DNA of 64,000 nt from Ruegeria sp. HKCCD4315 (GTDB taxonomy: Bacteria > Pseudomonadota > Alphaproteobacteria > Rhodobacterales > Rhodobacteraceae), in assembly GCF_013112245.1 (NCBI RefSeq), contig NZ_WVRN01000001.1, positions 3,537,501 to 3,601,500 on the forward strand. Reading direction: 5' to 3'. The notes below the pieces were generated by a model. It worked only from the letters and a program-made list of their open reading frames with translations. It was not told the origin of the DNA and made no database searches. Of the stretch, positions 1 through 64,000 are shown one piece after another (the stretch's first letter is position 1; each line of letters begins with the position of its first letter). A program made the translations under genes and the position numbers.

Positions 1-134
1 GCCGACCGACATCGGCAGCATGGGTTCCAGGATGGAAGGCGGGAAAGTATGCTTTTGGTTCAGGAAAAGGGGTTGGTTGTTCCAGCTTCCGACCCATGGA
101 TTTGCTTTGCAAATCCAGTCTTTCTTTTTCTGGA
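1..134 (+). other. 3' end of 16S-23S internal transcribed spacer
   Basis: This stretch lies directly upstream of the 23S gene and holds no ORF of note. It contains a perfect 8-bp inverted repeat (GGATTTGC/GCAAATCC with a TTT loop, 98-116) just before the processing stem of 23S. The 16S gene and the usual Ile/Ala tRNAs would lie outside the window, so they are inferred only. Confidence 0.75.
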
Positions 135-3005
<2,871 letters not shown>

Positions 3006-3191
3006 CCAGTAACAGAAAGACAAATCAAACCAAAAGCATACACCGACCTTGGTTTGGATAACCGTGTCGCACCAAGCGGCACTGTTGGTTGATAAACACA
3101 ACCGAGTGGCACCGCGCATTCGCAAGCGAATACGCTGCCTGCCACCCGTCGCTTTCTTGCTCCGCAAGAAAGTCGACATGGGCTTTTCCTC

Positions 3192-3309
3192 GGTTTGGTG
3201 GTCATAGCGCAAGTGAAACACCCGGTCCCATACCGAACCCGGAAGTTAAGCACTGCCGCGCCAATGGTACTTGGGCTTAAGCCCCGGGAGAGTAGGTCAC
3301 CGCCAAACC
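3192..3309 (+). rRNA. rrf: 5S ribosomal RNA
   Basis: This 118-nt gene begins GGTTTGGTGGTC and ends CACCGCCAAACC, so the two ends form the expected helix I. The middle carries the conserved CCCGAACCCGGAAGTTAAG block and the GGGAGAGTAGGTCACC 3' segment. It lies about 185 nt after 23S. The spacer holds a hairpin (TTTCTTGC/GCAAGAAA near 3152-3171) and no other gene. Confidence 0.96.
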
Positions 3310-3357
3310 TAGAAAAAGCCCAACAATCTCTCTAATACGATGAAAAGAACACTACCC

Positions 3358-3421
3358 GGCCTCAAGCAGCGTAAGCGATAGGCCAACAAACGGTCTCAAG
3401 TAGCCGAATAGGCGGTAGACC
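3358..3421 (+). repeat. two tandem imperfect hairpins in the 5S-tRNA spacer, one copying a 23S segment
   Basis: Unit 1 (3358-3384) folds with stem GGCCT/AGGCC. Unit 2 (3392-3421) folds with stem GGTCT/AGACC, a compensatory change, and both are followed by CAAC. The interior of unit 2 (3395-3418) is identical over 24 nt to 1412-1435 inside the 23S gene, where the same bases sit above a GCGCT/AGCGC stem. The units look like copies of one element. No function can be read from the sequence. Confidence 0.7.
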
Positions 3422-3433
3422 AACGCAAAGTGT

Positions 3434-3510
<77 letters not shown>

Positions 3511-3706
3511 GCGTCAGAAAATCCCAGACCAGCCCGTTCGATCTACAAACAGTCCACTGGACTGTGGACTTGGATGTCGCTGCCAAAACTACCCATCGCC
3601 AAAATTAAACACACACATATTCATAATTTAATTTGGTTTTTGCAGACTCAACCCTAACGCCCGTGCTAGACCTAAATTTGAAGTAGGGGGACTTCAGAGG
3701 GGCGAC

Positions 3707-6700
3707 ATGTCTCAGGACCTGAGCAAGTGGCTAAGCGCAATTGGATTATCTGACTACGCACAAGCCTTTCTAGACAACAAGATCGATTTTTCCATTCTGC
3801 CAGACTTGACGGCAGAAGACTTAATTGAAATCGGGGTCACTGCGGTTGGTGATCGTCGAAGGTTGTTGCGTGCCATTGAAACTCTTGATGTGGCTGAAGC
3901 AGCAACAATGCAAGACACTGCGGCGTCTATAGAACCTGCGCGACGGCAGGTCACCGTGATGTTTGTTGACCTTACAGGGTTTACAAAAATGTCCAGTGAC
4001 TTGGATGCCGAAGATTTGCACGCTTTGCTCAACCAGTTCTTTGGCAAAGTGGACAATGTTGTTGAGAAATATGGGGGGCGCATAGACAAGCATATTGGCG
4101 ATGCGGTCATGGCTGTTTTTGGCGCGCCGATATCACATACAAATGACACAGAACGGGCAGCCAGAGCGGCGGCCGAGATACATGCAGTATTGCCAACACT
4201 GACACCACCACTGTCCTGTCATATCGGTATTGCTTCGGGGCAGGTCATTGCCAGCACAACCGGCAGCCAGGCGCACACAGAATACACTGTTACCGGCGAT
4301 GGGGTCAATTTAGCCTCGCGTTTGACCGACATCTCAAAAGGTGAAGAAACGCTTGTTTCTCACGACATCCAACGCGCCTTGGGTCCGCTGTTTGTAGGCG
4401 AGTCTATCGGTGTGCAGGATATCAAAGGATTGAATGAACCCGTCGAAGTCTGGCGTCTGGACCGTTTGGCCCGGAACATTCGGACAAGACGGCATAAGTT
4501 CATCGGGCGCGATCGTGAGATGTCGTTATTTTCGGCAACGTTTGACCGCTGCAAACGGCACGGCGAAGGCGAAGTCCACGTGGTTCTGGGCGAACCGGGT
4601 ATCGGCAAGACGCATTTGTCCGAGCAGGTGGCCGAGCTGGCCAAAAGCCTGTGCTATTCGATCCACAATGGCGTTGTTATGGACTTTGGTGCGCGTGAAG
4701 GGCACTCGGCCATTCAGTCCGTGGCCCGCAGTGTTCTGGGACTTGATCCGTCGGATGGGGCAAAAACTGGCGCCGCCGTGGCCAAGGAAGCGGTCGCCAA
4801 AGGCTGGGTCAGCCCATCTAATGCAGCGCATCTCAACGCTTTACTTGAGCTTGAGCAAGATCCGGGTTTGGCCGAGGTTTATGCCGTCATGGACAACAAG
4901 ACACGGTTGCGTGGGCGCAGGCAGGTCATTGATGAGTTGTTGATGGCCCGCAGTCAAGACGCACCCTTGCTGATCCAGATCGAAGATATCCATTGGGCGT
5001 CACCCGACATTCTCGCAGCCTGCGCACATATCGCAGCAGTAACGCGGCAAATCCCTTGTGTCTTGATGATGACCAGTCGGGTTGAAGGGGACCCGATCGA
5101 TCGAGACTGGCAAATGGCCACAGAGGGCGCGCTTGTCTCTAAACTAGAGTTAGCCCCAATGGGGGAGGACCAGGCGCGGCAGCTGGTCGAAGAATTTACT
5201 GCCATCGATCCCGAGCTTTTGGACACTTGCGTCAAACGCGCCGGTGGCAACCCTCTGTTCCTGGAACAGTTGCTGCGCAACATTGATGTGCTCAAGCAGG
5301 AAACGGTTCCCGGAAGCATCCAAGGCATCGTGCAGTCACGTTTGGATGCACTTGATCGCACAAGCCGCAGCGCCATTCAGGCGGCGTCAGTGCTGGGGCA
5401 GAGATTCTCACCCGAGGTTCTGAATTACATTCTCGGCGAAGGGCATCTGGATACCACAAATCTGATCCGCTCGGCCCTGATACGAGAGGCAGGTGCAGAC
5501 CTTATGTTTGCGCACGCGCTGATCCGGGACGGATCTTATGCCACGTTGGTTAAATCCGAACGCGCGCGCTTGCATCGACAGGCGGCCAAATGGTTCGAAG
5601 ATCGTGATGCGACCCTGCGCGCACAGCATCTGGACCGGGCGGGTGCCAACAACGCGGCGCAAGCCTATCTGGACGCAGCCGACAAGCTGATTCACGCGTT
5701 CCGGTTCGACGACGCCAGCCCGTTGATCGAACGCGCTTTGGAACTGCCGTCACCCGCAGGCGTCCGGTTTGACCTGCTGTGTGCACGGGGTGAGACGCAC
5801 CGTCTGCAGGGCCTGTCTAACGAAGCTTTGCAGGAGTTCCGGGACGCGGCGGGTCTTGCGGAGACGGATGAGCAAATTAGCCGGGCGCATATTGGCCTTG
5901 CACAGGCAGCGCGACAGGCCAGCCTGTATCAGGACGCGCTTGAGGCGCTGGACACAGCTGAAGCTGCGGCTGAGCGTGCTGGCTCCGAACGGGACGTGGC
6001 CCAGATCAACTATGTGCGCGGCAATGTGTATTTCCCCTTGGGTCGCGACAAGGAAGCACTGAGTGCGAATGAGCGGGCTCTCACGCTGGCCCGCAAACTG
6101 GATTCCGTTCGCCTTGAAGTGGGGGCGCTCAGCGGATTTGGTGATGCCAACTTCATGAAAGCCACCATGAAAACGGCGACTGGCTTTTACACGCAAGCTG
6201 TTGACCGTGCGCGTGAAAAGGGGCTGGTTCGGGATTTGGCGGCCAATCTGCACAACCTGAGCGTCGCGCGCAGCTACACGGGGGATGTCGGGCAGGGGCG
6301 CGCAGACGCAAACGAAGCCATCGAAGTTTCGCAGAAGTATTTTGCTTTTGTGCCCGAATGTGTGGCTCAGACCTGCCTGGGTGTGGCCGAAACGTTTTTG
6401 GGCGATCTTGATCGAGCGCTAGAAGCATTCCGGGTTTCGGCCGAAATTGCTGAGCGTGTCGGGGCAAAACGGCTTGAGGCACAAGCGCTGGAGCATCTGG
6501 CCCGCACGCAGGTTTATGCTAGGCAAATGGATCAGGCTTTGGAAACAGGCCGACGGGCGGTTGAGATTGCACTGGAACATGGGCGGAATTTTGTAGGGCC
6601 CAAAGCACTTTCGGCGTTGGCGATGGCCGAAACCGACCCGGATGAACAAATGCGCCTGTTGAATTTGGGGGCTGAGATTATCGCAGAAGGGTGTGTCGGC

Positions 6701-6994
6701 CATAGTCATCTGCATTTTTACCCCGATGCCAGCGCAGTCATGCTGGCGCGAGGTGATTGGCAAGCGGCGAATGACTATGCGGATGGGCTGGCGGCCTTTA
6801 CGGCAGGGGAACCTTTGCCAATGGTCGATTTGTCCATCCGCCAGACGCGTTTTTTGGCGGAATGCGGGCAAATTGGCATCCTGCCACGCGAACATCAGAG
6901 TTTTGCCAATCTGCAAGCCGAGTTTGCCGAGATGGGAATTACTCAATCCCTGCTGGGGCCCGCTGATTTTCTGACGGAACAGGCAGGAGGCTGA
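3707..6994 (+). CDS. SAM domain / class III adenylate-guanylate cyclase / AAA ATPase / TPR signalling protein
   Basis: This is a 1095-residue cytoplasmic protein. Residues 1-65 resemble a SAM interaction domain. Residues 80-250 form a class III nucleotide cyclase domain with both metal-binding aspartates (D88 in FVDLTGF, D132 in GDAVMAVFG), K128, and the N201/R205 pair in VNLASRL, so it appears catalytically complete. A P-loop ATPase follows (GEPGIGKT, 295-302), then TPR-like helical repeats from about 630 to the end. The family is common in alphaproteobacteria and is thought to make cAMP under control of the ATPase/TPR module. The ATG has a good ribosome site (AGAGGGG). The stop directly abuts the next ATG, so the two genes are probably cotranslated. 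ATP rather than GTP as substrate is inferred. Confidence 0.9.
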   Translation: MSQDLSKWLSAIGLSDYAQAFLDNKIDFSILPDLTAEDLIEIGVTAVGDRRRLLRAIETLDVAEAATMQDTAASIEPARRQVTVMFVDLTGFTKMSSDLDAEDLHALLNQFFGKVDNVVEKYGGRIDKHIGDAVMAVFGAPISHTNDTERAARAAAEIHAVLPTLTPPLSCHIGIASGQVIASTTGSQAHTEYTVTGDGVNLASRLTDISKGEETLVSHDIQRALGPLFVGESIGVQDIKGLNEPVEVWRLDRLARNIRTRRHKFIGRDREMSLFSATFDRCKRHGEGEVHVVLGEPGIGKTHLSEQVAELAKSLCYSIHNGVVMDFGAREGHSAIQSVARSVLGLDPSDGAKTGAAVAKEAVAKGWVSPSNAAHLNALLELEQDPGLAEVYAVMDNKTRLRGRRQVIDELLMARSQDAPLLIQIEDIHWASPDILAACAHIAAVTRQIPCVLMMTSRVEGDPIDRDWQMATEGALVSKLELAPMGEDQARQLVEEFTAIDPELLDTCVKRAGGNPLFLEQLLRNIDVLKQETVPGSIQGIVQSRLDALDRTSRSAIQAASVLGQRFSPEVLNYILGEGHLDTTNLIRSALIREAGADLMFAHALIRDGSYATLVKSERARLHRQAAKWFEDRDATLRAQHLDRAGANNAAQAYLDAADKLIHAFRFDDASPLIERALELPSPAGVRFDLLCARGETHRLQGLSNEALQEFRDAAGLAETDEQISRAHIGLAQAARQASLYQDALEALDTAEAAAERAGSERDVAQINYVRGNVYFPLGRDKEALSANERALTLARKLDSVRLEVGALSGFGDANFMKATMKTATGFYTQAVDRAREKGLVRDLAANLHNLSVARSYTGDVGQGRADANEAIEVSQKYFAFVPECVAQTCLGVAETFLGDLDRALEAFRVSAEIAERVGAKRLEAQALEHLARTQVYARQMDQALETGRRAVEIALEHGRNFVGPKALSALAMAETDPDEQMRLLNLGAEIIAEGCVGHSHLHFYPDASAVMLARGDWQAANDYADGLAAFTAGEPLPMVDLSIRQTRFLAECGQIGILPREHQSFANLQAEFAEMGITQSLLGPADFLTEQAGG

Positions 6995-8158
6995 ATGAGC
7001 GTCGAGAAGAAGGTTTGGCTTATCTCTGGCCTGCTGACCCTTGGGCTGGCGGGTCTTTTGTTGAAACTCTGGATCGAGTTGAACCATTTCGAAGGCGATC
7101 CGACGCAGTTGCCAGATCAGGCCGCAGTAGACTCATATCTGGGTAAGCTGGATGTAGAGCCTGACTACTATGTGCGGACAGGGATTTTCATAAAGTCATT
7201 CAGTTTTCTGGGGGCCAGCGATGTTCAGGTCACGGGTTATATCTGGCAGCACTATGAGACGGGCGTGCATGACCAGATCCTCCCGAATGAGGATGAGGTC
7301 GGGTTTCTTCTGCCCGAAGCAGTAGATAGTGCAAACGGTCTGATCGCCGAGGCGTACCGACTGCCGCAACCCGACGGCGTATTGGTGGGTTGGTATTTCG
7401 AACAAACCCTGCGCCAGAGCTTTGATTACACAAGTTACCCTTTTGATCACAAAACGGTCTGGGTGCGGTTCTGGCCGTCCTCGTTTGAGGATGCCGTCGC
7501 GTTGGTTCCCGATTTCGAGGCCTATCCGGCAACCGGGCCGGACGACATTTTTGGGATCGACAACCAAATCGTGATGGGTACGTGGGAGCGGGAAAACACC
7601 TATTTCGACTATAAACTGTCAAATCTGGATACAACGCTGGGCATCGGCCAGAACGCCTATCAAACCAACGCGCCCGAGTTGCACTATAATTTCGTCATCA
7701 AACGCAATTTTGGCAATGCGTTTATCGTTCATATGGTCCCCTTGATCGTTGTGATGATGTTGCTGTTCGGTGCGGTCATGACCGTCACCCGCCGCGAGGG
7801 TTTGGCCGAGAGGCATGATTTCAGCACGTCCAGCGTGATCGGCACCTGTTCGGTTTTGTTCTTCGTGATCCTGCTGGCGCATGTGCAGCTGCGCGAAGGC
7901 TTTGCCGGCTCGCCCGTGATCTACATGGAGTCGTTCTTTTTCCTGATGTATTTCATGTTGCTGGCGGTATCGGTCAACACGTACCTATTCGCCTCCGAGG
8001 CGGTGCCGTCGCTGCGGATCATCCACTATCGGGACAATCTTATTCCCAAGGCCAGTTTCTGGCCGTTTGTGCTGCTGTGCATGGTGGCGATCACGGCTTA
8101 CAACCTCAGCCTGAAGGAAAGCCCTGAGCCGCCGCCAATCAGCACGCAAGACGGTTAA
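6995..8158 (+). CDS. membrane protein with pentameric ligand-gated ion channel-like architecture
   Basis: The 387-residue product has an N-terminal hydrophobic segment (6-25; signal or extra TM), a roughly 210-residue extracytoplasmic domain, and four C-terminal TM segments (about 242-262, 276-298, 308-332, 354-372). Two features recall pentameric ligand-gated channels (GLIC/ELIC family): a YPFD motif (148-151) at the place of the family's (F/Y)PFD motif, and an IKR (235-237) just before TM1, followed by the M1-M2-M3 spacing of the family. The second TM is rich in Ser/Thr at its start, as in pore-lining M2. This assignment comes from pattern matching and is not certain; a sensor of unknown type is the alternative. 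It starts at the base after the cyclase stop, with AGGCAGGAGG as ribosome site, so it is likely functionally linked to the cyclase. Confidence 0.55.
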   Translation: MSVEKKVWLISGLLTLGLAGLLLKLWIELNHFEGDPTQLPDQAAVDSYLGKLDVEPDYYVRTGIFIKSFSFLGASDVQVTGYIWQHYETGVHDQILPNEDEVGFLLPEAVDSANGLIAEAYRLPQPDGVLVGWYFEQTLRQSFDYTSYPFDHKTVWVRFWPSSFEDAVALVPDFEAYPATGPDDIFGIDNQIVMGTWERENTYFDYKLSNLDTTLGIGQNAYQTNAPELHYNFVIKRNFGNAFIVHMVPLIVVMMLLFGAVMTVTRREGLAERHDFSTSSVIGTCSVLFFVILLAHVQLREGFAGSPVIYMESFFFLMYFMLLAVSVNTYLFASEAVPSLRIIHYRDNLIPKASFWPFVLLCMVAITAYNLSLKESPEPPPISTQDG

Positions 8159-11100
8159 GCTACAGGTTCAAACCCCGGTTTTGGCTCGCCCTGCGCCATG
8201 TCCAGCGTGTAATCACTGACCATCTCTGACGTGCCGTCGCGCAAGTTCTTCAGGTATTTCTCTGGCTCCGCGATCACATAGGCGTATGCGGGCTTCATCA
8301 CACCGTTCACGACCACATTGATCTTCTTGCGGACATACACGTTTTCGGTCGAATTTGGACCGTGATACCCTTCCAGCTTATCCAGCTCGTGCAAGCCGGA
8401 TTCCGTCACGCGATAGACCTCACCACTGACCTGTTTGCCCATACCTTGTTGATCCACAAGCGTGGCCATACGGTGCAGGTATCCGCAGTTCGGATTGTCA
8501 CAGAATGGCTCTTTCGGGACGATCAGCGGCATGGGTTGCCGAGTGCGGGCCGGACCCACGAAGTCGTTTAGAACTTTGCTGTGCGCTTCGTGGTTCGGGA
8601 ATCCCTGTTTCAGCGAACCATATGTGAAATACAGATATGTCGGCTCTTGCACCGCCACAAAGCTTTCATCGCGGCCTTCTTCCGGGTCAGCAACCTTCAC
8701 GTTGTGATCGCGCGCCCAGTTGTCCAGCATGGTTCGGATTTCGGGCTCGATCGTCATGCCCTGCACAAAATCGATGCACGAGGTCGCGTCCATGTTTTCA
8801 GCCCCCAGCAGGATTTCAACCATCCTGGGCGCTTTGTTCATTACCGCCACATGCAGTGCAGTGAACCCGTGATCGTTGACGATGTTGACGTCGATATCGC
8901 GTTTGATCAGGTCCTGGGCAGCTTCATAGTCCGGTTTGCCCAGATCATGGCCGCTTTCGTTCAGTTCACCTTCGCCACCGGCTGCGTAATGCAACAAGGA
9001 ATCGCCATGCGCTTCGTCTACGATATTGACCCCGACGATGCCTTCGTCGATGGCGCGGAACACGCGTCTCCATTCGTTGATGTCATCCGCGGCGGCGGCC
9101 TCGCGCGCCCATTTGCAGACACGGTATTTCTGGTCGTCCAACTCCTCGAAGGCGTCTGCCAAAGCCTCCATGATCTGGTCAGGCGTGGCCATCATGCCGA
9201 TACCCATCCGACCATTTGACAAGCGCCCTTCGCGCGGACCGATGAAGTCGACACCCAGCGTCTTCAGCTTGTCGACGTTGTTCTGCGTGGTGATGTTGTT
9301 CCACATATTCGTGTTGCAAGCCGGGCAAAGGATCACCGGTTTCTTCTGGTATTGCCATGCCACAAAGACCGAGGTCAGAAGATTGTCAGCAATACCGTTG
9401 GCCACCTTTCCCATCGTGTTGCAGGTGATAGGGGCCACAATGACGCAATCGGCCCAGTCGCACAGCGCCAGATGCGAGGCCCGCACTGGCATGTCAAACT
9501 TCATATAGCGGAAATTCCACTCATCATCGTCGCGGTAATAATCGTGATGGGTGATCTTGGCGTCGATCCTCTCGGCCCCGAAATCGCGAAAGAACTTTTC
9601 GGCCGAGACCGAGGGGATCAGTTTCACGTTGTGCCCGGCATCGACGATGCGTTCGACAAGTTCAGGGATTTTATCTGCCGCAGACGAGCCGCAGGCGCAC
9701 AACAATACGTTGCGCTTGCCCACGTTGACCTGATTCATCACCCCTTTGGGATAGCCGAAAGGATTCTTCTCAAGGCTTGGTGTTTCATTCAGGTCGGAAA
9801 CTGGCAGTCCTTCTTTGCGCATCCTGGCCTGCAATTCGCCGGCCCGGATCATGTCCACTATGTCTTCCAGCTCTTCGCTTTTGCTGATGCACTCTCCTTG
9901 GAAAAACAAATACGGCACGTCTGGTCGCTCACCAAGCGTTACCAGTTGTCGCCGCATCCGGATCATATTGGGATCGCGTCCGCCTACGTCGATTTGCTTG
10001 ACAGTAGTCGCGCCGATATTCGACAGAATGCTGCGCAGCATATAGGACCAGGGGTCTTCATCTTCATAAAACAGAACCATCGTGTTGTGCTTGAGGATAC
10101 TGACAACATCGCTTGGGTCCTCGGGCGGGTCGATTTCTTCGATCATCACCAATGCGGGGTCTTCCAGATCGCGTAGGCCACGAAAAATATTGCCGCGTGG
10201 AGCTTGCCAGACCTGAGAGGTCGCGGGGCTCATGTCTACAATGGTGACAACATCGGTGTTTTCGTCATAGGCAATGCAAAGACACCAGAACTCTTCCAGC
10301 AGGGCAGTTTCCCGATAGACGTTTTCCGGCGAACGGATCGCTTCGATACCGGTGACGCGATTGAAATCGATGTTGATCATCAGGTGACGATCTTTGTTGG
10401 TATTCAGGCTTTTCAACTGTTCCTTGAACCAATCCTGCGGGGTTTGGATCGATGTGTCCTTGCGGGTAGCAAAGCTTTGGAACGTACTGCCAAGATGCAC
10501 GTTTTCAGACTGGCTGAGGTATTTTTCCGCCATTTCGTGCATGTCTTTTGCAGTGGCGACCCGGCTGACGGCCTCGGTGAACGAGGCCTCGGTCGCCCGC
10601 AGCAACTCATCCTCGTCCACGCGGTTGTCGCCGTGAATGGCCAGGCTTTCCGCCAGCACACCCAGCGAGTTCATGTTGGGCGTCGCCCGGCGGAACAGGT
10701 TGCGGCGCTTTTTGGGATCTTTCGCCAGATAGCGCGTGCTGTCGACGTAGTTGCATCGTTGTTTGAACGTTTTCAGGTGGGTTTTGACCGCAGCGCGTGC
10801 CGAGAAGCGCAGAATGCCCCGAGACCGCATCGAGGTTCCATCGCGGTCCGACATGGCCTTCCACAGCCGTTCGATCGTTGTGACCCAAAGCTTGCCGTAT
10901 TTTTCAGGATGCACGTCCATCATATGCACCAGACCGGTGCTTGGGTTGCATTTGGCGATGACGGCGAAATGGCCACCTGGCATATTTTCTTTGCCATGGG
11001 CGACACCGACCTGAAAATTCGCCACTAGAATATCGTTTTCTCCGCCCAGCCGATTGGATTCGTCGATTGCCTCAAGCAGCAGGGGAACGTTGGTTGTGTC

Positions 11101-11784
11101 TTCATCCATGAAATAGGCCTGAACCTGAACCCGGTCCCGAAGCCCTTGCGAGTGGATGTAGGTGCAGGCGACGTCAAACAGTTCCCCCAGCGAGATACCG
11201 TCATTCACCACAAAGGATGACGGCAGTGCGCATTCGCGGAAAATGTCATTCACCTCGCAACTGAACCCAAGCGCAGACATGCTGAGCGCTGCGGCTGTCA
11301 CGCTGCAACAGTTGATTGGTTGCTGAAAATTCTGCAACTGGACGCTCACCAAATCCCCGAACATGGTGGCAAAACAGGGTTTGCGTACCTCTTCCGGTAT
11401 CTTCCGCCAGTTATCGCTCGACAAATAGGCCAAACATGTGCCGTCCAATGCAAGTGCTTCAAGGCTGACAGGTATGTCCGAGATCTGAAGGTGTTCTTCG
11501 TAGAAATAATCGCCCACATCTGCGCTGGCCAGCGGTTGCCCATTTTGACGCAACTGAACGACACCGCGCAGCACAACATACATGCCCTTAGCGGGCAGGA
11601 CCGTGTTTCCGGTCACTTCGATACACTCAAAATGTGGATTGATGACAGCAGGGTTCGCGACTTCGGCCTCACCCGGCAGGACTTTGTAAATCAGGGTCCA
11701 GTCTGCGTCGCTTGGAATATATGATCTGGCATTGGCAATTTGATCTGTGGTCACAACTATGTCCCCCCCGGAGTTGCGTTTCAA
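8155..11784 (-). CDS. 1209-residue multidomain thiol enzyme: phytochelatin synthase-like / Grx-like / PPCDC-type flavoprotein / ankyrin / GGCT
   Basis: Domains in order: (1) residues 30-125, a beta-roll resembling a cyclic-nucleotide-binding domain but without the phosphate-cassette arginine; (2) 145-330, a phytochelatin synthase/peptidase C83 fold with Cys159 or 160 (NCCS), His272 (GGHFAV) and Asp290 (MMDVHPEKYG), the H-D gap of 18 equalling that of plant PCS; (3) 465-540, a weaker second copy lacking the His; (4) 555-650, a glutaredoxin-like fold without active-site Cys; (5) 690-880, a flavoprotein of the PPC-decarboxylase/EpiD family with H771 and PACNTNMW (821-828); (6) about 925-1000, ankyrin repeats; (7) 1048-1175, gamma-glutamylcyclotransferase with YGSL (1055-1058) and E1138. 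All enzymatic parts act on gamma-glutamyl or cysteinyl substrates. The longest frame opens at TTG (11784), but a GTG at 11754 lies just behind GGGGGGGA and is the better start. The end overlaps the channel gene by 4 nt, tail to tail. Confidence 0.8.
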   Translation of the reverse strand: MKRNSGGDIVVTTDQIANARSYIPSDADWTLIYKVLPGEAEVANPAVINPHFECIEVTGNTVLPAKGMYVVLRGVVQLRQNGQPLASADVGDYFYEEHLQISDIPVSLEALALDGTCLAYLSSDNWRKIPEEVRKPCFATMFGDLVSVQLQNFQQPINCCSVTAAALSMSALGFSCEVNDIFRECALPSSFVVNDGISLGELFDVACTYIHSQGLRDRVQVQAYFMDEDTTNVPLLLEAIDESNRLGGENDILVANFQVGVAHGKENMPGGHFAVIAKCNPSTGLVHMMDVHPEKYGKLWVTTIERLWKAMSDRDGTSMRSRGILRFSARAAVKTHLKTFKQRCNYVDSTRYLAKDPKKRRNLFRRATPNMNSLGVLAESLAIHGDNRVDEDELLRATEASFTEAVSRVATAKDMHEMAEKYLSQSENVHLGSTFQSFATRKDTSIQTPQDWFKEQLKSLNTNKDRHLMINIDFNRVTGIEAIRSPENVYRETALLEEFWCLCIAYDENTDVVTIVDMSPATSQVWQAPRGNIFRGLRDLEDPALVMIEEIDPPEDPSDVVSILKHNTMVLFYEDEDPWSYMLRSILSNIGATTVKQIDVGGRDPNMIRMRRQLVTLGERPDVPYLFFQGECISKSEELEDIVDMIRAGELQARMRKEGLPVSDLNETPSLEKNPFGYPKGVMNQVNVGKRNVLLCACGSSAADKIPELVERIVDAGHNVKLIPSVSAEKFFRDFGAERIDAKITHHDYYRDDDEWNFRYMKFDMPVRASHLALCDWADCVIVAPITCNTMGKVANGIADNLLTSVFVAWQYQKKPVILCPACNTNMWNNITTQNNVDKLKTLGVDFIGPREGRLSNGRMGIGMMATPDQIMEALADAFEELDDQKYRVCKWAREAAAADDINEWRRVFRAIDEGIVGVNIVDEAHGDSLLHYAAGGEGELNESGHDLGKPDYEAAQDLIKRDIDVNIVNDHGFTALHVAVMNKAPRMVEILLGAENMDATSCIDFVQGMTIEPEIRTMLDNWARDHNVKVADPEEGRDESFVAVQEPTYLYFTYGSLKQGFPNHEAHSKVLNDFVGPARTRQPMPLIVPKEPFCDNPNCGYLHRMATLVDQQGMGKQVSGEVYRVTESGLHELDKLEGYHGPNSTENVYVRKKINVVVNGVMKPAYAYVIAEPEKYLKNLRDGTSEMVSDYTLDMAQGEPKPGFEPVA

Positions 11785-12083
11785 ATTTCAATTTTGGACC
11801 AGCAGAATGTCTGTGTGTTTCCCGGACAGGCATTGGTCTTTATGCACCAAAGATCGTCCTGTTCTGCGTCTTTTCACTGGTCGAGACTGATCTGTTGATG
11901 AAAAAAGTATAAACAAATCGGCCTAATTGGCCGCACAGTATCCGATTTTTAGACAAAAATCACGAATACAGTGAACTTGACGGATGGGTTGCGGGTCCAT
12001 GGGGCGAAAGCAGGTTGAAGCGGCGCTTGCCGCGCGCCATCCTGAGGGCCAGTTGTCATTCGGATTCCAGGCCGGAGTTTCGC
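11785..12083. other. intergenic region upstream of the multidomain thiol gene
   Basis: No gene is supported here. Two inverted repeats stand out: CGGCC/GGCCG around TAATT (11919-11933) and GATTTTT/AAAAATC (11944-11961). They lie in AT-rich sequence that could hold the leftward promoter of the multidomain gene. No clear -35/-10 pair or T-tract terminator was found. Confidence 0.4.
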
Positions 12084-13661
12084 TTAATCGAGGAACAGAT
12101 AGTCTAGTCGCATTACGGCGCTGGCCTTTTCCTGACTCACACCAAGAAACCCGGCGATGACAGCCTCGTTTTCGCTGCGCGAGGCCGTTTCACGCAGGCG
12201 CAGATAATTCTCAAGCCCGGCCGCCCGGATTTGTTGTGATTCATAGTTCAGATCATTGCGCAGCGTTGGCACCAGTTGTGCCACGTTTTCTGCAGGGCTG
12301 TTTTCTCCGGCCAGCCCGACCCGGCGCGCATGGCCGATCAGATAGTCGTCCGAATACTCGCATTCGATCTCGAGCACATGGGTTTTGGCCTGATCGCCGC
12401 AGAAATCCTCAAGCACGTCAAGATTGGCGGGGTCGAGGCACAGAACAAGTTGATCCGACCCGAAACTGTCAAACAACATTCTCACCACGGCCCGTCTGTG
12501 GCGCGAGCGTTTTGCAAGGCTCGTTTCTATCCCGCCCAGATCGGGCATCTGTGTCTCTTCTTCGTTGAACAGGTACTCGACACAGGGGATATCGGTTTCG
12601 GATGCGATCTGATCAACCAGTCGCTTGGCGACGTGCCATTTCTTGCAGACGATGACGAAAAGCTCGCGCTCGGGGCCCAACGCGCGACCGGCTTCCCAGA
12701 AACGTTGTCCAAATCGGCGGCCAATGCGCCCGCGTCCGGTCAGAAACGCAAACAGGTTGCGCCCTTCGTTCGAGACCGGAAACTCAATCCCTTCACTAGC
12801 ATAAAGCGACCCCAGGCGATCTTTTAGCTCGTGTGCTTCGGGGCTGATCTTTCGGGCAAACAGATAGTCCTGACCCAAAAGCATGTCATAGTGATCGTTG
12901 TAGAAAGTGACCGGCATTCCGTAGTCTGAAAACATCAGGAAGGTTGGTGTGCGGTTTTCGATCTCACCCTTCGGTATCAGATGGCGGACCAATGTCTGAA
13001 AGAAGGTCTCGTCCGGGATCCAGGTGGTTGAGAAAAACCGGATCACGTCTCGTCGCTGGCGCAAAAAGTCCAGGATCTTCTCAACGGTGCGGCGGCGCAG
13101 GCACCACCATTGGCTGCCGATCATAATCTGCAGGTCTTCGGGAATACCCCGGGTCAGACCAAAACGTTTCTGCATCTCGTAGGCGGAGTAAAACAGTTTG
13201 GGCTGCGTGCGTTCATTGAAATGATGGCGATAGATCAGACGGTCTTCTTTCATGCCGGTCTTGATCCAGTTGCTTTCAAAGAAATCGTGGCTTTCGATGA
13301 AATCCTTGTCGCGATCATCCAGAAAACGGTGGGTATATTCGGCAGTTTTGATGGCCATGCAATCGCCAGACAGCATGTAGAAATGCGTGGCGCGGGGGAA
13401 CGCCTCGACCGCGGCCTTCAAGGCGTTCAGTGTGGCGTGCACCAGTGACCACTCTCCCCACCCGCATTTGATGCGCTTTGCAGCGAAAGTCACATTGGGG
13501 TTTTCGCGCAGCGCGCTACGGATCTGGTCATACGCAGCAGCACTTGCACGTGCATCAAAGTGGATCGCCATGCAATCGCCCGCAGCGGTCAGCTGTTCGG
13601 CCTGCGCGATGATGGCCTCGGGGTCCTTGTGGCACAGCAATATGTAGGCAATCTTTGCCAT
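12084..13661 (-). CDS. Core-2/I-branching (GT14-like) glycosyltransferase with C-terminal extension
   Basis: The 525-residue protein begins MAKIAYILLCHKDP, the usual opening of bacterial beta-1,6-N-acetylglucosaminyltransferase-like proteins. The N-terminal 280 residues carry family features: FYMLSGDCMAIK, FIESHDFF and a late WIPDETFFQTL block. The C-terminal 240 residues (FVIVCKKWHVAKRLVD onward) form a separate domain commonly fused to this enzyme in Rhodobacteraceae. The frame extends upstream to 13799, but the ATG at 13661 fits the family start; the ribosome site is weak. A sulfotransferase gene diverges 143 bp away, which suggests synthesis of a sulfated surface glycan. Donor and acceptor are unknown. 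Confidence 0.75.
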   Translation of the reverse strand: MAKIAYILLCHKDPEAIIAQAEQLTAAGDCMAIHFDARASAAAYDQIRSALRENPNVTFAAKRIKCGWGEWSLVHATLNALKAAVEAFPRATHFYMLSGDCMAIKTAEYTHRFLDDRDKDFIESHDFFESNWIKTGMKEDRLIYRHHFNERTQPKLFYSAYEMQKRFGLTRGIPEDLQIMIGSQWWCLRRRTVEKILDFLRQRRDVIRFFSTTWIPDETFFQTLVRHLIPKGEIENRTPTFLMFSDYGMPVTFYNDHYDMLLGQDYLFARKISPEAHELKDRLGSLYASEGIEFPVSNEGRNLFAFLTGRGRIGRRFGQRFWEAGRALGPERELFVIVCKKWHVAKRLVDQIASETDIPCVEYLFNEEETQMPDLGGIETSLAKRSRHRRAVVRMLFDSFGSDQLVLCLDPANLDVLEDFCGDQAKTHVLEIECEYSDDYLIGHARRVGLAGENSPAENVAQLVPTLRNDLNYESQQIRAAGLENYLRLRETASRSENEAVIAGFLGVSQEKASAVMRLDYLFLD

Positions 13662-13804
13662 TGAGATCAGGTAATTTCCGTTTCTGCCCGGTTTCAACCG
13701 TGATACTGAGGATGCGCGATTGAATAAACAGAATAATTTTGGTTCTTTATTACCAAACGCTGGCGTATCGGATCGAGACCTGACCAGCGAAGGAGGCACA
13801 GCAG

Positions 13805-14623
13805 ATGGGGTTTCCCGGTACCTGGATGACCGAGAGTGAAAGCATGGTGTACCGTGTGGTGCCCAAATGTGCGTGCTCGACCATTGGCCAGATCATGTAT
13901 TATTCGGATCACGGTCAGTTTTTTGATGGCGACATCCATGATGCCAAGGACGGTATGCACAAATGGGCTTTTGACCAGAGTCAGGGCCTGATCACCAATA
14001 ACGTGCGCAGCCACGCCTCATATTCATTTACCTGCGTGCGCAACCCCTATACCCGCATCCTAAGTTCGTTCTTTGACAAGATCTGCGGCATCCAGCGCAA
14101 CGGCAAGCGATACCGGGGCAATCTGGTGCCGACGCTGATCTACAACTACGGGATCGAAGTTGGCGGAGATGACGGCAAGGGCGAATTCGATCAAATCGCC
14201 AGCTTCCGCCGGTTCCTGCTGTTTGCGCGCGACACGATCCGCTGGCGGCGTCCGATGGACCCGGACATTCACTGGTCAGCCATGTCGGGTCATGTGTCGA
14301 CCTTCATCGTGAATGGCGGGCGTTACGATCGGATTTTCTGGACCGAAGCGTTCAACGACGGGATGCAGGGTGTTCTGGATCATGTCGAATTGAAGCACCC
14401 CGTTGCATTGGCCGAGATTCCGCGATTCAACGAATCCGAAGGCCACGGCCCCAAACGTGCCCATCCGGTCGAGGATTACTTTGACGATCTGTCGATGCAT
14501 CTGGTCTACGAAATCTACAAACAGGATTTTGAGCTGTTCAAATACGATTTCGAAAACCCGGCCAACAAGATGCCGATCGGCGAAATCGATCTGGATGAAA
14601 TTCACGCCAAACTGGGTGATTGA
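13805..14623 (+). CDS. sulfotransferase family 2 protein
   Basis: The 272-residue cytoplasmic enzyme should transfer sulfate from PAPS. The 5'-phosphosulfate loop is VPKCACST (19-26), where the second Cys replaces the more usual Gly/Asn, and the 3'-phosphate motif is RNPYTRILSSFFDK (79-92). Both are typical of carbohydrate sulfotransferases of the Sulfotransfer_2 group. GGAGGCACAGCAG precedes the ATG. It is transcribed away from the GT14-like glycosyltransferase, which is its probable partner in building a sulfated polysaccharide. The acceptor is not visible. Confidence 0.8.
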   Translation: MGFPGTWMTESESMVYRVVPKCACSTIGQIMYYSDHGQFFDGDIHDAKDGMHKWAFDQSQGLITNNVRSHASYSFTCVRNPYTRILSSFFDKICGIQRNGKRYRGNLVPTLIYNYGIEVGGDDGKGEFDQIASFRRFLLFARDTIRWRRPMDPDIHWSAMSGHVSTFIVNGGRYDRIFWTEAFNDGMQGVLDHVELKHPVALAEIPRFNESEGHGPKRAHPVEDYFDDLSMHLVYEIYKQDFELFKYDFENPANKMPIGEIDLDEIHAKLGD

Positions 14624-14690
14624 GGGCGGGGCGCTCCCTCTTACAGTTTCTGGCGAAATTTTTCCAAAGGATAGACTTGGAAGGGTCGGT

Positions 14691-14719
14691 TAACGGCCAG
14701 CCGAAAAGACTGGCCGTTA
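14691..14719. terminator. 10-bp inverted repeat between convergent genes
   Basis: TAACGGCCAG and CTGGCCGTTA form a perfect stem with a 9-nt loop between the convergent sulfotransferase and ilvD genes. Neither strand has a strong T run after it, so a bidirectional terminator is plausible but not proven. Confidence 0.5.
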
Positions 14720-14724
14720 CAAGA

Positions 14725-16557
14725 TCAAAGCTGGCGCACGGCCCCTTTTGCCGCGCTGGTGGTCAGCTTGGCATAGGCTTTCAGTGCGGTAGAGACCTTG
14801 CGTTTGCGCGGCGCGGCAGGTTCCCAGCCTTTGGCGTCTTGCTCCTGGCGGCGCTCAGCCAGTTCTTCATCAGACACGGCCAGATGGATCGAGCGGTTGG
14901 GGATGTCGATCTCAATTGTATCGCCGTTCTTGACCAGTCCGATTTCACCACCTTCGGCCGCCTCGGGTGAGACGTGGCCAATTGAAAGGCCCGAAGTACC
15001 GCCCGAGAAACGTCCATCAGTGAGAAGGGCGCAGGCTTTGCCCAGACCTTTGGATTTCAGATACGAGGTTGGGTAGAGCATTTCTTGCATCCCCGGACCG
15101 CCACGCGGTCCTTCGTAACGGATGACAACCACGTCGCCCTCTTTCACCTTGCCGGTCAGGATATCACTGACGGCCTGATCTTGGCTTTCGCAGACATAGG
15201 CAGAGCCGGTGAACTTCAGGATGTTTTCATCAACGCCAGCCGTTTTCACGATACAGCCGTCGCGGGCGATGTTTCCGAACAGAACCGCAAGGCCACCATC
15301 CTGGCTGAAAGCGTGTTCCTTCGACCGGATCACGCCGCCTTCGCGGTCAGTATCCAGTTCTTTGTACCGGTTCGACTGGCTGAATGCCTGCGTTGTGCGC
15401 ACACCGCCGGGGGCAGCTTTGAACAGCTCTTGCGCCTTGGGGTTGTTGGCGATCTTGATGTCCCAGTTGGCAATCGCCTCGCCCATCGTGGCGGAGTGCA
15501 CGGTGCTGCAGTCTTCGTGCAGCAGACCCGCGCGGCTGAGTTCGCCAAGGATCGAGAAGATGCCGCCTGCGCGGTGGACGTCTTCCATATGAACGTTCTC
15601 GGTATTCGGCGCGACCTTGCACAGGCACGGTACGCGACGGCTAAGGCGGTCCATGTGGGTCATGGTGAAATCCACCTCGCCCTCATGTGCGATGGCCAGA
15701 AGGTGCAGCACCGTGTTGGTCGACCCACCCATGGCAATGTCGAGGCTCATGGCGTTCTCAAACGCGTCAAAGGTTGCGATTTCACGCGGCAAGAAGCCTT
15801 TTTCGTCCAGATCATAGTGCCGTTTGGTTATCTCAACGATACGGCGACCCGCTTCCAGGAACAGCTCTTTGCGGTCGGCATGTGTTGCCAGTGTCGAACC
15901 GTTGCCCGGTAAGGCCAGGCCCAGCGCTTCGGCCAGACAGTTCATCGAGTTGGCAGTGAACATCCCCGAGCACGACCCACAGGTCGGGCAGGCGTTTTCT
16001 TCGATGTGCTGAACCTGCTCGTCGGTGAATTTGTCATCCGCGGCGGCGACCATTGCGTCCACAAGATCGATTTTCTTGGCATCCAGATCGGCGATGTCGA
16101 TCTTGCCCGCCTCCATTGGACCGCCAGACACAAAGATCGCCGGAATGTTCAGTCGCATGGCGGCCATCAACATCCCCGGAGTGATCTTGTCACAGTTCGA
16201 AATGCAGACCATCGCGTCAGCACAATGCGCGTTGACCATGTATTCCACTGAATCCGCGATCACCTCACGCGAGGGCAGCGAGTACAGCATTCCATCGTGG
16301 CCCATGGCGATGCCGTCATCCACCGCGATGGTGTTGAATTCTTTTGCAACACCACCTGCGGCTTCGACCTCGCGCGCCACCATCTGTCCCAGATCTTTCA
16401 GGTGCACGTGGCCGGGCACAAACTGTGTGAACGAGTTGACGATTGCGATGATCGGCTTGCCGAAGTCATCATCGCCCATGCCTGTGGCACGCCACAATCC
16501 GCGGGCACCGGCCATGTTGCGGCCATGGGTAGAGGTTCTGGATCGGTACAATGGCAT
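14725..16557 (-). CDS. ilvD: dihydroxy-acid dehydratase
   Basis: The 610-residue enzyme of branched-chain amino acid synthesis converts 2,3-dihydroxy acids to 2-keto acids. Cysteines for the Fe-S cluster are visible in [11 protein letters not shown] and [19 protein letters not shown], and [14 protein letters not shown] is the C-terminal family signature. It begins [20 protein letters not shown], the normal start; an in-frame upstream extension crosses the operator and is not expected to be translated. It lies divergently from an XRE-cupin regulator with a strong palindromic site between them. A second IlvD/Edd paralogue is at 27.7-29.5 kb. Confidence 0.95.
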
Positions 16558-16601
16558 GATGCTGTTTTCCCTATTTCCTCGGGTTGCATGTCTTTGGGTT
16601 C

Positions 16602-16642
16602 GTACGTTATAGCGCACGTAGCACATGTGCGTTATAACGTAC
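16602..16642. promoter_or_regulatory. large inverted repeat, probable operator for the XRE-cupin regulator and ilvD
   Basis: A 41-bp element has arms that match at 14 of 15 bases (TACGTTATAGCGCAC against the complement of GTGCGTTATAACGTA). Each arm contains its own near-palindrome: CGTTATAGCG (16605-16614) and CGTTATAACG (16630-16639), 25 bp apart. It lies between the divergent starts of ilvD (16557) and the regulator (16666), as expected for two dimers of an HTH repressor controlling both genes. Confidence 0.75.
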
Positions 16643-16665
16643 AAGAGGATTCGCGGGGCGCAGAA

Positions 16666-17229
16666 ATGGATGCTGATGACATTACCCTAAGGCTGCGAGA
16701 TGTGCGGTCGGCATCAGGTCTGAGCCTGTCAAAAGCGGCTGAGCTGACCGGCGTCAGCAAAGCCATGCTGGGTCAGATCGAGCGTGGCGAATCCAGCCCG
16801 ACAATCGCCACGCTGTGGAAGATCGCCAAAGGCTTTCAGGTGCCGCTGAGTGCGTTGATCGATACGGCCAAGGGCGATCCGTCGGTTTTTCAGACCGTCA
16901 CCTTTCCCGGCAGTATCGAAGTCAAGATCGTCTTCCCTTTCGATCCTGCGCTGAGGGCCGAGACGTTTCACGTCAGTCTGACCCCGAACCAAAGTCACGA
17001 GTCACCGGCGCACGCAACGGGCGTGACGGAAGAAGTTTTTGTTCTTGATGGGTCCCTCGACATATTGCGCGACGGAAATTGGGTACCCTTGCAAGCAGGG
17101 CAGGGCTTGCGATTTGCCGCTGATCTGCCGCATGGCTATCGCGCGGGTCCGCAGGGGGCAATTTTTCTAAACATGCACCATTACGCCCAACACACCGAGT
17201 ATTCACAGACGACCAAGACAGAGTCATGA
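16666..17229 (+). CDS. XRE-family HTH regulator with C-terminal cupin
   Basis: The 187-residue protein has an XRE helix-turn-helix (about 6-60; [27 protein letters not shown]) and a cupin fold (about 105-175; [16 protein letters not shown]). Such regulators are repressors or activators of amino-acid or amine metabolism whose cupin may bind a small ligand. The chosen ATG has AGAGGAT upstream; longer in-frame readings run through ilvD and are not credible. The paired palindromes just upstream suggest autoregulation and control of ilvD. Its stop overlaps the next start (ATGA). Confidence 0.88.
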
Positions 17230-17495
17230 CCGCATTTTTCGACAGCCTCACCATCGTTGACGCCATCGGCTCGTTCGGAGCCCTTATTGTGGTTGCAGCC
17301 TATTTCGCGACGCAAATGCGGATGATGAACTCTGACGATCTGGCCTTTCCGGTCGTCAACCTGCTGGGGTCGGTGCTGATCGTCTATTCCCTGCTTGAGA
17401 ATTTCAATCTGGCCTCGATGCTGATCGAAGGGTTTTGGATATTGATCAGTATCATCGGCATCATTCAGCACTTCCGTTTGCGCCGGGCGCGATAA
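17226..17495 (+). CDS. small membrane protein (CBU_0592-like)
   Basis: The 89-residue product has three hydrophobic segments (about 10-28, 40-57, 64-82) and ends RLRRAR in the cytoplasm. The NLLGSVLIVYSLLE block resembles the CBU_0592-like membrane domain. Function is unknown. The start codon overlaps the stop of the XRE-cupin gene by 4 nt, so the two are translationally coupled. Confidence 0.7.
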   Translation: MTAFFDSLTIVDAIGSFGALIVVAAYFATQMRMMNSDDLAFPVVNLLGSVLIVYSLLENFNLASMLIEGFWILISIIGIIQHFRLRRAR

Positions 17496-17588
17496 ATCAA
17501 GCGGGTATCAGGCGCTAGCGCTATCCAGACTTGAACCTAAAAGACGCGGGGTATAGGGAAAATCCAAGCTCGCTTAGGGGAGGCTTTG

Positions 17589-18443
17589 ATGCAGGACGAT
17601 CCAAAAACCCTCGTTTCGACCGAATGGTTGGCCGCGCATATGAAAGACCCGGATCTGCGGATTCTGGATGGGTCTTGGTATCTGCCTGCGCAGAACCGCG
17701 ATGCCAAAGCCGAATACGATGCCGGCCACATCCCCGGAGCGCGGTTCTTCGATATTGACGAAATCTCGGATCACCGATCAGAGCTGCCGCATATGGCTCC
17801 TCCGGTCGAGAAATTCATGTCGCGCCTGCGGGCGATGGGCGTGGGCGATGGTCATCAGGTTGTCGTCTATGACGGCGCTGGGCTGATGTCAGCAGCACGT
17901 GTCTGGTGGTTGTTCCGTCTGATGGGTCAGGACAACATCGCGGTTCTGGATGGTGGATTGCCCAAGTGGCAAGCCGAAGGTCGCGAGATCGAGGATCTGC
18001 CGCCGGTCATCCGTGATCGTCACATGACGGTGCGCGTTCAAAACCAGCTTGTCCGGGACGTCACGCAGGTTTCCGCTGCAGCCAAGCTGGCCGATCATGA
18101 GATCATCGATGCCCGCTCTGCCGGTCGGTTTACAGGCGCGGAAGCCGAGCCGCGCGAAGGATTGCGTTCGGGCCATATCCCCGGGTCCCGCAATGTCCCG
18201 TTCGGCCAGTTGCTCAATACAGATGGCACAATGAAATCGCCCGAAGACTGCCGTGCCATTTTCGAGGCCGCGGGCGTCGACCTGTCCAAACCTGCGATTA
18301 CCTCGTGCGGATCGGGCGTCACGGCTGCGATTCTGAGCCTTGCGCTTGAACGTATGGGCAAGAAAGACCACTCGCTTTATGACGGCTCCTGGGCTGAATG
18401 GGGTGCCTTCCCAACCCTGCCCGTCGCAACCGGAGAGAACTGA
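17589..18443 (+). CDS. sseA: 3-mercaptopyruvate sulfurtransferase
   Basis: The 284-residue enzyme has two rhodanese domains. The first ends with an inactive site; the second carries CGSGVTA, the mercaptopyruvate-type active loop (rhodaneses proper have a CRxGx[R/T]-type loop). It transfers sulfur from 3-mercaptopyruvate to thiol acceptors. The ATG follows AGGGGAGGC. It overlaps the next gene by one base (TGATG); that gene encodes an aminotransferase, which could supply the keto acid by transaminating cysteine, though this coupling is inference. Confidence 0.9.
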   Translation: MQDDPKTLVSTEWLAAHMKDPDLRILDGSWYLPAQNRDAKAEYDAGHIPGARFFDIDEISDHRSELPHMAPPVEKFMSRLRAMGVGDGHQVVVYDGAGLMSAARVWWLFRLMGQDNIAVLDGGLPKWQAEGREIEDLPPVIRDRHMTVRVQNQLVRDVTQVSAAAKLADHEIIDARSAGRFTGAEAEPREGLRSGHIPGSRNVPFGQLLNTDGTMKSPEDCRAIFEAAGVDLSKPAITSCGSGVTAAILSLALERMGKKDHSLYDGSWAEWGAFPTLPVATGEN

Positions 18444-19627
18444 TGTTCGAGAACCTCAAGCCGCAGCCTGCCGACAAGATTCTGGCCTTGATGCAGATGT
18501 ACCGCGAAGACCCGCGCGATCAGAAGATTGATCTGGGTGTTGGCGTCTACAAGAATGCCGAGGGCGTGACCCCGGTGATGCGCGCGGTGAAAGCTGCTGA
18601 GCAGCGCATTTTGGAAGAACAGGAAACCAAAGCCTATACCGGCCTTGCAGGGGATCCGGCCTATGCCGATGTGATGATCGGGCTGATTCTGGGCACCTCG
18701 GTTCCGCGTGCCAACATTGCCGCTGTGGCGACACCCGGCGGCACGGGTGCCTGCCGTCAGGCGTTCGAGATGATCCGTATGGCGAACCCTTCGGCGCGTG
18801 TGTTTGTGTCGAACCCGACCTGGCCGAACCACCTGTCGATCCTGAACTATCTGGGGATGGAGACTGTTCAATACCGGTATTTCGATGGCGAAACCCGTGG
18901 CGTTGATTTCGACGGGATGATGGCCGACCTGAAAACCGCCAAAGCGGGTGACGTGGTTCTGTTGCATGGCTGCTGTCACAACCCGACCGGTGCCAACCTG
19001 AACATGGTGCAATGGCAAGATGTTGTGAACCTGATCAACGAGCTTGGCCTCGTTGCGATGATCGACATTGCTTACCAAGGCTTTGGTGACGGGCTGGAAG
19101 GAGACGCACAAGCGGCGCGTCTGGTTGCGTCTTCGATCAAACAATGCCTGATTGCTGCGTCTTGCTCGAAGAACTTCGGTGTCTACCGTGAACGCACTGG
19201 TTTGCTGATGGCCATCAGTGCCGATGCAGGTCAAACCGCCCTGAATCAGGGGACGCTGGCGTTTCTGAACCGTCAGAACTATTCCTTCCCGCCGGATCAT
19301 GGCGCACGGGTGGTGACGACGATCCTGATGGATGACGCGTTGCGGGCTGACTGGGCCACCGAGCTGGAAGAGATCCGTTTGTCCATGCTGGGTCTGCGCC
19401 AGCAATTGGCAGACGAGCTGCAACGCCTGAGCGGATCCGACCGTTTCGGTTTCATCGCCCAGCACCGGGGCATGTTCTCACGCTTGGGAGCTGCACCGGA
19501 ATTGGTCGAAAAACTGCGCGCTGATCACGGTATCTACATGGTAGGCGACAGCCGCCTGAACATCGCTGGCCTAAACGCGACTACGGTGCCGATTCTGGCG
19601 AAGGCGATTATCGACGTCGGCGTTTGA
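18443..19627 (+). CDS. aromatic/aspartate-type aminotransferase (class I, PLP)
   Basis: The 394-residue PLP enzyme is of the aspartate/aromatic aminotransferase subgroup. It has the N-terminal DKILALMQMY, the CHNPTG motif (177-183), D208 for the pyridine nitrogen, Lys243 in SKNFGVYRERTG for the Schiff base, and a C-terminal RLNIAGLN with the carboxylate-binding Arg. Its length is normal. It overlaps sseA by one base and is followed by a strong terminator. TyrB and AspC activities cannot be told apart from sequence alone. Confidence 0.9.
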   Translation: MFENLKPQPADKILALMQMYREDPRDQKIDLGVGVYKNAEGVTPVMRAVKAAEQRILEEQETKAYTGLAGDPAYADVMIGLILGTSVPRANIAAVATPGGTGACRQAFEMIRMANPSARVFVSNPTWPNHLSILNYLGMETVQYRYFDGETRGVDFDGMMADLKTAKAGDVVLLHGCCHNPTGANLNMVQWQDVVNLINELGLVAMIDIAYQGFGDGLEGDAQAARLVASSIKQCLIAASCSKNFGVYRERTGLLMAISADAGQTALNQGTLAFLNRQNYSFPPDHGARVVTTILMDDALRADWATELEEIRLSMLGLRQQLADELQRLSGSDRFGFIAQHRGMFSRLGAAPELVEKLRADHGIYMVGDSRLNIAGLNATTVPILAKAIIDVGV

Positions 19628-19652
19628 TCTCAATAACATTCTAAAAAAAGAA

Positions 19653-19680
19653 AACCCGGGCGCGAACGCCCGGGTTTTTT
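19653..19680. terminator. bidirectional intrinsic terminator
   Basis: AACCCGGGCG and CGCCCGGGTT form a perfect stem with a CGAA loop. Six T follow on the + strand, and an A-rich run (19643-19654) lies on the left, giving a T run for the leftward amtB transcript as well. Confidence 0.93.
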
Positions 19681-19697
19681 GTTGATTTAATAAGATC

Positions 19698-21008
19698 TTA
19701 GCCCTTCGAGAACTCAGGATAGGCTTCCATACCCAGTTCCGCCATGTCCAGACCATTGATCTCGTCTTCTTCGCTGACGCGAATGCCAACGGTGGCTTTC
19801 AGGATCGACCACAGGATCAGAGCGGCGACGAAGGTGAAGACACCGTAAGCCACGATACCGGTCAGCTGTGTGATCAGGCTGGCTTCTCCGTAGAAGATGA
19901 CGGCGATGGTACCCCAGATGCCTGCGAACAGGTGAACCGGGATCGCGCCGACAACGTCGTCGATCTTGAACTTGTCCAGCATCGGAACCGCGAAGACCAC
20001 GATGATACCGCCCACAGCACCGATCCAAAGCGCGCCGAACAGGGTCGGGGCCAGAGGTTCAGCGGTGATCGACACCAGACCGGCCAGCGCGCCGTTCAGC
20101 ACCATGGTCAGGTCAGGTTTCTTGTACAGGACCTGTGTCATGATCAGGGCTGCGACAGCACCGGATGCGGCGGCCATGTTGGTGTTGGCGAAGATGCGCG
20201 ATACGTCGGTTACGTCACCCACGGTGCCCATCGCCAGCTGCGAGCCGCCGTTGAAACCGAACCAACCCAGCCACAGGATGAAGGTACCCAAGGTCGCCAG
20301 CGCCAGATTTGAACCGGGCATCGGGTGAACTTTGCCGTCCTTGTACTTGCCGATACGTGGCCCAAGGATCAGACAGCCAGCCAGAGCGGCCCAGCCACCG
20401 ACCGAGTGTACAACGGTCGAACCGGCGAAGTCGGAAAAGCCCATGGCGTCCAGCCAGCCGCCGCCCCATTTCCACGACCCCGAGATCGGGTACAGGATAC
20501 CGGTCAGCACGACGACGAAGATCAGGAAGGGCCACAGCTTGATACGTTCAGCCACGGCACCCGACACGATCGACGCGGTTGCCGCCACAAAGACCAACTG
20601 GAAGAAGAAGTCCGAGCCGATCGAGGCGTAGTCCAGAGCTGCCTGAGCAGGGTCAACGCCAACCGGATCAAGCACGGTTGGGCCGCCAATGGCAAAGAAA
20701 CCATTGAAGTCGCCCGGATACATCGTGTTGAAGCCAACCAGCCAGTACATGATCGCGGCAATGGAAAACAGCGCGATGTTCTTGATCATCTGCATGGCGA
20801 CGTTCTTGGACCGCACAAGGCCGCCTTCCAGCATGGCAAAGCCTGCAGCCATGAAGAAAACCAGAAAGCCCGCCATCAGGAACAGCAGAGTGGTAAAGAT
20901 ATACTGGGTGTGCAGCGCAGCCTCGCCTTCAGCGGCTTCTTGCGCCAGACCCATCTGCGGCAGCACGACAAGCGCAGCGGCAGGGATGAGAGATTTCATC
21001 AGGTTCAT
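19698..21008 (-). CDS. amtB: ammonium transporter
   Basis: The 436-residue inner-membrane channel has an N-terminal signal-like segment (MNLMKSLIPAAALVVLPQMG) and about eleven TM helices. Family features include FFMAAGFAMLEGGLVRSKN near the start and the GGWAALAGCLILGPR region. AGGAAGTAAA precedes the ATG. An in-frame extension upstream overlaps glnK and is a shadow. It lies 34 bp behind glnK, the standard glnK-amtB operon in which GlnK blocks the channel when nitrogen is plentiful. Confidence 0.96.
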   Translation of the reverse strand: MNLMKSLIPAAALVVLPQMGLAQEAAEGEAALHTQYIFTTLLFLMAGFLVFFMAAGFAMLEGGLVRSKNVAMQMIKNIALFSIAAIMYWLVGFNTMYPGDFNGFFAIGGPTVLDPVGVDPAQAALDYASIGSDFFFQLVFVAATASIVSGAVAERIKLWPFLIFVVVLTGILYPISGSWKWGGGWLDAMGFSDFAGSTVVHSVGGWAALAGCLILGPRIGKYKDGKVHPMPGSNLALATLGTFILWLGWFGFNGGSQLAMGTVGDVTDVSRIFANTNMAAASGAVAALIMTQVLYKKPDLTMVLNGALAGLVSITAEPLAPTLFGALWIGAVGGIIVVFAVPMLDKFKIDDVVGAIPVHLFAGIWGTIAVIFYGEASLITQLTGIVAYGVFTFVAALILWSILKATVGIRVSEEDEINGLDMAELGMEAYPEFSKG

Positions 21009-21042
21009 TTTACTTCCTCGAATGAGTGTGGAGTGGCCGCGC

Positions 21043-21381
21043 TTACAGCGCTTCCTCGTTGGTTTCCCCGGTTCGTACGCGCAGGGCCTGCTCGACATCG
21101 AGGACGAAAATCTTGCCGTCACCGATTTTCCCGGTTTTGGCGGTGTTGGTGATGGTCTCGACGATCTGGTCGGCCATTGTTGCCGGCACCACGATCTCGA
21201 GCTTGATCTTGGGCACAAAGTTCACGGCGTATTCGGCCCCACGGTAGATTTCGGTGTGACCGGACTGTGAGCCGAAGCCCTTGATTTCGGTCACCATCAT
21301 GCCGCGCACGCCAGCTTGGGTCAGTGCCTCGCGCACCTCCTCCAGCTTGAACGGCTTGATTGTCGCAATGATCAGTTTCAC
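21043..21381 (-). CDS. glnK: nitrogen regulatory protein P-II
   Basis: The 112-residue trimeric signal protein carries the T-loop with Tyr51 (RGAEYAVNFVPK), the uridylylation site, and the ATP/2-oxoglutarate-binding GKIGDGKIFV block. It starts at GTG (21381) behind GGGGAAAGA; longer readings are not PII-like. It is first in the operon with amtB. Nitrogen control through NtrC is expected, but no well-spaced sigma-54 promoter was found (see rejected items). Confidence 0.96.
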   Translation of the reverse strand: MKLIIATIKPFKLEEVREALTQAGVRGMMVTEIKGFGSQSGHTEIYRGAEYAVNFVPKIKLEIVVPATMADQIVETITNTAKTGKIGDGKIFVLDVEQALRVRTGETNEEAL

Positions 21382-21499
21382 GTCTTTCCCCTCTGATTGT
21401 CCGGCGGGACCGGTTTGTTTGCACCTGCAGAAAAAAAGCGTGAGAGAGTGGTGTAAGAAACGGTGACGGGTCGTAATTGCGCAGCAAAATGGCGCGATG

Positions 21500-21518
21500 T
21501 TGCACAATTTTTGCACAA
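21500..21518. promoter_or_regulatory. TTGCACAA direct repeat, one helical turn apart
   Basis: Two identical TTGCACAA octamers start at 21500 and 21511, an 11-bp period, followed by CATGCAAG. They lie in the AT-rich gap between divergent glnK and the PBP1A gene, about 120 bp from each. The arrangement suggests tandem binding of a regulator on one face of the helix. The factor is unknown. Confidence 0.4.
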
Positions 21519-21639
21519 AACATGCAAGATGACCAAAAAACAGGCAAATTAATGAGGGGAAATTCCGGAAATTCGGACCTCTACATAGACGGGTCGCCGG
21601 GGTATGGTGGCGCAAAAGAACAACGGGCAGAGTTTGAGC

Positions 21640-23814
21640 ATGACTGAGTCCAAGCGCCAGAAGCCGCGATTGGTTGCGGACAAAAGATACCCGTCCAAAG
21701 GGCGTAAACCGTCGGCGCCCAAGCGCCCGTCGGGTAAGAAATCGACTGCGCGCAAGACCACCACCCGCAAAACAACGCGAAAGACCAAACGCAAAAGATC
21801 GGGTGGAAACGGAGGTGGGTTCTTCCGTCGTCTCTTCCGCTGGATCTGGAGGCTAATCTGGGGTTTGACTTGGCGTGTGGGGGCAATAGTAGTCGCGCTG
21901 ATCGCCTTGGCGGTCGGCATCGTCTATACAACTCTGCCCGACGTGGATGCCTTGTTGGACGGGCGCGCGCGCGGGTCAGTGACCTTGCTGGATCGCGATG
22001 GCAAGGTTTTTGCCTGGCGCGGGGATCAGTTTGGCGGGGTGATAACAGCGGATACAGTCTCGCCCCATCTGAAGAACGCGGTGATCGCGACCGAGGACAA
22101 GCGATTCTATCGCCATTTCGGTGTCAGCCCGCGCGGTGTGGCCAGTGCCGTACGCATCAACCTAAGCGAAGGGCGCGGGCCGTTGTCAGGCCATGGCGGG
22201 TCAACCATCACCCAACAGACAGCCAAGTTGCTGTGTCTTGGAGAGCCTTATGATCCGTCTGAATGGGAATCTGAAGCTGCTTACGAGGCCGATTGCCGCC
22301 AGGGCTCGCTTTGGCGCAAAGCCAAGGAAGCCGTTTACGCCATGGCGATGGAGGTCAAATACTCCAAGGACGAGGTTCTGACGATCTACCTGAACCGGGC
22401 CTTCTTGGGTGCAGGCGCGCGCGGGTTCGAAGCGGCCAGCCAGCGGTACTTTGGCAAATCCGCAGCCGAAGTTTCCCCTGCTGAGGCCGCGATGCTGGCC
22501 GGTTTGCTGGTTGCTCCCACGCGTTATGCACCGACGAATAACCTGCAACGATCTCAGGACCGGGCACGGCTTGTGATCGGTCTAATGGAGGACCAGGGCT
22601 ATTTGACCGCAGCACAAGCCAGCGAAGCACGCACCAGACCGGCCGAGCTTTCAGAAGCTGCCGCTGCGCGCGCGGGCGGCTATTTCGCGGACTGGGTCAT
22701 GGCAAGCGGGCCCGAGTTCTTTACGCGCAACACCACCGAGGATGTAGTGATCCGAACCACTCTGGATCAGCGTATCCAAACCTCCGCTGAAGAAGCGCTG
22801 AAGTTCATCTTTCAGGAAAAGGTGCGCGAAGGGTCCGAGGCGCAGGCCGCGATTGTCGTGATGTCTGCGGACGGTGCAGTGCGCGGCATGGTTGGTGGAC
22901 GCAAGACGCGGGTTTCAGGTGCGTTTAACCGGGCGACACAGGCGTTGCGTCAGACAGGATCGTCTTTCAAACCGTTCGTCTATGCCACCGCGCTGGAGCT
23001 TGGGTATTCACCTTTGGATACCGTGATTGATGAACCTTATTGCGTGAACATTCCCGGTTCAGGTCAATGGTGCCCCAAGAACTACACCAACAAGTTTTAT
23101 GGGCAGGTGACGTTGGCAGATGCGCTGATGAACTCTTTAAACATTCCGGCAGTGAAAGTAGCCGAGATTTCGGGTTTGGATAACGTCCGCACCGTCGCAA
23201 GCGGCTTTGGTATTGCCAGCGATCTGGCGCAGGGTCCGGCCTTGGCGCTGGGCGCGTCGGAAAGCACGTTGATCGAGATGACCGGAGCGTATGCCGGTAT
23301 TCTGAACGGTGGGTCGGCAGTAGAGCCTTATGGCCTGACCGAACTGAAGCTCTTGGGTGATGACACGCCTGTCATGGTCACAACGACCGGTATTGGTGAG
23401 CGGGTCATCAACGACGCTGCCGCCAAACAGCTGACCTGGATGATGGAGCGTGTGGTGTCCGAAGGCACCGGCGGGCGTGCCAAGCTTCCGGGTTGGCAGG
23501 TGGCAGGCAAGACCGGAACAACACAGGCCGCGCGGGATGCGTGGTTCATCGGCTTTACGGCTGATTATGTAACCGGCGTTTGGATGGGGTATGACGACAA
23601 CACACCATTGTCTGGCGTAACCGGGGGCGGGCTGCCTGCTGAAATCTGGAAAGAGACCATGCTGCGTGTCACCGAAGGGATGACGCCCACACCTTTGCCG
23701 ATGATGGCACCGGAACCACCAGTTCAGGTTGCGCAACCACAGCCCCGGCGCAGGGGAGGCGGCTTTGCCGAGGATATCAATAACCTGCTGAGAAACATAT
23801 TCGGCGGCAACTAA
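21640..23814 (+). CDS. mrcA: penicillin-binding protein 1A (glycosyltransferase/transpeptidase)
   Basis: This is a bifunctional peptidoglycan synthase of about 724 residues. It has a very basic Lys/Arg/Thr-rich cytoplasmic tail (about 1-60), one TM segment (about 75-97), a GT51 domain with EDKRFYRHFG and GGSTITQQTAK, then a transpeptidase with TGSSFKPF (SxxK), NSLN and KTGTT boxes. All catalytic motifs are intact. A start at 21604 is also possible; neither has a strong ribosome site. It is transcribed alone and ends in a terminator. The basic tail may interact with nucleic acid or acidic partners (speculative). Confidence 0.93.
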   Translation: MTESKRQKPRLVADKRYPSKGRKPSAPKRPSGKKSTARKTTTRKTTRKTKRKRSGGNGGGFFRRLFRWIWRLIWGLTWRVGAIVVALIALAVGIVYTTLPDVDALLDGRARGSVTLLDRDGKVFAWRGDQFGGVITADTVSPHLKNAVIATEDKRFYRHFGVSPRGVASAVRINLSEGRGPLSGHGGSTITQQTAKLLCLGEPYDPSEWESEAAYEADCRQGSLWRKAKEAVYAMAMEVKYSKDEVLTIYLNRAFLGAGARGFEAASQRYFGKSAAEVSPAEAAMLAGLLVAPTRYAPTNNLQRSQDRARLVIGLMEDQGYLTAAQASEARTRPAELSEAAAARAGGYFADWVMASGPEFFTRNTTEDVVIRTTLDQRIQTSAEEALKFIFQEKVREGSEAQAAIVVMSADGAVRGMVGGRKTRVSGAFNRATQALRQTGSSFKPFVYATALELGYSPLDTVIDEPYCVNIPGSGQWCPKNYTNKFYGQVTLADALMNSLNIPAVKVAEISGLDNVRTVASGFGIASDLAQGPALALGASESTLIEMTGAYAGILNGGSAVEPYGLTELKLLGDDTPVMVTTTGIGERVINDAAAKQLTWMMERVVSEGTGGRAKLPGWQVAGKTGTTQAARDAWFIGFTADYVTGVWMGYDDNTPLSGVTGGGLPAEIWKETMLRVTEGMTPTPLPMMAPEPPVQVAQPQPRRRGGGFAEDINNLLRNIFGGN

Positions 23815-23819
23815 CAAAA

Positions 23820-23845
23820 AAGGCGGTGCACCGGGCACCGCCTTT
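23820..23845. terminator. bidirectional intrinsic terminator
   Basis: AGGCGGTGC and GCACCGCCT pair around ACCGG. TTTT follows on the right, and an A run (23815-23821) gives the T tract for the leftward transcript. It separates convergent mrcA and leuB. Confidence 0.88.
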
Positions 23846-23867
23846 TGTCGTTCGTTTCTTGCGTGGT

Positions 23868-24971
23868 TTAGACGCTGGCATCCAAAGCTGCCAGGATCGC
23901 GTCACCCATTTCGGTGGTAGACACCGGTGTGACGCCTTCATCCGCCAGCAGGTCGCCGGTGCGGACACCATCAGCCAGAACTTTCTCGATTGCGGCTTCA
24001 AGGCGGTCTGCTTCTTCACCCTGATCAAAGCTGTACCGCAGCGCCATGGCAAAGCTGAGGATACAGGCGATCGGGTTGGCTTTGCCTTCACCCGCAATAT
24101 CCGGGGCCGAGCCGTGCACCGGTTCGTACATTGCCTTCGGGCGGCCATTGGCCATCGGAGCGCCCAGCGAGGCTGAAGGCAACATGCCCAGAGAGCCCGT
24201 TAGCATCGCGGCGCAGTCGGACAGGATGTCACCAAACAGGTTGTCGGTCAGGATAACGTCGAACTGCTTGGGTGCGCGTACCAGCTGCATGGCGCCGTTG
24301 TCGGCGTACATATGGCTCAGCTCAACCTCGGGGTAGTCGGCGGCGACACGATTTACGACTTCACGCCACAGGATCCCGGATTCCATGACGTTGGCTTTTT
24401 CCATTGAGCACAGCTTTTTGTTCCGGCGCATGGCCAGTTCAAAGGCCGAGCGTGCGGCGCGTTCAATCTCGGATTCGGTGTAACGCTGAGTGTTGATGCC
24501 GACGCGTTCATTGCCTTCCTCAAAGATGCCGCGCGGCTCGCCGAAATAGACGCCCGAGGTCAGCTCGCGCACGATCATGATATCCAGACCGGCAACGATA
24601 TCCTTCTTCAGCGACGAGAAATCGGCCAGCGCGTCAAAGCACTGGGCCGGGCGCAGGTTCGAATACAGGTCCATCTCCTTGCGCAAGCGCAGCAACCCGC
24701 GCTCGGGCTTGAGGCTGAAATCCAGATCGTCGTATTTCGGGCCGCCAACAGCGCCCAGCAGAACCGCGTCCACCTCTTGCGCTTTGGCCATCGTCTCATC
24801 AGACAGCGGCTTGCCGTGGGCGTCATAGGCGGCACCGCCGACCAGATCCTCGCTCACTTCAAATTGAAGACCGCGATTGGTGCTGAACCAATCGATGATT
24901 CTGCGCACTTCGGCCATAACTTCCGGGCCAATTCCGTCTCCGGGCAGGATGAGGAGCGAGGGGTTGGACAT
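23868..24971 (-). CDS. leuB: 3-isopropylmalate dehydrogenase
   Basis: The 367-residue NAD-dependent enzyme catalyses the third step of leucine synthesis. It has [14 protein letters not shown] at the N-terminus, the [10 protein letters not shown] segment, [13 protein letters not shown], and the metal-binding [10 protein letters not shown] and [15 protein letters not shown] motifs. AGGAGACCCTTC precedes the ATG. Its pathway partners leuC and leuD are 7-10 kb away, separated by unrelated genes. Confidence 0.96.
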
Positions 24972-25062
24972 GAAGGGTCTCCTTGCGTTTTGTTGCACAG
25001 GCCCTAGCGTCTGCGGTGCATCGGGTCAATGAGACGAACCCGTCAAAACACGAGGAAAACAC

Positions 25063-25590
25063 ATGCTGACACCTGGAAACCCGGTTCCTGCGCTGAAAAT
25101 CGAAACCGTGGCGCATGGCCGCTTCGATCTTGAGGCGGACAAGGGCGAAAACGGGACTCTGGTGATTCAATATCGCGGGCTTCATTGCCCGATCTGCATC
25201 AAGCAGATGACCGAGGTCGAGGCGGCGCTGGACGATTTTGCGGCGCTGGGCGTCGAGGTCATCATGATCACAACCGATACCGCCGAACGTGCCGCCGAAA
25301 CAGCCGAGAAAGCCGGGGCAAAACGACTGCGCGTGGGTCACAGCCTGCCATTGGCCGCCGCGCGCGAGGATTGGGGTCTGAACATCTCGACCAAGCGCGA
25401 GGGCAGCGCCGAGCCGGACCTTTTCGCAGAGCCCGGTCATTTCTATATCGCACCCGATCAGACGCTCTATTACGCGTGGCAGCAAACCACACCGTTTGGG
25501 CGCCCTTCCATGGCGGATATTGCGGGTGGTCTGAAGTTCACACTGGGCAACAACTACCCTGCGCGCGGGACTTATACAGGGCCGCTTTGA
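25063..25590 (+). CDS. AhpC/TSA-family redoxin (peroxiredoxin-like)
   Basis: The 175-residue thioredoxin-fold protein has YRGLHCPICIKQM (about 38-50). The CPIC pair replaces the PxxxTxxC peroxidatic motif of classical peroxiredoxins, so it may be a disulfide reductase or an atypical peroxiredoxin. The rest follows the AhpC/TSA pattern (EVIMITTDTAE, a FYIAPDQTLYYA strand pair). It is cytoplasmic, with no signal peptide. The 3' end is 3 bp from the convergent LysR stop. Its substrate is unknown. Confidence 0.8.
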   Translation: MLTPGNPVPALKIETVAHGRFDLEADKGENGTLVIQYRGLHCPICIKQMTEVEAALDDFAALGVEVIMITTDTAERAAETAEKAGAKRLRVGHSLPLAAAREDWGLNISTKREGSAEPDLFAEPGHFYIAPDQTLYYAWQQTTPFGRPSMADIAGGLKFTLGNNYPARGTYTGPL

Positions 25591-25593
25591 CCT

Positions 25594-26487
25594 TCAAAGA
25601 CTGGCTTTGAGTCCTTCGGCCAAAAGATCCCAGACCCTGCGAATACGCGGGGTCTGGCGCATGGCTTGCGGCGCGGCCAGCCACACCGGCATTTTCTTGA
25701 TCTCGACCCCAATATCCAGAATTTCGACCAGAGGATCGGCCTCGGCCACCTGAATCTGACTGAATCCCAGTCCGCAGCCTGCCCGGATCAATTCCCAATA
25801 CACGGTCTGGTGGTCGCATCGGGTGGCAAAGGCATCGCGCCCAACGTTCCAACCCCTTTCCTGCATCGAAGCAATGATGCGGTCATCCGCATCAAACCCC
25901 ACCAGATCATGCTGGAACACTTCTTCAGGCGAGGTCGGGCGACCTGCGCGATCCAAATAGCTTTTGGCGGCGCAAAAACATAACGAGATCTCACCCAGAT
26001 GTCGGGTCAGAATGTCCATCTGCTCGGGGCGGTACATGCGCACGGCAATATCGGCTTCTCGGAACAGCAGGTTTTCGGTGGCGTCCGTGGCAACCAGTTC
26101 CAGCTGAATCGCAGGTTCCTGTTGCCGGATATGGGCCAGTATCGGCGGTAGGATGTGGTTCGATGCAAAGACCGACGCGGTAATGCGCACCGTTCCGTCC
26201 AACTGCTGCGACTGACCAGCTGCCGTCATGCTGAAGGCGTTCATTGCCGTGTGCATCTGTTGCGCCATTGGCAGCAATTGATGACCCACATCGCTTAGCT
26301 TTAGCCCTCTTGCGTGTCGTTCGAAAAGAGAAACCTCCAGCTCGGCTTCCAGGGTTTGAATCTGTCGTCCCAATGTGGGCTGGCTGCGCTCCAGCTGTCG
26401 GGCTGCGGCAGAAAGGGATCCGGTTTCGGCCACCGCCAGAAAGCTTTGAATCAGGGACCAGTCGGCATGTGTAAGGGCTTTGTCCAT
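25594..26487 (-). CDS. LysR-family transcriptional regulator
   Basis: The 297-residue regulator has a winged HTH (about 8-67; FLAVAETGSLSAAARQLERSQPTLGRQI) and a periplasmic-binding-like effector domain. It diverges from an SDR-family gene 84 bp away and probably controls it. A perfect palindrome ATTCA-AAAA-TGAAT (26486-26499) overlaps its start codon, suggesting autoregulation. The inducer is unknown. Confidence 0.9.
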   Translation of the reverse strand: MDKALTHADWSLIQSFLAVAETGSLSAAARQLERSQPTLGRQIQTLEAELEVSLFERHARGLKLSDVGHQLLPMAQQMHTAMNAFSMTAAGQSQQLDGTVRITASVFASNHILPPILAHIRQQEPAIQLELVATDATENLLFREADIAVRMYRPEQMDILTRHLGEISLCFCAAKSYLDRAGRPTSPEEVFQHDLVGFDADDRIIASMQERGWNVGRDAFATRCDHQTVYWELIRAGCGLGFSQIQVAEADPLVEILDIGVEIKKMPVWLAAPQAMRQTPRIRRVWDLLAEGLKASL

Positions 26488-26571
26488 TCAAAAATGAATA
26501 CATGATCTGCAATTTGGGGCAATTCCCTATTGCTTTCCTTAAGGTAATCTCTGCCCCAACAGGAGGGAGCC

Positions 26572-27495
26572 ATGCCACAATCTGTACTTATTCTGGGGGC
26601 CACAGGCCGATTTGGTCGCAACGCCGCGTTGGCGTTTCGCAATGTGGGGTGGACCGTGCACAGCTTTGACCGAACGCGCGATACGTTGGAACAGGCTGCG
26701 CGCGGAGTGGACGTTATCGTCAATGGCTGGAATCCATCCTACCCCGATTGGGCGCGTCTCGTGCCGGGGCTGCACCAACAGGTGATTAAGGTGGCAGAGG
26801 AGACCGGGGCAACCGTTTTGGTGCCGGGAAACGTCTATGTCTTTGGACCTGAAGCACCGGGTCCTTGGTATGGTGGAACACCGCACAAGGCGCGCAACCC
26901 TTTGGGTCGTGTCAGAATAGAGATGGAGGAAGCCTATCGCCGCTCGACCGCGCGTACCATCATTCTGCGTGCCGGGGATTTCATTGACACATGTGCCTCG
27001 GGCAACTGGTTTGATCAGGTCATGATAAAACATCTTGCCAAAGGACGGCTAGTCTACCCCGGCAACCCTGACATCCCGCATGCATGGGCCTATCTGCCCG
27101 ATCTTGCCCATGCCGCCGTGCTGTTGGCCGAAAAGCGTCATGAGTTGCCCCGGTTTTGCGATGTCCCATTCGAAGGTTACACCTTGACCGGATCACAGAT
27201 TGCACGCGCGCTGTCGCGGGTCACAGGACGGTCAATAGCTGTGAAGCCAATGCAGTGGTGGCCCTTGCATTTGGCTCGACCATTTTGGCGTATGGCCCCG
27301 CACCTGGTTGAGATGCGGTATCTTTGGCAGGTGCCTCATCAGTTGGACGGCACGCACCTTACCGAGTTGCTGGGCGCGGTGCCGCAGACTGATTTGGATG
27401 TTGCCCTGTGTTCTGCGATTCCAACGCAGCTTGTAGCCCCACCGCCCGCGACCCGGTCCGTCGGCGGCGGTCTGTTGAAAGCTGCCAACAACTGA
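26572..27495 (+). CDS. extended-SDR NAD(P)-dependent epimerase/dehydratase family protein
   Basis: The 307-residue Rossmann protein has a GATGRFG dinucleotide loop (about 9-15). The PGNVYVFG segment replaces the classical catalytic YxxxK region, so an atypical reductase or NmrA-like sensor is possible. GGAGGGAGCC lies just before the ATG. It is divergent from the LysR gene, its likely regulator. The next 190 bases, up to the end of the dehydratase gene, hold nothing recognised. Confidence 0.75.
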   Translation: MPQSVLILGATGRFGRNAALAFRNVGWTVHSFDRTRDTLEQAARGVDVIVNGWNPSYPDWARLVPGLHQQVIKVAEETGATVLVPGNVYVFGPEAPGPWYGGTPHKARNPLGRVRIEMEEAYRRSTARTIILRAGDFIDTCASGNWFDQVMIKHLAKGRLVYPGNPDIPHAWAYLPDLAHAAVLLAEKRHELPRFCDVPFEGYTLTGSQIARALSRVTGRSIAVKPMQWWPLHLARPFWRMAPHLVEMRYLWQVPHQLDGTHLTELLGAVPQTDLDVALCSAIPTQLVAPPPATRSVGGGLLKAANN

Positions 27496-27686
27496 CCTTC
27501 GTCGCGTTTACTTTGGACGGTGAGAGGTACGCGGCTCAAGAGCGCGCCAGACCTCGCGCTGCCAGTCCAATTGGCTGTGGCGGAGCGGCGGATGCCGCTA
27601 CGAACAGTTTCCATGATTATTGGATCCGATCCTTCAACGGGTGAGCCAACACCCCAGAAGGATCAACCATCGCGTCGCCCGAGGTT

Positions 27687-29534
27687 TTATGACCTCGACC
27701 TGTTTGTCGGCAAAAACCCTGAGAGCTGTGGCTCACGAGGCGTGTTGACCCACAGCTCACGGTCCGGGTGCATACCGCCACCGCGCACAGCGGGCACGGC
27801 AGATGACCGCATCCGGTGCAAAAGGCGGGTATCCGCTGTACCGCAATTTGGATGGACGCCGCCGTTTCCAGCCACCTCGGCTTCCCAGCGCGCCTTGCGT
27901 TCAGCAACTACATTCGGGTCGTCCAAAACCGGCGCGTTCAGCTCGTTCAAATTCAGATCGGCAATGATCTCGTCGCCGCCTTCGACCAGAGCAATAGGTC
28001 CGCCCAGTGCCGCTTCTGGCCCGACATGCCCAATGACCAGCCCGACCGATCCGCCCGAAAAACGCGCGTCGGTCATCAGAGCCACCGTGATCCCCCGTTC
28101 GCGGCACAGGGTCGTGATCCGTGCTGTAGCGTCCAGCATCTCGGGCATGCCCGGCGCGCCTGACGGCCCTTCGTATCGCACAATGATCATATCATTGTCT
28201 TCAAATCCCATTGGGTTGGTGTCGAGCATCTCAAGCAGGCGGGCTTCGCCCTCGAACACCCTCGCTTTACCTCGGAACACGTTGTCCTCAAGTCCGCGCT
28301 CGACACCTGCAAGCTTCAAAATGGCGCTGAATTCCGGTGACAGATTACCGCCCAGAAGGCGCAGGCCACCCGTTTCTTTAAAGGGTGCTGACACAGGATA
28401 GATCACCGTGCCGTCCGGTGCGGCAGCGCCCAGACGTTCGACCTGTTCCGCCAGAGTTTCGCCAGTGCACGTCGGCGCGTCGCCATTGACCATGCCAGCG
28501 TCGATCAGTTCCTTGACGATCACCTGCACACCGCCGACCCTGTCGATGTCCACCATCGAATAGCGGCCGTAGGGTCGTGCGTCTGTCAGGACCGGAACAA
28601 TTTTTTGAGACCATTCATTGAACTCTTCTGGCGTGACAATGTCTTTCCAGAAATTCGCGTAACCTGCTGCACGTGCGATCTCGGGCGCGTGCAGAACCAC
28701 GTTGGTCGAGCCGCCGATTGCCATCGCAACAGTCAACGCGTTGCGCAGTGAGTCGCGCCCGACGATGTCGCGGGGTCGCGTGCCGTTTTCAATCAACTTG
28801 GCAAGGTAGCCTACCAACTGCGACGGAAACTCTGCCATGCGGCGCGGGTCGTCCGAAGGCGGTGCCACCATATGCAATGGCTGCATGCCCACAACGCCGA
28901 TAAAGGTCTGCATCGTATTGTAGGTGAAAATCCCGCCGCACGATCCGATGCCGGGGCAGGCAAGGCAGGCGATGCGTTTGCGGTATGCTGCGTCCTCGCT
29001 CCCGGCGACTTGATAGGCGGCGATGATGTCCAGCATTTCGCCGGTTTCCGGGTCTTTCGAAGGATGAATGGACCCATCGGACATCATGATCGCAGGCTGG
29101 TTGTGTTCAAGCAAAGCAGCCAGCGTACCAACCGGTGGCTTGTCACATGCCACCACGGCAATTGTGCCCCCCAAGCCGGAGGCTGAGAGATGTTCGGAAA
29201 ACACGTCGTTGGTCACTTCGCGCCCGATGAGTGAATAGCGCATTTCGCGCGTTCCATTACGGATGCCATCAGATGTCGCGATAGAGTATTCGGGCTGAAC
29301 AAGACGCATGGCGATCTTGCCTGCGTCTTTGCCAATCTGGTCTCGCAGTGCTGCATGTATTGCTTCGACTTTGGGCTGCACGCCAAGATAGCACTGGCTG
29401 TCGCCTTTTGTGCCCACAACCCCAACAGAGGGCGCATGGATCAAATCCTCGTCCGTGCCAAGCTCGCGCGCAATGCCATAAGCCTGAGAGTTGCGTCCAG
29501 GATGGTCGTCGATCAGTACAGGATTCTTAGCCAC
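27687..29534 (-). CDS. IlvD/Edd-family dehydratase (second paralogue, probably sugar-acid dehydratase)
   Basis: This 615-residue protein has family motifs, including VACDKPPVGTL and CLACPGIGSCGGIFTYNTMQ. Cysteines at 48, 130 and 199 are spaced like the [2Fe-2S] ligands of L-arabinonate and related sugar-acid dehydratases. The C-terminal HPNCGTADTRLLHRMR and GGGMHPDRELWV blocks are seen in that subgroup rather than in housekeeping IlvD. It starts at GTG behind GGAGGAACC. The substrate cannot be assigned. It is monocistronic. Confidence 0.83.
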   Translation of the reverse strand: MAKNPVLIDDHPGRNSQAYGIARELGTDEDLIHAPSVGVVGTKGDSQCYLGVQPKVEAIHAALRDQIGKDAGKIAMRLVQPEYSIATSDGIRNGTREMRYSLIGREVTNDVFSEHLSASGLGGTIAVVACDKPPVGTLAALLEHNQPAIMMSDGSIHPSKDPETGEMLDIIAAYQVAGSEDAAYRKRIACLACPGIGSCGGIFTYNTMQTFIGVVGMQPLHMVAPPSDDPRRMAEFPSQLVGYLAKLIENGTRPRDIVGRDSLRNALTVAMAIGGSTNVVLHAPEIARAAGYANFWKDIVTPEEFNEWSQKIVPVLTDARPYGRYSMVDIDRVGGVQVIVKELIDAGMVNGDAPTCTGETLAEQVERLGAAAPDGTVIYPVSAPFKETGGLRLLGGNLSPEFSAILKLAGVERGLEDNVFRGKARVFEGEARLLEMLDTNPMGFEDNDMIIVRYEGPSGAPGMPEMLDATARITTLCRERGITVALMTDARFSGGSVGLVIGHVGPEAALGGPIALVEGGDEIIADLNLNELNAPVLDDPNVVAERKARWEAEVAGNGGVHPNCGTADTRLLHRMRSSAVPAVRGGGMHPDRELWVNTPREPQLSGFLPTNRSRS

Positions 29535-29700
29535 GAGGTTCCTCCAATATCTACTTCTGAGCGGAACCTGTTTTTATCGGCTCCGCCAGTCAGTGTGCGC
29601 AGGCAGGTATGAAAGTTCTTAAGCAGTGAAACGCATACGAGTGGTTCCGTCAATGAAACTCAAATTGGCGTCGTTTGCTTAAAATATCTCGGGCCGTGTC

Positions 29701-30729
29701 TTACGGCAGTGTGACGTCGACCCAGACCAACCGGTGCCTGCTTGCTTGATCCGCGTACTCCCGCAGCGGTGCATCTTCCTTGGGCCATAGAACGCCTGAA
29801 TCCAAGACACGCAGGTCGCGGGACGGCAAAACAAAATCAACGCGCATTTCACCCGTGGCTTTCCAGTCGACCGTTGCGGTTGACCCTGTTGGATCTGTTG
29901 GCAATGGGTCCTGTACAACGGGATTTTCCAAAAGGGTGTGAATGGCCTGTTTGTGGCCCTCGCCGCGCGACGGGTCCAGATTGGCATCCCCGGCGATGAC
30001 GAAGGGATCTTTGGGAACCGGTCCCAAATCGCCGTTCAGCAGGACGGACCAGAACCGAATCTCATCCCTATTGCGCAGACCGTTGCGATCTTCTGGCCCA
30101 TCGAAAACCGGGGGCGCCGCGTGAAAGGTCATCAGGTCGAGCCGCCCAAACGGGGTATCAATGGGCACCACCCAATGCGCGGTTGAAGACAGGCGTTGCG
30201 TTTTGTGCGCTGTTTCAGACGGGAAGGGGTGGTCATCCACAAAGGGTAAAACCGCGCCCGGAAGATCTTGCCAAAGCAGTTCAGAGAAATCCAAAACCTC
30301 GTCGGTTACGATTTCATAACGGGATAGAATCGCCAGCCCGCCCTGTCCGGTGAATTGGCCCCAACCCTGCGCGTCACCGGGGCCTTGTGTGCGACCGTCG
30401 CCGTCCAGATCCAGCGGTGTTTCCAAGCCAGCGTTGGGCCGCGCAGCATAGAAGTAGCCATAATCTACACCAGCATTGCGCAGTTTCTGGGACAAGGCTT
30501 GGATCGCGGCCCCTTCCAGATCCCAGTCGATACCTTGTAGGGCGATAATGTCAGGTCGTGCAGCTGAAATTACACTGACAACCGCAAGAACCTGCGGGTC
30601 ATCCCTGCCAATGTCCCGCAGCAAAAGCGCGGGGCCTTTTCGGCTAAGTTCGGTATTGTAGGTGGCGATGCGCACGACTTCTGCCTGCGCCGCGAACGGC
30701 AACAGAAACAGGACAAGTGCGCGGATCAT
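29701..30729 (-). CDS. secreted endonuclease/exonuclease/phosphatase-family protein
   Basis: The 342-residue product has a cleavable signal peptide (MIRALVLFLLPFAAQA-EVV), then an EEP fold: RIATYNTEL, ALQGIDWD (where the usual metal-binding Glu of ALQE is replaced by Gly-Ile), MTFHAAPP, a strong GDANLDPSRG and a C-terminal SRHRLVWVDV carrying the catalytic-type His. The missing Glu makes activity uncertain. It overlaps the membrane-protein gene upstream by 4 nt. It acts in the periplasm or outside if active. Confidence 0.8.
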   Translation of the reverse strand: MIRALVLFLLPFAAQAEVVRIATYNTELSRKGPALLLRDIGRDDPQVLAVVSVISAARPDIIALQGIDWDLEGAAIQALSQKLRNAGVDYGYFYAARPNAGLETPLDLDGDGRTQGPGDAQGWGQFTGQGGLAILSRYEIVTDEVLDFSELLWQDLPGAVLPFVDDHPFPSETAHKTQRLSSTAHWVVPIDTPFGRLDLMTFHAAPPVFDGPEDRNGLRNRDEIRFWSVLLNGDLGPVPKDPFVIAGDANLDPSRGEGHKQAIHTLLENPVVQDPLPTDPTGSTATVDWKATGEMRVDFVLPSRDLRVLDSGVLWPKEDAPLREYADQASRHRLVWVDVTLP

Positions 30730-31556
30730 GCGGCCTGTGTTGTCTCGCTTGTTGAATAAGCACGGCGCTTTTCAACGATCAGACCCGCGATACGCAGGGT
30801 TGCGACACCGCGCATGATCATGCTGGCGGGCAGGAAAGCCCAAGCGCTCATCGTCCAGATCAGTGTCTGGGGATTGTTCAGAGATATAGGGGCGATCACG
30901 CTGCTCATCAGTTTGATGACGGCCGGAATGAGGAAGGGCAGCAGAATGCCGATACAGATGTTCAGGCGGCCATCTCGTTGCAGTCGGGTAACGACATCTC
31001 CGCCTATGGTGGGGTCAAACAGTGGAAGGTTCGTCCACACGTTGAAGGCCCCATTACCGGTTGGCCATCCACGAACTTTGACCGCATATGCAAAGCTGGC
31101 GATGGTCACCAGAGCCGCGACATAAGCTACGCCGGCTGTAACCCGGACCAGTTCGATCAGCGACTGGCTGGCATCCGCTGGCAGCATTAGCACGATCAAG
31201 CGCACCGGTGAATAAGGGAAGTCCACCACATTGGCGACCGCAACACCGACGCCATAAGCGAATGCTGTCAGTTCGGTTGGATCAAAAATGTTTTTGCAGA
31301 TCAGTGTAAGGAACGTGACCATCGACATCAGGCCAACAAACCGGAGTCGGTTTACCGGCGGCGCATCGCGGAATTCGATAAAGCTGGGAAAGGCCGAGTT
31401 ATACTCGGCGAACGTCAGTATGAACGCGAGGATCGCGAGGAAGACCAGAATCTCGGTCCCATTCGTCGATGATACAGGCAGGTACAACGCGGGAGTCAGC
31501 ACCATCAGTGCCACAAGTACTCCGCGTATCGCCGCCCCTGTTGTGCGTGCAATCAC
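30726..31556 (-). CDS. integral membrane protein of unknown function
   Basis: The 276-residue protein has five to six hydrophobic segments (about 8-27, 32-48, 72-90, 96-113, 138-156, 205-222, 232-248). I do not recognise the family. The loop from 160 to 195 is hydrophilic and rich in Gly and Asn. It is the first gene of a two-gene leftward unit with the secreted EEP-family protein, overlapping it by 4 nt, so the products may work together at the envelope. Confidence 0.65.
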   Translation of the reverse strand: MIARTTGAAIRGVLVALMVLTPALYLPVSSTNGTEILVFLAILAFILTFAEYNSAFPSFIEFRDAPPVNRLRFVGLMSMVTFLTLICKNIFDPTELTAFAYGVGVAVANVVDFPYSPVRLIVLMLPADASQSLIELVRVTAGVAYVAALVTIASFAYAVKVRGWPTGNGAFNVWTNLPLFDPTIGGDVVTRLQRDGRLNICIGILLPFLIPAVIKLMSSVIAPISLNNPQTLIWTMSAWAFLPASMIMRGVATLRIAGLIVEKRRAYSTSETTQAA

Positions 31557-31889
31557 ATTCCGAACCCTTTTTCAAACCAGACCAGCCGATCTTTGCCGAC
31601 TTGAATCCAACTTGTGCCCGTCTCCTCTCGTCTTTGCGACGGATGCCTCGTTAGCGCCAAGATGGACGATAAGCGGCATTTCGCTCAAGACAGGGTGCAG
31701 AAAACACGTGATTTCGGGCAAAAAGATGGCGCAACTGGTGCGGGATTGCATCAATTTGGACGCAAATCCGACGTGTATCTCAAAATGAGACCAAGATGTT
31801 GTGGTTGTTCAAAAATCAACCCCAAGAATGAGAAAGGGGCCGCCTAGGCGACCCCGTTAGGTTGAGTATCCACAGATTCGCCCCCAGAA
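31557..31889. other. intergenic region with a hairpin downstream of leuD
   Basis: No credible gene is present in this gap. It should hold the promoter of the leftward membrane-protein/EEP unit at its left end. At 31836-31855, GGGGCCGCC/GGCGACCCC forms a stem with one C-A mismatch and a TA turn. In the leftward direction it is followed by TTTCTC, so it probably terminates leuD transcription. Confidence 0.55.
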
Positions 31890-32495
31890 TCAGACCCAGG
31901 GACGGGCTTGACTGGCGTGATCTTCGAATTTGTCGATGTGGTGGTCTTTTTCCATTGTCAGGCCAATATCGTCCAGACCGTTCAGCAAGCAGTGCTTGCG
32001 GTGCGGGTCGATGTCGAATTCGATCACCACTCCGTCCGAAGTGGTGATCTGCTGATCTTCCAGATGAACGGTCATGCGGGCGTTTTCACCCTTGTGCGCG
32101 TCTTCCATCAGAATCGCGTGATGCTCTTCCTCGACCACGATGGGCAGGATGCCGTTCTTGAAGCAGTTGTTAAAGAAGATGTCGGCAAAGCTGGTCGAGA
32201 TCACAACCTTGATGCCGAAATCCTTGATCGCCCAGGGCGCGTGTTCGCGGGAAGAGCCGCAGCCGAAATTATCGCCAGCGACCAGAATCTCGGTCTGGCG
32301 ATAGGCGGGTTTGTTCAGAACGAAATCTTCGTTTTCGCCGCCATGATCATGGTAGCGCATTTCGTCAAACAGAACGACGCCCAGGCCGGACCGTTTGATG
32401 GTTTTCAGGTGCACTTTGGGAATGATCATATCCGTGTCGATATTGATCAATGGCATTGGGGCGGCCACCCCGTGGACTTTTTCAAACTTTTCCAT
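31890..32495 (-). CDS. leuD: 3-isopropylmalate dehydratase small subunit
   Basis: The 201-residue swivel subunit pairs with LeuC to isomerise isopropylmalate in leucine synthesis. Family motifs include [10 protein letters not shown] and [15 protein letters not shown]. The ATG at 32495 follows AGGAG at good spacing, so the GTG two codons upstream is not needed. It is separated from leuC by an HdeD-like gene, all on the same strand. Confidence 0.95.
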
Positions 32496-32537
32496 GTTCA
32501 CACTCCTGCGAGAGAGGGCCGCGCCCGTGTCCCGCGT

Positions 32538-33083
32538 TTAAGCTTCTTTTGTTTCGTCTTTGGGTGCGTTCTTGACGAAGAACGCCATGAAGACCAATCC
32601 GAACCCGTTGAACAGCATCTCGATGCCCAGGAAGATCCCCAGTATACTCAGCAATGCCTGTGGCTCCTGCCCGACATAGCTCCAGATGATACCGGCAAGG
32701 ATGATCGACAAGATGCCCGAGATCATCGTGGGCCAGAAAAACTGTGTTCCTTTCATCTGGAACGACAGAATGACCCGCGCGATGCCGCCTGCCATGAACA
32801 GGATCAGCATCACGGTCGCCAGCGTCAGCGTGCCTTGCAGCGGGTGATCCAGAAAGGACCAGCCCAGAAACAGCATGACTGCACCCATGATGAGCGACAG
32901 GATCTTGTTGCCGGTGCCTTCAACGGTGAAACCGCCGACAACCTGCAAGGCGCCCGAGATCAGAAGCAACGCTCCTGTCACGACCGTAACGGCCACAGAC
33001 GCCACAATTGGCGCGCCCAGCACAAAGATGCCGAACGCTATGGACAGAAGCCCCAGCAGGAGCCATTTGATCCAGTCACTCAT
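32538..33083 (-). CDS. HdeD/DUF308-family membrane protein
   Basis: The 181-residue protein has six predicted TM helices in three hairpins, each with the repeated G-x-x-x-hydrophobic pattern of the HdeD family (LLLGLLSIAFGIFVLG, LIMGAVMLFLGWSFL, MISGILSIILAGIIW). E. coli HdeD is linked to acid resistance; the role here is not known. It lies between leuC and leuD on the same strand, 37 and 42 bp from them, so it is probably cotranscribed with leucine genes without an obvious metabolic reason. Confidence 0.82.
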   Translation of the reverse strand: MSDWIKWLLLGLLSIAFGIFVLGAPIVASVAVTVVTGALLLISGALQVVGGFTVEGTGNKILSLIMGAVMLFLGWSFLDHPLQGTLTLATVMLILFMAGGIARVILSFQMKGTQFFWPTMISGILSIILAGIIWSYVGQEPQALLSILGIFLGIEMLFNGFGLVFMAFFVKNAPKDETKEA

Positions 33084-33120
33084 GTTTTCAATCCCTCAAA
33101 TATCTAGATATGAGGGCAGC

Positions 33121-34524
33121 TTACATCAATTCACGGACGTCTGTCAGCCGTCCTGTGATTGCCGCTGCGGCAGCCATCGCAGGGCTCAGCAGGTGGGTCC
33201 TACCACCACGGCCCTGGCGGCCTTCGAAGTTGCGGTTCGATGTCGCGGCACAGCGCTCGCCGGGTTGCAACTGGTCGGGGTTCATCGCCAGACACATCGA
33301 GCATCCGGCCAGACGCCATTCGAACCCGGCCTCTTTGAAGATTTCGGCCAGACCTTCTTCTTCGGCCTGCGCACGAACCAGACCCGAACCGGGCACGACC
33401 ATGGCGCGCATCCCGTCCTTGATCTTTTTACCTTTCAGAATCTCGGCCGCGGCGCGCAGGTCTTCGATGCGGCCATTGGTGCAGGACCCGATAAAGACGG
33501 TGTCGATTTCCACATCGCTCAGCTTTTGACCGGCTTCGAGACCCATGTATTCGATAGAACGGCGGGCCGCATCCACCTTGCCGCCTTCGAAGTCTTCGGG
33601 GTGAGGCACAGAGGCGGTAATCGGCAGCACATCCTCAGGGCTGGTGCCCCAAGTCACAACCGGAGCGATATCCTCGCCGCGCAGGGTGATGACCTTGTCG
33701 AAATGCGCGCCTTCATCGGTATAGAGCGTTTTCCACCAGTCCATCGCAGCTTCCCATTGTGCGCCTTTGGGGGCGTGCGGACGGCCTTTGACGTATTCGA
33801 ACGTGGTCTCATCCGGTGCGATCAGGCCAGCGCGGGCGCCGCCTTCGATGGCCATGTTGCAGACCGTCATACGGCCTTCCATCGACAGATCACGGATCGC
33901 TTCACCGCAATATTCGATGACATAGCCAGTACCACCTGCGGTTCCGGTCTCACCGATCACAGCCAGAGTGATGTCTTTGGCAGTCACGCCCGGCTGCAGT
34001 TTGCCGGTGATTTCCACCTTCATGTTCTTGGATTTTTTCTGGATCAGAGTCTGTGTGGCCAGAACATGTTCGACCTCGGACGTGCCGATACCGTGGGCCA
34101 GTGCGCCAAACGCACCGTGGGTCGCGGTGTGGCTGTCGCCGCACACAACGGTCATGCCGGGCAGGGTCCAGCCTTGCTCGGGGCCGACGATATGCACGAT
34201 GCCCTGACGGACGTCATTCACCGGGTAATAGTGAATGCCGAAATCCTTGGCGTTCTTGTCCAGTGCTTCGACCTGGATGCGCGATTCCGGGTTTTCGATC
34301 CCGTTCACGCGGTCCGGTGTGGTCGGAACGTTGTGATCCGGCACGGCAATGGTCTTTTCCGGTGCGCGTACCTTGCGGCCTGCCATGCGCAGCCCTTCAA
34401 AGGCTTGCGGGCTGGTTACTTCGTGCACCAGATGGCGGTCGATATAAAGCAGGCAGGTGCCATCATCGGCTTCGTGCGCGACATGGGCATCCCAGATCTT
34501 GTCATAGAGTGTTTTGGGGGACAT
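33121..34524 (-). CDS. leuC: 3-isopropylmalate dehydratase large subunit
   Basis: The 467-residue aconitase-family subunit carries the [4Fe-4S] ligands: one Cys in the FIGSCTNGR region and two in [13 protein letters not shown]. The N-terminus is [14 protein letters not shown] and [14 protein letters not shown] is intact. GAGAGGACAC precedes the ATG. It is the first gene of the leftward leuC-hdeD-leuD unit. The 252 bp upstream, shared with the divergent MscS gene, show no leucine-codon leader peptide. Confidence 0.96.
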
Positions 34525-34776
34525 GTGTCCTCTCCCGTATGTAATGAGAAATAGCTGGCGAGTTGGCTCAGGCGACAGATAGGCGGGCTAGAACCGTGCG
34601 GGCGGCCCCAAAGAACCGTTCACGCAGGCGCGTGCGGTCTTGCAGTTTCGGAGCTGGGGCCAAAGTGACTCTCATGCGCACCAGATATATCGGGCTTTGC
34701 CGTCAATCAAGGTTCAATCCGGTACCCGGCTGGCACTGGGCTTGCATCACCGGGCAACGCTGTTCAAGCTGGGTTT

Positions 34777-36129
34777 ATGAATCAAGACCTGTTCCCCAGC
34801 TCGCTGTCGGACCTCTATGACAACATGGTCGCGGGCTTTTTCGTGCAATTCGAAAATCTTGTCGAACTGATTGTGACGCCGGGCTGGCGGCAGCATCAGC
34901 TGGTCATCATCCTGGCGCTTTGGGCGTTGGCTTATGTCTTGAAGCTGGTGACCCAAACCCGGTGGGAGGCGTGGGCCCGCGCCCGCGAAGGATGGCCGAA
35001 GTGGCGGTTGCGGATGTTGGTGCAACTGATGCAGCGCCTGACGCTGGTCTATTTCGTCATTATGTCCTGGGCGCTGTATTTGCTGATGCAGCAGATCACG
35101 TGGCCATCGCGCAGTTATATCATCGGGGTTGTGGCGACTTTGGCGCTTGCGTGGCTGGCGATTGCGCTGGTGGCCCGTCTGGTGCGCAATCGGACCCTGC
35201 GGCGCATGTTCAAATGGGCGATGTGGGTCTATGCAACGCTTATTGCGCTGAATCTGACCGATGACGTGGCCGAGTTTCTGGACGGGGTGGCGATTTCCAT
35301 TGGCGATCTGCACATCTCGGCACTGGGGATACTCAAGGCAGTTCTGCTGATCGGCATCTTGCTGACACTGGCCCGTATCGGCACCCGTGCCGCCGAGCGC
35401 GGGTTGATGAGCAATGACGACATCACGCCATCGATGCAGGTGCTGCTGGCAAAGGGCATTCAGGTGCTGCTGTATGGGGCGGTCTTTATGGTCGCCATTC
35501 GCACGCTGGGATTTGACCTTACCGGTATCGCCCTGCTGTCCGGTGCAATCGGCGTGGGGATCGGGTTTGGTCTGCAAAAGGTGGTATCGAACCTGATTTC
35601 GGGGATCATCATCCTGATGGACCGGTCGATCAAACCCGGTGACGTGATCTCTCTGGGCGATACCTTCGGTTGGATCAATGCGCTGGGCGCGCGCTATGTC
35701 TCGGTCGTCACGCGGGACGGGCGCGAATACCTGATCCCGAACGAGGACCTGATTACCAATCAAGTGGTGAACTGGTCTCATTCCGACAAATTCGTGCGGC
35801 TGGATCTGGATTTTGGCACCAGCTATGACGACGACCCCCATCATGTGCGTGCGACAGCGATCAAAGCGGTCAAAGCGGTGACCCGGGTCCTCAGCGGAGG
35901 CTCGCACGAGCCGGTCTGTCACATCACCGGGTTCGGCGATAGCAGCGTGGACTACGTTCTAAGGTTCTGGATCAGCGACCCGACCAAGGGCCTGACCAAT
36001 ATCCGCGGCAATGTCTATCTTGCGCTATGGGACGCATTTAAGGATGAAGGCATCTCGATCCCCTTCCCGCAGCGCGAAGTTCGGTTGCTGCCGAACGGCG
36101 CAGAGCAGCAACAGATCGCCAAAGAGTGA
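34777..36129 (+). CDS. MscS-family mechanosensitive channel
   Basis: The 450-residue inner-membrane protein has about five TM helices. The last, near 250-280, is the pore helix and matches TM3 of MscS (GIALLSGAIGVGIGFGLQKVVSNLISG). A beta domain follows (GDVISLGDTFGWINALGARYVSVVTRDG, then YLIPNEDLITNQVVNWS) and a C-terminal alpha/beta domain. It belongs to the larger multi-TM MscS type rather than the minimal E. coli form. It would release solutes on hypo-osmotic shock. It is divergent from leuC. Confidence 0.92.
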   Translation: MNQDLFPSSLSDLYDNMVAGFFVQFENLVELIVTPGWRQHQLVIILALWALAYVLKLVTQTRWEAWARAREGWPKWRLRMLVQLMQRLTLVYFVIMSWALYLLMQQITWPSRSYIIGVVATLALAWLAIALVARLVRNRTLRRMFKWAMWVYATLIALNLTDDVAEFLDGVAISIGDLHISALGILKAVLLIGILLTLARIGTRAAERGLMSNDDITPSMQVLLAKGIQVLLYGAVFMVAIRTLGFDLTGIALLSGAIGVGIGFGLQKVVSNLISGIIILMDRSIKPGDVISLGDTFGWINALGARYVSVVTRDGREYLIPNEDLITNQVVNWSHSDKFVRLDLDFGTSYDDDPHHVRATAIKAVKAVTRVLSGGSHEPVCHITGFGDSSVDYVLRFWISDPTKGLTNIRGNVYLALWDAFKDEGISIPFPQREVRLLPNGAEQQQIAKE

Positions 36130-36195
36130 GCGAACGTGCGGGCACCTGTCTGGCCTTTCATTGAAATGTTGCAATCCCCTTGTTACCTTATTAGT

Positions 36196-36211
36196 ACCCC
36201 GGCGCCGGGGT
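36196..36211. promoter_or_regulatory. perfect GC palindrome upstream of rsfS
   Basis: ACCCCGGCGCCGGGGT is a 16-bp perfect palindrome followed by TTTCATGG. It lies after the MscS gene and 27 bp before the leader ORF of rsfS. It could be a short terminator for the upstream gene or part of an attenuator. Confidence 0.45.
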
Positions 36212-36237
36212 TTCATGGCGCGCAGCAAAGGAGGACT

Positions 36238-36294
36238 ATGTCCTGTCTCTACATACACAGGCGGGTTTGCCCGCCGATGAAGGGGTCAGTGTAA
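36238..36294 (+). CDS. possible 18-residue leader peptide coupled to rsfS
   Basis: A short frame encodes MSCLYIHRRVCPPMKGSV. Its ATG is preceded by AAAGGAGGACT, the strongest ribosome site in this part of the window, and its TAA overlaps the rsfS ATG (TAATG). A hairpin GCGGG-TTTG-CCCGC (36261-36274) lies inside it. This arrangement fits a translated leader that couples translation to rsfS. Expression is unproven, and the ribosome site could be accidental. Confidence 0.4.
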   Translation: MSCLYIHRRVCPPMKGSV

Positions 36295-36653
36295 TGGCCC
36301 ACTCTCAGTCAATCAGCGACAAGCTGCTTGAGCGTATCCTTTCCTCACTATCCGACGACAAGGCCGAAGACGTCGTGCAGATCAACCTGCAGGGAAAGTC
36401 TTCTGTCGCAGATCACATGGTGATCGCATCGGGCCGGTCGACCCGGCAGGTCTCGGCCATGGCGGAAAAACTGACGGATCGCATCAAGCAGGAATTCGGT
36501 TTCACCTCGAAGGTTGAAGGCAAGGATGCCGGCGACTGGGTGTTGATCGATACGGGCGACGTGATCGTCCATATCTTCCGCCCCGAAGTGCGTGAATTCT
36601 ATCAGCTGGAAAAGATGTGGCTGCCTCAGGGCGGCAGCGCCTCGGCGAACTGA
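36294..36653 (+). CDS. rsfS: ribosome silencing factor
   Basis: The 119-residue RsfS/Iojap protein binds uL14 on the 50S subunit and blocks subunit joining under starvation. Family blocks are seen: DKAEDVVQINLQGKSSVADHMVIASG and the late GDVIVHIFRPEVREFYQLEKMW. The ATG at 36294 also has AAGGGG 9 bp upstream. It is 44 bp from rlmH, the classic rsfS-rlmH pair of ribosome-related genes. Confidence 0.95.
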   Translation: MAHSQSISDKLLERILSSLSDDKAEDVVQINLQGKSSVADHMVIASGRSTRQVSAMAEKLTDRIKQEFGFTSKVEGKDAGDWVLIDTGDVIVHIFRPEVREFYQLEKMWLPQGGSASAN

Positions 36654-36697
36654 GGCGCCATCCCGGCCCGTATTGAGGGGCCGGAGGCGAGAGAGAT

Positions 36698-37168
36698 ATG
36701 CGTATCAGCATAGTTGCGGTCGGGCGAATGCGCGCCGGGCCCGAGAAGTCCCTGCTTGACGATTACCTGACCCGATTTGACCGGACCGGCCGCTCGCTGG
36801 GCCTTGGCCCCGCTCGTGTGATTGAGGTCGAAGACAAGAAAAATGCAGGCATGGGGGCCGAGGCAGCGCTGCTGCGCAAAGCGCTGCCCAAAGGCGCAGT
36901 GAACTGTACCTTGGACGAACGCGGACGGGTTATGTCCTCACCCGAATTTGCCAAGAAACTGGGCGGTTGGCGTGATGCCGGACGGCAGGATCTGGCATTG
37001 ATCATTGGCGGAGCGGACGGAATAGACCCTAATCTGCGGGCCGAGGCCGATTTTTCCATCTCATTTGGGTCAATGGTCTGGCCCCATATGCTGGTCCGTG
37101 TGATGCTGGCCGAGCAACTTTATCGGGCCGCAACCATTCTGTCGGGCGGCCCTTATCACCGGGTCTGA
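36698..37168 (+). CDS. rlmH: 23S rRNA pseudouridine-1915 N3-methyltransferase
   Basis: The 156-residue SPOUT methyltransferase begins MRISIVAVGRMRAGPE and contains LIIGGADGID (AdoMet knot), and the C-terminal MVWPHMLVRVMLAEQLYRA and GGPYHR signature. It modifies helix 69 of 23S on the assembled ribosome. GAGGCGAGAGAG precedes the ATG. It follows rsfS, and the next gene starts one base after its stop. Confidence 0.96.
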   Translation: MRISIVAVGRMRAGPEKSLLDDYLTRFDRTGRSLGLGPARVIEVEDKKNAGMGAEAALLRKALPKGAVNCTLDERGRVMSSPEFAKKLGGWRDAGRQDLALIIGGADGIDPNLRAEADFSISFGSMVWPHMLVRVMLAEQLYRAATILSGGPYHRV

Positions 37169-37169
37169 C

Positions 37170-37655
37170 ATGGAGCAGCTTCTGATCGTTTACCATTCGC
37201 GCACTGGTGGCGCCCGGCAAATGGCCGAAGCGGCAGCAGAGGCCGGGCGAGACGAAGCAGATGTTGTTCTGAAATTCGCGGATCAGGCGGGACCTGAGGA
37301 TTTGCTTGCCGCTGATGGCTATATCTTCTGCGCGCCTGAGAATTTGGCGGCGATTTCGGGTCTGATGAAAGAATTTTTCGACCGTAGTTACTATCCTGTC
37401 TTGGGTAAGCTCGAAGGTCGACCTTATGCGCAAATGGTCTGTGCAGGGTCCGGCGGTGAAAACGCCGCGCGCCAGACTGCGCGTATCGCGACCGGCTGGC
37501 GGTTGAAAGAGGTTCAGCCACCTTTGATCCTTTGCACATATGCACAAACGCCCGAAGCTATTTTGGCCGAAAAGACCATCCCTGAAGAACAGCTTGAGAA
37601 ATGCCGCGAGATCGGGGCCGCGATGGCTGCAGGCTTGGCCCTTGGTGTGTTCTGA
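37170..37655 (+). CDS. flavodoxin-fold protein / NAD(P)H-dependent reductase-like
   Basis: The 161-residue protein starts MEQLLIVYHSRTGGARQMAE, the FMN-phosphate loop of flavodoxin-like proteins (HSRTG). It also has IFCAPENLAAISGLMKEFFDR and CAGSGGENAARQ, the places that contact the isoalloxazine ring in this family. It probably binds FMN and acts in electron transfer or quinone/flavin reduction. It abuts rlmH and is likely in the same transcript. It is convergent with the small secreted protein gene. Confidence 0.78.
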   Translation: MEQLLIVYHSRTGGARQMAEAAAEAGRDEADVVLKFADQAGPEDLLAADGYIFCAPENLAAISGLMKEFFDRSYYPVLGKLEGRPYAQMVCAGSGGENAARQTARIATGWRLKEVQPPLILCTYAQTPEAILAEKTIPEEQLEKCREIGAAMAAGLALGVF

Positions 37656-37658
37656 ACT

Positions 37659-38006
37659 TCAGTTCAGGTCAATCACCGTTGTGTCTTCGGCCCAGCCGCC
37701 AACACTGTCACGGGCCTGAATCTGGACCTGTGCGATGCCTTCGGGTATTGCCACGCCGCTCAGCGAGCGGGTGAAGGGCTGCTCATCCACATGCGGATGA
37801 TGCAGGACACGCATCCCAAGTTCGTTCCCGTCCATGTCCAGCACACGCCAGCCATCGGCGTAGTCATCCCATCCGGTATCGGGATGACGGATCGTAACGT
37901 CGAAGCGCCATGTGTCGCCGCTGCGGGTGGCCGCGACTTTTTCGATCGTTGGGGGGTCGGCAAAAGCAGGGCTGGCCAGGAAGGCGCTGAGAATCACATA
38001 TCGCAT
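37659..38006 (-). CDS. small secreted protein of unknown function
   Basis: The 115-residue product has a short signal peptide (MRYVILSAFLASPAFA) and a mature beta-rich domain (DTWRFDVTIRHPDTGWDDYADGWRV). A second ATG at 38036 would add ten residues with two arginines and give a more typical signal; neither start has a clear ribosome site. I recognise no named family. It lies between the flavodoxin-like and DUF599 genes. It is probably periplasmic. Confidence 0.7.
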   Translation of the reverse strand: MRYVILSAFLASPAFADPPTIEKVAATRSGDTWRFDVTIRHPDTGWDDYADGWRVLDMDGNELGMRVLHHPHVDEQPFTRSLSGVAIPEGIAQVQIQARDSVGGWAEDTTVIDLN

Positions 38007-38041
38007 GGCGCGAATGTACGGGTTATCGCGGCGCATCGGGA

Positions 38042-38752
38042 TCACGTCTCTGTGTAAGGGGATTGGGATATCAGTATTGTTCGGGACTGCGAAGCAAACT
38101 CGCGTCGATACAAAACACCGAACGTGATTATGGTGCTCAGCATCAAAGCGATTGGCCCGAGGAACCATGCTAATGAGGCCAGCGCAAAATAGGTGGCGCG
38201 CAGGCCACGGTTAAAGCTGCGGGCGGCTGTGACGCAAATTTCGGCCGATTGGGCGGCGCGTGGGTACGCCTGCGGGTCTTCGGGATCGTTCGGGACCGAG
38301 GCCATCAACACAGCACAATAGCCAAACAAGCGATGCGCCCAGACATATTTCAGGAATGCGTTGGCCAGCAGAAGTACGACAACAAGTATCTTGATTTCCC
38401 ACACCAAAGCGGGCGCGCTGCCTATCGCGAGGTCACTGGCCACCCCGGCAAGTCGCTCGGTATTACCCAGCAGGGCCAGCCCGCCGCCGATGGCAATCAT
38501 AGTAGTGGATGCAAAAAACGTGCTGCCTTGACGCATGGCGGCTACAACCTGTGCATCAAACATGCGCGGCTGACGCGTCACCATCTCGCGCATCCAGTCG
38601 CGGCGGTAATTGTCCATCATTTGCGAGACAGATCGCCTCTGTGGCGACGGATGTTCGATCTTCCACCCTATCCACAGCCATGCGCCCAGCAGCAAGCCGA
38701 GGGCGGCGTAATCCAGAGGGGCAAACAAAGCGGCACGTTCGATCCAGGTCAT
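38042..38752 (-). CDS. DUF599-family membrane protein
   Basis: The 236-residue protein has four to five TM segments (about 10-27, 75-95, 105-130, 180-215). The sequence between TM1 and TM2 (RRDWMREMVTRQPRMFDAQVVAAM) and the late FNRGLRATYFALASLAWFLGP match my recollection of DUF599. Function is unknown. The ATG at 38752 was preferred; one at 38794 would lengthen it. It is divergent from glcD, with an AT-rich palindrome between them. Confidence 0.75.
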   Translation of the reverse strand: MTWIERAALFAPLDYAALGLLLGAWLWIGWKIEHPSPQRRSVSQMMDNYRRDWMREMVTRQPRMFDAQVVAAMRQGSTFFASTTMIAIGGGLALLGNTERLAGVASDLAIGSAPALVWEIKILVVVLLLANAFLKYVWAHRLFGYCAVLMASVPNDPEDPQAYPRAAQSAEICVTAARSFNRGLRATYFALASLAWFLGPIALMLSTIITFGVLYRREFASQSRTILISQSPYTET

Positions 38753-38798
38753 GGGCGTGACACTAAAACTGAACGGAAGAACTTGCCAGATCATGAAA

Positions 38799-38819
38799 TT
38801 GGTAATATTATTTTACCAA
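38799..38819. promoter_or_regulatory. palindromic operator-like site upstream of glcD
   Basis: TTGGTAA (38799-38805) and TTACCAA (38813-38819) form an inverted repeat in an AT-rich stretch 16 bp before the glcD ATG. The TGGT/ACCA half-sites recall those of FadR-subfamily GntR regulators such as GlcC/LldR-type, although the spacing is wider. It overlaps the likely core promoter. Confidence 0.45.
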
Positions 38820-38834
38820 ATTGGAGGACCAGCG

Positions 38835-40274
38835 ATGGAAATGCCCCAACCAAATCCCGATGTTCTTGCCCGCAAGCAAGCCGTTCTGGCGCGCTTGCAG
38901 CAGGTTTTGCCCGAAGATGCTGTGATTCACGATCCGGCTGAGACGAGGGCTTATGAATGTGACGCGCTGACCGCCTATCGCTGTCCACCGATGCTGGCTG
39001 TTCTTCCGTCATCGACGCAGGAAGTGTCCGAAGTCCTGCGAATCTGCCATGAGGAAGGGGTTCCTGTGGTGCCACGTGGTTCCGGCACGTCGCTGGCGGG
39101 TGGGGCCTTGCCTACGGCTGATTGTGTCATTCTGGGTGTCGCGCGAATGAATGACGTTCTGGAAACCGACTATGACAACCGGTTCATCCGCGTCCAGACC
39201 GGTCGTACCAATCTGAGCGTGACCGGTGCGGTCGAGGAAGAGGATTTCTTTTATGCGCCCGATCCGTCATCGCAATTGGCCTGTGCCATTGCGGGCAATA
39301 TCGCGATGAATTCGGGTGGCGCGCATTGCCTTAAATATGGTGTGACCACGAATAACCTGCTGGGCGTGACCATGGTGATGATGGACGGCAGTGTCGTGGA
39401 AATCGGCGGCGCGCATCTGGATGCCTCTGGCCTGGACCTGCTGGGTGTTATTTGTGGCTCAGAGGGGCAGCTGGGCGTGGTGACCGAGGCCACGCTGCGC
39501 ATTCTGCGTAAACCCGAAGGGGCGCGGCCGGCTCTGATGGGGTTCGACGACAATGAGGTCGCGGGCCAATGTGTCTCTGACATTATCAAATCGGGCATTT
39601 TGCCAGTAGCGATTGAATTCATGGACACGCTTTGTATCAGAGCCTGTGAAAATTTTGCTCATGCAGGGTATCCCGATTGTACCGCCTTGCTGATTGTCGA
39701 GGTCGAGGGCTCGGAGGCCGAGATCGACTATCAGTTGGCGAAGATCATAGAGATCGCCAAGCGCCACAATCCCGTTGAACTGCGTGAAAGCCAGTCGGCA
39801 GAGGAAAGCGCGAAGATTTGGCTGGGTCGCAAATCGGCTTTTGGCGCGATGGGGCAAATGAACGATTACATGTGTCTGGACGGCACCATCCCGGTATCCT
39901 CCTTGCCCGAGGTTTTGCGCCGGATCGGAGAGTTGAGCGAGGAATACGGCCTGCCCGTGGGCAATGTCTTCCACGCGGGTGACGGTAATATGCACCCCTT
40001 GATCCTGTTTGACGCCAACAAACCGGGCGATCTGGAGAAATGCGAAGCGTTTGGGGCAGATATCCTGAAGCTGTGTGTCGATGTAGGCGGATGCCTGACC
40101 GGAGAACATGGTGTCGGCATCGAAAAGCGGGATTTGATGGCGCATCAGTATGCGCCAGCTGATCTTGAGGCGCAGATGGCGATTAAAGATGTGTTCGATC
40201 CGCAGTGGTTGTTGAATCCCGCGAAGGTGTTCCCCTTGGACGCATCCGAGGCGCGACGCCTTGCGGCGGAATAG
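38835..40274 (+). CDS. glcD: glycolate oxidase subunit GlcD (FAD-linked)
   Basis: The 479-residue flavoprotein oxidises glycolate to glyoxylate with GlcE and GlcF at the membrane. The PCMH-type FAD site shows VVPRGSGTSLAGGALP and the FYAPDPSSQLACAIAGNIAMNSGG region; the C-terminal substrate domain has NVFHAGDGNMHPLI and GCLTGEHGVGIEKR. GGAGGACCAGCG precedes the ATG. It begins the glcDEF operon. The gap to glcE (61 bp) contains hairpins and a dispersed repeat. Confidence 0.94.
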   Translation: MEMPQPNPDVLARKQAVLARLQQVLPEDAVIHDPAETRAYECDALTAYRCPPMLAVLPSSTQEVSEVLRICHEEGVPVVPRGSGTSLAGGALPTADCVILGVARMNDVLETDYDNRFIRVQTGRTNLSVTGAVEEEDFFYAPDPSSQLACAIAGNIAMNSGGAHCLKYGVTTNNLLGVTMVMMDGSVVEIGGAHLDASGLDLLGVICGSEGQLGVVTEATLRILRKPEGARPALMGFDDNEVAGQCVSDIIKSGILPVAIEFMDTLCIRACENFAHAGYPDCTALLIVEVEGSEAEIDYQLAKIIEIAKRHNPVELRESQSAEESAKIWLGRKSAFGAMGQMNDYMCLDGTIPVSSLPEVLRRIGELSEEYGLPVGNVFHAGDGNMHPLILFDANKPGDLEKCEAFGADILKLCVDVGGCLTGEHGVGIEKRDLMAHQYAPADLEAQMAIKDVFDPQWLLNPAKVFPLDASEARRLAAE

Positions 40275-40310
40275 GGGCTCTGCCCCAATCGCGCAGGCGC
40301 GATTTCCCCG

Positions 40311-40334
40311 GAGTATTTATGAAAAGATGAAGCA
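40311..40334 (+). repeat. dispersed intergenic repeat, copy 1
   Basis: This 24-nt element (GAGTATTT...GATGAAGCA) matches 52747-52770 at 23 of 24 positions. Both copies directly follow a short GC hairpin downstream of a stop codon; here GGGGCTCTGCCCC (40274-40286) and ATCGCGC/GCGCGAT (40288-40303) precede it. The ATG inside the repeat is probably not the glcE start. Confidence 0.6.
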
Positions 40335-40335
40335 C

Positions 40336-41454
40336 ATGAGACCTGAGACGGAAGACGAATTGGCGGACCTGGTGGCCGGGTTGAACGGGCCGGTTCGGAT
40401 AGCTGGGGGCGGTACACGCGGTGTGACCGGGCCGGGCCTTGAATTGAACGTTTCCGGGCTGAGCGGTATCACCCTTTATGAACCCGGTGCCCTTACACTT
40501 GTGGCCAAGGCAGGTACGCCGTTGGCCGAGATTGAGACCGCGCTGGACGCAGAAGGGCAACAACTGGCGTTTGAGCCGATGGACCATCGGGGATTGCTTG
40601 CAACTTCGGGTGAACCGACCATCGGTGGTGTTGTAGCGGCAAACGTATCTGGGCCGAGGCGGATACAGGCCGGGGCGTGTCGGGATTTTCTGTTGGGCGT
40701 TCGCTTTGTCGACGGGCGCGGTCATGTGGTCAAGAATGGCGGACGGGTGATGAAGAACGTTACCGGTTATGATCTGGTCAAGTTGATGGCCGGGTCATGG
40801 GGCACCTTGGGTGTGTTGACCGAGGTTTCGCTGAAAGTGCTGCCCAAGCCAGAGGCCGTTGCGACGCTTGTTTGGGAGGACCGCGGATGGGTCGAGACGT
40901 CCAAACTGTTTTGTGACGCGTTGGGATCACCATACGAAGTCAACGGTGCGGCTCGGTTGCCCGAGGGCGGCGGCAAGCCGTCCCGGACGGTGCTGCGGAT
41001 TGAGGGCTTTGACCAATCGGTCGAGTATCGCATTGCCAAGTTGCAGGAGTTTTTTGCGGAAATGAAGCCGGATCAGGTTGTCACTGATGCGGCCGAAAAC
41101 ACCGCTATTTGGCGCGAAGTGCGTGATATTGAGCCTTTTGCCGACAAACCGGGCAATGTCTGGAAAACTTCGGTCAAACCGACTGACATGAGACGTGTGG
41201 TCGGTGACGCTAACCCGAATAGGGTCGTGGATTGGGGTGGGGGTCTGATCTGGACTTTGGCCCCGGAAGGCACTGATCTGCGATCTGAACTGAGTGATGT
41301 TGAGGGATATTCGACCCTAGTGCGCGCAGACCCGGACCAGATGCAAATGCTGGGGCGGTTTCAGCCGGAAAAAGCTGCTGTTTCTGCTCTAACACAAGGG
41401 ATACGGGCAAGATTTGACCCGCGATCTGTGTTCAATCCGGGGCTCATGGGGTAG
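40336..41454 (+). CDS. glcE: glycolate oxidase subunit GlcE
   Basis: The 372-residue FAD-binding subunit is shorter than GlcD and lacks its C-terminal catalytic domain. It shows VRIAGGGTRG, GEPTIGGVVAANVSGP, and RDFLLGVRFVDGRGHVVKNGGRVMKNVTGYDL. MRPETEDELADLV is the usual family opening, so the ATG at 40336 was chosen over 40327, which lies in a repeat. The stop is 2 bp from the glcF start codon. Confidence 0.92.
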   Translation: MRPETEDELADLVAGLNGPVRIAGGGTRGVTGPGLELNVSGLSGITLYEPGALTLVAKAGTPLAEIETALDAEGQQLAFEPMDHRGLLATSGEPTIGGVVAANVSGPRRIQAGACRDFLLGVRFVDGRGHVVKNGGRVMKNVTGYDLVKLMAGSWGTLGVLTEVSLKVLPKPEAVATLVWEDRGWVETSKLFCDALGSPYEVNGAARLPEGGGKPSRTVLRIEGFDQSVEYRIAKLQEFFAEMKPDQVVTDAAENTAIWREVRDIEPFADKPGNVWKTSVKPTDMRRVVGDANPNRVVDWGGGLIWTLAPEGTDLRSELSDVEGYSTLVRADPDQMQMLGRFQPEKAAVSALTQGIRARFDPRSVFNPGLMG

Positions 41455-41458
41455 GGCG

Positions 41459-42772
41459 ATGCAGACAACGTTTACGGAAAAACAGCTGGAAGATCCGGCG
41501 ATCCAGCGCTCGAATGAGATTCTGCGCAGCTGTGTGCATTGTGGGTTTTGCACTGCGACCTGTCCCACCTATCAGGTGTTGGGGGATGAATTGGACAGCC
41601 CGCGCGGCCGTATTTACCTGATCAAGGACATGCTGGAAAACGAACGTGTCCCGGATGAAAAGACGGTCAAGCATATTGATCGCTGCCTGTCCTGTCTGGC
41701 CTGCATGACAACCTGTCCATCAGGTGTGCACTACATGCACCTGGTCGATCACGCGCGCGAATACATCGAGGCGAATTACAAACGTCCTTTAACGGATCGT
41801 ATCCTGCGTTCGGTTCTGGCCCAAATCCTACCTTATCCGATGCGATTTCGCTGGGCCTTGATCGGAGCAAAGTTGGGCCGCCCGTTTCGGTTTCTGATGC
41901 CCGATGCCCGGTTGCGGGCCATGCTGGATATGGCCCCAAAGCACATCCCGCCGGTCAGTCGCAACGACGACCCACAAAGTTTTGCGCCCAAAGGAGACCG
42001 GAGAAAGCGCGTCGCGCTGATGACCGGCTGCGCGCAAAAGGCTCTAAATACCGACATTAACGATGCTACGATCCGGTTGCTGACGCGTTTGGGGTGCGAG
42101 GTTGTGGTGGCCGAAGGGGCCGGATGTTGCGGAGCCCTGACACACCATATGGGTAAAAGTCGTGAAAGCCACGCGGCTGCCGCAGCCAATATCATGGCCT
42201 GGACGCGCGAAATGGACGGTGACGGCCTAGACGCCATCGTTATCAACACGTCTGGCTGTGGAACGACCGTTAAAGACTATGGGCACATGTTCCGCAATGA
42301 CCCTTTGGCTAAGGATGCGGCGCGTGTCTCGGGTATTGCCATGGATATCAGTGAGTTGGTCATGCAGTTGGACGTGCCGGAAGGACGTGACCAAGACCTT
42401 ACGGTTGCTTATCACGCGGCTTGTTCCTTGCAGCACGGGCAAAAGATCAAGACTTATCCCAAGGATTTGCTGAAACGGACCGGATTTAAAGTTGTTGAGC
42501 CTGCCGACAGTCATTTGTGCTGCGGTAGCGCAGGCACGTACAACCTGATGCAGCCCGAGATTTCGGGCCAGTTGAAACAGCGCAAGGTCAAAACGCTGGA
42601 AGCAAAAAAGCCGGACCTGATCGCCGCCGGAAACATCGGATGCATGATGCAGATCGGGTCAGGGACGCAATTGCCAGTCGTTCACACCGTCGAATTACTG
42701 GATTGGGCGACTGGTGGCCCAAAGCCAAGATCCTTGCAACAGCAAGGAGACGCAGTGCCGATCCTGAAGTAA
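41459..42772 (+). CDS. glcF: glycolate oxidase iron-sulfur subunit GlcF
   Basis: The 437-residue subunit has two ferredoxin-like clusters (CVHCGFCTATCP and CLSCLACMTTCP) and two CCG domains (GAGCCGALTHHMG and HLCCGSAGTYNL). It passes electrons from GlcD/E to the quinone pool. ATG 41459 starts 2 bp after the glcE stop. It is the last gene of the operon. No obvious terminator hairpin was seen in the 118 bp before the protease gene. Confidence 0.95.
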   Translation: MQTTFTEKQLEDPAIQRSNEILRSCVHCGFCTATCPTYQVLGDELDSPRGRIYLIKDMLENERVPDEKTVKHIDRCLSCLACMTTCPSGVHYMHLVDHAREYIEANYKRPLTDRILRSVLAQILPYPMRFRWALIGAKLGRPFRFLMPDARLRAMLDMAPKHIPPVSRNDDPQSFAPKGDRRKRVALMTGCAQKALNTDINDATIRLLTRLGCEVVVAEGAGCCGALTHHMGKSRESHAAAAANIMAWTREMDGDGLDAIVINTSGCGTTVKDYGHMFRNDPLAKDAARVSGIAMDISELVMQLDVPEGRDQDLTVAYHAACSLQHGQKIKTYPKDLLKRTGFKVVEPADSHLCCGSAGTYNLMQPEISGQLKQRKVKTLEAKKPDLIAAGNIGCMMQIGSGTQLPVVHTVELLDWATGGPKPRSLQQQGDAVPILK

Positions 42773-42890
42773 AGCACATGATGCCGACCCGCATCAGTTG
42801 ACCTGGATTTTCTGGCGGTTCCTGATTGCCCTATTTTCGCCCAACGCGACCCGTAGGACAAATAGGTCTGAATGAGTCCCGGAGAACCGC

Positions 42891-43682
42891 GTGGGCAACT
42901 GGATCAAGGCGATTGTGTTCTGTGTCATGCCGATGGCGGCCACAGCGCAGGATACCGGGCTGGAAAGCCTGGACACCTCGGATTCCGGGCGTGATTGGAT
43001 GGCCGTGGGACGGTTGGATATTGCCGGCAGAGGGTTTTGCACCGGAACGCTGGTGTCGCCAACACTGGTGCTGACCGCAGCGCATTGCCTGTTTGATAAG
43101 GTTTCCGGGCAGCGTATCAACCCGTCGGACATTGAGTTTCTGGCCGGTTGGCGTTTGGGGCGCGCTTTGGCCTATCGGACGGCGCGGCAAGCCGTGATCC
43201 ATCCGGACTATCAATATGGTGCAGACTCGACGACCGACCGGGTGAGCGCCGATGTGGCCTTGATCGAACTGTGGCAACCAATCCGAAACACTGCCGTCAT
43301 TCCATTTGAATCGGGGGATCAGCCGCGCCGTGGCGCAGAGGTTGGTGTGGTGTCTTATGCGCATGACCGGTCCGAGGCTCCTTCGCTGCAACAGGTCTGC
43401 TCGGTCATGAACAGGCAGCAGGGTGTCATGGTCATGTCCTGCGACGTCGATTTTGGCTCGTCCGGCGCACCGGTCTTTTCCTTTGCAGGTGCGCGCCCCC
43501 AGATCGTGTCGGTTGTTGCGGCCAAGGCCAGTTTGGACGGCCAGAACGTGGCAATTGGCACTGCTGTTGAACACTCGCTGCAATTGCTGCGCAATGAGTT
43601 GTCTGCCGGGCGTGGATTTGGGCTTTCAACGTCGGGATCCGGGTCGGGCAAGAATATCGGTGCAAGGTTTATTCGGCCATGA
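42891..43682 (+). CDS. secreted trypsin-like serine protease, copy 1
   Basis: The 263-residue S1-fold protein starts at GTG behind CGGAGAACC, with a signal peptide (VFCVMPMAATAQ). The catalytic triad is complete: His in LTAAHC, Asp in SADVALIEL, Ser in CDVDFGSSGAPVF, where the usual GDSGGP reads GSSGAP. The C-terminus ends in a Ser/Gly-rich tail with GSGKNIGARFI. The next gene overlaps by 4 nt and encodes a paralogue with a similar tail. It is periplasmic or extracellular; targets are unknown. Confidence 0.87.
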   Translation: MGNWIKAIVFCVMPMAATAQDTGLESLDTSDSGRDWMAVGRLDIAGRGFCTGTLVSPTLVLTAAHCLFDKVSGQRINPSDIEFLAGWRLGRALAYRTARQAVIHPDYQYGADSTTDRVSADVALIELWQPIRNTAVIPFESGDQPRRGAEVGVVSYAHDRSEAPSLQQVCSVMNRQQGVMVMSCDVDFGSSGAPVFSFAGARPQIVSVVAAKASLDGQNVAIGTAVEHSLQLLRNELSAGRGFGLSTSGSGSGKNIGARFIRP

Positions 43683-44494
43683 TCAGAGTTTTACTGAGTC
43701 TCATTTTAGGTTTGTGCATTCTGGCAACCACGTCCCACGCGCAAGCGAACAAGCGCAAGTTGACGGACCGGGACGACCTTTACGGCTGGGAGGCGATAGG
43801 CCGGCTGGACATAGGGGACGAGTCATTTTGTACGGGTACGCTGATCGCGCAGGACATGGTTCTGACAGCAGCGCATTGCGCAGTGGACGGGCGCTCAGGC
43901 AAAGCATTTGCCCCAGAAGACATCACGTTTCGCGCAGGTCTCAGCAACGGCAACGCCCTGGCCGAGAGTCGGATCACGCAGGTCGCGATTCATCCCAGCT
44001 ATGGCTCTAAACCGCCGCTTTCCCATGATAGCGTTCGGATTGACGTCGCACTGTTGCGCCTCGATAAGCCCATCCCCTACTCTGTCGCAGATCCCTTTGC
44101 ACTGTACAGCGGGCGTGTTCTGGGAAATGAGGTCAGCATTGCCTCTTATGGCCGCGGACGGTCTGAGGCGATCACACGGGAACGTTCTTGCCGTATCATT
44201 GATCGTCAGCAGGGTCTGATCCTGTTTGATTGCGACATCACCTTCGGCTCGTCCGGGTCCGCTATTTTGGCAAAGAACGGCTCACGTTGGCAGATTCTGT
44301 CTGTTGTTTCGGCGGTTGGTACAAACGGCAGCCGGAAGGTCGGATTTGGCATGGAGCTGGACGGGATCGTCTCTGAGCTTAAGGCGATCATGCGGCGCGA
44401 TGCGCCTCAGCCAAAAGCGTCGATCCGCCGGTTGCAGGTGGGGTCCGGCAAGTCCGGGTCTGGTGCGAAATTCATCAGCTCTGGCGGGGGTTGA
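43679..44494 (+). CDS. secreted trypsin-like serine protease, copy 2
   Basis: The 271-residue paralogue of the preceding protein has a signal peptide (MIRVLLSLILGLCILATTSHA), the triad in LTAAHC, RIDVALLRL and CDITFGSSGSAIL, and a C-terminal tail with GSGKSGSGAKFI. The shared opening of the mature domains (GWEAIGRLDIG against DWMAVGRLDIA) and the shared tail show a tandem duplication. The GSSGS active-site loop departs from GDSGG, which may alter the oxyanion environment. It is translationally coupled to copy 1. Confidence 0.87.
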   Translation: MIRVLLSLILGLCILATTSHAQANKRKLTDRDDLYGWEAIGRLDIGDESFCTGTLIAQDMVLTAAHCAVDGRSGKAFAPEDITFRAGLSNGNALAESRITQVAIHPSYGSKPPLSHDSVRIDVALLRLDKPIPYSVADPFALYSGRVLGNEVSIASYGRGRSEAITRERSCRIIDRQQGLILFDCDITFGSSGSAILAKNGSRWQILSVVSAVGTNGSRKVGFGMELDGIVSELKAIMRRDAPQPKASIRRLQVGSGKSGSGAKFISSGGG

Positions 44495-44518
44495 ACTCGG
44501 TCAAATCGCTACCCATTT
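44490..44518 (+). promoter_or_regulatory. heat-shock (RpoH-type) promoter of hsp20
   Basis: GTTGAA (44490-44495) and ACCCATTT (44511-44518), 15 bp apart, match the sigma-32 pattern CTTGAA / CCCCATNT well. The site overlaps the end of the second protease gene. It would give a leader of about 90 nt before the hsp20 ATG, in which CTCA-AGGA-TGAG places the ribosome-site purines in a small loop, so a thermosensitive leader is possible. Confidence 0.55.
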
Positions 44519-44618
44519 GATGTGTATCGGGTCGCCACAACGGGGTCCGGTATCAATCACTGCCCGTCCAGTCGGAGGGCAAAATTTCGTAAATCGCTCA
44601 AGGATGAGGATACGACAA

Positions 44619-45086
44619 ATGCGTACATTTGACTTTGCACCGCTGCACCGCGCCACCATTGGCTTTGATCAGATCGCCGACATGATGGATCGCGTTCTGA
44701 CCAATGATGTGGCTCAGCCCAGCTACCCCCCCTACAACATCGAAAAAACCGATGCCGACACCTACCGGATTTCCGTCGCCGTCGCCGGTTTTTCCGAAGC
44801 AGACCTGTCTGTTGAAGTGAAAGAAAACTCGCTGGTCTTGGCTGGCAAGAAAGCCGCCGAGGACAAAGACCGCAGCTATCTGCACCGTGGCATCGCCACC
44901 CGCGCGTTCGAACGCCGTTTTGCGCTGGCCGATCACGTGCGTGTCACTGGCGCCAGCCACGAGAACGGCATGCTGAACATCGACCTGAAGCGCGAAGTGC
45001 CCGAGGCGCTGAAACCGCGCCGGATCGAGATCTCATCGGCCAAGGCCATTGAAAAAGACGTCGTTGACGCCAAGGCCGTCAACTAA
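44619..45086 (+). CDS. small heat-shock protein (Hsp20/IbpA family)
   Basis: The 155-residue chaperone has a short N-terminal arm with FDQIADMMDRVL, then an alpha-crystallin domain (about 35-130: YNIEKTDADTYRISVAVAGF, GIATRAFERRFALADHV, GMLNIDLKREVPE). Its C-terminus holds RRIEISS, giving the I-x-I anchor that links oligomer subunits. AAGGATGAGGA lies before the ATG; longer in-frame readings run through the protease gene. A heat-shock-type promoter precedes it and a terminator follows. Confidence 0.92.
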   Translation: MRTFDFAPLHRATIGFDQIADMMDRVLTNDVAQPSYPPYNIEKTDADTYRISVAVAGFSEADLSVEVKENSLVLAGKKAAEDKDRSYLHRGIATRAFERRFALADHVRVTGASHENGMLNIDLKREVPEALKPRRIEISSAKAIEKDVVDAKAVN

Positions 45087-45139
45087 CACTCCTGAAAAAC
45101 TTTGCGGCAGTCTCCTCCTCCCAGACTGTCGCAACTCAC

Positions 45140-45174
45140 GCCCCGCGTTCCTCCAGACGCGGGGCGATGTTTTT
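45140..45174 (+). terminator. intrinsic terminator of hsp20
   Basis: GCCCCGCGT and ACGCGGGGC form a perfect 9-bp stem with an 8-nt loop, followed by GATGTTTTT. Confidence 0.9.
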
Positions 45175-45534
45175 GGGCGCTCTCCTGAGTGTTTGCTAAG
45201 CTGACGGAGCGGTCGTTCACCGTGAGCGCGGCGTGGTGAAGGTTGAACGTCAGTTATGCGTGGCAAATTGGACTTTGGAGCCTACGTAGAGATGCACCAT
45301 ACCCGCGCATTATCTTCCAGTTAACTAAGGCCGCGGTGTCCGGTCCAATGTTACACGTTATCCTGACCGCCACGCACTGATTTTGTGCTCTATCTTTGCG
45401 CGTATTACGTGTGACAGAGATCAACCAAAAGAAGTGCTTGACGACAGAGGCCCGTCCAACCAGTTTCCCATTGAACAGCACCCCACGGGGGAAAGCTGGG
45501 TCAATCTCCGCCGATCTATTGTGAGGAAATACAT
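45175..45534. other. intergenic region upstream of the LprI-like gene
   Basis: About 360 bp without a credible gene. It must hold the promoter of the secreted LprI-like gene. Weak leftward frames here start without ribosome sites and resemble nothing. Base composition is lower in GC than the flanking hsp20 region. Confidence 0.4.
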
Positions 45535-46086
45535 ATGCTTAAACTGATATTGGCAATTGGGTTTATTGTTATGGGAACAAGTGCACATGCCTATGACTCG
45601 GAGGCCGCCGCCGCCGAATACGACAAATCCTATCTTAAGGTTGAGAAGCGCTTTGAAAGTGATTCAATTAATCGGGAAGCATGTGTAATTGTAGGCATTC
45701 AAGACTGCGTCAAAGACTTGGAAGAAGTTCTCGAAAGCAAGGGTTTCTTCATTCCCGGAGGAGCCGCAGTGTCTCCTCGCGAGTATTGTAATTTCATCGG
45801 TTTGGAGCGCGCGGACGATTATCTGAATGCAGTGTATCAGCGCATACTGAAGCAAGGACCACTGGGTACTCAGGACGTAGAGGAGATAGACGAGGAATGG
45901 GTAGCTAATCTGCGTGCAGCTCAGCGCCTCTGGCTTCAGTTCGCGAATAAGATGTGTTCCGAAGACAATATCGTTGGTTGGCACGCCGGAGGCTCGGGCT
46001 GGGGGGCAACAATTGCTGAATGCACCACGCGTCTTTCAATCCAGCAGGCCGATAACTTGGATCGCTACTTCACCATCAATTACTAA
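45535..46086 (+). CDS. secreted LprI/DUF1311-like protein
   Basis: The 183-residue protein has a signal peptide (MLKLILAIGFIVMGTSAHA) and a C-terminal domain like the LprI N-terminal/DUF1311 family: DDYLNAVYQRIL, then LRAAQRLWLQFANKMCSED and a closing CTTRLSIQQADNLDRYF. Several cysteines probably form disulfides. Some family members inhibit lysozyme; that role is not shown here. The gene is AT-richer than its neighbours, which may mean recent acquisition. GTGAGGAAATAC precedes the ATG. A terminator lies about 95 bp downstream. Confidence 0.72.
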   Translation: MLKLILAIGFIVMGTSAHAYDSEAAAAEYDKSYLKVEKRFESDSINREACVIVGIQDCVKDLEEVLESKGFFIPGGAAVSPREYCNFIGLERADDYLNAVYQRILKQGPLGTQDVEEIDEEWVANLRAAQRLWLQFANKMCSEDNIVGWHAGGSGWGATIAECTTRLSIQQADNLDRYFTINY

Positions 46087-46181
46087 AAGTGCAGAAATAG
46101 CGGCCGCCGAATGCGCCCACAGAATCGGCAGCAGATCTAACAAGCCGCAAAGGGTTAAAATCTAACGTCTGAAGTAAAATG

Positions 46182-46205
46182 ACCCCGCACAATTTTGTGC
46201 GGGGT
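46182..46205. terminator. bidirectional intrinsic terminator
   Basis: ACCCCGCACAA and TTGTGCGGGGT pair around TT. TTTCTC follows rightward; leftward the stem is followed by CATTTTA. It separates the convergent LprI-like and phytase-like genes. Confidence 0.82.
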
Positions 46206-46226
46206 TTCTCAAGTTATGCAAGTAGG

Positions 46227-48410
46227 TCAATTCCCAGCCGTTACCGACCCGATCGACCAGAACATCGTCTCGCCCGAGGCATCGTCAACACCATCATTGT
46301 CAGTCATCACAAACGCCTCGCCCGAGGGCAGGATGGCCAGACCTTCGATCTTGTCCAGAACGTATCCACCCGTCGAGGTCAGGTCGGGCAGCAAGTCACG
46401 GACCTCTTGCTTGCTGACCACGGGCAATGCGCCACCCAGCGGGGCTGGGGTCATTTCGGACAGCGGGATGCGGTAGATCTTTTTGGTTACGGCGCGGTGG
46501 TCGTGCTGGTTGTCGCGCTCGATGACGTAGACATGATCACCAAAGGCAACGATTTCCGACAGGCCGACCCAGCCTTTTTCCGGGTTCGCCTTGGGGTAAT
46601 GCACGGCACCCCATTCCTTGGTCTTAAGGTTATAGGCCACCAGTTTCACGTGGTTTTTGGGGTCGTCTTTCCATTCGCGTTGTACAGCCATCCACAGGGT
46701 GTCACCAACCTTGGTGATGCCCTCGAAACCAAAGCGTTTTTCAACGGCCATTAACTCCGGCGGCAGGCCAATCTCGCCCTTGCGGTCCTTGACCAGACCT
46801 TCAGCCGAGACGTGATAGATCGCGTGCGGGATGACGCGGTCGGTGCGGCCTTCGGAGGCGACGTAGAAACCACCTTTGCCGTCCAGCGTGATGCCCTCCA
46901 GATCCAGCTTCTGCGCCGGGTTGCCATCCTGGCGGTGAATGCGGATCACGTCTACGATGCGAGCCGGTTGTTGGCTGGGATCGATCTTGAAGATCGACGG
47001 CTGGAAGCCATAAAAGCTGTCATTGACCGCATAGATCATGCCGTCTTCATCCGCGACCAGACCGGACAGAGCGCCCCACCCGATCAGCTCATCCGCACCT
47101 TCCGAGGTTAGATGCGGATAGTTGGCCGGGGCGTCCTGATATTCAAAGATCGAAACATGCGCGCGAGGGCCGCCATCTTCGATCAGGTCTTTTTCATTGG
47201 CCGAGATCAGAAGGTTGCGGTCGGGAATCGCCACATAACCTTCCGGGCCAACACCCGAGGGCAGCAGCTGTTTCAGCACGGGGTTGGCCGGATCGGTGGC
47301 GTCATAGACACCCACGACCGAGGCGCGCTCGGCCCCGACGAAGATCATCGGTGTGCCGCCAAAGGTGGCCGCGGTCACGCTTTCCGGCTCAACACCTTTG
47401 CTGTCTGAACGCTTGTCAGGGTAGTGTCCGATCTGGATGATGGCCTTCTCGAAATCGGTGCCGTTTTCGTAAACAACGGTGCCGTCTTTGTGGAAAACTG
47501 TCCAACCACGCGACCCGCCTTCATAGTCACCTTCGTTGGCGGTCGCGAAGTGATTGTCGTCGATCCATTTCACCGCGTCCGGTTCGCGCAAACGGCCCGG
47601 CTGGCTTTCGGTGAAGATCAACGCGCCGCGTTCATCGGTGGTGTCGATGCCTTCCAAATCAACCGCGCCTGCCGAGAAATGGCTGACCACGTTGCCGTCC
47701 CTGTCGACCACTGCGACGTGGTTGTTTTCCTGCAAAGTGACGACGGTTTCGCCGAGGGCGTTGATGTCCACAAACTCCGGCTCAGGGTCGGTCGGCGCGA
47801 CCTCTGCCAAACCGGTCAGCGAGGCCATCTTCATGTCCGCGCAGTCCAGTGTGCCGTCTTTCAGTGGCACCAGAGCCAGCGACCCAGCGGGCAGTTGTGG
47901 GATGATGCCTTCATTCAGGTCTTCGTCGCGTTCGTTTTCAATGGCGACGGCGACAAAGCTACCATCGGGGGCGATGGCGACGCTGTCGGGCTGACCGCCC
48001 AGATCACAGGCACCGGTTTCCGATTTGCCCGCGATATCGACCGAGATTAGTTTGCCGGACGGGGCGGTATAGCTTTCTGACGTGTTCACGCCCACAAAAG
48101 CCGTCGCGCCAACGATGCCCACGGATGTCGGCTCGCCGCCCACCTCCATCGCACCCAACGGTGCCGGGCTTGCAGGGTTGGTTATATCGATCATGCCGAT
48201 CACGCCCATCGGGCTGTCGGTGTAGACCAGCGTCATGCCGTCAGCGGTGGCCGCGATGATCTCGGGCGAAGTCTCACGGGTTGTATCCGCGCCCTCGGCC
48301 ATGTTCTTGACGACCGGGAAGGACGCAATTCGGTTGAAGTTCATCTCTGCCACGGCCTGACCAGCGGTCAGGGCAAGGGCAGATGTCAGGCAGGCATAGC
48401 GCAATGACAT
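46227..48410 (-). CDS. secreted phytase-like esterase / beta-propeller protein
   Basis: The 727-residue protein has a signal peptide (LTSALALTAGQAVA). The first 400 residues form repeated propeller blades (PTSVGIVGATAFVGVNTS, PDSVAIAPDGSFVAVAIENERD). The C-terminal part (about 435-720) resembles the 'esterase-like activity of phytase' domain: GALSGLVADEDGMIYAVND, DLEGITLDGKGGFYVASEG, FGFEGITKVGDTLWMAVQREW and KIEGLAILPSGEAFVMTDNDGVDD. It probably binds calcium and may release phosphate from organic esters outside the membrane; substrate untested. It is monocistronic. Confidence 0.83.
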   Translation of the reverse strand: MSLRYACLTSALALTAGQAVAEMNFNRIASFPVVKNMAEGADTTRETSPEIIAATADGMTLVYTDSPMGVIGMIDITNPASPAPLGAMEVGGEPTSVGIVGATAFVGVNTSESYTAPSGKLISVDIAGKSETGACDLGGQPDSVAIAPDGSFVAVAIENERDEDLNEGIIPQLPAGSLALVPLKDGTLDCADMKMASLTGLAEVAPTDPEPEFVDINALGETVVTLQENNHVAVVDRDGNVVSHFSAGAVDLEGIDTTDERGALIFTESQPGRLREPDAVKWIDDNHFATANEGDYEGGSRGWTVFHKDGTVVYENGTDFEKAIIQIGHYPDKRSDSKGVEPESVTAATFGGTPMIFVGAERASVVGVYDATDPANPVLKQLLPSGVGPEGYVAIPDRNLLISANEKDLIEDGGPRAHVSIFEYQDAPANYPHLTSEGADELIGWGALSGLVADEDGMIYAVNDSFYGFQPSIFKIDPSQQPARIVDVIRIHRQDGNPAQKLDLEGITLDGKGGFYVASEGRTDRVIPHAIYHVSAEGLVKDRKGEIGLPPELMAVEKRFGFEGITKVGDTLWMAVQREWKDDPKNHVKLVAYNLKTKEWGAVHYPKANPEKGWVGLSEIVAFGDHVYVIERDNQHDHRAVTKKIYRIPLSEMTPAPLGGALPVVSKQEVRDLLPDLTSTGGYVLDKIEGLAILPSGEAFVMTDNDGVDDASGETMFWSIGSVTAGN

Positions 48411-48506
48411 CGGTAAGTATCCCCTCTCAGTTGGATACGAGGGGGATGAACCCGGGTCATTGCAGGGATGTGACGGTTTATTTGCAGTTTTATGACAAAC
48501 CGAACG

Positions 48507-48529
48507 GCCCCGGTACTTTGCACCGGGGC
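48507..48529. terminator. hairpin downstream of gabD
   Basis: GCCCCGGT and ACCGGGGC form a perfect stem around a 7-nt loop, 10 bp after the gabD stop on the leftward strand. No long T run follows, so termination is likely but not certain. Confidence 0.55.
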
Positions 48530-48538
48530 ACTAAAGGA

Positions 48539-50014
48539 TCAAACCGACAGGCAGACGTACTTCATTTCCAGATAGTCTTCCATGCCGTGATGGCTGCCTT
48601 CGCGGCCCAGACCGGATTGCTTGACGCCACCAAACGGGCCCAGCTCGGTCGAGATGATGCCGGTGTTCACACCGACGATGCCGTACTCCAGCGCCTCGGC
48701 CACTTTGTAGACGCGGCTCAGGTCTTTGGCATAGAAATACGAGGCCAGACCAAAGATCGTGTCATTCGCCATGGCAATGACATCGTCCTCATCTTCAAAC
48801 TTGAACAACGGGGCCAGCGGACCAAAGGTTTCGTCCTGAGCCACCATCATGTCCTGGGTCACGCCCGTCACGATGGTCGGCTGGAAGAAGGTACCGCCCA
48901 GATCGTGGGGCAAGCCGCCGGTCAGAACAGCACCGCCCTTGTCGGTTACGTCCTTGATATGCTCTTCAACCTTGGCAACGGCTTCAGCGTTGATCAGCGG
49001 GCCGGTTGTGGTTCCGTCTGTCAGACCGTCACCAACTTTCAGCGCCTCAACAGCGGCTTTCAGCTTGGCGGCAAAGGCATCGTAGACACCGGCCTGCACG
49101 TAGATACGGTTTGCGCAGACGCAGGTTTGACCGTTGTTGCGAAACTTGCACATCATCGCGCCTTCGACCGCTGCATCCAGATCGGCGTCGTCAAACACGA
49201 TGAACGGCGCGTTGCCGCCCAGTTCCATCGAGCATTTCATCACCTGATCGGCGGCCTGTTTCAGCAGGATGCGCCCAACCTCGGTCGAACCGGTAAAGGT
49301 CAGCTTGCGCACACCGGGGTTCTCGCAGAATTCCTTGCCGATTTCGCTGGCGCGCGACGAGGGTACGACGTTGAACACACCAGCCGGAATGCCGGCTTTT
49401 TCGGCCAAAACAGCCAGAACCAGCGCGGACAAGGGTGTTTCCTTAGCGGGGCGTGCCACAAAGGCGCAACCCGCAGCAAGGGCAGGCCCGGCCTTGCGGG
49501 TGATCATCGCGTTGGGGAAGTTCCATGGTGTGATCGACGCAGCAACACCGATGGGCTGTTTCAAAACCATGATCCGCTTGTCACGCTGGTGACCCGGGAT
49601 CATCTCGCCATAGACACGTTTGGCTTCTTCACCAAAGAACTCGATGAAGGAGGCGCCGTATCCGATTTCACCAATCGCCTCGGCAAGGGGTTTGCCTTGC
49701 TCGGCCGTCAGAATCTTGCCCAGATCCTCAGCGTTTTCCATCATCAGATCGAACCAGCGGCGCAGGATCACTGCGCGTTCCTTGCCGGTCAGCTTGGCCC
49801 ACTCTTTTTGTGCGGCCTCAGCCTGTGCAATCGCGCCTGCCACCTGAGCACGGCTGACATCGGTCACCTCGGCCACCACGTCGCCGCGGGCGGGGTTGGT
49901 CACTTCAAAAGTACCATTGTCCCCATCCACCCACTGGCCGCCGATATAGGCCTTGGTCGCCAAAAGGTCGGGGTTTTTCAAAAGAGATTTCAGATCGGTT
50001 GTCGCGTCCAGCAT
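48539..50014 (-). CDS. gabD: succinate-semialdehyde dehydrogenase
   Basis: The 491-residue aldehyde dehydrogenase follows the GabD subgroup: ITPWNFPNAMITRKAGPALAAGC, FTGSTEVGR, MELGGNAPFIVFDDADLD with the catalytic Glu, and NNGQTCVCANR with the catalytic Cys. It oxidises succinate semialdehyde to succinate with NAD(P), in GABA and polyamine breakdown. No GABA transaminase gene is adjacent; it stands alone. AGGCTGACCC precedes the ATG. Confidence 0.92.
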   Translation of the reverse strand: MLDATTDLKSLLKNPDLLATKAYIGGQWVDGDNGTFEVTNPARGDVVAEVTDVSRAQVAGAIAQAEAAQKEWAKLTGKERAVILRRWFDLMMENAEDLGKILTAEQGKPLAEAIGEIGYGASFIEFFGEEAKRVYGEMIPGHQRDKRIMVLKQPIGVAASITPWNFPNAMITRKAGPALAAGCAFVARPAKETPLSALVLAVLAEKAGIPAGVFNVVPSSRASEIGKEFCENPGVRKLTFTGSTEVGRILLKQAADQVMKCSMELGGNAPFIVFDDADLDAAVEGAMMCKFRNNGQTCVCANRIYVQAGVYDAFAAKLKAAVEALKVGDGLTDGTTTGPLINAEAVAKVEEHIKDVTDKGGAVLTGGLPHDLGGTFFQPTIVTGVTQDMMVAQDETFGPLAPLFKFEDEDDVIAMANDTIFGLASYFYAKDLSRVYKVAEALEYGIVGVNTGIISTELGPFGGVKQSGLGREGSHHGMEDYLEMKYVCLSV

Positions 50015-50262
50015 GGGTCAGCCTCCGGCAGGAATTTTGTTCAACGCACCCAATCAGGTGGGGTCTGGATTGTCTATGTCCACAATGGTGGTCGGATCAA
50101 TCCAGATTTGATCATATGCCACACGAGCAGCTTAGCAATTCGCGCCTATCTTTTTCAGGCTGAGTTTGCCAAGGTTCAGGGGATATTTGACTCGCAGGGG
50201 ATGTAAATAGACGTAACATTCCCTATCTTATTGGGTAATAGAATAAAAAAGGGATAGAACCG

Positions 50263-51342
50263 ATGTCGAACCAGCAATTTGAGGCGCTGATTAAAGAAAC
50301 GCAAACCAAGGTGCGTGAAAGCCAGTCGCAGATCGAAGGGCTGACATCGCGCATCGAAGCAGCGCGGGCCAAGATCGGCACCGCCGAGGCCGATATCGAC
50401 ATCGAAAACGCCACGCTTGAGGATGTGCACGCCCATACCGAGGTGATGAACGCCAATATCGCCGAGTTGATCATGGGTCTGGACGACGTCACCAACGCCT
50501 TTTCCAAGGATTTCGATGAGATGCGCTCGAAAACCGGGTGGGAGTCGTTTGTCGGCATCTTCTCGAAAGGCAAATCCGAGTCGATGCGGCAGGAACGGAT
50601 GCGCACTGCCAATATCGACGACAAGCTGCAGGACCTGATCGCTAAATCGGACGTGATCGTGAAATTGCTGCAAGGGCAATTGTCGGTGCTGGAAGAGCAG
50701 CGCGTCAAGGTTGAGGACAACCTGACCGTAACGCTGGATGATCGAGAAGCAACGGTGGCTGAGCTTGAGGCGTTGCGTATTGAGATTCAGGGCATGGACC
50801 CGACGATCATTACGCTGGAGAACAAAATCAGCGTCGAACAGGACGCGGCCGCGCGCACCCAGTTAGAGACTGAATTGGCCGAGCTGAACAAGCAATACAA
50901 CGCCAAGGTTCAGGAAGAGCAGGTCAAGCTGGCCAAGTCGCAGACGCTGGAGCGCTATATCGAGAAAGGCAAGACCTGGGTCGATTCATTGCAGAACCAG
51001 GCGGCGACACAGATGGTGCTGATCAACAAGCTGCAGACAGACACGCAGCAGCGCGTGGTGCTGTATGACGCCCTGACCAAATCGCTGAAAACCGCACAGC
51101 AGCAGGACGTGGCCCACCGCATCAACGAGATCGGCGTGCAGACCGACCAAGAGGCGCAAACCGCCATGGCCGCCATCGGCACCGCGACCAACCAGAAAAT
51201 GGCCGACATGCTTGAAGCGCATGAGGACCACATGGTCTTTGCCCGCGACGTGCTGGAGAAAAAGGCCAAGGCGGACGAACGCTTTGCCCGCCGGTTTGCC
51301 TCGATTGTCGAGAAGCACGATAAGAACTTGTATGGCGGATGA
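50263..51342 (+). CDS. long coiled-coil protein, TelA-like architecture, first gene of the AAA cluster
   Basis: The 359-residue cytoplasmic protein is almost entirely helical and Gln/Glu/Lys/Ala-rich, with heptads over residues 1-75 and 110-240. WESFVGIFSKGKS (about 93-105) followed by an R-rich stretch and a further coil resembles the layout of TelA/KlaA proteins, though I would not assign the family firmly. AAAAAGGGATAGAACCG precedes the ATG. It overlaps the next gene by 4 nt. In an operon with an AAA ATPase it may act as substrate, adaptor or membrane scaffold. Confidence 0.7.
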   Translation: MSNQQFEALIKETQTKVRESQSQIEGLTSRIEAARAKIGTAEADIDIENATLEDVHAHTEVMNANIAELIMGLDDVTNAFSKDFDEMRSKTGWESFVGIFSKGKSESMRQERMRTANIDDKLQDLIAKSDVIVKLLQGQLSVLEEQRVKVEDNLTVTLDDREATVAELEALRIEIQGMDPTIITLENKISVEQDAAARTQLETELAELNKQYNAKVQEEQVKLAKSQTLERYIEKGKTWVDSLQNQAATQMVLINKLQTDTQQRVVLYDALTKSLKTAQQQDVAHRINEIGVQTDQEAQTAMAAIGTATNQKMADMLEAHEDHMVFARDVLEKKAKADERFARRFASIVEKHDKNLYGG

Positions 51343-51620
51343 AGTGGTTTAGCCGAAAAGACGTACGGCTTCTCAGGATTGGCCTCTTTCTCGTAGTTTG
51401 GCCGATCCCGATTTATGGCCTACCAGCTCTTTTGCATAAATTGGGTGCTGAAGGCGGAACTTATAAGCTGCTCGGTTTTCTCACTCTATATGGCGGGCCG
51501 GTTAGCATAATCTTCGGGCTTATCATCTTCGCGTTGTACCTGATCTCAGACGTTTTTCTCCTGCCATGGCGGCTCAATCAATGCCGTGGAACTGGTTGTA
51601 GTGAATCCAAAAATGACTAA
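51339..51620 (+). CDS. small membrane protein of the AAA cluster
   Basis: The 93-residue product has two hydrophobic segments (about 12-32 and 42-72, the second possibly two helices) and a hydrophilic tail ending RLNQCRGTGCSESKND. I know no family. It overlaps the coiled-coil gene by 4 nt and the following gene by 8 nt. It is less GC-rich than the coiled-coil gene. Confidence 0.65.
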   Translation: MKWFSRKDVRLLRIGLFLVVWPIPIYGLPALLHKLGAEGGTYKLLGFLTLYGGPVSIIFGLIIFALYLISDVFLLPWRLNQCRGTGCSESKND

Positions 51621-52731
51621 CCCCACCCAAGACCATGTTGGCCTGACCGACACCTTCGCCTCGCGCCGCTATTTCCGCAAATTCGAGGTGATCACCGTCC
51701 ACCTTCTGCGCGTGGCCGCGACGATGGAGGCCGAGGGCGCGATCAGCAAGCAAGAGGTGCGGATCATCTCGCGTTATCTCTCGGGACTGCTCTACACGTT
51801 CCGGGCGCTCAGCATGAAATACCTGCTGGTCGGGCGCGATACGGGGCGGTTCTTTGGCAGCCTCGCCATGGACAAGCGTGACAGCGGGTTTCCGGTGGCG
51901 GCCGAGTTGCTGACCATGGCCAATGACGCGCAGCAGGCGCAGGTGCATCTGGCGAATATGCCCTCAGAAGATGACCTGAAAACCGACATGGTGCGGACGA
52001 TTATTGGCGATCGGGAGATCCCCACCAAGCTGCAATTCGCGCTGTCTCAAAGGCTCTATTATGAAGAATTACTGAAAGGTCAGTTGTTCTGGGCCCGCAA
52101 CGATCCCGAATGCCATTGGATCGGGAATGAGGGCGAGCGGCGCAAGTTCATGATCCATTGGGCGGTCTATGACAGCCAGATCAACCTGCCGGTCATCTAC
52201 CTGATGCAGTTGGAAGACAGCGGCAAGACTGCTCTGCCCAAAGACCAACGCCGCTGGCCCGAGGTGCAGGCCCATCTGATGGCGCAGTCTTTGGGCGGGT
52301 TGAAACTGGTGACCATCGCCAAAGGCTTTGATCAGGATTTTGACGACCTGCACCCCAAACACCTGCGCCGCATTCATGTGGGGCCAATGTATTCCTCGGC
52401 CTATACCGAGCAATCCGGGCCTTTGCGGCAGGTGCTGGAGGACGCACAGGCACCCGAAGGTCAAGATTGGGCGCTGGCCTGGACCACCGAGGAGCTGGAA
52501 AGCGAACAGGTGATCGAGGAACGCGCCGGATGGTTTTCCACCGTCGAACGCGAGATCTTTGCGCTGGACCCCTTTGGCGGTCAGGGGGCCGAGACAGGGG
52601 CCACGCGCACCCAGCGATCGATCATCCTGCCCCAACGCCCGTTTCAGGTTCTGGCCGAGCGCAACCCACCGGGGTTTGTCGATGTGAACAAGTTTGTTGT
52701 CAGCAAAGCGGGGCAGGTTTTGCGCTATTAG
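51613..52731 (+). CDS. conserved protein of unknown function in the AAA cluster
   Basis: The protein of 372 residues has no signal peptide or TM. The N-terminal half is helical (YFRKFEVITVHLLRVAATMEAEGAISKQE). The C-terminal half contains an Arg/Glu-rich segment and ends with a conserved-looking PPGFVDVNKFVVSKAG. No catalytic motif is apparent. The ATG at 51613 lies inside the previous gene's end; a GTG at 51586 is possible. It is followed by a hairpin and repeat, then the ATPase gene. Confidence 0.65.
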   Translation: MTNPTQDHVGLTDTFASRRYFRKFEVITVHLLRVAATMEAEGAISKQEVRIISRYLSGLLYTFRALSMKYLLVGRDTGRFFGSLAMDKRDSGFPVAAELLTMANDAQQAQVHLANMPSEDDLKTDMVRTIIGDREIPTKLQFALSQRLYYEELLKGQLFWARNDPECHWIGNEGERRKFMIHWAVYDSQINLPVIYLMQLEDSGKTALPKDQRRWPEVQAHLMAQSLGGLKLVTIAKGFDQDFDDLHPKHLRRIHVGPMYSSAYTEQSGPLRQVLEDAQAPEGQDWALAWTTEELESEQVIEERAGWFSTVEREIFALDPFGGQGAETGATRTQRSIILPQRPFQVLAERNPPGFVDVNKFVVSKAGQVLRY

Positions 52732-52732
52732 T

Positions 52733-52770
52733 TTCGCCTTCGGCGAGAGTATTTTTGAAAAGATGAAGCA
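52733..52770 (+). repeat. dispersed intergenic repeat, copy 2, with leading hairpin
   Basis: A short stem (TTTCGCC/GGCGAGA) stands just after the stop codon. The following 24 nt (52747-52770) match 40311-40334 at 23 of 24 positions. Both copies sit between genes of an operon-like unit, so they may be RNA processing or attenuating elements. Confidence 0.6.
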
Positions 52771-52785
52771 AGAGCGGTTCAAGAG

Positions 52786-54717
52786 ATGAGTTTGATGTCA
52801 GATCAGATGGAATTACGCGAGGACGACATTCGCAAGCACTATCAAGCAGCGACCGCTTTGCTGAACGGGTTTGAACACGCGCCGAGGATTGGCAAGGCGG
52901 TGGAAGCGGTTGTTGAACGATCTCCGGGGGTTTCTACGGGGCGGCGGTTTCGATCTACCACGCCGGGGCTGGTCACGCGGCGCGCGGTGCGTTCGGACGG
53001 TGTGCATCTGGCTGAACGGATCGAGGCGTCGGACGATGGGGATACGCTGGTGTCTCCGCCTCAGGCTACGACACAGCAAGCCATTCGCCGTGCGATTGCC
53101 ATCGCTTTGGGTGTGGCCGAGGCTTATGCGGACCAGACGCCGTTGGCCGATCTGAAACGGGCCAATCTGGCCGGGGATTTGCCGGCTGCGCGCAGGACTG
53201 AATTCTCGGAACTGCTGACGGCTGAGGCTTTGATCACCTTGCACACGTTCGGCAATGCGCTGGCTTACTTGATGTCCTCGCATCTGGGCGAGACCACCGT
53301 CGATATTGGCGAGATCGAAGAGGTTTTGACCGACAATGGCCAACTCGCCCTGCATGGTGCGTTGTGGGAGCTGGATCAGACGCTGGCCAAACACGCCCCC
53401 GACGATGGCCACCTGATCGCGGCCACCAGCGCCTATGCCGAGCAATTGATGGAAAAAGTCGCCCTGCGCGCCCAGTCTGCTGGCCATTTGGGCCCGTTCC
53501 AGAGCGCGGCCTGGCATATCGAGGCCGATGACCTGACAATTAGGGGTTTTGAGCCGGCCTCGAAGGCGAAATCCACCACCCTGACCATGACGTTCAAGAA
53601 ACCGAACGAGGTGGTGGGCAACCATATCGCCAAGTATCAGGCGATGAAGCTGGCCAAGATGCTGATGGCCTATGACTTCGACCGCCGCCTGAACCCGTTT
53701 GCGGAGCTTGGCGGGTTCATCTTTACCTTCATGGGCGACGGCAAACCGGGCACCGGCAAGACCACGCTGATCCAGATGATGGCCGGGCTGGTCCACGACT
53801 ATTGCCAGAACGCGGGCTATCCCTTCCGCTATCAGAACCTGAGCACTGACAATATCGACAGTTATCAGGGTAAGTCCGGCCAGAACGCCAAGGCGTTTAT
53901 CAACACGATCGTCGACCCCTCGGTCATCGGCTTCGGCACTATCGACGATATCGACCAGCTGGCGGGCAAACGCGGCGACAGGCAATCATCAGCCGGGCAG
54001 TTGGAAATCACCGCAGTTCTGATGGAGAGCTTTGCGGGGGCCAACACCGTCGTGCGCGGCAATTGCACCTTTGGCATGTTCTCGAACTACCCCGAGAATG
54101 TGGACGACGCCCTGCGCCAGCGGGCGGGCGCGCGGTTTCTGGTGGACGGGCCGCAGACGCGCGAGGATTACATCGACATCCTGCACCTGCTGATGGGCCG
54201 CAACCACGACATCCCGCTGGGCGAACACGACGCCTATGCCGCGCAAGAGATCAAAAAGGCCGTCGCCGCCAGTTTCGAAAGCCACTCGCGCCCGCATGAG
54301 GATGCTTTGTTGCAGGTCTATGACCGGGTTTCGGGCGAGATCGGCCAGATGGACACGATCGCTAAGCTGGGCACCTATCTAAAGGCGATCCAGAAGGCGG
54401 ATGAGCGGTTCACCGGCCGCGCGATCAAGAACATCACCGACGCGGTCAAGGTTCGCGCGATGGATTTCGAATTGCCCGACGAGTGGATGGAGACCCCCGA
54501 CCTGTTCCTGTTCCGCGACTACGACACCAAGAAAGCGATGATCGAAGACCTGCGTCAGCCGATCACGGTCGAGATGGTGATGCAAGAGATCAACCGCTAC
54601 GCCGACAGCGAGTTTCGCTATGCCGACAAGAGCGACGAGGTCGCCATCGAAAACGCCGTCCGCGAGATGGGCCGGATGGAAGAGGCCAAGCGGCGGTATT
54701 TGGAGGGGAAGGGATAA
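52786..54717 (+). CDS. AAA-family ATPase, core of the unknown cluster
   Basis: The 643-residue protein has a helical N-terminal region (1-300) with no known domain, then a classical AAA module: Walker A GKPGTGKT (319-326), Walker B IGFGTIDDID (381-390), a sensor-1-like Asn in GMFSNYPENVDDALRQRAGARF with the arginine-finger region, and a helical lid. The C-terminal tail from about 605 (EFRYADKSDEVAIENAVREM...) is duplicated as a separate gene at 55004. The AAA type suggests a hexameric remodeller of proteins or membranes. Its stop overlaps the next start (TAATG). Confidence 0.85.
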   Translation: MSLMSDQMELREDDIRKHYQAATALLNGFEHAPRIGKAVEAVVERSPGVSTGRRFRSTTPGLVTRRAVRSDGVHLAERIEASDDGDTLVSPPQATTQQAIRRAIAIALGVAEAYADQTPLADLKRANLAGDLPAARRTEFSELLTAEALITLHTFGNALAYLMSSHLGETTVDIGEIEEVLTDNGQLALHGALWELDQTLAKHAPDDGHLIAATSAYAEQLMEKVALRAQSAGHLGPFQSAAWHIEADDLTIRGFEPASKAKSTTLTMTFKKPNEVVGNHIAKYQAMKLAKMLMAYDFDRRLNPFAELGGFIFTFMGDGKPGTGKTTLIQMMAGLVHDYCQNAGYPFRYQNLSTDNIDSYQGKSGQNAKAFINTIVDPSVIGFGTIDDIDQLAGKRGDRQSSAGQLEITAVLMESFAGANTVVRGNCTFGMFSNYPENVDDALRQRAGARFLVDGPQTREDYIDILHLLMGRNHDIPLGEHDAYAAQEIKKAVAASFESHSRPHEDALLQVYDRVSGEIGQMDTIAKLGTYLKAIQKADERFTGRAIKNITDAVKVRAMDFELPDEWMETPDLFLFRDYDTKKAMIEDLRQPITVEMVMQEINRYADSEFRYADKSDEVAIENAVREMGRMEEAKRRYLEGKG

Positions 54718-55007
54718 TGATCGTCTACGCGATTTCTGGTCTGGCACTTGTGCTGGGTCTGATCCTGCCGCTGCGTTGGGGCGTGGTCGGATTTCTCGGT
54801 GCCGTGGCAGTTCTGTTTCTGTGCCTATTCGGCGTAAGTGCAAGCAGCGGGTTCGAGGGTGCCTCATGGGAAGAATCCCTGATCCTGTTTGAGGGCAGCG
54901 TGGCGTCTTACATCGGGTTCAACTTGCAAATCACGGCGCGGGCGTTTGCGTTACCTTTGTTGGTGTTGGCAGTTGTAGTTGTTTGGCGTTTTAAGAGGTT
55001 GGGATGA
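54717..55007 (+). CDS. small membrane protein following the ATPase
   Basis: The 96-residue product has three likely TM helices (about 3-20, 22-42, 72-90) with a short polar loop holding GFEGASWEES. I know no family. It begins at the overlapping TAATG with the ATPase stop and ends in an ATGA overlap with the next small gene. A longer frame upstream is a shadow of the ATPase. Confidence 0.65.
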   Translation: MIVYAISGLALVLGLILPLRWGVVGFLGAVAVLFLCLFGVSASSGFEGASWEESLILFEGSVASYIGFNLQITARAFALPLLVLAVVVVWRFKRLG

Positions 55008-55150
55008 GACAAGTGGCACGCAAGATGAAAACCCAACTCGACGGTGAGTTCCGCCATGCCAACAAGAGCGATGTGGTCGCCATCGAAAACGCGGTGCGAG
55101 AGATGGGCCGGATGGAAGAGGTCAAGAGGCGGTATCTGGAGGAGCAATGA
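55004..55150 (+). CDS. 48-residue duplicate of the ATPase C-terminal tail
   Basis: Residues 15-46 of this small product match the last 40 residues of the preceding ATPase at 28 of 32 positions (55046-55141 against 54610-54705), including AIENAVREMGRMEE and KRRYLE. It has no ATPase core. ATGA overlaps join it to the genes before and after. It may be a stand-alone interaction tail or the scar of a duplication that accompanied insertion of the flanking small genes. Confidence 0.65.
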   Translation: MRQVARKMKTQLDGEFRHANKSDVVAIENAVREMGRMEEVKRRYLEEQ

Positions 55151-55662
55151 ACGATTTGATTGGCGAATTAAACGCTTGGATTGTCACCAATACAGCTGCA
55201 GTCGTTACCGTCGGAATTCCACTATTCACAGTGTTCGTCGGGTTCCTCGGTAGTTACATACAATTCCTGTCAAAGAAAAACGAGATTCGCATAAATGGTA
55301 GAATTAAGCTTGCCGATGCTAGAATTGAACAATTCGAACAGCTCAAGTGTTCCATCGAACAGCTTTTGATCGAGTTATCGCTTATTGCGCGAAAGCACTA
55401 TTCTAATTCTGAGAGCATAGAAGTCGACGACCTATATAGTATCACTCAGTTGGCTAATTCCGTAACACTGCAAGTTAGAACTAACAAATTTCTTAGGGAT
55501 GAATTTGTAAATGAATACAAACTTTTTTTTAGCGAGATAAGTGCTTCGATCGATGAAGGCCGCGAAGAACTAGGGTCTGCCAATCGCTTTAGAGAGACGT
55601 GCTTGAATCTATTAGATCAAGAGTGGTTATCGTTGGAGACTGAACTAAAGGAAAACAAATAG
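55147..55662 (+). CDS. AT-rich membrane-anchored coiled-coil protein
   Basis: The 171-residue protein has one TM segment (about 17-43) followed by a cytoplasmic helical region with heptads (ADARIEQFEQLKCSIEQLLIELSLIARKH). It is clearly AT-richer than its neighbours, with rare codons (AGA, ATA, TTA), a sign of recent acquisition. The start overlaps the tail-duplicate gene (ATGA), and the stop overlaps the next start (TAGTG). I do not recognise a family. Confidence 0.68.
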   Translation: MNDLIGELNAWIVTNTAAVVTVGIPLFTVFVGFLGSYIQFLSKKNEIRINGRIKLADARIEQFEQLKCSIEQLLIELSLIARKHYSNSESIEVDDLYSITQLANSVTLQVRTNKFLRDEFVNEYKLFFSEISASIDEGREELGSANRFRETCLNLLDQEWLSLETELKENK

Positions 55663-56999
55663 TGATCCGCCTCATCGAAAAAGGCCTGATGTTCGGCAAT
55701 CTCGTCCACATCTCCAGCCCGGCCTTAGTCGAGCGGTATAACCGCGCGCTGCAGCATCTGGCGGGCAAGGCCACCGCGTTAACGGATTTCCATGTCGATA
55801 TATCAGGCTATTCGCCAGAGGTGGGGATTGAGCTGGAGGACGAGCTCTACCTCAACCCCAACGGGGTCAACCGGCAGTTCATCCTGCTGACGACCGAGCA
55901 GAAACGCGCGCCTTTGCTGAACGTCAAATTCTCGACCTCGCGCGATATTCTGCGCGAGTTTATTGAGATGAACGAGGCGCAGCTGTTCGCCCTGACCGCC
56001 ACCGATGCGGTGGCCGGAGAACTGGTGAACTCGGTCATCAAACTCAGCACCCCGCGCGATCTGCTGAACCTGCGCAAGATCGAGATTGAGGCTGACACAG
56101 CTGGCGGTACCCTGCGCAAGGCACAGCAACTGGCGGGGATGGTCGAACGGTTCAAGACCGAAGAGGATGCGTGGTTCGACGATGTGCTGATCGCCAAGAT
56201 GATCGAAACGGCCAAGGAAACCGGCGATGTTACCCGCAATCCGGTGCGTCTGCGCCACACGGATTTTGAGCAGCGCAATTTCTGGACCGCGCATTTTGGC
56301 GGACTGTATCTGTTTCCGGATGTGGATCACCCGGCAGCCGTCTGTATGGGCGAAAAGCCGGATGATCTGCCGATCAAGTACACCTTCGACCCGTCACAGA
56401 GGAACCAGATTGCCAAGTTTCTGGACTACAACGATCTGGTCGAACCGATTGTCAAAGCGCGCGGCGTGGATGCCGCCGCGATCCTGCAACAAAAGATGGA
56501 TTTCCTGACCGTCGATGCGGCTGCGGATGCAGATGTCGACCTGACCGGGCTGGATCGCAGCGACATGCGTCGGCTGGCGCGCAATCACTCGGATCGATTG
56601 CCCGAAGCCTATCACGGTCTTGCTCAATTACTTCGCTGGGCCAGCGATGGGGGGCCATGGCCGCGCATCACCTCGGACCATCCGGCCTATTTCTATACCT
56701 TGCGCGCGGTGGATACGCCGAACCGCGATCTGGTGAACATGCTGCTGTCCGAGCTGGCTCCGCTGGACCCGCGCCAGATGTTCATCTGCCATAAAGAGCT
56801 GTTCTACCGAACATATTCGGGCTGGCCCGAGCGCAAGAAAGCCTATGTTGCCGACTTCCTTGCGCGTGAGTATCAGGTGGACAAGCAAGGGGCCCGCGCC
56901 GCTTTGTTTGGGCATGAGCCGGATATGAGCGGCAATGACCGGGTCAGCGATGACATAATCGCCCGGGTCGGGCCCTGGGGTTCGGTGAGGAAAGGCTGA
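55662..56999 (+). CDS. 445-residue conserved protein of unknown function in the AAA cluster
   Basis: The product starts at GTG in a TAGTG overlap. It has no signal or TM. Several regions look conserved: FHVDISGYSPEVGIELEDELYLNPNGVNRQFILLTTEQ near the N-terminus, NFWTAHFGGLYLFPDV, and the closing MFICHKELFYRTYSGWPERKKAYVADFLA. The last 200 residues are helical. It may correspond to DUF6638, but I am unsure. It is cytoplasmic and the likely partner of the ATPase. The next gene begins one base after its stop. Confidence 0.72.
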   Translation: MIRLIEKGLMFGNLVHISSPALVERYNRALQHLAGKATALTDFHVDISGYSPEVGIELEDELYLNPNGVNRQFILLTTEQKRAPLLNVKFSTSRDILREFIEMNEAQLFALTATDAVAGELVNSVIKLSTPRDLLNLRKIEIEADTAGGTLRKAQQLAGMVERFKTEEDAWFDDVLIAKMIETAKETGDVTRNPVRLRHTDFEQRNFWTAHFGGLYLFPDVDHPAAVCMGEKPDDLPIKYTFDPSQRNQIAKFLDYNDLVEPIVKARGVDAAAILQQKMDFLTVDAAADADVDLTGLDRSDMRRLARNHSDRLPEAYHGLAQLLRWASDGGPWPRITSDHPAYFYTLRAVDTPNRDLVNMLLSELAPLDPRQMFICHKELFYRTYSGWPERKKAYVADFLAREYQVDKQGARAALFGHEPDMSGNDRVSDDIIARVGPWGSVRKG

Positions 57000-57000
57000 T

Positions 57001-57267
57001 ATGATCGGATTGTTGCGCCTGTTGCTGATCTTGCTGGTGATTCAGACGATTGCCTATGTTGCGCTGTCTTTCTATTCGCGCGGCATTCGGCGGCGTAAGC
57101 TGGAGGACTGGTGGGACGAAAAAGGCAAAACGGGCAACAAAGAAGCCTTTGTCGAACGCGGATTGCATGTGTATGACAATTCGTTCCGGCGTAAACTGAT
57201 CCTGGGTGTCTATATTGTGCCGTGGGTGGCGATTAGCGCGCTGATCTACATTGTGAATTACATGTGA
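57001..57267 (+). CDS. small membrane protein of the AAA cluster
   Basis: The 88-residue protein has an N-terminal helix (about 3-25), a basic/aromatic middle (RGIRRRKLEDWWDEKGK) and a C-terminal helix (about 67-87). Both termini appear to face the same side. I recognise no named domain. It lies one base after the 445-residue protein and 10 bp before the DUF1523 gene. Confidence 0.68.
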   Translation: MIGLLRLLLILLVIQTIAYVALSFYSRGIRRRKLEDWWDEKGKTGNKEAFVERGLHVYDNSFRRKLILGVYIVPWVAISALIYIVNYM

Positions 57268-57277
57268 GGAATTAGGC

Positions 57278-57922
57278 ATGGCCTATGTGAAATGGGCGTT
57301 CATTATTATCTTCTGGGGCACGATTGCGGTGGTCCTGCAGTACTCGTTGCCGCAGCATGACATTGTGCGCATCGTCAATACCTATGAAGAACGGCAGGAT
57401 CTGAACGACTGGACCCGGATTTTCTGGTCCGAGCCGCAGGATCAATCCGCGAGCCTGGCCAATCGGGACGTGCAGTTCATTCAGGCTGTGCGCGACAGCG
57501 GTAAGCCCATCGTTTATCGAAACGAGGATACCGGCTGGGGCTGGCCCCCCTATTTCAAGTTCGACACAGCCAACCTGTATACCGAAGCCAATGATGCCAA
57601 ATCGACCAAAGAGAACCCGAAATGGGTGGTTGTTACTCATTACGGCTGGCGTAACGAGTTTCTTTCGATCTTTCCAAACGCCATCTTCATCAACCATGTG
57701 GATGGGCCGGATGCGCGGATTATCCCTTGGTTCAATATCATCTTCCTGACGATTTTCGCCGCTGTGGTCTGGGCGATATGGGTGCGCTGGCGCAGGTTCC
57801 GGCAAGCCCGGATCGACCCGATGATCGAAAATGTGGAAGACGGGCTTTATGCGGCGGGTGACGCTATTGAAGAACGACGCACCAGGTTTCGGCGCTGGCT
57901 GGACAGCTGGAAGTCAAAATAG
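57278..57922 (+). CDS. DUF1523-family membrane protein
   Basis: The 214-residue protein has a TM helix at 7-24, an extracytoplasmic domain with the DUF1523 signature (SLPQHDIVRIVNTYEERQDL, GKPIVYRNEDTGWGWPPYFK, WVVVTHYGWRNEFLSIFPNA), a second TM at about 150-168, and a basic cytoplasmic tail. The function of DUF1523 is unknown. It closes the cluster, with a hairpin 10 bp downstream. Confidence 0.87.
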   Translation: MAYVKWAFIIIFWGTIAVVLQYSLPQHDIVRIVNTYEERQDLNDWTRIFWSEPQDQSASLANRDVQFIQAVRDSGKPIVYRNEDTGWGWPPYFKFDTANLYTEANDAKSTKENPKWVVVTHYGWRNEFLSIFPNAIFINHVDGPDARIIPWFNIIFLTIFAAVVWAIWVRWRRFRQARIDPMIENVEDGLYAAGDAIEERRTRFRRWLDSWKSK

Positions 57923-57931
57923 AGCGAAAGA

Positions 57932-57950
57932 GGCGTGCAATCAGCACGCC
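57932..57950. terminator. hairpin at the end of the AAA cluster
   Basis: GGCGTGC and GCACGCC form a perfect 7-bp stem around AATCA. CTTATTG follows rightward and TCTTTC leftward, so it may end both the cluster and the leftward flgI remnant. Confidence 0.6.
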
Positions 57951-57969
57951 CTTATTGCGTAACGGCCCG

Positions 57970-58527
57970 TCACCTGACGATGAACTCTGCGTGTAACGCG
58001 CCCGCTGCCTTTATGGTTTTCAAAATGTCGATCATGTCCTGAGGCGACACGCCTAGTGCATTCAAACCTGCAACCACTTCGGACAGGGTTGTGGCCTCGG
58101 GGATTTCGGCAAGACCGGTGCCTTCTTCCTCTTCGATGCCAGCGATGGTGCGGGGTACGACCACTGTTTCACCCCTGGCAAACGGGTTGGGCTGCACGGC
58201 AATTGGTGCCTCTTGCACTGTTAACGTCAGATTGCCCTGAGAGACAGCGACGCGCGAAATGCGGACCTCTTGTCCCATTACAATCGTGCCGGAACGCTGA
58301 TCGACGACGACACGTGCCTTTGATTCTGGTTCAACCAGTATGTTTTCGATACGCCCGATGGCATGGGCAGTTGACACCGCCTGTGTTGCAGCGACGTTAA
58401 GCTCGACCGTGCCGGAATCCCGCATGATGGCCACGGCCCTGTTGAACTCGGTATTGATTGCAGATTCGATCCGCGCGGCAGTGGTAAAATCGGGTTCTCT
58501 CAGCGCAAGACGCATTTGGGTCAGGGT
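57970..58527 (-). pseudogene. flgI: 3' half of flgI (flagellar P-ring protein), truncated
   Basis: About 180 residues match the C-terminal half of FlgI: LALREPDFTTAARIESAIN, RIENILVEPESKARVVVDQR, SGTIVMGQEVRISRVAVSQG, NPFARGETVVVPRT and a closing MIDILKTIKAAGALHAEFIVR with the natural stop. The N-terminal half and signal peptide are missing. The homology begins near 58520, where it runs into a lytic transglycosylase gene in another frame. No other flagellar gene is in the window, so it is a remnant left by a deletion. Confidence 0.85.
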
Positions 58528-58909
58528 CGAACATTGTTTCGATCGAGCGAAAACCCTTGCCATGCCAGCGGTAGTTAATCTGGAAACAGCCCACATCAAA
58601 GCTGCGCGCGCCTGCCTTGAAAATCTTGAACACATAGGTTTTGGCCTCGCTTTCAGAGGTGAACCAATACCCTTTACCTTCAACATTGATGGTCCACGGC
58701 CAGGGCAGGAACTGCCCGTCTACAGTACGACCTGTTTCAACACGTGAAATCGCGCGCAGAACGTCCAGCGGTACCCCTTCGGACAACGCCGCACGCCGTG
58801 CAGCCTGATCACACAGATCCCCGGTGTGCGCATTGGGCATGGCAAAGCCTGCTTGGGCTGCCGCCACAAGCATGAGCATGAAAAAGAACGGGATCTTTTG
58901 AATTGGCAT
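58397..58909 (-). pseudogene. 5' part of a lytic transglycosylase (SLT) gene fused out of frame to flgI
   Basis: The first 130 residues are a secreted transglycosylase-like protein: signal peptide (MLMLVAAAQAGFA), VLRAISRVETGR with the catalytic-type Glu, and FDVGCFQINYRWHGKGF. At MFDPDPNA the reading enters flgI DNA in the wrong frame and ends after about 40 unrelated residues (170 in all). The normal C-terminal part of the SLT domain is missing. The hybrid frame is open, so a truncated protein may be made, but lytic function is doubtful. Confidence 0.75.
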
Positions 58910-58982
58910 TCTGCCGGTCCGGGATTCTGATCTGTCCCGGCCAAGCTAGCCAATGATCGGTTTACAGAGAGTAATCGGGGCT

Positions 58983-59411
58983 TCAATTTCGATCAATCCT
59001 GCGCCCGAAGACAACGCTGGTATTGGTGCGCAGGACGCCGGGGATCTTGGCCAGGTCGTCGACCAGAATGTCCAGATCTTCCAACCGGGGTGCCTCAGCC
59101 GAAAGCATCAGATCAAATTCACCATTGATGGACAGGCACAATTTAACCTCAGGATAAGCTTCAAGCCGCTTGACGATACGGGTCGTCTCTTTCTGTTGCA
59201 CCTCAAGCATAACGATGACCTGCACTTTGGGAGTGTCTTCCGTTGACCCAAGGCGCACGGAATACCCCGTGATCACGCCGCGTTGCTCCATCCGGTTGAT
59301 CCGTTCATGAACCGTCGTACGGGCCACACCCAGCGTAGCCGCAATCTGCGTGGTCGAGGCCCGGGCATTGGCTTGCAGGGCGGCGATAATGCGGCGGTCT
59401 AGCTGGTCCAT
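58983..59411 (-). CDS. Lrp/AsnC-family transcriptional regulator
   Basis: The 142-residue regulator starts MDQLDRRIIAALQANARAS, with an HTH (TTQIAATLGVARTTVHERINRMEQRGVI) and a RAM ligand-binding domain with EFDLMLSAEAPRLEDLD. Such proteins respond to amino acids. It lies between the transglycosylase/flgI scar and the metal exporter gene and has no evident operon partner. The effector is unknown. Confidence 0.92.
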   Translation of the reverse strand: MDQLDRRIIAALQANARASTTQIAATLGVARTTVHERINRMEQRGVITGYSVRLGSTEDTPKVQVIVMLEVQQKETTRIVKRLEAYPEVKLCLSINGEFDLMLSAEAPRLEDLDILVDDLAKIPGVLRTNTSVVFGRRIDRN

Positions 59412-59465
59412 TGGGGCTCCGGCTGATGGGTGCGGTTTCGGTGTAGGGCAGATCGGGGCAGCTGC

Positions 59466-60785
59466 TCAAGATCTGTGCGGCACGTTCGGATGAAGGTCGT
59501 CGATGATAATTGGGTGTGCGTGCGGGCCTGATCCGGTCAGATGCGGGTGATCGGCCGGCAGATCAGGGTGATCGTGTTCAATCACTTCCTGATCAAGGCG
59601 CGGCCATAAACTGAACGCGCCAACCACACCGGCCACTGACAGCGTTGCCATACTGCTGAGCGCCACTGTTGGTCCGAATGCAGTCATCAGCCACCCTGCA
59701 AGCGGGTAAAGCACCAGCCAACAGCCATGCGACAGGGTAAACTGAGCTGCAAAAACAGCGGGGCGGTCTTCGGGATGAGCTGACCGGGTCAGCAAGCGAC
59801 CCGAGGGTGTCAGAGTGGTGGAATATCCAAAACCGGTAAACGCCCACAACAAGGTCAGCAGGCCAAGTGACAAGGGAACAGTTGCTGCCAGAATCGCGGC
59901 CACAGCCATGGACCCTGTGGCAAAAACGGCCCCCGAGATCATAACCCAACGATCCTCGATCCGATCCAGAAGGCGGGGCAGGGTAAAGGCGGCCAACATC
60001 GAACCACCTCCGAATCCGGCCAGCGCAATGGCCACTGCGCTTTCTGACAGTCCCAGATTGGCGCGCACGATGACCACGGTATTGACGATCACCATCGAGC
60101 TCAGCGCAGCCGCGCTCCAGCTGAGTGCGAGCAACCCGCGCAACCGGGGTGTTTTCAAATAGATTCGAATACCGCGTGTGGTGCGGTCATAGATTCCGCG
60201 GGGTTTGGTGGGTTTGGGCGACGGAAGGACGACCGAGACCACTAGCAATGCCGAAGCGACAAAGCCCAATGCCGTCCCCCAGAACAAGCTGTTGAAGCTG
60301 ACCAGCAGCAGCAGGGCTGCAGCAAACATCGGGCTCAGCAGGCTTTCCATATCGTAAGCCAGGCGCGACAGGGACAGGGCCCGTGTATATTCCGCTTCAT
60401 CCGGCAACACATCAGGAATCGTTGCCTGAAAGGCAGGTGTGAACCCTGCCGAAGCCGATTGCAGCACAAAGATCAACACGTAGATCTGCCAGATTTCCGT
60501 CACGAAAGGCAGGCACAGTGCAACGGCCGCGCGGATCAGGTCCAAAACGACCAGCATCTTGCGGCGATCCAAACGTTCGGCGAAGGCGGCCGCCAGCGGT
60601 GCAACGGTGACATAGGCAATCATCTTGATCGTCAGCGCAGTGCCCAGGACCAGGCCCGCAGCATCCCCCGCCAGATCGAATGCCAGCAGGCCCAGGGCAA
60701 CAGTCGCCAATCCGGTGCCTGTCAAGGCGACGATCTGAGCGGCGAACAGGTGGCGGTAGGTGCGGTTCTTCAGAATGCTCAGCAT
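59466..60785 (-). CDS. MFS exporter with His-rich C-terminal tail, probably for metal ions
   Basis: The 439-residue transporter has about ten to twelve TM helices and an MFS loop motif (AERLDRRKM, about 69-77). The last 40 residues form a cytoplasmic tail with many His and Asp (EHDHPDLPADHPHLTG, then PHAHPIIIDDLHPNVPH), like nickel/cobalt exporters of the NreB type. It follows a CsoR/RcnR-family repressor by 3 bp, which supports metal efflux. The metal is not defined; Ni or Co is the best guess. Confidence 0.82.
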   Translation of the reverse strand: MLSILKNRTYRHLFAAQIVALTGTGLATVALGLLAFDLAGDAAGLVLGTALTIKMIAYVTVAPLAAAFAERLDRRKMLVVLDLIRAAVALCLPFVTEIWQIYVLIFVLQSASAGFTPAFQATIPDVLPDEAEYTRALSLSRLAYDMESLLSPMFAAALLLLVSFNSLFWGTALGFVASALLVVSVVLPSPKPTKPRGIYDRTTRGIRIYLKTPRLRGLLALSWSAAALSSMVIVNTVVIVRANLGLSESAVAIALAGFGGGSMLAAFTLPRLLDRIEDRWVMISGAVFATGSMAVAAILAATVPLSLGLLTLLWAFTGFGYSTTLTPSGRLLTRSAHPEDRPAVFAAQFTLSHGCWLVLYPLAGWLMTAFGPTVALSSMATLSVAGVVGAFSLWPRLDQEVIEHDHPDLPADHPHLTGSGPHAHPIIIDDLHPNVPHRS

Positions 60786-60788
60786 GGC

Positions 60789-61046
60789 TTAGAGGTATTT
60801 CGTAATCGCTTTGAAATCTTCGATCCCGCTGCCAGCGTCTTCGGCGGACAAGCAATGATCGATGTGATCGTGAATCAACGCGCGTTTGGCATTGGTGACA
60901 GCCTTTTCCACGGCGAACAACTGTTGGGCAACGTCCGAACAGGGGGCCTGGCTTTCCAGCATGGCAATGACTTTGGCCAGGTGCCCGTGGGCGCGCTTTA
61001 GTCGGGCCGTGATTTGTGGATGCGACTCATGAGTATGATTAGGCAT
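60789..61046 (-). CDS. CsoR/RcnR-family metal-sensing repressor
   Basis: The 85-residue all-helical repressor has Cys36, His61 and Cys65, the C-H-C ligand set of CsoR and InrS at the same spacing, plus His4, His6, His9, His20 and His22 that could complete a nickel or cobalt site. ITARLKRAHGHLAKVIAMLE is the family opening. It is cotranscribed with the His-tailed MFS exporter and lies next to a perfect G-tract palindrome, its probable operator. Binding of metal would release the DNA and allow efflux. Confidence 0.9.
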   Translation of the reverse strand: MPNHTHESHPQITARLKRAHGHLAKVIAMLESQAPCSDVAQQLFAVEKAVTNAKRALIHDHIDHCLSAEDAGSGIEDFKAITKYL

Positions 61047-61054
61047 GGTATATC

Positions 61055-61077
61055 CTTATCCCCCCCATGGGGATAAG
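61055..61077. promoter_or_regulatory. operator of the metal repressor
   Basis: CTTATCCCC (61055-61063) and GGGGATAAG (61069-61077) form a perfect 9-bp inverted repeat around CCCAT, 9 bp upstream of the repressor ATG. The GC tract flanked by AT-rich arms is what RcnR/InrS-type repressors bind. Confidence 0.8.
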
Positions 61078-61179
61078 ATCAAGAGCCTGGCGCTGAACAG
61101 CCCGCGATTTTTGGACGGCGTTGAGTTTAGGGGCCAAACCGCCTATCTCGGGGACAATAGCGCTCAGAGGATTAGTCGC

Positions 61180-61794
61180 GTGGCGAACCATTTGTACAAA
61201 AACGATCTGCCCGACGGGCTGGATCTGGGCCCCGTTGTGGCCATTGACTGCGAAACCATGGGTTTGAACCCGCATCGCGACCGCTTATGCGTGATCCAGA
61301 TGTCGGGTGGTGATGGCAACAGTCACATCGTTCAGGTTGAAAAAGGCCAAACCGAAGCACCAAACCTGTGCGCCATGCTGGAAAACCCTGACGTGCTTAA
61401 GCTGTTCCATTTCGGGCGGTTTGACATCGCAGCCATGTACCACACCTTTGGTGCGTTGGCCGCTCCGGTTTATTGCACCAAGATCGCCAGCCGTTTGGTG
61501 CGCACATACACTGACCGCCACGGCTTGAAAAACTTGTGTCAGGAACTGATCGGTGTCGACATTTCGAAACAACAGCAGATGAGCGATTGGGGAGCCGAGT
61601 CTCTGACAGATGCTCAACTGGACTATGCAGCCTCGGATGTTCTGTACCTGCACCGTCTGCGGGATGAATTGAACAAGCGCCTTGCACGTGAAGATCGGAC
61701 CGAGATGGCGCAAGCCTGTTTTGATTTCCTTCCGATGCGTGCGAAACTGGACCTCGCAGGCTGGCCCGAAACGGATATTTTTGCACACTCATGA
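61180..61794 (+). CDS. rnd: ribonuclease D-type 3'-5' exonuclease
   Basis: The 204-residue DEDD exonuclease has VAIDCETMGLNP (motif I, Asp and Glu), FHFGRFDIAAM (motif II) and LDYAASDVLYLHRL (motif III, Y and D). It lacks the HRDC domain of E. coli RNase D, as is usual for the short alphaproteobacterial form. GTG 61180 follows CAGAGG and gives the typical VANHLYKNDLPDGLDLG opening; an ATG at 61045 would place the start across the metal operator and is unlikely. It overlaps kdsD by 4 nt. Confidence 0.88.
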   Translation: MANHLYKNDLPDGLDLGPVVAIDCETMGLNPHRDRLCVIQMSGGDGNSHIVQVEKGQTEAPNLCAMLENPDVLKLFHFGRFDIAAMYHTFGALAAPVYCTKIASRLVRTYTDRHGLKNLCQELIGVDISKQQQMSDWGAESLTDAQLDYAASDVLYLHRLRDELNKRLAREDRTEMAQACFDFLPMRAKLDLAGWPETDIFAHS

Positions 61795-62753
61795 CTGATA
61801 ACGAGTCCTTTCTGAAAACCGCCCGTCAGGTCGTTACAGATGAAGCCCGCGCGCTGGACGTGTTGGCCGAAAGTCTGGACGACCATTTTGCAGAAGCCGT
61901 GCAAATGATCCTGCAGGCGAAGGGTCGCATCATCGTGAGCGGTATCGGTAAATCGGGTCACATCGGGCACAAGATAGCCGCCACCTTGGCCAGCACTGGT
62001 ACGCCAGCCTATTTTGTGCATCCGGCCGAGGCCAGCCATGGTGATCTGGGCATGGTCTCCAAGGGTGACGTGGTATTGGCGATCTCGAATTCGGGCGAAG
62101 CGCCAGAACTTGCCAATCTGCTGGCCTTTACCCGCCGGTTCGGGATTCCGCTGATTGGTCTGTCCAGTAAGCCTGAAAGCACGCTGATGAAACAGGCGGA
62201 CGTGCATCTTCTGATCCCGTCTTTGGGTGAGGCATGCGGCTTTGGCATGGTGCCTTCGATCTCGACGACATTGACCTTGGCAATGGGCGACGCGTTGGCG
62301 ATTGCTTTGATGAAGTACCGGGATTTCAAGCCCGAGAATTTCCGTGACTTTCATCCAGGTGGTAAACTTGGCGCGCAGCTCAGCAAGGTGCGCGATCTGA
62401 TGCACGCGGATATGCCTGTGGTCACGTCCGGCACTCCGATGAGCGAGGCTTTGTTGGTCATGAGCCAAAAAAGCTTTGGTGTCGTTGGTGTCACCGATGA
62501 TGCAGGCCGCCTGCTGGGCATTGTCACCGATGGCGACTTGCGCCGCAATATGGACGGCTTGCTAGACAAGAGCACCCAAGAGGTCATGACCCGTGATCCA
62601 ATGACGATTGCGCCAAACGCGCTGGCGGAAGAGGCCGTTGCGATCATGAATGAGCGCAAGATAACCTCTTTGTTCGTGGTCGACCCTGACGCTGACGGAC
62701 AGGCGCAGGGCTTGTTGCACATCCACGACTGCCTGCGCGTCGGTTTGGGCTGA
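61791..62753 (+). CDS. kdsD: D-arabinose-5-phosphate isomerase
   Basis: The 320-residue enzyme has an SIS domain (SGIGKSGHIGHKIAATLASTGT, then HPAEASHGDLGM) and two CBS domains (about 200-320; VMTRDPMTI). It makes arabinose-5-phosphate for Kdo and so for lipopolysaccharide core. It overlaps rnd and is followed by lptC, lptA and lptB, so LPS sugar supply and LPS transport genes form one operon. Confidence 0.93.
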   Translation: MTDNESFLKTARQVVTDEARALDVLAESLDDHFAEAVQMILQAKGRIIVSGIGKSGHIGHKIAATLASTGTPAYFVHPAEASHGDLGMVSKGDVVLAISNSGEAPELANLLAFTRRFGIPLIGLSSKPESTLMKQADVHLLIPSLGEACGFGMVPSISTTLTLAMGDALAIALMKYRDFKPENFRDFHPGGKLGAQLSKVRDLMHADMPVVTSGTPMSEALLVMSQKSFGVVGVTDDAGRLLGIVTDGDLRRNMDGLLDKSTQEVMTRDPMTIAPNALAEEAVAIMNERKITSLFVVDPDADGQAQGLLHIHDCLRVGLG

Positions 62754-62764
62754 GGGAGGGCGAC

Positions 62765-63364
62765 GTGGACAGATATTCCCGCATGGTGCAGTTCCTGAAG
62801 GTGCTGTTGCCGCTTGCGGCGATTGTCTTGCTTTCCACCGTCTTCTTGCTGTCCCGCAGTATCGAAACAAATGTATCTGTGCCGTTCGCGCAAAATGACA
62901 TCGATGAACGGCTGGCGCAGCAAGTTGTAACTCAGCCAAACTATCAGGGGACCACGCGCAAGGGTGAGGACGTTCATATCGAGGCAACGCAAGCGACGCA
63001 GGGCAACGAGAACGCGACCCCGACTGCCTCAGAATTCCGTGGCCGGTTTGGCTTGCTGAGCGGTGGAACGATACTGCTGGACTCCAACTCGGGTTTAATC
63101 CGCCCTGACGAAGGCACAGCCACTTTTGTCGGCGACGTGGTGATCACCACCGCTGACGGGCTTCAGGTCACAACCGATCTACTCAACACATCTTTGGATG
63201 AAATCCGCGGCGACACACCGGGACAGGTGAATGGTACCGGGCCGATCGGCAACTTTTCCGCCGGGCGCATGACTTTTGGGACGGAAAAAAAGGATGGTCC
63301 GGTCCATATTGTTTTTACAGATGGTGTGAAGCTGATATACGAGCCTGAAAAGGCAGAAAGATAA
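62765..63364 (+). CDS. lptC: LPS export system protein LptC
   Basis: The 199-residue bitopic protein has one N-terminal TM helix (about 8-30; VLLPLAAIVLLSTVFLLSR) and a periplasmic beta-jellyroll with EFRGRFGLLSGG and GPIGNFSAGRMTFG. It takes LPS from LptBFG to LptA. It starts at GTG behind GGGAGGG. Its place between kdsD and lptA supports the call more than sequence, which is poorly conserved in this family. Confidence 0.88.
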   Translation: MDRYSRMVQFLKVLLPLAAIVLLSTVFLLSRSIETNVSVPFAQNDIDERLAQQVVTQPNYQGTTRKGEDVHIEATQATQGNENATPTASEFRGRFGLLSGGTILLDSNSGLIRPDEGTATFVGDVVITTADGLQVTTDLLNTSLDEIRGDTPGQVNGTGPIGNFSAGRMTFGTEKKDGPVHIVFTDGVKLIYEPEKAER

Positions 63365-63367
63365 CTT

Positions 63368-63853
63368 GTGTTCGATTTTCGTTTTGTTCCACTGTGTCTC
63401 GCTGTAATCGCGGGTACCGCGACCGCGCAAGAGTCGCAGGTGGCCTTTGGTTCTGCAAATGCCGACCCAAGCCTGCCGGTTGAGGTGACTTCGGAGACAT
63501 TGAACGTCAATCAGGAAGATGGATCTGCCGAGTTCATTGGCAATGTCATCGTTGTGCAAGGCGAAATGCGGCTTACGGCGGAACGTGTTCTGGTGATCTA
63601 CAACCAGGAACGCTCGGCCATTGAACGGATGGAAGCGACCGAAAACGTGGTTCTGGTCAGCCCACCGGACGCAGCCGAAGGGGATTGGGCAGAGTACACA
63701 ATCGATTCCGGTGTGATTGTGATGAAGGGCAATGTCCTTCTGACGCAGGGACCCAGCGTCATCAGTGGCGATCAGATGAACGCTAATCTGACAACAGGCA
63801 AGGCGACCATGACCGGGCGGGTCAAAACGATCTTGCAGCAGGGCAACAACTGA
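63368..63853 (+). CDS. lptA: LPS transport periplasmic protein LptA
   Basis: The 161-residue protein has a signal peptide (VPLCLAVIAGTATAQ) and an OstA-like beta-jellyroll: LNVNQEDGSAEFIGNVIVVQGEMRL, then a closing GDQMNANLTTGKATMTGRV. It bridges LptC and the outer-membrane LptD. GTG start. It overlaps lptB by one base. Confidence 0.9.
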   Translation: MFDFRFVPLCLAVIAGTATAQESQVAFGSANADPSLPVEVTSETLNVNQEDGSAEFIGNVIVVQGEMRLTAERVLVIYNQERSAIERMEATENVVLVSPPDAAEGDWAEYTIDSGVIVMKGNVLLTQGPSVISGDQMNANLTTGKATMTGRVKTILQQGNN

Positions 63854-64000
63854 TGGCGGGTCCGAGCCTGACATTGGCCGAAGGCAGTTCAGGCCTGCGC
63901 ATCGAGAAGCTGCGAAAATCTTACCGGAAAAAGACGGTTATTCGCGATGTCTCGATGACGCTGGACCGGTCCGAGGTCGTAGCGCTTTTGGGGCCGAACG
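63853..64000 (+). CDS. lptB: LPS export ABC transporter ATPase LptB (partial, cut by the window end)
   Basis: The first 49 residues are visible, ending LLGPN, the beginning of the Walker A motif. LRIEKLRKSYRKKTVIRDVSM is the normal opening of LptB-type ATPases. It starts in a TGATG overlap with lptA, and the operon order confirms the call. The ABC signature and Walker B lie outside the window. Confidence 0.9.
   Translation, partial: MAGPSLTLAEGSSGLRIEKLRKSYRKKTVIRDVSMTLDRSEVVALLGPN

Follow-up and report, generated by a model that had tools for sequence, protein, structure and literature searches.

What does a protein do that carries, in a single chain, the catalytic residues of a phytochelatin synthase, of a cysteine-decarboxylating flavoprotein and of a gamma-glutamyl cyclotransferase? 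The question is raised by a gene of Ruegeria sp. HKCCD4315, which lies in a window of 64,000 nucleotides (the whole stretch of DNA that was analysed; coordinates refer to it unless a locus is named). A preliminary description had proposed a three-domain protein that turns glutathione into an aminothiol.

Architecture and conservation of the multienzyme

The open reading frame (8155-11784, minus strand) is intact, with 1209 codons if read from a TTG. All signature residues claimed for it are present: C159, C160, H272 and D290 (H-D gap of 18), H771, PACNTNMW at 821-828, YGSL at 1055-1058 and E1138. An alternative start, the GTG at 11752-11754, gives 1199 aa. Since the 21 best homologues measure, with two exceptions, 1193-1208 aa (19 of 21) and a G-rich run lies just 5' of this GTG, it is probably the start rather than the TTG. 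Residue numbers throughout follow the 1209-aa reading.

Pfam placed the phytochelatin synthase (PCS), flavoprotein and gamma-glutamylamine cyclotransferase (GGACT) folds in the regions of these residues, all above the cut-offs and far above chance, and predicted structures supported the three folds together with the profiles and residue conservation. The three enzymatic folds were thus correctly recognized, but the description was incomplete: profiles and predicted structure reveal four more modules, seven in total.

8155-11754, minus strand: multienzyme gene, likely 1199 aa from GTG
11365-11727, minus strand: cyclic-nucleotide-binding-like (CNB-like) domain, residues ~20-140 (profile, predicted structure)
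10801-11364, minus strand: PCS-like papain-fold domain, residues ~141-328, with Q154, C160, H272 and D290 (profile, structure, conservation)
11305-11307, minus strand: codon of C160, the predicted catalytic Cys (conservation)
10090-10800, minus strand: second papain-like fold, residues ~343-549, with the Cys and His positions replaced
9790-10107, minus strand: glutaredoxin fold, residues ~560-665, in which the CPYC motif reads DPWS
9130-9717, minus strand: HFCD flavoprotein (PPCDC/EpiD-type), residues ~690-885, with H771, N789, N824, M827 and W828 (profile, structure, conservation)
9316-9318, minus strand: codon of C823 (alignment)
9214-9216, minus strand: codon of N857, at the position of the reductive Cys175 of AtHAL3a (alignment)
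8755-9129, minus strand: ankyrin repeat region, residues ~886-1010 (Pfam ankyrin around 950-1000, predicted structure)
8215-8637, minus strand: GGACT-type cyclotransferase, residues ~1050-1190, with YGSL and E1138 (profile, structure, conservation)

Conservation was evaluated in an alignment of the window protein with P0001-P0069 (70 rows in total, the most distant about 50% identical; P0070 and P0071 left out). The mean share of the majority residue is 0.83 in the PCS and flavoprotein domains, 0.74 in the GGACT domain and 0.60-0.68 in the other domains. We consider this architecture and its conserved signature as practically certain. No described system in which these activities are combined is known to us. 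In the open-access literature searched, neither a description of it was found nor a single paper combining phytochelatin synthase, phosphopantothenoylcysteine decarboxylase and gamma-glutamylcyclotransferase. The parts themselves are ordinary families; the chemistry set out below is predicted.

The N-terminal half

The first domain has the cyclic-nucleotide-binding fold, with a sub-threshold match to the Pfam cNMP_binding profile at residues 64-129 (0.028). In CNB domains, the Arg of the PRxA motif in the phosphate-binding cassette holds the cyclic phosphate. None of the 18 aligned rows of the CNB-like domain has an Arg following the Pro; in 3 of them an Arg occurs at another place within the 24 surrounding columns.

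The PCS-like domain matches Pfam Phytochelatin (PF05023) at residues 154-323 (1.4e-11, 44.5 bits against a cut-off of 24.9) and contains the Cys-His-Asp catalytic set of phytochelatin synthase. Its His and Asp align to those of Alr0975, and H272 and D290 are each kept in all 69 rows that reach them. The nucleophile had been given as Cys159/160. C160 is Cys in all 68 rows that reach the position, whereas C159 is replaced by Ser in 4 of 68; consequently, C160 is the candidate nucleophile. With Alr0975/NsPCS, a primitive phytochelatin synthase (PF05023), the domain shares only 18-22% sequence identity, and in contrast to that enzyme it shares its chain with six further modules. Among these is the second papain-like fold, probably a degenerate copy. 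A short stand-alone PCS-like frame of 249 aa was observed in another alphaproteobacterial genome (L053, G293:C12:200084-200299; partial match, E 6.3e-9).

The next module has the glutaredoxin fold, with an NCBIfam hint at residues 584-656 (0.18), and lacks the catalytic Cys of the CPYC or CGFS motif. The Cys position is occupied by Asp577, which is Asp in 67 of 70 rows, Gly in two, Ala in one and Cys in none, while Pro624 of the fold is kept in all 70.

The flavoprotein domain

Pfam Flavoprotein matches residues 692-878 (3.5e-27), and the five residues listed above for this domain are each found in all 70 rows. The nearest NCBIfam model is CoaBC (TIGR00521) with 129.8 bits, which stays below the equivalog cut-off of 219.7, as does TIGR02113 with 98 bits against 261.4. 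A separate CoaBC encoded in the same genome reaches 411.8 bits for TIGR00521. In a midpoint-rooted tree of 38 flavoprotein domains (window protein, 23 other family rows, 13 CoaBC and AtHAL3a, the placement of the last being unsure), the family is split from CoaBC/HAL3 (100/99), and seven protist-type rows group together inside it (93/95).

A review (PMC9604783) assigns oxidation and decarboxylation to His90, Asn142 and Met145 of AtHAL3a, while the reductive second step needs Cys175. These positions were mapped by pairwise alignment in 79 rows, comprising the window protein and 78 of P0001-P0080 (P0076 and P0077, which are without the flavoprotein part, were left out). The equivalents of His90, Asn142 and Met145 are present in 79 of 79 rows; the Cys175 position (N857) is Asn and the Met141 position (C823) is Cys, likewise in 79 of 79. 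As controls served the CoaBC-type proteins, 109 in number, that occur in the best 120 of the 158 matches listed; their positions come from pairwise alignment, and some may be misplaced. In these controls, the Cys175 position is Cys in 85, Ser in 19, Glu in 3 and Thr in 2, the Asn142 position is Asn in 90, Glu in 18 and His in 1, and the Met141 position, inside the PxMNxxMW motif, is Met in all 109. Compared with AtHAL3a/CoaC, the fold and the equivalents of His90, Asn108, Asn142 and Met145 are therefore shared, whereas Cys175 is exchanged for Asn and Met141 for Cys.

Judged by these residues, the flavoprotein of the family keeps the first half-reaction and is without the known residue of the second. 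We take the EpiD-type oxidative cysteine decarboxylases to be defined by the HFCD fold, the catalytic His and Asn and the lack of a reductive Cys, and this is the combination found here. The PPCDC-type fold with H771 and PACNTNMW had been described correctly. The aminothiol product proposed with it, however, is weakened: since the Cys175 equivalent is Asn in 79 of 79 rows, aminoethenethiol is likelier than an aminothiol such as cysteamine.

The C-terminal cyclotransferase

The last domain matches Pfam GGACT (PF06094) at residues 1052-1176 (1.3e-14, 55.2 bits against a cut-off of 22.8). Its best solved match is GGACT (1vkb, 8.6e-10), with the gamma-glutamylcyclotransferase GGCT far behind (2pn7, 0.11). 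E1138 aligns to E82 of GGACT and is Glu in all 69 rows that reach the position. The domain had been called GGCT on the basis of YGSL and E1138; residues and cyclotransferase fold are as described, but the type is GGACT-like. The difference bears on the substrate, because GGACT acts on gamma-glutamylamines, GGCT on gamma-glutamyl amino acids and ChaC on glutathione, as given in the excerpt of PMC12756093 and, for GGCT and GGACT, also in that of PMC4919911.

An insert of the domain, C1095-x4-C1100-x3-H1104 (window 8473-8502), has its three residues invariant in a 20-row alignment; a metal or the thiol of the substrate are possible ligands. Unlike human/mouse gamma-glutamylamine cyclotransferase (GGACT, A2LD1), whose mouse chain lacks this insert in the alignment, the domain is fused to other modules.

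Conserved neighbours and distribution

Two genes on the opposite strand accompany the multienzyme.

6995-8158, plus strand: 387-aa membrane protein with one N-terminal hydrophobic segment, a soluble part of ~200 aa and a hydrophobic C-terminal part
3707-6994, plus strand: SAM-class III cyclase-AAA-TPR protein, 1095 aa, conserved neighbour

The membrane protein appears receptor- or channel-like. The stretch YPFDHKTVWVRFW before its hydrophobic C-terminal part recalls pentameric ligand-gated channels; no profile match was obtained. In the locus L035 (10695-12863) a distant copy, 33% identical over 323 residues, is fused behind a Cache-type sensor (dCache_1 1.4e-8, below the cut-off; MCP-like_PDC_1 5.4e-7, above it), which agrees with a receptor role.

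Adjacent by coordinates, both genes are found in the same 18 genomes of the genus as the multienzyme, the cyclase with at least 73% identity (the identity of the set was checked); since these genomes are related, the 18/18 co-occurrence of the three genes is limited proof. In six of the 18 cyclase matches one stop was counted within the aligned region. It probably marks the C-terminal end, because the frames have about 1090 codons in related named loci. One scan of a collection of 84,980 species yielded 39 loci of the multienzyme, a lower bound since exact short patterns were used. They belong mainly to Ruegeria, with some other Rhodobacteraceae, Rhodospirillaceae, SAR116, unclassified alphaproteobacteria and one MAG labelled Aestuariirhabdus. 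In the 39-locus neighbour table, which leaves out L001-L012 and L052-L054, the cyclase adjoins in 33 loci. ORF comparison places the membrane gene beside the multienzyme in 31, to which tblastn adds L031. The cyclase faces the multienzyme convergently in 31 of the 33; in L049 it is located upstream at a distance of 55 bp and in the same orientation, and in L035 multienzyme, cyclase and membrane gene follow each other on one strand in that order. Six loci from Rhodospirillaceae, SAR116 and unclassified alphaproteobacteria have neither gene in the flanking DNA examined, which is cut close to the multienzyme on one side in four of them (L038, L043, L045, L046).

Further genes were observed beside the module. 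In the window, 12084-14623 encodes a Core-2/I-branching glycosyltransferase with DUF5928 and a divergent sulfotransferase. In Rhodospirillaceae and an unclassified alphaproteobacterium, a methyltransferase (L038:9020-9844; homologue L045:9031-9861) or a weakly MetE-like protein (L040:456-1631; homologue L041:3278-4435) is encoded upstream of the multienzyme on the same strand; methylation of a thiol is a possible function.

The distribution is rare and patchy. The full gene was found in 18 of 61 relatives, all of them within the genus (18 of 37). At 0.001, 52 of the 61 match, and outside the 18 full-length genes nearly all of these concern a CoaBC-like flavoprotein region only. In the class sample the full PCS part is present in 1 of 385 genomes, the host's, with a partial stand-alone match in a second; in the phylum sample the core reaches 1e-40 in the host alone (1 of 398).

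Relatives with other architectures exist. P0070 and P0071 (ENA; 71% identical to each other) read glutaredoxin remnant-flavoprotein-ankyrin-GGACT-PCS, the PCS part (3.2e-15 and 7.4e-16, compared with 1.2 for the best among 30 shuffled controls) having been joined independently at the opposite chain end, with Glu in place of its Asp. EukProt P0074 and P0078 contain the glutaredoxin-flavoprotein-ankyrin core, to which P0074 adds GGACT, without PCS; P0078 starts with a weak EF-hand match (0.027, below the cut-off). Judged by tree grouping, P0070, P0071, P0075, P0079 and P0080 are probably eukaryotic. The short, bacterial-type P0072 and P0073 consist of glutaredoxin fold, flavoprotein and ankyrin only, without PCS and GGACT.

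A proposed glutathione-processing line and its alternatives

We tentatively propose, at slightly less than even confidence, that the multienzyme is a single-chain, probably signal-linked line for processing glutathione, with every reaction, substrate, product and its regulation predicted from sequences and structural models. HFCD cysteine decarboxylases use groups of the kind of a C-terminal cysteine. Such a cysteine could come from the PCS-like domain: the cyanobacterial PCS-like enzyme NsPCS converts glutathione to gamma-Glu-Cys (excerpt of PMC12065762), by which a C-terminal Cys is exposed. In the first step, C160 would attack glutathione and glycine would leave, giving gamma-Glu-Cys. The FMN flavoprotein would then oxidize and decarboxylate the exposed Cys to gamma-glutamyl-2-aminoethenethiol (204.057 Da, calculated by hand as gamma-Glu-Cys minus CO2 and H2) and would stop at this ene-thiol, since the residue that reduces the intermediate in the CoA enzyme is Asn here. 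Finally, the GGACT domain would cyclize the gamma-glutamyl cap to 5-oxoproline and free aminoethenethiol, which should tautomerize to mercaptoacetaldimine and could hydrolyze to mercaptoacetaldehyde and ammonia. The glutaredoxin fold, devoid of its catalytic Cys, may hold the glutathionyl part, and the neighbouring membrane protein and cyclase may switch the line on.

Decarboxylated gamma-Glu-Cys is a gamma-glutamylamine-type compound, having no alpha-carboxylate on the former cysteine. A GGACT-like third domain suits it, so the order of chemistry first suggested gains in plausibility; it is the aminothiol end product that has become less likely. The host genome has one glutathione-synthetase match (PF02955) and one match to Hydantoinase_B, a family including 5-oxoprolinases; its only PCS domain is that of the multienzyme. 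On the other hand, the parts can live apart, as P0072 and P0073 indicate for PCS and GGACT and P0074 for PCS. Cyclic-nucleotide control is unproven because the CNB-like domain is devoid of the Arg and six loci have no cyclase in the DNA examined. Also against the line are the Glu that replaces the PCS Asp in P0070 and P0071 and the fact that, apart from the CoA enzyme, the known HFCD cysteine decarboxylases (EpiD, MrsD) have peptide substrates. A related proposal concerns TdaF of tropodithietic acid synthesis in roseobacters, also a PPCDC-like flavoprotein thought to act on a cysteine-derived thiol; the excerpted text of PMC7497051 presents it as a predicted enzyme of its own and describes no PCS or GGACT partner.

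The stop at the ene-thiol has a counterargument, as C823 could replace the lost reductive Cys. The same line would then complete the reduction and yield gamma-glutamyl-cysteamine, which GGACT should accept, and finally cysteamine, an aminothiol. Given the strict exchange of Met for Cys within PxMNxxMW, the lost Cys may have moved there. The reductive position itself is Asn throughout the family, however, and the best structural match of the domain is the C175S ene-thiol complex, so that we regard this variant as rather unlikely.

Less probable is that the protein is a glutathione-sensing or regulatory scaffold, which binds gamma-glutamyl ligands and reports via its ankyrin and CNB-like parts, with slow or partial turnover or with sites serving unrelated substrates. 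Three modules indeed appear to be without catalytic function, since the CNB-like domain lacks the Arg, the second papain fold its Cys and His and the glutaredoxin fold its Cys; moreover, a membrane protein resembling a sensor and a cyclase are encoded alongside. A pure scaffold, however, would not need all three catalytic sets, which are unchanged in 70 rows to ~50% identity. It also seems quite improbable that papain-fold and flavoprotein domains work on the C-terminus of a peptide or protein, following EpiD, MrsD and TvaF, instead of on glutathione. The flavoprotein scores nearer to CoaC than to these peptidyl-cysteine decarboxylases (CoaBC 1.3e-37 and CoaC 5.3e-28, but CypD 0.038), no conserved small precursor stood out among the neighbouring ORFs compared (at least 90 aa only), and gamma-glutamyl substrates are suggested by both of the accompanying folds, glutaredoxin and GGACT. 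A Pycsar-type defence or stress module, in which the multienzyme would be the effector and deplete glutathione, is very improbable: the cyclase matches PADLOC PycC models (best 1.1e-20), the effector would carry a CNB-like domain and there is a membrane partner, but the PycC match falls in the class III cyclase domain, multienzyme and membrane protein have no PADLOC match at 0.01, and the phosphate-binding Arg is absent.

Implications

Should the proposed chemistry prove wrong, there would still be a conserved protein of seven modules and three complete catalytic sets, undescribed in the open-access literature searched. If the glutathione-processing line exists, it would explain why GGACT rather than GGCT is attached. 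Glutathione catabolism also proceeds by the GGT route, from which the line would differ. In cutting order and sulfur product it would be unlike the ChaC and GGP routes as well (excerpt of PMC12756093). We consider it doubtful, though conceivable, that a new breakdown route is present in marine alphaproteobacteria and, permuted or shortened, in protists, in which deglycylation, oxidative decarboxylation and decapping would lead to aminoethenethiol or mercaptoacetaldehyde under an adjacent membrane receptor and cyclase. To our knowledge, such a small, reactive thiol is not known as a dedicated product of glutathione, and marine sulfur chemistry would gain a new dedicated thiol. The finding opens the question of which roles PCS-like proteins have beyond phytochelatin synthesis and of what decides between an ene-thiol and a thiol product in HFCD flavoproteins, for which the N857/C823 pair may be regarded as a natural experiment.
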